Assembly: GCA_027488965.1 (NCBI GenBank)
Contig: JAIYAO010000146.1
Coordinates: 1-34,606, forward strand
Length of the DNA: 34,606 nucleotides
Direction: 5' to 3'
DNA from: Alphaproteobacteria bacterium
GTDB taxonomy: Bacteria > Pseudomonadota > Alphaproteobacteria > Caulobacterales > Aquidulcibacteraceae
Under the pieces are notes generated by a model. That model had not been told where the DNA came from. It saw only the letters and a program-made list of their open reading frames with translations, and did not search any database. The translations under genes and the position numbers were made by a program. Shown here in pieces: positions 1 to 34,606 of the stretch. Position 1 is the first letter of the stretch, and each line of letters opens with the position of its first letter.

Positions 1-57
1 ATCGTGGAATCCAAGGTCGAGGCGGAGCTGGACCGGATCTCCCGGCTGGCGCGCTAG
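1..57 (+). CDS. popZ: C-terminal end of PopZ-like (DUF2497) polar organizing protein, partial
   Basis: An open frame enters from the left edge and ends at TAG 55-57, giving 18 residues (IVESKVEAELDRISRLAR). The amphipathic pattern with alternating acidic and basic residues resembles the extreme C-terminus of the DUF2497/PopZ family, which commonly ends in a helix of the form xxIVExxVxxEIxRI. PopZ sits immediately upstream of valS in many alphaproteobacteria, and valS follows here, so position supports the call. PopZ self-assembles at cell poles through this C-terminal region. Only the tail is visible, so the assignment rests on 18 residues plus synteny. Confidence 0.6.
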   Translation: MVESKVEAELDRISRLAR

Positions 58-85
58 TTTCCGCGCCGGCCCGCCAAGGGGGTCG

Positions 86-100
86 CGCTGCGGCGCAGCG
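86..100 (+). other. Small GC hairpin in the valS leader
   Basis: CGCTGC (86-91) pairs with GCAGCG (95-100) around a 3-base loop, 17 bases upstream of the valS ATG. It has no T-tract, so it is not a convincing terminator for the upstream gene. It could influence valS translation initiation, but nothing in the sequence shows that. The rest of the 58-117 gap holds no recognisable promoter. Confidence 0.3.
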
Positions 101-117
101 AACGCTATCACTGCGCC

Positions 118-2844
<2,727 letters not shown>

Positions 2845-2866
2845 TCCAAACGAAGGCAGACACGCC

Positions 2867-4588
2867 ATGACCAGACGCTGGGACAAGTCGAAACTGCCCT
2901 CCCGCCACACCACCGTGGGGCCGGAGCGGGCGCCGCACCGGTCCTATCTCTATGCCATGGGGCTGGGCACGAAGGAGATCGAGCAGCCGTTCGTGGGCGT
3001 CGCCTCCTGCTGGAACGAGGCGGCCCCCTGCAACACCGCGCTGATGCGCCAAGCGCACGCGGTGTCGGCCGGGGTGAAAGCCGCCGGCGCCACGCCGCGC
3101 GAGTTCTGCACCATCACCGTCACCGACGGCATCGCGATGGGCCACGAGGGCATGCGCTCCTCGCTCGCTTCGCGCGAGGTGATCGCGGACTCTGTCGAAC
3201 TCTCCATCCGCGGCCATGCGTACGATGGGCTGGTCGGCCTCGCCGGCTGCGACAAGTCGCTGCCGGGCATGATGATGGCGATGCTGCGGCTCAACGTGCC
3301 GAGCGTGTTTCTCTACGGCGGCTCCATCCTGCCCGGCGTGTGGCGCGGGAAGGAAGTGAACGTGCGCGACCTCTTCGAGGGCGTGGGCGCGCACGCGGCC
3401 GGCAAGATGTCGCTGGAGGACCTCTGCGATCTCGAACAGCACGCGTGCCCCGGCGATGGCGCGTGCGGGGGCCAGTACACCGCCAACACGATGGCGTGCG
3501 TGGCCGAGGCGATCGGATTGGCGCTGCCGCTGTCGGGCGCGCTGCCCGCGGTCTACGAAAGCCGCGATGCCTACGCCGAGGCGAGCGGGCGCGCGGTGGT
3601 CGATCTCATCGAGAAGAACATCCGCCCGCGCGACATCTGCACGCGCGAGGCGTTCGAGAACGCGGCCATCGTGGTGGCGGCCACGGGCGGCTCCACCAAC
3701 GGCGGCCTGCACCTGCCGGCGATGGCGCACGAGGCGGGCGTGTCGTTTACGCTGAAGGACATGGCGGAGGTGTTCAGGCGCACGCCGTGGCTTGTGGATC
3801 TGCAGCCCGGCGGCAAGTACGTGGCCAAGCACATGGGCGAGGCGGGCGGCGTGCCCGCGCTGCTGCGCGTGCTGCTCGACGCAGGCCTTCTGCACGGCGA
3901 CGTGATGACGGTGACGGGAAAGACCCTGCGCGAGAACCTGGAAGGCGTCGCCCTGCGCGCCGACCAGGACGTGATCCGCTCCATGAGCAATCCGCTCACC
4001 GCGGACGGCGGCGTCGTGGGCCTCTGGGGCACGCTCGCGCCGGACGGCGCCATCGTGAAGATCGCGGGCCTGCCCTCCGTGTCGTTCCGCGGTCCTGCGC
4101 GCGTGTTCGACGGCGAGGACGCGTGTTTCGCGGCGGTGTCGAACCGGGACTACAAGGAAGGCGAGGTGCTGGTCATCCGCTACGAGGGCCCGCGCGGCGG
4201 CCCCGGCATGCGCGAAATGCTGTCCACCACCGCCGCGCTCTACGGGCAGGGCATGGGCGACAAGGTGGCGCTGATCACCGACGGCCGCTTCTCCGGGGCC
4301 ACGCGCGGTTTCTGCATCGGTCACGTGGGCCCAGAGGCGGCGATGGGCGGCCCCATCGCGCTGGTGCGCAACGGCGACATGATCGCCATCGACGCAGGCG
4401 CGGGCCGCATTGATCTGGAGGTCAGCGACGCGGAGCTGGCGGACCGCAAAAAAGCCTGGAAACCCCGACAGACCAACTACAATTCCGGCGCGCTCTGGAA
4501 GTACGCGCAGCAGGTGGGCCCCGCGCACCTCGGCGCTGTGACACATCCGGGCGCGCAGGCGGAAACGCACATGTATGCGGATATCTGA
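2867..4588 (+). CDS. ilvD: Dihydroxy-acid dehydratase (IlvD/Edd family)
   Basis: This enzyme dehydrates 2,3-dihydroxy-isovalerate and 2,3-dihydroxy-3-methylvalerate to the 2-keto acids that become valine, leucine and isoleucine. The 573 residues carry the three iron-sulfur cysteines: C48 (VASCWNE), C128 (GLAGCDKSLPG) and C200 (GDGACGGQYTANTM). TDGIAMGHEGM supplies metal ligands at about 87-96, and the lysine that becomes carbamylated is K130. C-terminal motifs TDGRFSGATRG and IGHVGPEA are also present. The three-cysteine layout fits DHADs, but related sugar-acid dehydratases share the fold, so substrate is inferred from overall similarity. Its position directly after valS suggests a branched-chain amino acid theme but could be chance. 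The caspase-like gene starts 10 bases after the stop. Confidence 0.93.
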   Translation: MTRRWDKSKLPSRHTTVGPERAPHRSYLYAMGLGTKEIEQPFVGVASCWNEAAPCNTALMRQAHAVSAGVKAAGATPREFCTITVTDGIAMGHEGMRSSLASREVIADSVELSIRGHAYDGLVGLAGCDKSLPGMMMAMLRLNVPSVFLYGGSILPGVWRGKEVNVRDLFEGVGAHAAGKMSLEDLCDLEQHACPGDGACGGQYTANTMACVAEAIGLALPLSGALPAVYESRDAYAEASGRAVVDLIEKNIRPRDICTREAFENAAIVVAATGGSTNGGLHLPAMAHEAGVSFTLKDMAEVFRRTPWLVDLQPGGKYVAKHMGEAGGVPALLRVLLDAGLLHGDVMTVTGKTLRENLEGVALRADQDVIRSMSNPLTADGGVVGLWGTLAPDGAIVKIAGLPSVSFRGPARVFDGEDACFAAVSNRDYKEGEVLVIRYEGPRGGPGMREMLSTTAALYGQGMGDKVALITDGRFSGATRGFCIGHVGPEAAMGGPIALVRNGDMIAIDAGAGRIDLEVSDAELADRKKAWKPRQTNYNSGALWKYAQQVGPAHLGAVTHPGAQAETHMYADI

Positions 4589-4598
4589 GGGGGCGCCG

Positions 4599-5318
4599 AT
4601 GCGTCGGATCACGCGACGGACGCTGGCAGCGGGCCTCGCTGCGCTCCCGACACTTGCCCACGCAAAGGCGCCCGGCCCGCGGGTGCAGATGTGGGCGACC
4701 GCCAGCGGCGGCGAAACGCTCGATGGACCGAACGGCTCGGGCAATCCCTTCGCTACGGCGCTGATCGAGACGATGGGCGACGCCTCGCTCGATTTCTACA
4801 ATGCCTGCGCGCAGATCCGCGAGCGCACCTATACCCTCAGCAACGGCTTCCAGGCGGTGGAGACGCTGAACGTCGAACGGGCGCCGGAATGGCGATTTGC
4901 GCCGCAGGCGCGCGAGCGCCGCGTCGCGCTGGTGCTGATCTTCTCCGACTATTCGGCCTCCGATGCGGCGGCGTCGCTGCCGGGCGCGGCCACGGACGGT
5001 GCGCGGATCGAACGCGCGTTCGCCGGCGCACAGTTCGAAACGCGGCTGGTCGCCAACGCGTCGCGGGCCTTGCTCGCCATCGAACTCGCGGACTTTTCGC
5101 GCCGCTCCGCCCGCGCCGATGTGGCCGCAATCTACGCCACCGGCCACGGCGTGGAAGTGGGCGGCGTCCAGTACGTACTCTTCGGCGATCACGTGGTGGC
5201 CGATGGCGACGCGGGCCTCGCGCGCGCTGCACGGTGGGCCGACATCGCGCCCGCCGCGCGCGCCCGCAAGCTCAACCTCACGATCTGGGCCGGCTGCCGC
5301 AACAACCCGTTCGCCTAG
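4599..5318 (+). CDS. Exported caspase-like (C14-fold) protein with p10-like half preceding p20-like half
   Basis: I read 239 residues from ATG 4599, preceded by a purine-rich GAGGGGG. An in-frame ATG at 4575 would overlap ilvD and spoil the signal peptide. Residues 1-22 form a twin-arginine-like signal peptide (two RR pairs, TLAAGLAALP, cleavage after AHA). Residues 106-239 match a caspase p20 domain: RRVALVLIFSDY strand, LPGAATDGARIERAF helix, ATGHGVEVGG with catalytic His183, and a final strand ending AGCRNNPFA with catalytic Cys233. In ordinary bacterial caspases the Cys is followed by a p10 part with a pattern like FATAPGxxAxDGxGxNSPFxxALL. Here such a stretch (WATASGGETLDG, SGNPFATALIE, residues 32-56) lies before p20, and the chain stops six residues after Cys233. 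The usual Asp two positions before Cys is Ala231. It is probably periplasmic. Substrate is unknown. Confidence 0.8.
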   Translation: MRRITRRTLAAGLAALPTLAHAKAPGPRVQMWATASGGETLDGPNGSGNPFATALIETMGDASLDFYNACAQIRERTYTLSNGFQAVETLNVERAPEWRFAPQARERRVALVLIFSDYSASDAAASLPGAATDGARIERAFAGAQFETRLVANASRALLAIELADFSRRSARADVAAIYATGHGVEVGGVQYVLFGDHVVADGDAGLARAARWADIAPAARARKLNLTIWAGCRNNPFA

Positions 5319-5340
5319 GCGCCGCCGCGTTGCGCCGCCC

Positions 5341-5970
5341 ATGATCCCGCACGATCTCTGGCCCGTCGACCCGGACGCGCTCGTCCCTTTCCTGCTCGCC
5401 GTCACGTTTGTGGAGCTCACGCCCGGGCCGAACATGGCCTATCTCGCCGCGCTCACTGCATCGCACGGGCGCAGCGCGGGCATGGGCGCGGTGGCCGGCG
5501 TCACCGCAGGCCTCATGGTCTACATGCTGGCCTCTGTCGCCGGCGTCGCCAGCATGGTGGCGGCGATGCCGGGCGTGTACGGCGCCCTGCGCATCGCGGG
5601 CGTTCTCTATCTCGCGTGGCTCGGGATCGAGGCGTGGCGCGGCGCCGGCGGCGATCCCGCACCTGTCGGGGTCGCCACACCCTTCTGGCGCGGCCTCTCG
5701 GTCAACCTGCTCAACCCGAAGGCGGCGGTATTCTACGTCACCCTCCTGCCGGGGTTTATCAAGCCGGAGCATGGATCGTTCGAGCGACAGGCGCTGCTCC
5801 TCGGCAGCGCGCACATCCTCGTCAGCATCGCAGTGCACACCGCGGTGGTGCTGGCGGCGGCGCGATTCACGCAGTACGCGGCGTCTGCGGGGGGCGTGCG
5901 CGTGCGCCGCGGTCTCGCCATCGGCATCTGCGTGACCGCCGTCTGGCTGCTCTGGGAGACGCGCGCTTGA
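5341..5970 (+). CDS. LysE/RhtB family exporter
   Basis: This 209-residue hydrophobic protein of the LysE superfamily exports amino acids or related small metabolites through the inner membrane. The hallmark is at the N-terminus: FLLAVTFVELTPGPNMAYLA, followed by a polar turn SHGRSAG and a glycine-rich membrane helix. A second conserved segment, LLNPKAAVFYVTLLPGFI, lies near residue 120. About five to six membrane segments are visible. ATG 5341 lies 22 bases after the caspase-like gene. Substrate cannot be read from sequence. The stop overlaps the probable TTG start of the DUF3137 gene, suggesting translational coupling. A second family member of identical length lies at 23467. Confidence 0.88.
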   Translation: MIPHDLWPVDPDALVPFLLAVTFVELTPGPNMAYLAALTASHGRSAGMGAVAGVTAGLMVYMLASVAGVASMVAAMPGVYGALRIAGVLYLAWLGIEAWRGAGGDPAPVGVATPFWRGLSVNLLNPKAAVFYVTLLPGFIKPEHGSFERQALLLGSAHILVSIAVHTAVVLAAARFTQYAASAGGVRVRRGLAIGICVTAVWLLWETRA

Positions 5971-6947
5971 GCCTGGAAGCCCTCGACCTCGCGCACATGG
6001 ACGACGCGCAGTTCGATACGCTCTACACGCACCATATCGCGCCGCTGTTTGCGGCGGGGGAGGCCGATCGCCTGAAGGGCGTGGCGACGTTCCGCAGGCG
6101 GCTGTCCATCGGCGCGCCGCTGGCGCTGGCGCTGGGGCTTGGCGTGGGGTTCGGCTTCGCAGAAACTGCGGCGGGCCTCATCGCGGGCGGGATGGGGCTC
6201 ATCGTCGCTTACACGCTGGCGTACATGCCGCTGCAGGCGGTGGGCGCGCGGATGAAGGCCGCCGCGCTCGACGCCATCAGCGCCGCCGTCGGCGTCACCT
6301 ACGCGCACGGCGGGCCTGCGCCCGCATCGATGCCGCGCTTCCGCAAGCTGGACCTGCTGCCGTCCTTCGACCGGTCGCGCTTCGAGGATTTCTTCCACGG
6401 CGAGCGCCAGGGCTGCGCCTTCGACCTGTGCGAAGCCGTGCTGGAGGACCAGCGGCGCGACAAGGACGGCAAGACCACCTACGTCACCGTGTTCCGCGGC
6501 CAGATGATCCGCATCGCGTTTCCGAAGGATTTTCTCGGCGTCACCATCGTGCGCCGTGACGCCGGCGTCTTCAACGCGCTGCGCGGCATGGGCGATCTCA
6601 AGCGCGTCGGCCTCGGAGACTCCACGTTCGAGCGCGCGTTCGAGGTGTACTCCAACGACCAGGTGGAGGCGCGCTATCTCGTGCATCCGGTGTTCATGGA
6701 GCGCCTCATTGCGCTGGAGACGGCGTATCGGGGCAAGAACCTGCGCTGTGCGTTCACGGAGGGCGATCTGCTCATTGCACTGGAGAGCCCGGACCGCTTC
6801 GAGATCGGGGACATGTTCAAGCCGCTGGCCGATCCCGCCCGCGCGCGCCGCATCGTCGATGACCTTGCAGGCGTGCTGCGCCTGATGGATGCGGTGCTGA
6901 CGGCGGAAATCGCGCCGCTTGTCGGGCGCCAGCGCCCGGGCGTGTGA
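5967..6947 (+). CDS. DUF3137 domain membrane protein
   Basis: This 326-residue protein of unknown function matches the DUF3137 family. It has an N-terminal soluble segment, a hydrophobic hairpin (about residues 47-85, two membrane passes), then a cytoplasmic-type domain. That domain contains FEDFFHGERQGCAFDLCEAVLE, TVFRGQMIRIAFPKDFLG and the RYLVHPVFMERLIALE region typical of the family. The best start is TTG 5967, overlapping the LysE-type stop (TTGA) with a GGGAG about eight bases upstream. The alternative ATG 5997 would remove ten residues and has no good ribosome site. The gene is convergent with the EthD gene, 31 bases away. Confidence 0.78.
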   Translation: MSLEALDLAHMDDAQFDTLYTHHIAPLFAAGEADRLKGVATFRRRLSIGAPLALALGLGVGFGFAETAAGLIAGGMGLIVAYTLAYMPLQAVGARMKAAALDAISAAVGVTYAHGGPAPASMPRFRKLDLLPSFDRSRFEDFFHGERQGCAFDLCEAVLEDQRRDKDGKTTYVTVFRGQMIRIAFPKDFLGVTIVRRDAGVFNALRGMGDLKRVGLGDSTFERAFEVYSNDQVEARYLVHPVFMERLIALETAYRGKNLRCAFTEGDLLIALESPDRFEIGDMFKPLADPARARRIVDDLAGVLRLMDAVLTAEIAPLVGRQRPGV

Positions 6948-6978
6948 GCGCAAGGCCGCCGTGGTCAGATGCCGGCGC

Positions 6979-7344
6979 TCAGATGATCGTGTGCTCCACG
7001 CCCCAGAACAGCGGCGAGCGGGAGAGATCGATGAACCGTTTCTCGTCTTCCAGCAGCGTGCGGCCGGCTGCGATCGCATCGGGATCGCTGGCGATGTGGG
7101 CAAGGTCCTCCGGGCCGTCCCACCAGAGTTCGGCGACGCCGTCGTAACCGCCGGGACCGCCCCGCGCGCGGCGCAGGTCGCCCTCCATTTCCTCCGGCAT
7201 CGCGTGCAGCTGGACGTAGCGGCGCACGCGCAGGTGCTGTTCGACCGATTTCACCAGCGGCGCGTGCGTTTCGCGCCAGTAGGTCTGGAACTCGAGGCGC
7301 GACAGGTGGGACAGCCGGTGGAGGCAGAAGGTGAGCTTGATCAT
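6979..7344 (-). CDS. EthD-domain (dimeric alpha-beta barrel) protein
   Basis: This 121-residue protein has the EthD pattern: MIKLTFCLHRLSHLSRLEFQ at the N-terminus, YWRETHAPLVKSV (the conserved HxP segment), and a C-terminal DLSRSPLFWGVEHTII. Such ferredoxin-like barrels include EthD, needed for some ether-degrading P450 systems, and many small dehydratases or isomerases. The exact reaction is unknown. The start codon overlaps the xthA stop (ATGA at 7341-7344), so it is translationally coupled as the last gene of the ADH-xthA-EthD operon. Confidence 0.8.
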   Translation of the reverse strand: MIKLTFCLHRLSHLSRLEFQTYWRETHAPLVKSVEQHLRVRRYVQLHAMPEEMEGDLRRARGGPGGYDGVAELWWDGPEDLAHIASDPDAIAAGRTLLEDEKRFIDLSRSPLFWGVEHTII

Positions 7345-8135
7345 CCGGGCATCCTGAAGCTGGCGATGATGGGGACGTGGTCGCTGGGCTTCTCCATGCC
7401 GCGCGCATCGCGGTGGATGGTCACGCGCTCCAGCCGGTCGGCGGCCTGCGGGCTGCACATGAGGTGGTCGATGCGGATGCCGTTGTTCTTGTTCCAGGCG
7501 CCGGCCTGATAGTCCCAGAAGGTGTACTGGTGGGGGGCGCCGTCCATCTGCATGTAGGCGTCGGCGTAGCCGAGGTTGGCGAGTGCGCGGTACTTCGCGC
7601 GGCTTTCGGGAAGGATCAGCGCATCGCCCGCCCACGCGCGGGGATCCTGGCAGTCCACGTCGCGGGGAATGATGTTGTAGTCGCCGGCGATCACGTAGGG
7701 CTCCTCCAGCGCCAGGCGCGCCTGCGCGTGCGCGGTCAGCGCATCCATGAAGCGGTGTTTGTAGACGGTCTTTTCGGTGCCCGGCGGATTGCCGTTGGGC
7801 GCATACAGCGAGGCCACGCGCATGACGCCCCCCGGCGCGGCGATCACCGCCTCGATCCAGCGGGCCTGCTCATCGCCTTCCATGCCCGGCAGGCCTCGCG
7901 CGACGTCCTCGATGCGGTGCTTCGAGAGGATGGCCACGCCGTTGTAGGTCTTCTGTCCGTGCGTGGCGACGTTGTAGCCCGCGTCCTCGATCTCGGCGGT
8001 GGGGAAGCGGGCGTCCTCGCACTTCAGTTCCTGGAGGCACACCACGTCGGCGTCGACCGCCTTCAGGACGGCAAGCGCCGTGGGCAGGCGGGCGTTGATG
8101 GAGTTGACGTTCCAGGCGGCGATGGAGAGGGGCAT
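7341..8135 (-). CDS. xthA: Exodeoxyribonuclease III (AP endonuclease)
   Basis: This 264-residue member of the exonuclease-endonuclease-phosphatase family cleaves DNA at abasic sites and degrades 3-prime ends during base excision repair. The active-site series is complete: WNVNSINAR (N9/N11), LQELK (E36), YAPNG, GDYNI (D152, N154), GIRIDHLM and the terminal SDHVPI (D252, H253). Length is normal. It is preceded by the dehydrogenase gene with a one-base gap and overlaps the EthD gene by four bases. It is therefore embedded in an operon whose other members look metabolic, which is unusual for a repair gene. Confidence 0.95.
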   Translation of the reverse strand: MPLSIAAWNVNSINARLPTALAVLKAVDADVVCLQELKCEDARFPTAEIEDAGYNVATHGQKTYNGVAILSKHRIEDVARGLPGMEGDEQARWIEAVIAAPGGVMRVASLYAPNGNPPGTEKTVYKHRFMDALTAHAQARLALEEPYVIAGDYNIIPRDVDCQDPRAWAGDALILPESRAKYRALANLGYADAYMQMDGAPHQYTFWDYQAGAWNKNNGIRIDHLMCSPQAADRLERVTIHRDARGMEKPSDHVPIIASFRMPG

Positions 8136-8136
8136 C

Positions 8137-9162
8137 TCAGAATCCCACCATCACCTTGCACTGCGTGCTCGGCTTGCGCAGCGCCTCGAACGCCGCCGGC
8201 AGCGCATCGAGCGCGATGCGGTCGGTGATCATGGGCAGGGGATCGATGCGGTCCTTGGCGATCATCTCGATGACGAAGTCGAAGTCCGCCGGGGTGTAGC
8301 CCAGCACGAACTGCACGTTCAGTTCCTTCATGATCCCCACCAGCGGCATGATCGCGTCCATGCCCTGGCAGACGCCGGCCACGACGATGCGCGCGCGCCG
8401 CGGCGCCGCCAGCATCGCCTCGTTCAGCATGCCCGGGTTGCCAACGCATTCGAAGATCACGTCCGGGCCCTTGCCTGCGATTTTCTCCACCTGCGAAGCC
8501 AACGGCTGGTCGGGGTCGATCACGTCGGTGGCGCCGAAGGTGGCGGCCATGGCGATGCGCGCGGGCGCGCGCTCGGAGACGATGATGTGGCGCGCGCCGG
8601 AGAACCGCGCCCACAGCGCCACCGCGAGACCTACGGGCCCCGCGCCGATCACAAGCACGGTGTCGCCGCGCGTCACACGGCCCATGTCCACCGCGTGCAG
8701 GCCCACCGCCAGCGGCTCCACCATGGCGCCTTCCTCAAAGGAAACGACATCAGGCAGGCGATAGGCGCCGTTGGCGCTGATGCGCACGAATTCCGCATAG
8801 GCCCCGTGGCTCTGGCCGAGGCCGATGGTCAGCCCCTTGCTGCAGGAGCCGCCGAGGCCCGTGTTGACGCAGGGAGAAGCATCGCCGCAGCAGAGATACG
8901 GAAAGCCCGCGACGCGGTCGCCTTCCTTCCAGAGACCGGCAAGGCCCGTGCCGAAACCCACCACTTCGCCGGCGAATTCATGCCCCATCACGCTGCCGGA
9001 CGGCAAAGGCATCATCGAGCTGCTTTCCGTCATGTGAAGGTCGGAACCGCAGATGCCGCACGCGCGCACCTTGAGGATGAGATCGCGGGGCCCCGGTGTC
9101 GGCGCATCGAGCGTCTCCACCACAAGCGGGCGGCCCATCTCCCTGAACACCGCAGCGCGCAT
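8137..9162 (-). CDS. Zinc-dependent medium-chain alcohol dehydrogenase
   Basis: This 341-residue MDR-family oxidoreductase resembles threonine/sorbitol dehydrogenases. It shows catalytic-zinc ligands C35 (ACGICGSDLH), H61-E62 (MGHEFAGEV) and E149 (MVEPLAVGLHAV), plus the nucleotide-binding VIGAGPVGLA at about 171-180. The structural-zinc lobe is atypical: cysteines at 91, 92, 98 and 107 replace the usual C-x2-C-x2-C-x7-C spacing. ATG 9162 is supported by GAGGAGG five bases upstream. A longer frame to 9219 lacks such a site. It is first in an operon with xthA and is divergent from the acyl-CoA synthetase across 68 bases, suggesting linked regulation. The substrate alcohol is unknown. Confidence 0.9.
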   Translation of the reverse strand: MRAAVFREMGRPLVVETLDAPTPGPRDLILKVRACGICGSDLHMTESSSMMPLPSGSVMGHEFAGEVVGFGTGLAGLWKEGDRVAGFPYLCCGDASPCVNTGLGGSCSKGLTIGLGQSHGAYAEFVRISANGAYRLPDVVSFEEGAMVEPLAVGLHAVDMGRVTRGDTVLVIGAGPVGLAVALWARFSGARHIIVSERAPARIAMAATFGATDVIDPDQPLASQVEKIAGKGPDVIFECVGNPGMLNEAMLAAPRRARIVVAGVCQGMDAIMPLVGIMKELNVQFVLGYTPADFDFVIEMIAKDRIDPLPMITDRIALDALPAAFEALRKPSTQCKVMVGF

Positions 9163-9230
9163 GGCATCCTCCTCTTTGCGTTTTGGAAAGACCCTGCCAA
9201 GGTTGCGGCAAAAGAACAACGGGAGGCGGC

Positions 9231-10829
9231 GTGAGCGTCAATCTGGGCGACGTGCTGGACATGGTGGCGGCCACGGTCGCCCCCGACGATCCGGCGATCA
9301 TCTGCGACGGCGAGATCACGGGCTGGGGCGCCCTAGACCGGCGCGCCAATGCGTTCGCGCGGGCGCTGCGGGCCGCAGGGCTGCAAAGCGGCGACAAGGT
9401 CGCGCTCTACATGCGCAATTGTCCCGAGTACGTCGAAGCGCTCGTCGCCACGTTCAAGGGCCGCCTCGCGCATGTGAACGTGAACTACCGCTACGGCGGC
9501 GAAGAGCTTCTCTACATCTTCGACAACTCCGACGCCGCGTGCGTGGTCTTCGGGGGTGAGTTCGCCGAACAGGCCGCAGCGCTCATGCCGCGCGCCCCCG
9601 GCGTGAAGGTCTGGGTGCAGACCGGCGGCGGCGCCATTGCGGGCGCGCACGCGTTCGATGATCTCGTCGCCGGCGACGGCGCGCCCCTCGGCATCGCTCG
9701 CGACCCCGACGACATCTTCCTGCTCTACACCGGCGGCACCACGGGACTGCCGAAGGGCGTGATGTGGCCGTCGCACGCCTTCTGGGGCGCCAACGCCGCA
9801 GGCCGTGCGCCGGCGTTCGGTCTGGAGCCCCCCGCGGATCTCGATGCGCTGATGGCGCAGATCAGGGCCGGTATCGGGCGGCATCCGGTGTTCGTGGCGC
9901 CGCCCCTGATGCACGGCACGGGCCTGTTCAGCGCGGTGACGACGCTGACGCGCGGCGGCGCGGTGATGGTGACGCGCGCAGCGTCGTTCGATCCGGAAGC
10001 CGTGATCGCCGCGATCGCGCAACACAAGGCCGGCGGCGTCATCATCGTGGGCGACGCGTTTGCGCGTCCGCTGCTCGACGTGCTGCGCGCCACCCGCGGC
10101 AGGTACGACGTCACCAGCGTGATCTCGATGCTGTCCAGCGGCATGATGTGGAGCCCGGACGTGAAGGCGGGCCTGCTTGAGTTCATGCCGGACGCCATCC
10201 TGGCCGACAGTTTCGGCGCCTCGGAAGGCACCGGCCTCGGCATCTCCATCGTGACGCGCGACCTGCCGCCTGCGGAGGCGCGTTTCGACGTGGTCTCCAC
10301 GAAGGTGCTGCGCGACGACATGACGGAAGTGACGCCGGGCAGTGGCGAGGTGGGGCGCGTGGCGAAGTTCGGCAACCTCCCGCTCGGCTACTACAAGGAC
10401 CCCGAGCGTACGGCGAAAGTCTACGTGATGATCGACGGCGAGCGCCACATCATCAGCGGCGATCATGCGACGGTGGCGGCGGACGGATCGATCCGCCTTC
10501 TGGGTCGCGGCAGCCACTGCATCAACTCCGCCGGCGAGAAGATTTATCCCGAGGAGGTGGAGGAGGCGATGAAGACGCACCCCGCCGTCCATGACGCGCT
10601 TGTCTTCGGCGTGGCCGATCCGCGCTTCGGGCAGACGGTGGCGGCGGTCGCCAGTCTCGTCGACGGCGCCAGCGCGAGCGAGGCCGACATCATCGCGCAC
10701 GTGCGCGACAGGCTTGCGCACTACAAGGCGCCGAAGCGGCTGGTCCTGTCGGCGGTCACACCGCGCGCGCCGAACGGCAAGGCCGACTACGCAGCCGCGA
10801 AGGCGATCTTTGCGGAGGCGATGGCTTGA
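9231..10829 (+). CDS. Acyl-CoA synthetase (FadD-type, AMP-dependent)
   Basis: This 532-residue ANL-superfamily enzyme activates a carboxylic acid to its CoA thioester through an acyl-adenylate. The phosphate-binding loop YTGGTTGLPKG is at residues 166-176, DSFGASEGTG forms the A5-type motif, ISGDHATV (A7) carries the ribose-binding Asp, and LGRGSHCINSAGEKIYPEEVEE is A8. The C-terminal catalytic Lys lies in PRAPNGKADY. It resembles the FadD3/FadD19-like branch used for steroid side chains and cyclic acids, but substrate is inference. The start is GTG 9231 with GGGAGG four bases upstream. The 68-base gap to the divergent dehydrogenase must hold both promoters. A REP-like element separates it from the next gene. 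Confidence 0.92.
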   Translation: MSVNLGDVLDMVAATVAPDDPAIICDGEITGWGALDRRANAFARALRAAGLQSGDKVALYMRNCPEYVEALVATFKGRLAHVNVNYRYGGEELLYIFDNSDAACVVFGGEFAEQAAALMPRAPGVKVWVQTGGGAIAGAHAFDDLVAGDGAPLGIARDPDDIFLLYTGGTTGLPKGVMWPSHAFWGANAAGRAPAFGLEPPADLDALMAQIRAGIGRHPVFVAPPLMHGTGLFSAVTTLTRGGAVMVTRAASFDPEAVIAAIAQHKAGGVIIVGDAFARPLLDVLRATRGRYDVTSVISMLSSGMMWSPDVKAGLLEFMPDAILADSFGASEGTGLGISIVTRDLPPAEARFDVVSTKVLRDDMTEVTPGSGEVGRVAKFGNLPLGYYKDPERTAKVYVMIDGERHIISGDHATVAADGSIRLLGRGSHCINSAGEKIYPEEVEEAMKTHPAVHDALVFGVADPRFGQTVAAVASLVDGASASEADIIAHVRDRLAHYKAPKRLVLSAVTPRAPNGKADYAAAKAIFAEAMA

Positions 10830-10836
10830 GCGCCGT

Positions 10837-10900
10837 ACCGCCGGCTGCCAGCCGGCATACTTCTTCCTCCACACGAACGGGCCGGCCAAAGCCGGCGTAA
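10837..10900. repeat. REP-like inverted hairpin pair, copy 1
   Basis: Two GC-rich hairpins face each other in the short gap between the acyl-CoA synthetase and monooxygenase genes. GCCGGCT-gcc-AGCCGGC (10840-10856) is a perfect 7-bp stem, and GCCGGC-caaa-GCCGGC occupies 10881-10896. The left arm (accgccggctgccagccgg) and the reverse complement of the right arm (tacgccggctttggccgg) are similar, so the whole element is an imperfect inverted pair. The same family occurs at 30779-30841. It may act as a transcription attenuator or be a mobile REP/BIME-type repeat. Confidence 0.7.
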
Positions 10901-10910
10901 CGGAGATCCC

Positions 10911-12059
10911 ATGAGCATGCGCCTGAAGGACGGCATCTTCCTCGCGCCGTTTCATCCCATCGACGAAGATCCCACGCTGTGCCTCCAGCGCGATCTTGAA
11001 CTGATCGAACACCTCGATCGCCTGGGTTACGAGGAAGCGTGGGTGGGCGAGCACCACTCCGCCGGCTTCGAGATCATCGCGAGCCCCGAATTGTTCATCG
11101 CCGCCGCCGCCGAACGCACGAAGACGATCCGTCTCGGCACCGGCGTGGTGTCGCTGCCGTATCACCACCCGCTCACCGCTGCGAACCGCATCCTGCAACT
11201 CGATCACCAGACGCGCGGGCGCGTGATGTTCGGCGTGGGCCCGGGCCTCTTGCCATCGGACGCGTTCCAGATGGGCATCGACCCCGCCACGCAGCGCGAT
11301 CGCATGGTGGAGGCGGTGGAGGTGATCGTGCGCCTGTTCAAGGGCGAGCGCGTGACGATGAAGACCGACTGGTTCACGCTCAACGACGCCACCTGTCAGC
11401 TCAAGCCCTACACGTGGCCGCATCCGGAGATCGCGGTGGCCTCGTCGGTGACGCCGTCCGGCGGCAAGCTCGCGGGCAAGCATGGTTTCGGCATGTTGTG
11501 CGTGGCGGCCACACAGGCGGGCGGCTACGACGCGCTGGGCATCAACTGGAAGATCGCCAACGAGACCGCCGCCGCCCACGGCAAGACCATGGATCCATCG
11601 CGCCTGCGTCTCGTCGGTCCCGTGCACATCGCGCCGACGCGCGAGGAGGCTTTCGCCAACGTGCAGCACGGCATCCACGCCTGGCGCGATTACTTTGCGC
11701 GCATCAGCCCCGCCGGCCAGGCGGTGCAGCGCGACGGCGATCCGGTGCACAACATGGTGGAGGATGGCATCGCCGTGATCGGCACGCCGGACGACGCCAT
11801 CGCCCAGATCAGGCGCCTGCGGGCCAAGCAGGGCGACTTCGGCGTGTTCCTACAGCTCGCCCATAACTGGGCGAGCTTCGACAAAACCAAGCAGAGCTAC
11901 GAGCTCTGGCGCCGCCACGTGACGCCGGCGATCAACGGCATGAACGACCAGCGCCGGCAGAGCTTCGACTGGGCCACGGGCCACGCCGAGGAATACATGA
12001 AGGCCGCGGTCGGCGCGGCGATGGCGACGATCGCCAAGCACAACGCGGGGCAGTCCTGA
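10911..12059 (+). CDS. LLM-class flavin-dependent monooxygenase, LimB-like
   Basis: This 382-residue TIM-barrel flavin monooxygenase of the bacterial luciferase family uses reduced FMN and oxygen, supplied by a separate reductase, to oxidise small organic substrates. Conserved blocks are DRLGYEEAWVGEHHSAGFE (about 36-54), SPELFIAAAAERTKTIRLGTGVVSLPYHHP (split family motif), GRVMFGVGPGLLPSDA and the late RLRAKQGDFGVFLQLAHNWA. These resemble limonene 1,2-monooxygenase LimB and related enzymes, although the family also contains alkane, ketone and nitrilotriacetate oxygenases. GGAG lies five bases before ATG 10911. With the neighbouring acyl-CoA synthetase and divergent dehydrogenase it could belong to a degradative pathway for a hydrophobic or cyclic compound, which is inference. 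Confidence 0.88.
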   Translation: MSMRLKDGIFLAPFHPIDEDPTLCLQRDLELIEHLDRLGYEEAWVGEHHSAGFEIIASPELFIAAAAERTKTIRLGTGVVSLPYHHPLTAANRILQLDHQTRGRVMFGVGPGLLPSDAFQMGIDPATQRDRMVEAVEVIVRLFKGERVTMKTDWFTLNDATCQLKPYTWPHPEIAVASSVTPSGGKLAGKHGFGMLCVAATQAGGYDALGINWKIANETAAAHGKTMDPSRLRLVGPVHIAPTREEAFANVQHGIHAWRDYFARISPAGQAVQRDGDPVHNMVEDGIAVIGTPDDAIAQIRRLRAKQGDFGVFLQLAHNWASFDKTKQSYELWRRHVTPAINGMNDQRRQSFDWATGHAEEYMKAAVGAAMATIAKHNAGQS

Positions 12060-12121
12060 GCGGGGTGAGGGAACCCCCGCGCGCTCCCGGGCATTGACTG
12101 GCCGTTGCAGGAGTGACGGCC

Positions 12122-12277
12122 ATGAAACATGTCGATGACCACGTCGAACTGACGCCCGTGGAAGCGCGGGGCGGCCGCCCGGGCTGGCACGTCCTGGTGA
12201 TCCTGCTGGTGTCCACCGCGGCCGCCGCCATCGTCATGGGCGCGTTCTGGACTCTGTCTTCGTCCGGCCAGGGCTGA
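12122..12277 (+). CDS. 51-residue single-pass membrane protein
   Basis: A small frame from ATG 12122 encodes a charged N-terminus (MKHVDDHVELTPVEARGGRP), one membrane helix (about residues 22-44) and a short polar tail. GGAG lies about nine bases upstream. The DHVELTPVEAR segment followed by a GW-HVLVILLVS helix is a pattern I recall from other alphaproteobacterial small membrane proteins, which supports a real gene. No function is known. The frame is followed by a perfect 8-bp hairpin at 12295-12314. Confidence 0.7.
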   Translation: MKHVDDHVELTPVEARGGRPGWHVLVILLVSTAAAAIVMGAFWTLSSSGQG

Positions 12278-12294
12278 CCCGCTGACGAACAGTC

Positions 12295-12314
12295 TGCGCG
12301 CCGTCAGGCGCGCA
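12295..12314 (+). terminator. Hairpin downstream of the 51-residue gene
   Basis: TGCGCGCC (12295-12302) pairs perfectly with GGCGCGCA (12307-12314) around GTCA. No T-tract follows on the plus strand, so it is a terminator-like stem rather than a classic intrinsic terminator. It lies 17 bases after the stop of the small membrane protein gene. Confidence 0.45.
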
Positions 12315-12332
12315 CCGGTCTGAACCTGGGTT

Positions 12333-12358
12333 GAAAAAGAGACGGGCCACAAGGCCCG
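12333..12358 (-). terminator. Rho-independent terminator of rpmG
   Basis: Read on the minus strand, CGGGCC-ttgt-GGCCCG forms a 6-bp GC stem followed at once by TCTCTTTTTC. This is the most canonical intrinsic terminator in the window. It begins about 30 bases after the rpmG stop and would end the minus-strand transcript. Confidence 0.85.
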
Positions 12359-12388
12359 CGGTCGTGTCCGCGAAGCGCGGCGCAGCGC

Positions 12389-12556
12389 CTACTTGATCTT
12401 GCCTTCGACGAACTCCACGTGCTTGCGCACGACCGGATCGTACTTCTTGAACTTCAGCTTCTCGGTCTTCGTGCGCGGGTTCTTTTTCGCCACGTAGAAG
12501 AAGCCCGTCCCGGCGGACGAGTTCAGGCGGATCTTGATGGTGGTCGGCTTGGCCAT
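12389..12556 (-). CDS. rpmG: 50S ribosomal protein L33
   Basis: This 55-residue basic protein of the large ribosomal subunit starts [20 protein letters not shown] and ends VEFVEGKIK, as in typical proteobacterial L33. No cysteines are present, so it is the zinc-free (C-minus) form. A longer upstream frame exists, but ATG 12556 gives the family length exactly. It is followed by a strong terminator and preceded by VanZ on the same strand after 69 bases, so it may have its own promoter. Confidence 0.97.
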
Positions 12557-12625
12557 GGCGGAAAGGACCTTGAAAAGGAAGGCGCGGACCATACTGGCGG
12601 CCCGGCGGGTGTCAACCCGCGGCGG

Positions 12626-13021
12626 CTAGAGCAGGTGGCGGCGCAGGCGGTCGAGGGCGATCGGCGCGAGCCCGAACACCACGCCCGCCCCGTCCGCGAA
12701 GAAATCGGCCCAGGAGGCGTCGCGCGCCACGAACGGCAGCTTCTGCAGCGCCTCGATGCCGAATCCGAACGCCAGCAGTCCGGCGGCGATCCAGCGCAAC
12801 TGCAGCGTCGGGTACGCCACCGCGCCCATGACCGCCAGCGCGTAGAACGCCGTAAAGTGCAGGCCCTTGTCCCACAGCCCCTCCTGGAGGCCCGCGGTAT
12901 CGGCCAGCGTGGACCAGAGCACCACGGCGCAGGCAAACCAGAACCCGCCGCGCGCCACCGCCGCCGCCCGGGCCACGAGGCCGGCCGGGATGAGCCCGTC
13001 GGGGAAGCGGTTGTCGGACAT
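12626..13021 (-). CDS. VanZ-like membrane protein
   Basis: This 131-residue protein has about four hydrophobic segments and the VanZ-family signature DKGLHFTAFYALAVMGAV (the conserved K-x-x-H-F start of a helix). A later segment, FGFGIEALQKLPFVARDASWADFFADGAGV, is also family-typical, with the E and the D-x-x-x-D pattern kept. VanZ itself gives low teicoplanin resistance. Chromosomal relatives are of unknown function and no resistance role should be assumed. It sits between the Nudix gene (9-base gap) and rpmG on the same strand. Confidence 0.82.
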   Translation of the reverse strand: MSDNRFPDGLIPAGLVARAAAVARGGFWFACAVVLWSTLADTAGLQEGLWDKGLHFTAFYALAVMGAVAYPTLQLRWIAAGLLAFGFGIEALQKLPFVARDASWADFFADGAGVVFGLAPIALDRLRRHLL

Positions 13022-13030
13022 CTGTGCCTT

Positions 13031-13750
13031 TCAGAGCCGGTCCATCCGGTGCCCGGCCCGGGTCCAGCGCAGGAACGGTGGACCTTCAAGTGTTGCGCCA
13101 GACAGCCGGGCCGCCACCTCGCCCAGCACAAAGCGGGTGACGTTGGGCAGATCGAGGGCCAGCGCCTCGTCCATGGTGAACCAGCGCGTGTGCATCAGTT
13201 CGCCGCCCGCGAAATGGGCGCGGTCGTCCAGCAGGACGGCGTCGGCCTCGGCGAAGAAGAACCGGGCGTCGAACCGGCGGGGGCGGTAGGGCGGGGTGAT
13301 GGCGCGGCAGACGAAATCGAGCTTGTCCAGTTCCGGCGCGGCGTCGCAGGCGGCGAACGTGGCCCAGCCGGGCGCCGGCTTGCCCGCCGGGGCGCCCGGA
13401 CGGCCCACCACCAGCCCGGTTTCCTCAAAGGTCTCGCGGACGGCGGCCAGCGCATAGGCGCGGGGCGGGCGGCGGCTGTTCTCCAGCAGGAGTTTGTCGG
13501 CCACCTCGGGCCGCAGTTCGGTGGCGGCCGACGCGATGGCGTCGGACCGGTCCACGGCGCCCCCGGGAAACACCCACTTGTCGGGCATGAACACGTGGCC
13601 GCGGGCGCGCTGGCCCATGAGGATGGTGTCTTCCCCACGGGTCTTGCGCACGAGGATCAGGGTGGCGGCGTCGCGCGGCCTCGGTGCGCGGGCCGGGCGG
13701 GTGGGATCGGCCGCATCGAAGGGCGCGTCGTCAGGATCGGGTGCGCTCAT
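13031..13750 (-). CDS. Nudix hydrolase with split Nudix box
   Basis: This 239-residue protein starts at ATG 13750. The fold entry segment is ATLILVRKTRGEDTILMGQRA, then FMPDKWVFPGGAVDRSDA. The catalytic REXXEEXG element appears as AAVRETFEETGLVVG, about 35 residues after the PGG. In a canonical Nudix box (G-x5-E-x7-REUXEEXGU) it would follow at once, so there is an insertion inside the box, as in NUDT7/NUDT19-like (CoA-type) enzymes. Likely substrates are nucleoside-diphosphate-linked compounds, possibly CoA derivatives, but this is inference. It lies between rsmB and the VanZ gene. Confidence 0.85.
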   Translation of the reverse strand: MSAPDPDDAPFDAADPTRPARAPRPRDAATLILVRKTRGEDTILMGQRARGHVFMPDKWVFPGGAVDRSDAIASAATELRPEVADKLLLENSRRPPRAYALAAVRETFEETGLVVGRPGAPAGKPAPGWATFAACDAAPELDKLDFVCRAITPPYRPRRFDARFFFAEADAVLLDDRAHFAGGELMHTRWFTMDEALALDLPNVTRFVLGEVAARLSGATLEGPPFLRWTRAGHRMDRL

Positions 13751-13770
13751 GGGTGTCCCGCAGGGAGGCG

Positions 13771-15027
13771 CTACAGCCGGGTGAGCACCCGGACGTAGAA
13801 CCCGTCCATGCCGCCCTCGTCGGGGCGGCTTGCGGGGGTGGTGTGCAGCACCGCGTTCGTCGGCGCAATCGCGCCGGGATGACGGGCGAGGGCGGCGTCG
13901 ACGGCGCCGGGGCCCTCTTCGGGCTCCAGGGAGCAGACCACATAGAGAATGCGGCCGCCGGGACGGGTGAGCGCCACCGCGCGGTCCAGCAACGCCGCCT
14001 GGGTGCCCGTCAGGGCGGCGATATCGGTGGGCCGGCGCAGCCACGCCACGTCTGGGTGGCGTCGCAGCGTGCCGGTAGCGGAACAAGGCGCGTCCACCAG
14101 CACCACGTCGAAAGGCGTTTCCGGCGCCCAGTCGAGGGCGTCGGCCTCGACCAGGTCCGCGTGCAGCGCCGTGCGCGCCAGGTTCTCCCGCACCCGCACC
14201 AGCCGCGCGCCGGAGATGTCGACGGCGGTGACGTGGGCGCCCGCGTTGGCCAGTTGCAGCGTCTTGCCGCCCGGGGCGGCGCAGAGGTCGGCCACCGTGA
14301 GGCCGCTCACGTCGCCCAGCAGGCCCACGGGCGCGGAGGCCGCGGCATCCTGCACCCACCAGGCGCCTTCCGCGAAGCCGGGCAGCGCGGCAACATCGCC
14401 GCCGCTGTCCAGCCGCACGGTGCGCCCGTCGATCACCCTGCCGCCCAGACGCGCGGCCCAGCCATCGGGGTTGGACTTGGGCGTAATGTCGAGCGGCGGT
14501 TCGGCGCGGAGCGCCCGCGCGATGGCGGCGGCGTCCGCATCGCCGTAGGCGGCGCGCCAGCGGGCGTAGAGCCAGTCTGGCAGGTCCGCGCCCGGCGCCA
14601 GCGCGGTGAAGATATCGCGGCCCTCGCGGTCCACCCGGCGCAGCACGGCGTTGATAAGCCCGGCATAGGGCGCGGCGTTGCGGGCCGCGTGGGCCACCGC
14701 CACCGCCTCGGAGACCACCGCGTGCGGCGGGGAGCCCATGGCCAGCAGCTGCGCCGCACCCGTGCGCAGTATGGCGCGCGCCAGCGCAGCTGAGTCCGGC
14801 AGGGGCCGCTGCAGGAAGCGCTGCAGCACGGCGTCCACCCCGCCCAGGCGCCGCAGCGTGGTGCTGGCGATGGCGCGCGCGAAGGCGCGGTCACGGCCTT
14901 CCAGCGCGGTGAAACTCTTGGCGCCGGCGAGCGCATCGTCGAGCGTGCGCCCGTGGTCGAGCACTTCGGCGACAAGGACCGCGGCGGCGCGGCGGGCGCC
15001 GGTGATGCCGGGATTGCTCACCCCCAC
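13771..15027 (-). CDS. rsmB: 16S rRNA (cytosine-C5)-methyltransferase, RsmB family
   Basis: This 418-residue protein has an N-terminal NusB-like helical domain (about 10-140: [22 protein letters not shown] and [17 protein letters not shown]) and a C-terminal SAM-dependent methyltransferase. The SAM site is [16 protein letters not shown]. Motif IV is [17 protein letters not shown] (C315) and motif VI is [11 protein letters not shown] with the nucleophile C365. It methylates C967-equivalent cytosine of 16S rRNA by family knowledge. The start overlaps the htpX end by ten bases, so the two are probably co-transcribed. Confidence 0.93.
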
Positions 15028-15965
15028 GGCCCTCGCGGCCGTTCACCCCAAGGGCCCCGCACCTCGGGCGAACCGGGCGTCATGGCCAGCGGCGCGCGGG
15101 CCTCGGCGTCCGGGATGCCGCCGGCCATCTCGTAAAGCTTGGCGATGCGATTGCGCGTGGCCGGGTGGGTGGAGAACAGGTTGTCGGCGCCGCGGCCTGA
15201 CAGCGGATTGATGATGAACAGGTGCGCTGTGGCGGGGTTGCGCTCGGCGCCCACGTTCATGCGGCCATGGGCGAATTGCTCGATCTTCTCGAGCGCGCGG
15301 GCCAGCGCCCGGGGATCGCCGGCGATGGCGGCGCCGACGCGGTCGGCCTCGTACTCGCGCGACCGGCTGATGGCCATCTGCACCACCGACGCCGCCAGCG
15401 GCGCCAGCAGCATGATGAGGATGCCGGCGATGGGGTTGGACTGGCCGTTCTGGTCCCGCGGGGACAGGAAGAAGGCGAAGTTCGCCAGCATGGCCACCGC
15501 GCCCGCGATGGTGGCGGTGACGGTCATGGTGAGAGTATCGCGGTTCTGCACGTGCGCCAGTTCATGCGCCATGACGCCGCGGATCTCGTCGCGGTCGAGC
15601 ATGCGCAGGAGGCCGGTGGTGGCGCACACCGCGGCGTGCGCAGGGTCGCGGCCGGTGGCGAAGGCGTTGGGCTGGTCGCTCTCGATGATCAGGATGCGCG
15701 GGGGCGGCATGCCGGCGCGGTCGGCCAGCGCGAGCGTGTCCGCCACGTAGGTGCGCACCAGCGGCGAAGGGTGGTTCTCATCCACCGGCTGGGCGCCGTA
15801 TTGCGCCAGCACGATCTTGTCGGCGTTCCAGTAAGCGAACGCGTTCATGGCGACCGCGACGCCGAGCGCGATGGCCATGCCTGTCGCGCCGCCGACGAGA
15901 TAGCCGACGCCGACGAACAGCGCCGTCAGCGCCGCGAGAAGAACGAAGGTTTTCGCGTGGTTCAT
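15018..15965 (-). CDS. htpX: HtpX membrane-bound zinc metalloprotease
   Basis: This 315-residue M48 protease degrades damaged inner-membrane proteins. Two N-terminal membrane helices (about 5-48) precede the zinc site HELAH at 134-138. A hydrophobic pair follows, then [12 protein letters not shown] with the third ligand E204 in the ExxxD pattern. The substrate-side motif LFIINPLSG and the terminal [14 protein letters not shown] are family hallmarks. The start ATG 15965 gives [18 protein letters not shown] lies about 13 bases upstream, somewhat far. The divergent neighbour is the DUF1674 gene, and a heat-shock-like promoter may lie between them. Confidence 0.95.
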
Positions 15966-15993
15966 GCGCTTCGATAAACTCCTTTGGCCACAT

Positions 15994-16019
15994 ATATAGG
16001 GGGCCAGACGGGGTTCCAG
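15994..16019 (-). promoter_or_regulatory. Possible sigma-32-like promoter for htpX
   Basis: On the minus strand, CTGGAA (16019-16014) and CCCCCTATAT (ending 15994) resemble the heat-shock elements CTTGAA and CYTATNT of alphaproteobacterial RpoH promoters. The spacer is a base or two shorter than ideal and the upstream box has one mismatch. A start around 15987 would give a leader of about 22 bases containing the GGAG. htpX is a heat-shock gene in many bacteria, which fits. On the plus strand the same TATATA could serve the DUF1674 gene. Confidence 0.35.
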
Positions 16020-16247
16020 ATGGCTGACAAGGTGTTGAACGAACGGGAGGGCCAGGTGGATGCGCCCAACGCCGCGCCCGGCAAGGCGCTGACGCCCGCC
16101 GCGCGGCGGGCGCTGGAGGAAGCGCAGGCGCGCCGCGCCGCGGCGGAGGCGGCCCCGCAGCAGGCCGCGGAGGTGGGCGGGCCGGCCGGCGCAGAGCCGA
16201 CGCGGTTCGGGGACTGGGAGCGCCGCGGCATCGCCTCCGACTTCTGA
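16020..16247 (+). CDS. DUF1674 protein, SDHAF4-like succinate dehydrogenase assembly factor
   Basis: This 75-residue protein ends with the diagnostic pattern [23 protein letters not shown], split as GGP-x-G-x-EPTR-[FY]-GDWE-x-x-G-x-x-SDF. The family (mitochondrial SDHAF4/Sdh8) binds flavinylated SdhA and promotes its assembly with SdhB. The N-terminal half is Ala/Glu/Arg-rich and probably disordered. ATG 16020 is preferred to an in-frame TTG at 15984, which would add residues unlike the family. No sdh genes are nearby. It is followed by two hairpins. Confidence 0.85.
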
Positions 16248-16255
16248 TCCCGCCC

Positions 16256-16289
16256 CGCGCCGCCGGGCGGCGCGCCGCACGCATTGCGG
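16256..16289 (+). other. Tandem hairpins between the DUF1674 gene and kup
   Basis: CGCGCCGC (16256-16263) pairs with GCGGCGCG (16267-16274), and CCGCA (16275-16279) pairs with TGCGG (16285-16289). The stems start nine bases after the DUF1674 stop and may end its transcript, although no T-tract follows. The remaining 87 bases before kup hold a third short stem (CGGCC / GGCCG near 16339-16356) just ahead of the AGAGGA ribosome site. I recognise no riboswitch here. Confidence 0.4.
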
Positions 16290-16376
16290 CCCGCCGCGAA
16301 AGGGAGTAACCGCGCCGTTCACCGTCGGCCCAGGACCATCGGCCGGGCAGTGGCCGGTCAAGAGGATGGTTCTTTC

Positions 16377-18401
16377 ATGGCGCAAAGGGAAACCGAGGCG
16401 ACGTCGCCTGGGTCTGACGCCCATTCCGCCGGCGGCGGTGCGGGGGGCGGAGAATCCCACGGCCGGACGGGCCATGGCACCTTTCTGTCGCTCGTGATCG
16501 GCTCGATCGGCGTCGTCTACGGCGACATCGGCACGAGCCCGCTCTACGCCTTCCGCGAATCCATGGCCCACATCGCCCAGGACGGCGCCGTCCGCAGCGA
16601 GGTCATGGGCCTCGTGTCCCTGATCTTCTGGGCGCTGATGATCGTGGTGACGCTGAAGTACGTCATCATCATCATGCAGATGGACAACAAGGGCGAGGGC
16701 GGCACGCTTTCGCTGATGGCGCTGTCGCAGCGCGCGCTCGGACGTCGCACCCCGTGGCTGTTCGTGATCGGCGTGGTGGGCGCCTCGCTGTTCTACGGCG
16801 ACGCCATCATCACCCCTGCCATGTCGGTGCTGTCGGCTGTGGAGGGCCTGAAACAGGTGCCCTCGCTCAAGGCCGTGGGCATCGAGGCGTTCGTGCTGCC
16901 GATCGGCATCGGCATCCTGATCGGGCTGTTCCTGATCCAGAGCCGCGGCACCGGGCGGATCGGGAAGTATTTCGGGCCCATCACCATCGTGTGGTTCCTC
17001 GTCCTGGGCGCCATGGGCGCCTGGCACCTGAAGGACGACCCCACCATCATCGGCGCGCTCAACCCCTATTATGCGCTGGCGTTCGCCTTCGAGCACGGAT
17101 TCCTGACGTTCGTGGTGCTCGGCTCCGTGTTCCTCGCAGTGACGGGAGCGGAGGCGCTGTATGCGGACATGGGCCACTTCGGCCGCCGACCCATCCGTGC
17201 GGCCTGGTGGTTGCTGGTGCTGCCCGCGCTGACGCTGAACTACCTCGGGCAGGGGGCCTTTACGCTTCAGAACCTCGATACCGTGAACGGCCTGTTCGCC
17301 GCCGATGCGGCCGCCGCCCGCGCGGCGGGGGAGGAGTCCGTCTCGTACTGGACGTACAATCCGTTCTTCCAGATGGCGCCCGATGCGCTGCGCTTGCCGC
17401 TGGTCGTGCTGGCGACTGTGGCCGCCATCATCGCAAGCCAGGCGGTGATCTCCGGCGCCTTCTCGCTCACCCAGCAGGCGATCCAGCTCGGCCTGCTGCC
17501 GCGGATGGAGATCCGCCGCACCAGCGAAACGCAGTTTGGCCAGATCTACATGCCGCAGGTGAACTGGTTCCTGCTCGCCGGCGTCCTGATCCTGGCGATC
17601 TCCTTCGGCAGCTCCACGGCGCTGGCGGCGGCCTACGGCATCTCGATCACGGGCGAGATGATGATGAGCACGCTCATGATGCTGATCGTGGTCTGGAAGC
17701 TGTGGGAGCGGCCGCTGTGGATGGCGGTCGCCATCGCGCTGCCGTTCCTGCTCATCGAGGGGATCTTCTTCTCGTCGAACATGCTCAAGCTGCTGCACGG
17801 CGGGTATGTGCCGCTGCTGCTCGCGCTCGGCCTCGTGACCATCATCTGGACCTGGGTGCGCGGCACCCGGCTGCTGGCGGAACAGACCCGGCGCGACGAA
17901 CCGCTGCACAAGCTGTTCGAGACGCTCTCCCACCACCCGCCGCACCGCGTGCGCGGCACCGCCATCTTTCTCACCGGCGATCCCGAGGTGGCGCCCGCGG
18001 CGCTGATGCACAACCTCAAGCACAATCAGGTGTTGCACGAGACGATCATCGTGCTGACCGTGAAGACGCTGCAGACCCCGCGGGCGCCCGACAGCGAGCG
18101 CGTGAAGATCGAGGAGCTGATGCCCGACGTGAGGCGCGTGACGCTCACGTTCGGCTTCATGGAGACGCCCAACGTGGTCAAGGCGCTGACGGCGTCGCGC
18201 AAGCACGGGCTGAAGTTCGACATCATGAAGACGTCGTTCTTCCTGTCGCGGCGCACCGTCATCCCGTCCGAAAAGAGCGGCATGCCGATCTGGCAGGATC
18301 ACCTGTTCATCTTCCTCGCCCGCAACGCCACCAACGCCACGGACTTCTTCCACATCCCCAGCGGGCGTGCGGTGGAGCTTGGCAACCAGGTGATGGTGTG
18401 A
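16377..18401 (+). CDS. kup: Kup low-affinity potassium transporter
   Basis: This 674-residue KUP/HAK/KT family proton-coupled potassium uptake protein of the inner membrane begins with a Gly/Ser/His-rich tail (about 1-35). The signature [19 protein letters not shown] follows in the first helix. About twelve membrane helices run to residue 460; [18 protein letters not shown] and [10 protein letters not shown] are further family blocks. A C-terminal cytoplasmic region of about 200 residues contains [17 protein letters not shown], and the protein ends with [16 protein letters not shown], typical for Kup. AGAGGA lies ten bases before ATG 16377. The stop overlaps the GTG start of the next gene, so kup heads a four-gene coupled series. 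Confidence 0.97.
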
Positions 18402-18781
18402 GGGCGCTCGCCCGCTGGCTCGCGCCGGGCCGGGGAGTGCGGGGCGTGCTGGCCTGGATCGTTGCGGCGTTCGCGGCGGCGATGCTGGGGGCGTCGCTCA
18501 CGGTGGCGTTTCTCCTCACGCGGGAAAGCCTCGTCTTCGGGCCGTTCACCGCCGCCGACTGGTGGGTGTTCCTCAACCTGTGGCGGCCGCTGCTGATCGC
18601 AGGCGCCGTCCTTGCGCCGCTGTTCAGCGCACCCCTGGCCTTCGGTGCGGTATCGCTCATCCGCGCCCGCCGCTGGCCGCGCCCACAGGCGGACGTGATC
18701 GCCGGCGCTCTCTGTGGTCTGGGGTCTTTGGGCCTCGTCCTTCTGGTGGCGCGACTTCTTGCGCCGGGGGAGAGCGCATGA
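18398..18781 (+). CDS. Small membrane protein coupled to kup (127 residues)
   Basis: I do not recognise this protein. The frame opens with GTG 18398 in the GTGA overlap with the kup stop and ends in ATGA with the next gene. Three hydrophobic segments are visible (about 17-40, 55-82 and 98-120), separated by Arg-rich turns (RARRWPRPQ), so it is an integral membrane protein with a mostly positive cytoplasmic face. Overlapping stop and start codons on both sides argue that it is real and co-translated with kup and its followers. No catalytic motif is visible. Confidence 0.65.
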
Positions 18782-18906
18782 CGGTGGAGGCCGTGTTCGG
18801 TTTGCTCCTGATCCCGGCGCTGGCAGGAGCGGCGTCGGGCTGGATATACTGGATTGTCGCTGGCCGCCCGCGGGCCCGCGAGGAGACGCCGGATGACGCC
18901 CACTGA
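18778..18906 (+). CDS. 42-residue single-pass membrane peptide
   Basis: The frame starts at ATG 18778 in an ATGA overlap and ends at 18906, inside the next gene, which starts at 18893. It encodes [20 protein letters not shown], then GWIYWIVAGRPRAREE and an acidic tail, giving one or two hydrophobic passes with a positive-inside end. Function is unknown. The nested overlaps suggest coupled translation, but the frame is short and could also be a spacer. Conservation would decide. Confidence 0.5.
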   Translation: MTVEAVFGLLLIPALAGAASGWIYWIVAGRPRAREETPDDAH

Positions 18907-19957
18907 CGTGGAGGCCCTGCACCGTCGCGCCTCCCGCGGCGAAGGCGATGCGCAGATGGCGCTCGCCCGCGTGCTCGATCACGAGGGCCGCCACGACCAG
19001 GCCCTGCAATGGCTCCAGCGCGCCGCTGACGGAGGCCACCTCCCGTCGCTGACGGTGCTGGGCGCGCGCCTGTTCTCCGGCCGTGCTGCGCCTCAGATGC
19101 CAAGCCAGGGCGCGCGGATGCTGAGCATGGCCGCCGAGGCGGGCGATGCGCAGGCGTGCGCGCTGGTGGCGGTGCTGGCGGCGTCCGGGCAGATGGTGTC
19201 GCAGAGCTGGTCGACGGCGCTCGACTACCTGTTGCGCGCAGCACAGCTGGGCGATGCGCGCGCGCGCCGCCAGATCGCGCTGCTCGCCGGCGATCCCAAG
19301 TTCGACGATCACCTGAAGGATCCGGCCGATCCCCGGCCCTGGGCGGTGGCGCGGGCGGCGATCGACATCGGCGCCTGGCTGCGGCCCGCGGCGCCCCGGC
19401 GCATCGCCGAGGCGCCGCGTTTGTTTGTGTTCGAGAGTTTCCTGCCCGCCAGCGTCTGTGCGTGGATCGTGGCGCTGGCGCGCACCCCGATCGCGGCCGC
19501 GCGGACGCGACAGCCCGGGCGCGATGAGGCGGGCCCCCGACCCGCCGCCGTGGGCTTTGCGCTGCTGGACACCGACGTGGTGCTGCAGGTGGTCCACGCG
19601 CGGATCGCACACGCCACCGGCATCCCCCCGGGCCAGCACGAGCCCACGGGCATTCTTCACTTCGCGGTTGGCGAAGCCTCCGGCGCGCCCGCAGAGGTGT
19701 CGCCGGGCCGCGGGGAAAACACCCGCGTCGCGACCATGCTGATCCACCTCAATGACGACTTTGAAGGCGGCGAGACGGAGTTCCTGCGCGCCGGGCTGCG
19801 CTTCCGCGGACGCACGGGTGACGCCATTGCGTTCTCCCACGTGGACAAGGCCGGCGTCGCAGACGGCGCAACGCAGTATGTGGACCGCGCGCCCACGACC
19901 GGGGAGAAGTGGCTGCTCGCCAAGGGCCTGTGCGGCCGGCCCCAACCGCAGTTCTGA
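18893..19957 (+). CDS. Sel1-repeat protein with prolyl-4-hydroxylase-like domain lacking iron ligands
   Basis: This protein has 354 residues from ATG 18893; an upstream TTG-type extension is less likely. Residues 1-125 are Sel1/TPR-like helices (ARGEGDAQ-type spacing, AADGGHLPSLTVLGARLFSG, AAEAGDAQACALVAVLAASG, AAQLGDARARRQIALLAGD). Residues 165-350 follow the 2-oxoglutarate/iron hydroxylase fold: FVFESFLPASVCAWIVALA entry, ATMLIHLNDDFEGGETEF core, FRGRTGDAIAF and TTGEKWLLAKGL end. In active enzymes H-x-D and a distal His bind iron and a Lys ten residues later binds 2-oxoglutarate. Here the aligned positions are P266-A-E268 and Y329, while K339 is kept. It is therefore probably a non-catalytic scaffold or binding protein. 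It is the last gene of the kup series. Confidence 0.8.
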   Translation: MTPTDVEALHRRASRGEGDAQMALARVLDHEGRHDQALQWLQRAADGGHLPSLTVLGARLFSGRAAPQMPSQGARMLSMAAEAGDAQACALVAVLAASGQMVSQSWSTALDYLLRAAQLGDARARRQIALLAGDPKFDDHLKDPADPRPWAVARAAIDIGAWLRPAAPRRIAEAPRLFVFESFLPASVCAWIVALARTPIAAARTRQPGRDEAGPRPAAVGFALLDTDVVLQVVHARIAHATGIPPGQHEPTGILHFAVGEASGAPAEVSPGRGENTRVATMLIHLNDDFEGGETEFLRAGLRFRGRTGDAIAFSHVDKAGVADGATQYVDRAPTTGEKWLLAKGLCGRPQPQF

Positions 19958-20044
19958 GCCGCAGTCCTGAGCTGGAGGGCCGACGGGTTGGCGCGGCCGC
20001 GCCGGGGCGCTATGCCACGGCGGCTCGCACCCAGAGGAATTGCC

Positions 20045-21289
<1,245 letters not shown>

Positions 21290-21306
21290 CACGCGAGGGG
21301 GACTGC

Positions 21307-22602
21307 ATGGCGGGCGGGGACACACGGCGGCGGCGGCGCTGGGCGCCTTTCGTGCTGGCGGGGATCGCGGTGCTGGCCACGGGCGTCATCGGCTGCGTGA
21401 ACACGCTGCTGCCCGCGGTCGACATGCGCTTCTCGGGCCCGCCCGCGCGCCCCGCCGTCCTCGCCGCATTCGGCGAGGATCCCGCGGTGACCACCGCAGC
21501 CGAATGGACGGAGCGCCGCGCGCCGCTGCTGCGGGCAGCGCTTGAGAAGCACGTCTACGGCGTGATGCCGCCTGCCGGCGCCCCGCGCGTGGAGAAGCGC
21601 ACGCCGGTGGTCTCACGCGCCATCGGCGCCGACGCCGTGGCCGAGCAGTGGACCGTGCGCGTCACCCCCACCAGCGTGTTCAACATGGTGCTGGTGACGC
21701 CGAAGGCCCCGGGCGCACACCCTGTCATCGTCATGCAGAACTTCTGCGGCAATCGCACCGCGCTGCGCGACCGGCCTGAAAGCGTCGCCCTGCCGCTCAC
21801 GCAGGTCATGTCGGCCTGCCACAATCCGTGGGTGACGCCGCTCGTGGAGGGCGTGTTCGGCCGCTACACGAATGGCCCGCCCTTCAAGGAGATCATCGCG
21901 CACGGCTATGCGGTGGCCATGTTCTATGCAGGAGACGTGGTGGCCGACGTGGCGGTCGCAGCACCCGCCCAGCTTGCCCAGTTCGCAGGCGATGCGCCTG
22001 AAGCGGAGCGCCCCGGCGCCATCGCCGTCTGGGCGTGGCTCTACTCGCGGGCGGTGGATGTGCTGGCCGTCGATCCGCGCATCGACGCCGCCCGCATCGC
22101 CATCTGGGGGCATTCGCGCAACGGCAAGTCGGCGCTGCTGGCCGCGGCGTTCGATCCGCGCATCGCCGCCGTCATCGCCCACCAGTCCGGCAAGGGCGGC
22201 GCCACGCTCACGCGCAGCTATGCAGGCGAGAGCGTGGCGCAGATCACGAAGGGCTATCCGCACTGGTTCTCGCCGGCCTACGCCGCCTGGGCGGGCCGCG
22301 AGGAGGAAATTCCCGTGGACCAGCACCAGCTCATCGCGCTCGTGGCGCCGCGCCCCATCTTCATCGGCGCCGCCCGCCGGGACAAATGGTCCGATCCCGA
22401 AGGCGCCTTCCGCGCCGCGAAAGGGGCCGATCCCGTCTACAAGCTGCTGGGCGCGCGGGGGCTGGAGCAGTCGGCCATGCGCGAGCGCGTGTTCGACTCC
22501 GATCTCGCCTTCGTGTTCCGTGGCGGCCGCCATGGCGTCACCACCGCCGACTGGCGCGATTTCCTCACCTTCCTCGATTCGCACCTGAAGGCGACGCCAT
22601 GA
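21307..22602 (+). CDS. CE15 (glucuronoyl esterase)-like alpha/beta-hydrolase lipoprotein
   Basis: The protein has 431 residues. The N-terminus has five arginines, a hydrophobic helix and a lipobox VIGC (Cys at about 35), predicting an outer- or inner-membrane-anchored periplasmic lipoprotein. The hydrolase region matches bacterial CE15 enzymes, which cleave glucuronoyl ester links between lignin and xylan: PVIVMQNFCGN, the nucleophile elbow WGHSRNGKSALLAAAFDPRI (S270; family form G-[CS]-S-R-x-G-K), HQSGKGGATLTR, ITKGYPHWFSPAY, PVDQHQLIALVAPRPIFI and the catalytic His409 in GGRHGVT. The elbow has His where many homologs have Cys. Natural substrate is unproven. ATG 21307 lies 17 bases after argG, and the stop overlaps the SDR start (ATGA). 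Confidence 0.8.
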   Translation: MAGGDTRRRRRWAPFVLAGIAVLATGVIGCVNTLLPAVDMRFSGPPARPAVLAAFGEDPAVTTAAEWTERRAPLLRAALEKHVYGVMPPAGAPRVEKRTPVVSRAIGADAVAEQWTVRVTPTSVFNMVLVTPKAPGAHPVIVMQNFCGNRTALRDRPESVALPLTQVMSACHNPWVTPLVEGVFGRYTNGPPFKEIIAHGYAVAMFYAGDVVADVAVAAPAQLAQFAGDAPEAERPGAIAVWAWLYSRAVDVLAVDPRIDAARIAIWGHSRNGKSALLAAAFDPRIAAVIAHQSGKGGATLTRSYAGESVAQITKGYPHWFSPAYAAWAGREEEIPVDQHQLIALVAPRPIFIGAARRDKWSDPEGAFRAAKGADPVYKLLGARGLEQSAMRERVFDSDLAFVFRGGRHGVTTADWRDFLTFLDSHLKATP

Positions 22603-23333
22603 GCGACCTCGATTTCCGCGGCAGGACCGTTCTCGTCGTCGGCGGCTCCAGCGGCATCGGCAACGGCGTGGCCCACGCGTTCCGCGCGCGCGGCGCAGAG
22701 GTTCACGTGTGGGGCACCCGGCCCCATGCGTCGGACTACTCTAAAGCCGAAGGCAGCGATCTCGACGGCCTGCACTATGCGCGCATGGACGTCGCCGATT
22801 TCGCCGCCATCGAGGCGTACGCTCCGCCTTTCGGCACGCTCGACGTGGTGGTCTGTTCGCAGGGCATCGTGCGCTACAAGCGCGGCGAGTTCTCCATGGA
22901 CGGTTTCCAGGACGTGGTGGACGTGAACCTCAACAGCGTCATGGCGTGCGCGCTGAAGTTCAAGCCGATGCTGACGCACAGCGGCGGCGCGTTCATCGTG
23001 CTCAGCTCCACCGCCGCCTTCCACGCCACCCGCGGCAATCCCGCCTACAACGCCTCCAAGGCCGGCGCGGTGGCGCTGGTGCGCACGCTGGGGCAGGCGT
23101 GGGCGCACGAAGGCGTGCGCGTCAACGGCGTGGCGCCGGGTCTGGTGGACACCAAGCTCACCAAGGTCACCACCGAGAACCCCCAGCGTCTCGCAGCCAG
23201 CCTGCAGACGATCCCCCTCGGACGCCTCGGCACGCCGGACGACATCGCCGGCGCCTGCCTTTTCCTCGCCTCGCCGCTGGGAGCTTATGTGGTCGGGCAG
23301 ACGATCCCCGTGGACGGCGGTCTCATTCTGTAA
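22599..23333 (+). CDS. Short-chain dehydrogenase/reductase
   Basis: This 244-residue classical SDR has a nucleotide-binding VLVVGGSSGIGNGVA near residues 11-25, MDVAD, CSQGI (in place of NNAG), catalytic SST...YNASK (Ser, Tyr and Lys of the tetrad) and NGVAPGLVDT. It ends with the usual VGQTIPVDGGLIL. It oxidises or reduces a hydroxyl/keto group with NAD(P). Substrate cannot be told. The start overlaps the CE15-like stop, so the two are translationally coupled and may act on related carbohydrates or acids. Confidence 0.92.
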   Translation: MSDLDFRGRTVLVVGGSSGIGNGVAHAFRARGAEVHVWGTRPHASDYSKAEGSDLDGLHYARMDVADFAAIEAYAPPFGTLDVVVCSQGIVRYKRGEFSMDGFQDVVDVNLNSVMACALKFKPMLTHSGGAFIVLSSTAAFHATRGNPAYNASKAGAVALVRTLGQAWAHEGVRVNGVAPGLVDTKLTKVTTENPQRLAASLQTIPLGRLGTPDDIAGACLFLASPLGAYVVGQTIPVDGGLIL

Positions 23334-23351
23334 CGCATTGCGACTGGCGAT

Positions 23352-23365
23352 GCGCGCCGGCGCGC
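23352..23365. terminator. 14-bp perfect GC palindrome after the SDR gene
   Basis: GCGCGCCGGCGCGC lies 19 bases after the SDR stop. As RNA it could form a small stem with a minimal loop, but it lacks a T-tract, so termination is only a possibility. The rest of the 23334-23466 gap is AT-richer than its surroundings and has a T-run at 23452-23456. It must hold the promoter of the LysE-type gene, though I see no clear box. Confidence 0.3.
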
Positions 23366-23466
23366 GCTAGCAACGTCACATGACACACGCACACCGACAG
23401 GCGACCTGGCGAAAATAGCGCGCGCCCGCGTCCACCCGTCCCGTCGGTCTTTTTGTGTTGTGAACG

Positions 23467-24096
23467 ATGTCCCTTCCCGTAGATCCCCATCTGTATGGGC
23501 TTTTTCTTGGCGTGATGGCCGTCATGGCGATCACGCCCGGCCCCGCCAACGTGTTCGCCATCGCCAGCGGCGTGCACCGCGGACCTCGCGCTGCGCTCGT
23601 CACCGTCGCCGGCATGAACGCCGCCACGCTGGTATGGTTCGCTGCGGCGGCGCTGGGACTCGCCGCGCTGGTGCAGGCGTTTCCCCTCGCATTCCGGCTG
23701 CTCTCCATCGCCGGAGGGCTCTATGTGGCGTGGCTGGGTCTGAAGTCGCTGTGGGCCGGTGTGACAGGTGCGGCTTCGGCAACGCACGTCGCCGCGAGAA
23801 TGGGGCCGTCTCCGTTTCTCGACGGCTTCGCCGTGCAGATCGCCAATCCGAAGGCGGTGCTGTTCTTCACCGCGGTGCTGCCGCCGTTCATCGATCCCGC
23901 GCGCCCCGCGCCGGCGCAGCTCGGTGCTTTCGCTGCGGCCACCATCGTCCTCGATGTCATCGCCATGTCGGCCTACGCGGTCGCGGGCGCGGCGCTGACG
24001 CGCGGTTTTGCGAGGCCAGCGTTCCGGCGATGGTTTTCGGTGTGCGTGGGCGTCTTGCTGCTGGCGGCGGCCCTGCTGATCCTGCTGCGCCGTTAG
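23467..24096 (+). CDS. LysE/RhtB family exporter, second copy
   Basis: This 209-residue protein has the LysE hallmark MAVMAITPGPANVFAIASG and the late QIANPKAVLFFTAVLPPFI block, with about six membrane helices. It has the same length as the 5341 exporter but is clearly diverged, so the two are not a recent duplication. It probably exports amino acids or related compounds. The start ATG 23467 has a poor ribosome site, and a GTG six bases upstream is out of frame. Its stop TAG (24094-24096) overlaps the reverse-strand stop of the methionine sulfoxide reductase gene. Confidence 0.88.
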   Translation: MSLPVDPHLYGLFLGVMAVMAITPGPANVFAIASGVHRGPRAALVTVAGMNAATLVWFAAAALGLAALVQAFPLAFRLLSIAGGLYVAWLGLKSLWAGVTGAASATHVAARMGPSPFLDGFAVQIANPKAVLFFTAVLPPFIDPARPAPAQLGAFAAATIVLDVIAMSAYAVAGAALTRGFARPAFRRWFSVCVGVLLLAAALLILLRR

Positions 24097-24593
24097 GGCA
24101 CAGTCAGCAGGTCTGCGCAGATCGCCTCAAGGCCGGACCTGTCCGTCTCGTCGAACGCCGCAAGCTCCGTGGCGTCCACATCGAGCACGCCGGCGAGCGC
24201 GCCGGCGGCGTCGCGCACGCACACCACGATCTCGCTGCGCGAGCGGCTGTCGCAGGCGATGTGGCCCGGGAACGCCTCCACATCGGGCACGATGATCGTC
24301 TCGCCCCGTGCCGCAGCGGCGCCGCACACGCCTTTGCCGAACGGAATCCGCAGGCAGCCCAGCGTGCCCTGGTAGGGGCCCACCACGAGTTCTTGGGGCT
24401 TCAGCGGATCGACGAGGTAAAAGCCGCACCAGAAAAACCGGGGCGCAAAAGCGTGCGCGAGCAGGCTCGACGCTGTGGCGTACCGCGCGGTGGCGCTCGT
24501 CTCGCCGGCGATCACGGCGGCGATCTCGGCGCGGACGGCCGCGTAGCGCCGGGTCTTGTCGGTGGGCAGGTTGGTCAGGGGGGCTTCGGACAT
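24093..24593 (-). CDS. msrC: Free methionine-(R)-sulfoxide reductase (GAF type)
   Basis: This 166-residue GAF-domain enzyme reduces free methionine-R-sulfoxide, protecting against oxidation. The three functional cysteines are present with family spacing: C80 (GTLGCLRIPFGKG), C90 (GVCGAAA) and C114 (HIACDSRSRSEIVV). The substrate pocket element WCGFYLV and the C-terminal GVLDVDATELAAFDETD also match. It lies 83 bases downstream of the tRNA on the same strand, so it may be transcribed with it or from its own promoter in that gap. Confidence 0.93.
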   Translation of the reverse strand: MSEAPLTNLPTDKTRRYAAVRAEIAAVIAGETSATARYATASSLLAHAFAPRFFWCGFYLVDPLKPQELVVGPYQGTLGCLRIPFGKGVCGAAAARGETIIVPDVEAFPGHIACDSRSRSEIVVCVRDAAGALAGVLDVDATELAAFDETDRSGLEAICADLLTVP

Positions 24594-24676
24594 CGGATAT
24601 CCAGTGAAACTGTCTTTGGCTTCATTACTCTAAGGCCCGGACCTGGCGCGCCGGAACTCGCGAGGCGAGCGAAGGC

Positions 24677-24752
24677 TGGTGGGCCCGGTCGGATTTGAAC
24701 CGACGACCAGACCGTTATGAGCGGCCGGCTCTAACCACTGAGCTACAGGCCC
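24677..24752 (-). tRNA. tRNA with CAU anticodon, most likely tRNA-Ile2
   Basis: This is a 76-base tRNA on the minus strand with an encoded CCA end. The acceptor GGGCCTG pairs with CGGGCCC (one G-U) and is followed by A73. The D arm GTAGCTCAGTGGTTAGAGC, a GGCCG/CGGTC anticodon stem with loop CTCATAA, and the T loop GTTCAAATC are all regular. CAU could be Met or the lysidine-modified Ile2. The C4-G69 and C5-G68 pairs match TilS determinants of Ile2 and differ from elongator tRNA-Met of E. coli, so Ile2 is favoured. Confidence 0.95.
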
Positions 24753-24847
24753 GTGACGCCTTGCTAGCGGGGTGCGCGGGGCCGGTCCAGAGCGGGCTTG
24801 GCGCCGGGCCCCCCGATGGGCCAACATCGCGCCGGGAGATGGAGGGC

Positions 24848-25435
24848 ATGGCGAAATTTCTGCTGTTCTGGCTCGCGGCGCTCGTCGCGGGGACGGCGCT
24901 GGGGCTCGGCTCCGCCTGGGTGGCGGTGTCGCAGCTGTCGCTGGGCGGGCGCGTCACCGTGGGCGGGTGGTCGACCAACCTCAACACGGGGGCGGCTGCG
25001 GCCGATCCCTACACCCGTGCGGCCGTGGCGCGTGACGGGTTGCTGGCGCTCGCACGGTCCGAGACGATCTATTTCAATCGCGACGCCGACGATGGCGGGG
25101 CGCTGCTGGACGCGAAGTGCACCTACCGTCTGGCTGGAGCAGATCTTCCGGCGCGGTGGTGGTCGATCACGCTGTACGACGAGACGCAGTTTCTGGCGCG
25201 CAATGCCGATGGCGCCCACTCGCTCGACGCCACGCGCATGGTGCGCGACGGCGGCCGCTACATGGTGACCATCGGCCCTGAACGGGGCGACGCGGTCAAC
25301 TGGCTGTCCACGCGCAACGCCGGCCCGTTCTCGCTGACGCTGCGGCTCTATAATCCCGATCCGGCGTTGCGGGCCGATCCGCGGCGGTTGCCGCCGCTGA
25401 CCGTTGAGAAGATCGCCTGCGCGGAGGGCGCGTGA
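24848..25435 (+). CDS. DUF1214 domain protein
   Basis: This 195-residue protein has an N-terminal hydrophobic segment (about 3-28; signal anchor or signal peptide) and a DUF1214 domain. The family pattern is AAVARDGLLALARSETIYF, CTYRLAG then LPARWWSITLYD, and FSLTLRLYNPD near the end. Function is unknown; relatives often pair with DUF1254. I choose ATG 24848 with GGGAG nine bases upstream over ATG 24839, which abuts that site. The stop overlaps the next start (TGATG). Confidence 0.8.
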   Translation: MAKFLLFWLAALVAGTALGLGSAWVAVSQLSLGGRVTVGGWSTNLNTGAAAADPYTRAAVARDGLLALARSETIYFNRDADDGGALLDAKCTYRLAGADLPARWWSITLYDETQFLARNADGAHSLDATRMVRDGGRYMVTIGPERGDAVNWLSTRNAGPFSLTLRLYNPDPALRADPRRLPPLTVEKIACAEGA

Positions 25436-25959
25436 TGGCGGGGCTGATGCGCTTTCTGCTCGGGGTGCTGGTGATCGGCGCGCTGGTGCATGGCGCGGCT
25501 GTGATCGCGGCGCCCTATGGCCTCATGCGCGTGGCGATGCAGCGCGCGTCGAGCGACGGCGCAGCGGTCAACAGGTTCGTGTTCGGCGGCCCGGTGACCC
25601 CGGAGAGCCGTGCCATCGTGCGGCCGTCGCCGGATCTCCTGTACGCCTCATGCGTCTATGATCTGACGGAGGGCCCGCTGCGCATCCGCGTGGCGCCGTG
25701 GGACGATTACGTCTCGCTGTCGCTCTACGCCGCCAACACGGACAACTACTTCACCGCGAACGACCGGGTGGCTGCGGGCGCGCCCATCGAGATTGCGCTT
25801 GTGGCGCGCGGCCAGCCTGCGCCGCAGGGGGCCGGCAAGGTGGTGATCTCGCCGTCGGTGCGCGGGATCGCGCTTGAACGGCGCCTCGCGCCGACGCCTG
25901 AGCGCGTCGCGCTCGCGCAAGAGGCCCGTGAGACCAGCGTGTGCGAGCCGTGGCCCTGA
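25435..25959 (+). CDS. DUF1254-like protein, partner of the DUF1214 protein
   Basis: This 174-residue protein has a membrane or signal segment (about 5-25) and the segment NRFVFGGPVTPESRAIVRPS, then PDLLYASCVYDLTEGPLRIR and WDDYVSLSLYAANTDNYF. That resembles the DUF1254 core but is shorter than full-length DUF1254 proteins. GGAGGG lies seven bases before ATG 25435; a GTG three bases earlier is an alternative. Pairing with DUF1214 is common in alphaproteobacteria. The role is unknown, probably in the envelope. Confidence 0.72.
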   Translation: MAGLMRFLLGVLVIGALVHGAAVIAAPYGLMRVAMQRASSDGAAVNRFVFGGPVTPESRAIVRPSPDLLYASCVYDLTEGPLRIRVAPWDDYVSLSLYAANTDNYFTANDRVAAGAPIEIALVARGQPAPQGAGKVVISPSVRGIALERRLAPTPERVALAQEARETSVCEPWP

Positions 25960-25978
25960 CGGCGCGTGGCTGCGCCGT
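25959..25978. terminator. Hairpin filling the gap between convergent genes
   Basis: ACGGCGC (25959-25965) pairs with GCGCCGT (25972-25978), a perfect 7-bp stem with a 6-base loop. It occupies almost exactly the 19 bases between the DUF1254-like stop and the stop of the convergent siroheme gene, as expected for a bidirectional terminator. There is no T-tract on either side. Confidence 0.5.
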
Positions 25979-26554
25979 TCAGTGCGCGGGCGGCGTCGGC
26001 GGCAGCAAACCGCGCCGTGCGAGGATTTCCTGCGCCTGCGCGAAAATCAGCGGCGGCGCGATTCCCGCGGCGCGGGCCTGACGGCGCGCAGCGGCAAGTT
26101 CTTCCAGCGCCTCGCTCCAGTCCTCCGGAAACGCCGCCTCCAGCGCCTCGCGCGCCAGCTTCGCCCCGGCGGGTGATGCACCGCCTGTGGAAGCGGTGAG
26201 CAGCAGCGCGCCGCGCTGGACGATGGCGGGTGTGTGGAAATCGCAGAACGGCAGCACGTCCTCCACGTTGACGAGCGCCTTCTCGGCGCGCGCGTCCGCA
26301 GCGATGGCGGCGGCGGCCTCGTTGTCGAGGCCCGCAACCCAGACGGCCTGCAGGGCGCGCAGGTCTTTCCTGTTCGGCAGCCGGCGCAGAAGGCGTCCCT
26401 GGCCTGCGGCCATCAGCGCCTCGTCCGGCTGGTCGCAGAAGACGAGGGGATCTGCGCCCAGCGTGCGCAGTTGGGTGAGGCGGCGCAGCACCAGCGGGCC
26501 GCGGCCGATGACGGCGGTGTCGGCATGGGCGGGATCGAGGGCGATGGGGATCAT
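25979..26554 (-). CDS. Precorrin-2 dehydrogenase-like protein (CysG N-terminal/Met8-like domain)
   Basis: This 191-residue protein resembles the N-terminal dehydrogenase/ferrochelatase part of siroheme synthase, which oxidises precorrin-2 with NAD and inserts iron. Visible features are the nucleotide-binding strand TAVIGRGPLVLRRLTQLRTLGA (family V-x-G-G-G-x-x-A-x-R-K form), VNVEDVLPFCDF with the likely catalytic Asp, and LLLTASTGGASPAGAKLARE. Some nucleotide-site glycines are altered (GRG instead of GGG). It starts four bases after cobA ends, so the two encode the separate halves of siroheme synthesis. Confidence 0.82.
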   Translation of the reverse strand: MIPIALDPAHADTAVIGRGPLVLRRLTQLRTLGADPLVFCDQPDEALMAAGQGRLLRRLPNRKDLRALQAVWVAGLDNEAAAAIAADARAEKALVNVEDVLPFCDFHTPAIVQRGALLLTASTGGASPAGAKLAREALEAAFPEDWSEALEELAAARRQARAAGIAPPLIFAQAQEILARRGLLPPTPPAH

Positions 26555-26558
26555 GGGG

Positions 26559-27314
26559 TCAGCTCGCAATGGCGGCGCGTGAGGGCGGGGCGTAGAGAGC
26601 GGCGGCGGCGGCCACGGCCTCGCCGAGGATGAGCAGGGCCGGCCCGTCGCCTGCGTGCGCGGCGACGGCTTCAAGGTCGCCCAGCGCGCCCCCCACCGGG
26701 CGGGACGCGTTCAGCGAGGCGCTTTCCACCAGCACCACGGGGCGCGTTGCAGCGACGCCGCGTTCGGTAAGCGCGGCGCACACGCGCGCGCCTTGAGACT
26801 TGCCCATGTAGATCACGGCCACATCGGCGGCTGCGGCGGCGTCCGCCCAGCGGTCGTCCGCCTGAAGGCCCTTGCCGATGGCGGGTGTCACGAACACCAC
26901 GGAGCGGGCGGCCTTTCGGTGGGTCAGCGAGGTGAGAATATCGGCGGCGGCGGCGAAGCCCGCGCTGATGCCGGGAACGATCTCCACCGCCACACCCGCC
27001 GCACGGCACGCGTCGATCTCTTCCTGCGCGCGGCCGAACAGCATGGGATCGCCGCCCTTCAGGCGCACGACCGTTTCGTGCCTCTGGGCGGCGCGCACCA
27101 GCACGCGGTTGATGAAGGCCTGGTCGGTCGAGGGCTTTCCTGCGCGCTTGCCGACATTGAGCAGGCGTGCATTGGCGGCGAGCGCGAGGACGTCGGCGCT
27201 GACCAGCGCATCATGCAGCACTATGTCGGCTCGCTCCAGCAGGCGCGCCGCGCGCAGCGTCAGCAGATCGACGGCGCCAGGGCCGGCGCCCACAAGATAC
27301 ACCGTGCCCGTCAT
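26559..27314 (-). CDS. cobA: Uroporphyrinogen-III C-methyltransferase
   Basis: This 251-residue SAM-dependent enzyme makes precorrin-2 for siroheme (and cobalamin). It carries VYLVGAGPGAVDLLTLRA (SAM-binding GAGPG), the YDALV-type segment HDALVS, VGKRAGKPS, VVRLKGGDPMLFGR and VPGISAGFAAAA, all family hallmarks. It contains only the methyltransferase. The start overlaps the DUF934 stop (ATGA). Its location in the sulfite reductase operon indicates service to CysI siroheme. Confidence 0.95.
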   Translation of the reverse strand: MTGTVYLVGAGPGAVDLLTLRAARLLERADIVLHDALVSADVLALAANARLLNVGKRAGKPSTDQAFINRVLVRAAQRHETVVRLKGGDPMLFGRAQEEIDACRAAGVAVEIVPGISAGFAAAADILTSLTHRKAARSVVFVTPAIGKGLQADDRWADAAAAADVAVIYMGKSQGARVCAALTERGVAATRPVVLVESASLNASRPVGGALGDLEAVAAHAGDGPALLILGEAVAAAAALYAPPSRAAIAS

Positions 27315-27871
27315 GGCGCACGCCTGCGGAACAGCGGGGAGAGGCCGTCGGCGGAGTCCTGATAGACGTCGCTAAAGTCGGCGAAGGCGCGCAGGGCGTC
27401 GTCCGGGTCCTGGTCGGCGCGCAATGCGAAACTGGTGAGGCCGCAGCGCGCCATGAAGAATAACTGGTCGCGCGCCACGTCGCCGACTGCCCGCAGGTCG
27501 CCGCCGTAGGAAAGGCGCTTGCGCAACAGCACCGCCTGCGACATCCCGCGGCCGTCGTTGAACTTCGGGAACGCGACGCCGATCAACGGCAGCGCGACAT
27601 GCTCCGCTAGCGTGAAAGGATCATCGGTCGGCAGCACGATCGGCGGCGCGCCGCGTTCGCCGGCGAGCCACTCGATCAGCGGGACGAACCCGTCGTCGCG
27701 CCAGTCCTTTGCCTTCGCATCGGCGGGCACGGGTTTTTTCACGTAGGTGGCGATCCGCGCGTCGCCGCGCCCGCCTTCCACCACGCGCGGCGTCGCTTCC
27801 GTCTTCACCGCCGCAGGCGCGCCCTCGGCGATGAACGGGCCATCTGCCCCGAGCTTGATCAGCACGCTCAT
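27311..27871 (-). CDS. DUF934 protein of the sulfite-reduction operon
   Basis: This 186-residue protein matches DUF934: VPLIEWLAGE, GVAFPKFNDGRGMSQAVLLRKRLSYGGDLRAVGDVARDQLFFMARCG (split family block) and a late FADFSDVYQDSAD. Members sit beside CysI/CysH in most alpha- and betaproteobacteria and are thought to help sulfite reduction, with unproven mechanism. It overlaps cysI and cobA by four bases on each side, so translation is coupled. Confidence 0.88.
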   Translation of the reverse strand: MSVLIKLGADGPFIAEGAPAAVKTEATPRVVEGGRGDARIATYVKKPVPADAKAKDWRDDGFVPLIEWLAGERGAPPIVLPTDDPFTLAEHVALPLIGVAFPKFNDGRGMSQAVLLRKRLSYGGDLRAVGDVARDQLFFMARCGLTSFALRADQDPDDALRAFADFSDVYQDSADGLSPLFRRRAP

Positions 27872-29529
27872 GCCGCAGCCTGCAGGCCGGCGTAGGCGGC
27901 CTCCTTGAAGGGCGCGATGCCGATGCGCGCCGCGGTGTCGATGAAGCGCTCAGCGCCTTCGCGCTTCGCCAGATAAAGATCGACGAGACGGGCGACCATG
28001 TCCGGTACGTCCTCCGCCTTCACGGCGCGGCCAAGGATTTCCGCCAGCGTGATCTGTGAATCCGAGCGGCCGCCGACCAGCACCTGGAACCATTCTTCGC
28101 CGTGCTTGTCGACGCCGAGCACCCCGATGTGCCCCACGTGGTGGTGCCCGCACGCGTTGATGCAGCCGGAAATCTTGATGGCCAGTTCGCCGATCTCCTC
28201 CTGCCGCGATTCCAGTTTCTGCTGGATCGCCAGTGACAGCGGGATCGATCTCGCGTTGGCGAGCGAACAGAAATCGCCGCCGGGGCAGGCGATGATGTCG
28301 GTGGCGAGCGCGATGTTGGGCTGGGCGAGGCCGGCGGCGTCCGCCGCCTCCCAGAGTGCGAAAAGATCGCGGCGCGCTACGTCCGCCAGCACGAGGTTCT
28401 GATGGTGGGAGACGCGGATCTCGCCGAAGGAGAAACGGTCGGCCAGATCGGCGGCGGCGTCCATCTCCGCATCCGTGGCGTCGCCCGGCGCGGGGCCGGT
28501 GCGCTTCAGCGAGAGCGTTACAGCGGCATAGCCGGGGCGCTTGTGGTCGATGACGTTGCGGCGCAGCCAGGCGTCGAAGCGCTTGTTCTGTGCCCGCCGG
28601 GCGGCGAGATCGGCGCCCGCCTCGGCCTCAGGCAGATAGGGTGGATCGATGAAGCAGGCTTCCACGCGCACCCGTTCGGTGTCGGTGAGCGTGGAGGGCC
28701 CGTCCACCAGATGCCGGAAATCCTCCTCGACCTCGGCGGCGAACTTCTCGGGGCCCAGCGCCTCCACGAGGATCTTGATCCGCGCCTTGTAGAGATTGTC
28801 GCGCCGGCCCCAGCGGTTGTAGGCGCGCAGGATCGCCTCGCTGTAGGTCAGCAGATGGCGCCACGGCAGGTCCTCGCGGATCGTCACCGCGATGCGCGGC
28901 GTGCGGCCCTGGCCGCCGCCGACCTTCACGCGCAGCAAGACGTCGCCATCGGCGCCGCGATAGACGTCGAACGCCAGATCGTGGACGCCGCTGGCGGCGC
29001 GGTCGTCCTTCGCACCGTTGAACGCGACCTTGAACTTGCGCGGCAGCGCAGCGAACTCCGGGTGCAACGTCGACCACTGCCGCATGATCTCCGCCCACGG
29101 CCGGGGATCGACGATCTCGTCGGCGGCGACGCCGGCGAAGTGGTCTGTGGTCACGTTGCGGATGCAGTTGCCGCTGGTCTGGATGGCGTGCATCTCGACG
29201 GTGGCGAGATCGGCCAGAATGTCGGGGACCCGCTCCAGTGCGGGCCAGTTGTACTGGATGTTCTGGCGGGTGGTGAAATGGGCGTAGTTGCGGTCGTACC
29301 GGCGGGCAATGTCGGCCAGCATCCGCAACTGGTGGCTGGACAGCATGCCGTACGGGATCGCCACCCGCAGCATGGGGGCGTGCCGCTGGATGTAGAGGCC
29401 GTTCTGCAGGCGGAGGGGACGGTACTCGTCCTCGCTCAACCGGCCAGAGAGAAAGCGGGCCGTCTGGTCGCGGAACTGCGCCACGCGCTCGTCCACGATC
29501 TTCTGGTCGACGGCGTCATACCGGTACAC
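27868..29529 (-). CDS. cysI: Sulfite reductase hemoprotein (siroheme, 4Fe-4S)
   Basis: The enzyme reduces sulfite to sulfide with six electrons. The frame runs to 29535, but GTG 29529 is the better start: it has GGAGAG six bases upstream and gives MYRYD, the usual beginning of this subfamily. The protein then has 553 residues. The cluster ligands are C415 and C421 (CPGGDFC) and C456 and C460 (GCINACGHHH). YAHFTTRQNIQYNW and TSGNCIRN are siroheme/sulfite-binding blocks. No CysJ flavoprotein is nearby, so ferredoxin donation is likely. Nitrite reductase is a possible alternative, but the siroheme/CysK context favours sulfite. Confidence 0.92.
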   Translation of the reverse strand: MYRYDAVDQKIVDERVAQFRDQTARFLSGRLSEDEYRPLRLQNGLYIQRHAPMLRVAIPYGMLSSHQLRMLADIARRYDRNYAHFTTRQNIQYNWPALERVPDILADLATVEMHAIQTSGNCIRNVTTDHFAGVAADEIVDPRPWAEIMRQWSTLHPEFAALPRKFKVAFNGAKDDRAASGVHDLAFDVYRGADGDVLLRVKVGGGQGRTPRIAVTIREDLPWRHLLTYSEAILRAYNRWGRRDNLYKARIKILVEALGPEKFAAEVEEDFRHLVDGPSTLTDTERVRVEACFIDPPYLPEAEAGADLAARRAQNKRFDAWLRRNVIDHKRPGYAAVTLSLKRTGPAPGDATDAEMDAAADLADRFSFGEIRVSHHQNLVLADVARRDLFALWEAADAAGLAQPNIALATDIIACPGGDFCSLANARSIPLSLAIQQKLESRQEEIGELAIKISGCINACGHHHVGHIGVLGVDKHGEEWFQVLVGGRSDSQITLAEILGRAVKAEDVPDMVARLVDLYLAKREGAERFIDTAARIGIAPFKEAAYAGLQAAA

Positions 29530-30770
<1,241 letters not shown>

Positions 30771-30778
30771 TTTTGTGG

Positions 30779-30841
30779 CACCGCCGGCTTCAGCCGGAAC
30801 GTGTTTGTCGTGCAGGACTTGGCCGGCTGAAGCCGGCGGTA
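30779..30841. repeat. REP-like inverted hairpin pair, copy 2
   Basis: An exact 18-bp inverted repeat, accgccggcttcagccgg (30780-30797) and its reverse complement (30823-30840), flanks a 25-base spacer in the gap before cysK. Each arm is itself a hairpin: CCGGCT-tc-AGCCGG and GCCGGCT-ga-AGCCGGC. A diverged copy is at 10837-10900. It lies ten bases before the cysK start, so it may affect cysK expression or end the upstream transcript. Confidence 0.8.
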
Positions 30842-30851
30842 CGGGTGGCAG

Positions 30852-31847
30852 ATGATCCTCACCTCCATCGTCGACGCCATCGGCGACACGCCGCTCATCA
30901 AACTCCGCCGCGCGTCGGAGGAGACAGGCTGTACGATCCTCGGCAAGGCGGAGTTTCTCAATCCCGGTCAGTCGGTGAAGGACCGCGCCGCGCTGGGCAT
31001 CATCCGTGACGCTGAGGCCCGCGGATTGCTGCGCCCGGGCGGCGTGATCGTCGAGGGCACGGCGGGCAATACCGGCATCGGACTCGCCATGGTCGGCAAC
31101 GCATTGGGCTACCGCACCACCATCGTCATCCCGCGCACGCAGACGCAGGAAAAGAAGGACGCCATCCGCCTCCTCGGGGCCGAACTGATCGAGGTGGACG
31201 CCGTGCCCGCCGCCGACCCCAACCACTACGTGAAGTTCTCCGGTCGGCTCGCCGAGGAGAAGGCGCGCACCGAACCGAACGGCGCAATCTGGGCCAACCA
31301 GTTCGACAACATCGCCAATCGCCGCGCACACGAAAACACCACCGGGCCCGAAATCTGGGCGCAGACCGAGGGCAGGATCGACGGCTTCATCTGTGCGGTG
31401 GGTTCAGGCGGCACGCTGGGCGGGGTGTCCAATTATCTGAAGTCGCAGAACCCCGGCGTGCAGATCGGCATCGCCGATCCCGGGGGCGCGGCGCTCTACA
31501 ACTGGTACAAGCACGGCGTGCTGAAGGCCGAAGGCACGTCCATCACCGAAGGCATCGGGCAAGGCCGCGTGACGGCGAACCTTGAGGGCGTCGTCGTCGA
31601 TCACGCTTACCGCATCGATGATGCGACGGCGCTGACCATCGCCTTCAACCTCGTGACGGAGGAGGGCCTGTGCCTCGGCTCTTCCTCCGGCATCAACATC
31701 GCCGGCGCCATCGAACTGGCGAAAACGCTTGGCCCCGGCAAGACCATCGTCACCATCCTCTGCGACTACGGCAGCCGCTATCAGTCGAAGATGTTCAACC
31801 CTGCGTTCCTGCGGGAGAAGGGATTGCCGGTTCCGGCGTGGCTATGA
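30852..31847 (+). CDS. cysK: Cysteine synthase (O-acetylserine sulfhydrylase A)
   Basis: This 331-residue PLP enzyme of fold type II makes cysteine from O-acetylserine and sulfide. PLP is bound by K43 in NPGQSVKDRAA. EGTAGNTGIGLA holds the substrate carboxylate loop, and VGSGGTLGG (phosphate cup) and EGLCLGSSSGINIAGA are further hallmarks. The segment WANQFDNIANRRAHENTTG is typical of CysK. It lies downstream of the reductase after the repeat element, consuming the sulfide made by CysI. The stop overlaps purU (ATGA). Confidence 0.95.
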   Translation: MILTSIVDAIGDTPLIKLRRASEETGCTILGKAEFLNPGQSVKDRAALGIIRDAEARGLLRPGGVIVEGTAGNTGIGLAMVGNALGYRTTIVIPRTQTQEKKDAIRLLGAELIEVDAVPAADPNHYVKFSGRLAEEKARTEPNGAIWANQFDNIANRRAHENTTGPEIWAQTEGRIDGFICAVGSGGTLGGVSNYLKSQNPGVQIGIADPGGAALYNWYKHGVLKAEGTSITEGIGQGRVTANLEGVVVDHAYRIDDATALTIAFNLVTEEGLCLGSSSGINIAGAIELAKTLGPGKTIVTILCDYGSRYQSKMFNPAFLREKGLPVPAWL

Positions 31848-32704
31848 GCGTGCAGTCCGAATTCATCCTCACGGTGCGGTGCCCTGACACCAAGGGGCTC
31901 GTGGCGGCTGTCAGTACCGCGTTGGCGGCGTGCGATTTCAGCATCGTGGAGGCCACGCAGTTCAACGATCCGGTGGACGAGCAGTTCTTCATGCGCGTCG
32001 TCTTCCGCCCGTGCAACGGGGCCGACGAAGTGGCGGTGTTCGAACGCGCGTTTGCGCCCATCGCCGAACGCTTCGCCATGACATGGCGCATCCGCAGCGC
32101 CGCACAGCGCCCGCGCACCCTCATCGCGGTCTCGAAGTTCGGCCACTGCCTGACGGACCTCATCCACCGCTGGAAGGCGGGCAGCCTTCCCGTGGACATC
32201 GTCGGCGTCGTCTCCAACCATGAAGACTTCCGTCCGTTCGTGGAATGGAGCGCGCTGCCCTTCCACCACCTGCCGGTCACGCCTTACACTAAGCCCGCGC
32301 AGGAGCGCCGCTTCCTCGACCTGATGGAGAGTCTCAACGTCGATCTGCTGGTGCTTGCCCGCTACATGCAGGTGCTGTCGCCGGCGTTCTGCGATGCGGT
32401 GGCGGGGCGCTGCATCAACATTCACCACTCCTTCCTGCCGAGTTTCAAGGGCGCCAATCCCTACAAGCAGGCCCACGTGCGCGGCGTGAAGATCATCGGC
32501 GCCACCGCCCACTACGTGACGGCCGACCTCGACGAGGGCCCGATCATCGAACAGGCGGTGGAGCGCGTCGAACACAGCCACGCCCCGGCTGATCTGATGG
32601 AGATCGGCCGCGACATCGAATGCGCGGTGCTGGCGCGCGCGGTGCGCTGGCACGCGGAGGGCCGCGTGATGCTGAACGGGGTGCGGACGATCGTGTTTTC
32701 GTAA
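31844..32704 (+). CDS. purU: Formyltetrahydrofolate deformylase
   Basis: This 286-residue enzyme hydrolyses 10-formyl-THF to formate and THF, balancing one-carbon pools. It has an N-terminal ACT domain (1-80: LTVRCPDTKGLVAAVSTALAAC and IVEATQFNDPVDEQFFMRV) and a formyltransferase-like catalytic domain. The catalytic residues are N192 and H194 (CINIHHSFLPSFKGANPY) and D230 (ADLDEGPI). Length is normal. Start and cysK stop overlap, so translation is coupled. Serine-derived one-carbon units link the two pathways loosely. Confidence 0.95.
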   Translation: MSVQSEFILTVRCPDTKGLVAAVSTALAACDFSIVEATQFNDPVDEQFFMRVVFRPCNGADEVAVFERAFAPIAERFAMTWRIRSAAQRPRTLIAVSKFGHCLTDLIHRWKAGSLPVDIVGVVSNHEDFRPFVEWSALPFHHLPVTPYTKPAQERRFLDLMESLNVDLLVLARYMQVLSPAFCDAVAGRCINIHHSFLPSFKGANPYKQAHVRGVKIIGATAHYVTADLDEGPIIEQAVERVEHSHAPADLMEIGRDIECAVLARAVRWHAEGRVMLNGVRTIVFS

Positions 32705-32706
32705 GG

Positions 32707-32723
32707 GGTGAACCTACTTCACC
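32707..32723. terminator. Small hairpin after purU
   Basis: GGTGAA (32707-32712) pairs with TTCACC (32718-32723) around CCTAC, starting two bases after the purU stop. There is no T-tract. It lies where the base composition drops and could end the cysK-purU transcript or mark the left edge of the DUF4279 insertion. Confidence 0.35.
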
Positions 32724-32752
32724 GGTTAGTCCGCTCGTCGCCGGGAGCGAAC

Positions 32753-33163
32753 CTATGCAATGATGACTGAGACGCCGAATGGAATTTCTAGCGCCGTAAA
32801 GATCGCCAACGATTTCGGCTCGACTTGAAAGCCTGCGTGGTCGCTGTCGCTGCAATAACCGCAAAAAACATCGAGTCGATGTTGTGCCTTCAAGGACAAC
32901 AAATACTCCCGAGCGGGCACCACATCTGTCCATAGAGTCTGCAGGTGCGCATCCAGCGGCGCTTCCTCAGGTAAATCAGTGCTGTAGTGCCAAGCATCAT
33001 CGCGATGCTGATGTCCGCCGGGACGTCGAGAGTCGCCCTTCCTGTGGGTATGGGTCGGCTGCAACCCGATCGCCGCCGTTAGCTCGTCGAAGTCTAACCC
33101 ATCCCCGTGTATGCGAAGAGTGGCGCTGAAGTGGAGATAGGGTTCTTCGGCTTCTTCCGGCAT
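32753..33163 (-). CDS. DUF4279 domain protein
   Basis: This 136-residue protein fits DUF4279: an N-terminal strand YLHFSATLRIHGDGLDFDEL, then GLQPTHTHRKGD, DAWHYSTDLPEE and a C-terminal FQVEPKSLAIFTALEIPFGV. Function is unknown; members often occur as single accessory genes and some sit near toxin-immunity or defence loci. G+C is about 50 percent in the 120 bases counted, against about two-thirds around it, so the gene was probably acquired horizontally. Stop TAG 32753-32755 is convergent with purU. Confidence 0.75.
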   Translation of the reverse strand: MPEEAEEPYLHFSATLRIHGDGLDFDELTAAIGLQPTHTHRKGDSRRPGGHQHRDDAWHYSTDLPEEAPLDAHLQTLWTDVVPAREYLLSLKAQHRLDVFCGYCSDSDHAGFQVEPKSLAIFTALEIPFGVSVIIA

Positions 33164-33221
33164 ATACGCAGTGTAACCCAGTTAGCTCGCGATGTCCGCT
33201 CTGAGCCACGTCCGGACGCCG

Positions 33222-34172
33222 CTAAATCCCCGCCCCATGGTCCAGATCGCCCTCGCGGCCTTCCTCGCGCAACCAGTTCATGAAGCTGCGCAGTGCGGGG
33301 GAAACGGTGCGCCCGCGCGGCCAGACCATCCAGTAGGCGAAGTTGATCGGCGTGCCGGAAGCGCCGAACGGCGCCACCAGACGGCCGAGGGCCAGGTCCG
33401 CCGCCGCGAGTTGGCGCTTGGCCAGCGCCACGCCCTTGCCGGCGATGGCGGCCTCGATGACGAGGCTTGAGGGATTGAGACGCAGGCCCTTGCGCGCATC
33501 CACGCCCTCCACGCCGCGCGCCATCAGCCACATGTCCCAGGTCGGGCAGGAGGGGTCCTGGTCGGGGCTCTCGTCGTGCAGCAGGGCGAAGCGGGAAAGA
33601 TCGGCCGGGGTCTTCATGCCGTCGTCGCCTTCAAGGAGGAGCGGCGAGCAGATGGGCAGCACGGATTCCTGCATCAGCCGTTCGGCGTTGGTGTCGCGGT
33701 AGCCGCCGGCGCCGTAGCGGATGGCGATGTCCACGTCGGTGACCGCGAAATCCACGACCGCCATGTCGGCGGAGATCCACACCTCCACGTCCGGGTGCTG
33801 CTCCTTGAAGCGCTCCAGCCGCGGGGCGAGCCACTTCATGGCGAACGACGGCGCGGCCGATACGCTCACCCGCTGGCTGCGCAGCGGCAGGCGCATGACG
33901 CGGGCGGCCTCTGCAAGCGCCGCGAGGCCCTCCGAGGCATGGCGGAAGGCTGCCTTGCCGGCGTCCGTCAGCTCCACGCCGCGGCCGAGGCGGCGGAACA
34001 GCGGCTGGCCGGCATAGGTCTCCAGCGCCTGGATCTGCTGGCTGATGGCGGCGGGGCTCACGTTCAGTTCGTCGGCGGCCTTGGCGAAACTCGCATGGCG
34101 CGCCGCCGCCTCGAAGGCGCGGAACGCCGCGTGCGGGGGGCCGCGGTCCGGGTGATCGTTGTTCTGGGCCAC
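33222..34172 (-). CDS. LysR-type transcriptional regulator, GcvA-like
   Basis: The N-terminal winged helix-turn-helix is FRAFEAAARHASFAKAADEL, NVSPAAISQQIQALE and PLFRRLGRGVELTDAG. The effector domain has AAPSFAMKWLAPRLERF, DVDIAIRYGAG and a late PINFAYWMVWP. This form is common in the GcvA/AmpR branch. No ATG lies near the domain start, so I use GTG 34172 (316 residues). An ATG at 34241 would add an atypical 23-residue leader. It is divergent from an aldehyde dehydrogenase gene and probably controls it. Confidence 0.88.
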   Translation of the reverse strand: MAQNNDHPDRGPPHAAFRAFEAAARHASFAKAADELNVSPAAISQQIQALETYAGQPLFRRLGRGVELTDAGKAAFRHASEGLAALAEAARVMRLPLRSQRVSVSAAPSFAMKWLAPRLERFKEQHPDVEVWISADMAVVDFAVTDVDIAIRYGAGGYRDTNAERLMQESVLPICSPLLLEGDDGMKTPADLSRFALLHDESPDQDPSCPTWDMWLMARGVEGVDARKGLRLNPSSLVIEAAIAGKGVALAKRQLAAADLALGRLVAPFGASGTPINFAYWMVWPRGRTVSPALRSFMNWLREEGREGDLDHGAGI

Positions 34173-34276
34173 GGCCCGACAGGTGACGTTCCCAGGCCGG
34201 CCATGCAAGGGGTTGACCCCTCGGGGGCGACGAACGACCAAGCCCGTTCCCCGATTTCTCCGCCAGGAGACACGCC
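34173..34276. promoter_or_regulatory. Divergent control region of the LysR regulator and aldehyde dehydrogenase
   Basis: The 104 bases between start codons contain the inverted repeat GGGGT-tg-ACCCC (34209-34220), overlapping a second arm pair CCCC-tc-GGGG. AGGAGA lies six bases before the dehydrogenase ATG. LysR proteins usually bind such divergent gaps, but this repeat is not a standard T-N11-A site, so its role is inference. Confidence 0.4.
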
Positions 34277-34606
34277 ATGCCTGCCCCGGACACTGCCCAA
34301 GCCACCGCCGCGGCGCTTGAAGCGCTGGGCGTCCCGCGCGCGCTTTACGCGAACGGAAGCCTCGCGGCGTACTCGCCGATCGACGGCGCGCGGATCGGGT
34401 TGGTGCGCGAGACGGCGCCTTCGGAGGCCGATGCCATGATCGCCGCAGCGCACGCGGCGTTTCTCCAGTGGCGCCTCGTGCCCGCCCCGCGCCGCGGCGA
34501 GCTGGTGCGGTTGTTCGGGGAGGAACTGCGCGCGGCGAAGGATCAGATTGCGGCGCTGGTGACGCTGGAGGCGGGCAAGATCGTCTCCGAGGCGGCGGGC
34601 GAAGTG
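34277..34606 (+). CDS. Aldehyde dehydrogenase, ALDH7/AmaB-like, N-terminal part
   Basis: The first 110 codons are visible and run off the right edge. The sequence shows LAAYSPIDGARIGLV, an AIAAAHAAF-type helix, QWRLVPAPRRGELVRLFGEELR and ALVTLEAGKIVSEAAGEV. The VPAPRRGELVR and LEAGKI-x-SE pattern is typical of ALDH7 enzymes such as piperideine-6-carboxylate/aminoadipate semialdehyde dehydrogenase of lysine breakdown. AGGAGA is six bases upstream of ATG 34277. The catalytic Cys and Glu lie beyond the window. The lysine role is a family inference. Confidence 0.85.
   Translation, partial: MPAPDTAQATAAALEALGVPRALYANGSLAAYSPIDGARIGLVRETAPSEADAMIAAAHAAFLQWRLVPAPRRGELVRLFGEELRAAKDQIAALVTLEAGKIVSEAAGEV

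Follow-up and report, generated by a model that had tools for sequence, protein, structure and literature searches.

A gene at positions 4599..5318 on the plus strand of the window (the whole stretch of DNA that was analysed, 34,606 nucleotides from an alphaproteobacterial contig) raises the question of whether a caspase can occur in nature with its two subdomains reversed, p10 before p20. The answer favoured here, with a probability of roughly 0.85, is that, as the initial annotation proposed, the gene encodes a naturally circularly permuted protein of the caspase family (C14), and that it belongs to a conserved bacterial family in which this order has been passed on by descent. The open reading frame starts at the ATG at 4599 and specifies 239 amino acids and a stop; its G+C content at codon positions 1, 2, and 3 (71, 57, and 85%) is coding-like, and the sequence GAGGGGG lies 6-12 nt upstream of the ATG, at 4587-4593. 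Residues 1-22 (MRRITRRTLAAGLAALPTLAHA; 4599..4664) form a predicted signal peptide. Its assignment to the Tat type, as in the initial annotation, is by motif, since the segment has a twin-arginine motif and an AHA end (RRITRRTLAAGL...AHA); export is a prediction. The p20 catalytic subdomain occupies residues 107-239 (4917..5315), as indicated by Foldseek matches to caspases and MALT1 and by a match of Pfam Peptidase_C14 (PF00656) to residues 107-191 (profile positions 1-87 of 233, E 3.8e-8; the match of an ortholog reaches E 3.3e-16). Within it lie the predicted catalytic His183 (5145..5147), in a GHG motif, and the predicted nucleophile Cys233 (5295..5297), after which the chain ends with the six residues RNNPFA. 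The reading frame, its coordinates, both catalytic residues, and the six-residue tail are all as first annotated. Membership in C14 is indicated both by the PF00656 match and by the His-Cys dyad. Residues 1-105, on the other hand, match no Pfam family; because Pfam sees only part of p20, routine annotation would label the protein a partial caspase.

The identity of the N-terminal half emerges from comparison with ordinary caspases of the same genome and its relatives. Residues ~28-102 align with the segment that lies C-terminal to the catalytic Cys in these proteins: along them, the match to the p20 part of the query comes first, and the match to its N-terminal part follows beyond the Cys. A profile made from the p10 part of the permuted family alone was searched against 71 ordinary bacterial caspases (E<0.01). 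It matched 64 of them C-terminal to p20, with one additional match inside p20 and none before it; among the matches listed, the p10 match begins 14-32 residues past the end of p20. In controls, the best E value was 0.6 on reversed sequences and 0.0018 on shuffled ones. The p10 subdomain, with its conserved GNPFA core, is thus placed by profile at residues 28-102 (4680..4904), N-terminal to p20. The p10-like stretch originally noticed at residues 32-56 is real, though too short by both the alignment and the p10-only profile, and the possibility raised with it, that residues 24-105 might not be p10 at all, is contradicted by the profile match. Four junction residues (103-106; 4905..4916), delimited by the alignment and by predicted secondary structure, connect what would be the old C-terminus, the end of p10, with the old N-terminus, the first strand of p20. 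Orthocaspases are defined as having p20 without p10; here p10 is present, on the N-terminal side. Since this p10 falls below Pfam detection, surveys would nevertheless file the protein as an orthocaspase.

Structure prediction gives the same order. The AlphaFold2 model of the window protein (15-sequence alignment) has a pLDDT of 82.6 and a pTM of 0.82. When it is compared with the PDB by Foldseek, the four best matches are engineered circularly permuted caspase-2 (cpCasp2; 8vp4, 9c2y), aligned over 244-259 columns with a TM score of 0.66 and E values of 9e-8 to 6e-7, the superposition being loose (rmsd ~4 A). Native caspases and MALT1 match in p20 only, over ~130-150 columns with E 1e-4 or worse. 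A model of the family member from Geomonas paludis (36 sequences; pLDDT 93.6, pTM 0.92) again has cpCasp2 at the top (TM 0.74, E 6e-10), and its best native match, over 131 columns, is four orders of magnitude weaker. For both models, then, the E value of cpCasp2 is roughly three to four orders of magnitude better than that of caspases of native order. The Foldseek comparison is order-dependent, and because chain order is kept, an end-to-end match to cpCasp2 is a direct test of permutation; the check by structure prediction proposed in the initial annotation therefore supports a permuted fold. (A search of solved structures with the single sequence of the window protein returned chance matches only.)

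The protein is one of 36 distinct permuted proteins, counted after removal of duplicates, and nearly all of the 35 others are encoded by stand-alone genes. The organism's own taxonomic family (60 genomes) contains no other copy; its order (398 genomes) contains 14 full-length orthologs, all in one other family and nearly all stand-alone open reading frames, with 35-40% identity and E values of 1e-27 to 8e-41. A scan of 84,980 species genomes with the alignment of these orthologs detected the family, with 36 loci of which 35 are full-length permuted proteins; a single-sequence scan of genome contigs found none. Among 398 genomes sampled evenly across the phylum there was no further full-length permuted case; plasmids gave no full-length match with an ortholog as the query, and phages gave no match. 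The family is rare. By record title its members span about eight phyla, namely Pseudomonadota (several classes), Nitrospirota, Spirochaetota, Thermodesulfobacteriota, Lentisphaerota, Gemmatimonadota, Eiseniibacteriota, and Actinomycetota, the labels of several resting on titles of metagenome-assembled genomes (MAGs). Many members come from MAGs; the four that belong to cultured isolates are those of Geomonas paludis Red736, Lamprocystis purpurea DSM 4197, Terrabacter sp. Root181, and Sphingopyxis sp. H073. The closest homologs have the p10-p20 order as well, and its recurrence in orthologs from independent assemblies and from isolates rules out a frameshifted or misassembled ordinary caspase. 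One candidate, L056, was rejected and left out of the count, being an ordinary caspase in domain order (p20-p10) that is extended by chance into non-coding sequence. In Humibacillus xanthopallidus (L115:3965-4501) there is a permuted copy whose p20 is out of frame past the first strand, apparently a decaying gene. The source genome also has eight further caspase-family genes of normal order (C61, C15, C60, C140, C158, C89, C2, and C131), several with C-terminal parts that resemble, by eye, FGE-sulfatase, MORN, or WD repeats.

In trees computed from sequences restored to the un-permuted order (p20|p10), the 36 permuted proteins are separated from 51 canonical ones by a branch with support of 100/100, and the split recurs, less strongly supported (93), in a tree of p20 alone. 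The permuted order thus appears from these trees to be shared by descent, and a single clade means that a single permutation event suffices. Within the trees the window protein sits among a wider set of members and is not closest to the orthologs of its own taxonomic order. In two congeners, ilvD is followed directly by a LysE gene, 12-24 bp apart; in the source genome the permuted gene occupies this position, 3' of ilvD. The simplest reading is that the gene was gained by transfer in the source genome, the alternative being its loss in both congeners. In nearly all genomes of a related taxonomic family (L066-L072, L074-L079) the gene comes after serA; the conserved arrangement there is serC, GNAT, serA, caspase, SnoaL-like protein, which places the caspase gene downstream of genes for amino-acid biosynthesis. 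Considered for what they might say about function, the neighbourhoods yield no common pathway, the serA link being confined to one family and the neighbours elsewhere being different.

The GHG motif and the Cys-Arg pair are kept in 36/36 proteins, and in all of them the tail past the Cys is 3-22 residues long. Also invariant over all 36 are, among others, GN in the p10 core GNPFA and Asp133 (4995..4997), which we take to correspond to the first acid of the metacaspase S1 pocket. The position two residues N-terminal of the Cys (Ala231 in the window protein, 5289..5291) is A, G, or S in every member, whereas in 69/70 ordinary bacterial caspases it is the Asp of a DxC motif. In metacaspase structures this Asp and the equivalent of Asp133 presumably form the pocket for the basic residue. 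With one of the two pocket acids lost, Arg/Lys specificity is not to be assumed; the Arg/Lys-directed cleavage suggested in the initial annotation becomes doubtful, and judging by the sequences even peptidase activity is not assured. A hydrophobic segment at the N-terminus is present in most orthologs, and a twin-arginine motif in many. By a simple window measure the segment is strong in 27/36 proteins and is weaker or uncertain in several more; L106, L108, and L113 have no evident signal peptide, and L100 probably lacks one too. Export is predicted for the family, but it is not universal.

Three other explanations have to be weighed against a permuted enzyme. The gene might be a non-functional remnant, left over when a tandem caspase (p20a-p10a-p20b-p10b) was deprived of both its ends. 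Tandem caspases of 531 amino acids do occur in the same taxonomic order (L015 and L017), and the window protein can be aligned without a break across their p10a-p20b junction (E 7e-6). Yet 35 other distinct proteins have the same size and order and an intact dyad, no p10-p20-p10 intermediate was found, and the second p20 of the tandem genes groups apart from the permuted family. Conserved stand-alone orthologs and this separate grouping speak against a remnant, and we regard it as exceedingly improbable. The permutation may nonetheless have arisen by way of a tandem duplication, although the p20 tree does not support L015 and L017 as surviving intermediates. (Both tandem proteins, from genomes G037 and G041, have a Tat-like start, and their second p20 is degenerate, with GYG and DCGR in place of GHG and DACR.) A different objection concerns the fold: the p10 of one chain could complete the p20 of another in a domain-swapped dimer, so that no permuted monomer would form. 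The junction between p10 and p20 is indeed short, ~4-6 residues, and caspases are known to dimerise naturally; against this, pTM is high in both monomer models from AlphaFold2 (0.82 and 0.92), and each of them matches single cpCasp2 chains end to end, which makes domain swapping very unlikely.

Finally, the permuted protein could be a pseudo-enzyme that has kept the fold but works through binding or regulation, or by serving as a decoy for canonical caspases. The loss of the DxC Asp in every member would fit such a role, as would the location of two members without signal peptides, each immediately 3' of a type I-like metacaspase gene, with gaps of ~35 bp (L113) and ~40 bp (L106). However, His and Cys are invariant in 36/36 proteins across very large divergence, which is unusual for a pseudo-enzyme, and known pseudo-orthocaspases have their dyad residues replaced (PMC6426788). 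A pseudo-enzyme is consequently judged unlikely, if less so than a swapped dimer. At these two loci, in Terrabacter and in a Rhodocyclaceae MAG (L113:3024-3917 and L106:1529-3949), the upstream metacaspase gene is of the DSCHSG type, and the one at L106 also has an N-terminal GDSL-like part.

A naturally permuted caspase has its nearest likeness in design in proteins made in the laboratory. In engineered cpCasp2 (8vp4, 9c2y) and in reversed caspase-3 and -6, the small subunit precedes the large one and the termini lie at the inter-subunit linker, as in the bacterial family. The engineered proteins, however, are man-made from human caspases, Asp-specific, and joined by a designed linker, whereas the family is natural, bacterial, mostly predicted to be exported, and ~14% identical to them. 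Type III metacaspases of secondary-plastid algae also have a p10-like domain N-terminal to p20 (PMC5756287, PMC6426788). They are eukaryotic and are reported to be close to type I metacaspases, to depend on Ca2+, and to lose an N-terminal domain on activation; the family is bacterial and ends right past the Cys, and with A, G, or S in place of the DxC Asp in 36/36 proteins it does not have their acidic S1 pocket. Bacterial orthocaspases and type I metacaspase-like proteins have p20 and p10 subdomains homologous to those of the family and the same His-Cys dyad, and their paralogs of ordinary arrangement in the same taxonomic order usually have a signal peptide, as the family does. They differ in the opposite domain order, the DxC Asp (69/70), and long C-terminal extensions with further domains. 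The closest solved sequence relative of the family's p20 part is the paracaspase MALT1 (E 5.5e-10), which has no p10 before p20, has death and Ig domains, and retains DxC.

In ordinary caspases the linker between p20 and p10 must be cut or moved. In the permuted protein the old termini would be fused, the end of p10 to the start of p20, through the short junction, and the new termini would lie where other caspases have their p20-p10 linker. Once the signal peptide is removed, the chain would probably fold as a single caspase unit, in which p20 carries the His183-Cys233 dyad and p10 completes the sheet. The C-terminus of the chain would already be free beside the catalytic Cys, and an activating cut between p20 and p10 would therefore be neither possible nor needed. 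Engineered cpCasp2 needs no inter-subunit cleavage for its constitutive activity (PMC7760212). From the constitutive activity of such engineered single chains we infer an exported protease that is ready once processed: the likely role would be that of an exported cysteine endopeptidase, active once folded and processed, with a substrate pocket probably less acidic than those of metacaspases and orthocaspases. Control would then reside in export and removal of the signal peptide, and not in zymogen cleavage. (For MaOC1, the sole characterised orthocaspase, release of p20 from the chain is reported to be a prerequisite for activity; PMC5756287.) It is conceivable, though rather unlikely as a whole, that natural reversed caspases are active uncut and are kept harmless by their topology, the signal peptide near the active site serving as a pro-domain, so that activity appears only upon export and processing. 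It is a guess that the signal peptide, brought near the active site by the permutation, also inhibits the unprocessed chain.

In a large 2019 survey, which covered 11,208 prokaryotic sequences, proteins with p10 before p20 were reported to be absent. Its p10 model derived from the Pfam seed, with a 30-bit cut-off, and the blindness of Pfam to the p10 of this family would explain the miss. The known precedents for the order are the algal type III metacaspases and laboratory reversed caspases; in the open-access literature no later report was found. The permuted family corrects the survey result of zero such proteins in prokaryotes, and it bears on whether a separate permutation gave rise to the type III metacaspases of algae. 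Control of caspases is normally explained by cutting or rearranging the p20-p10 linker. As this family is without that linker by construction, it is a natural test of whether the fold needs one and of other modes of control, and it supplies small single-chain caspases from culturable bacteria.
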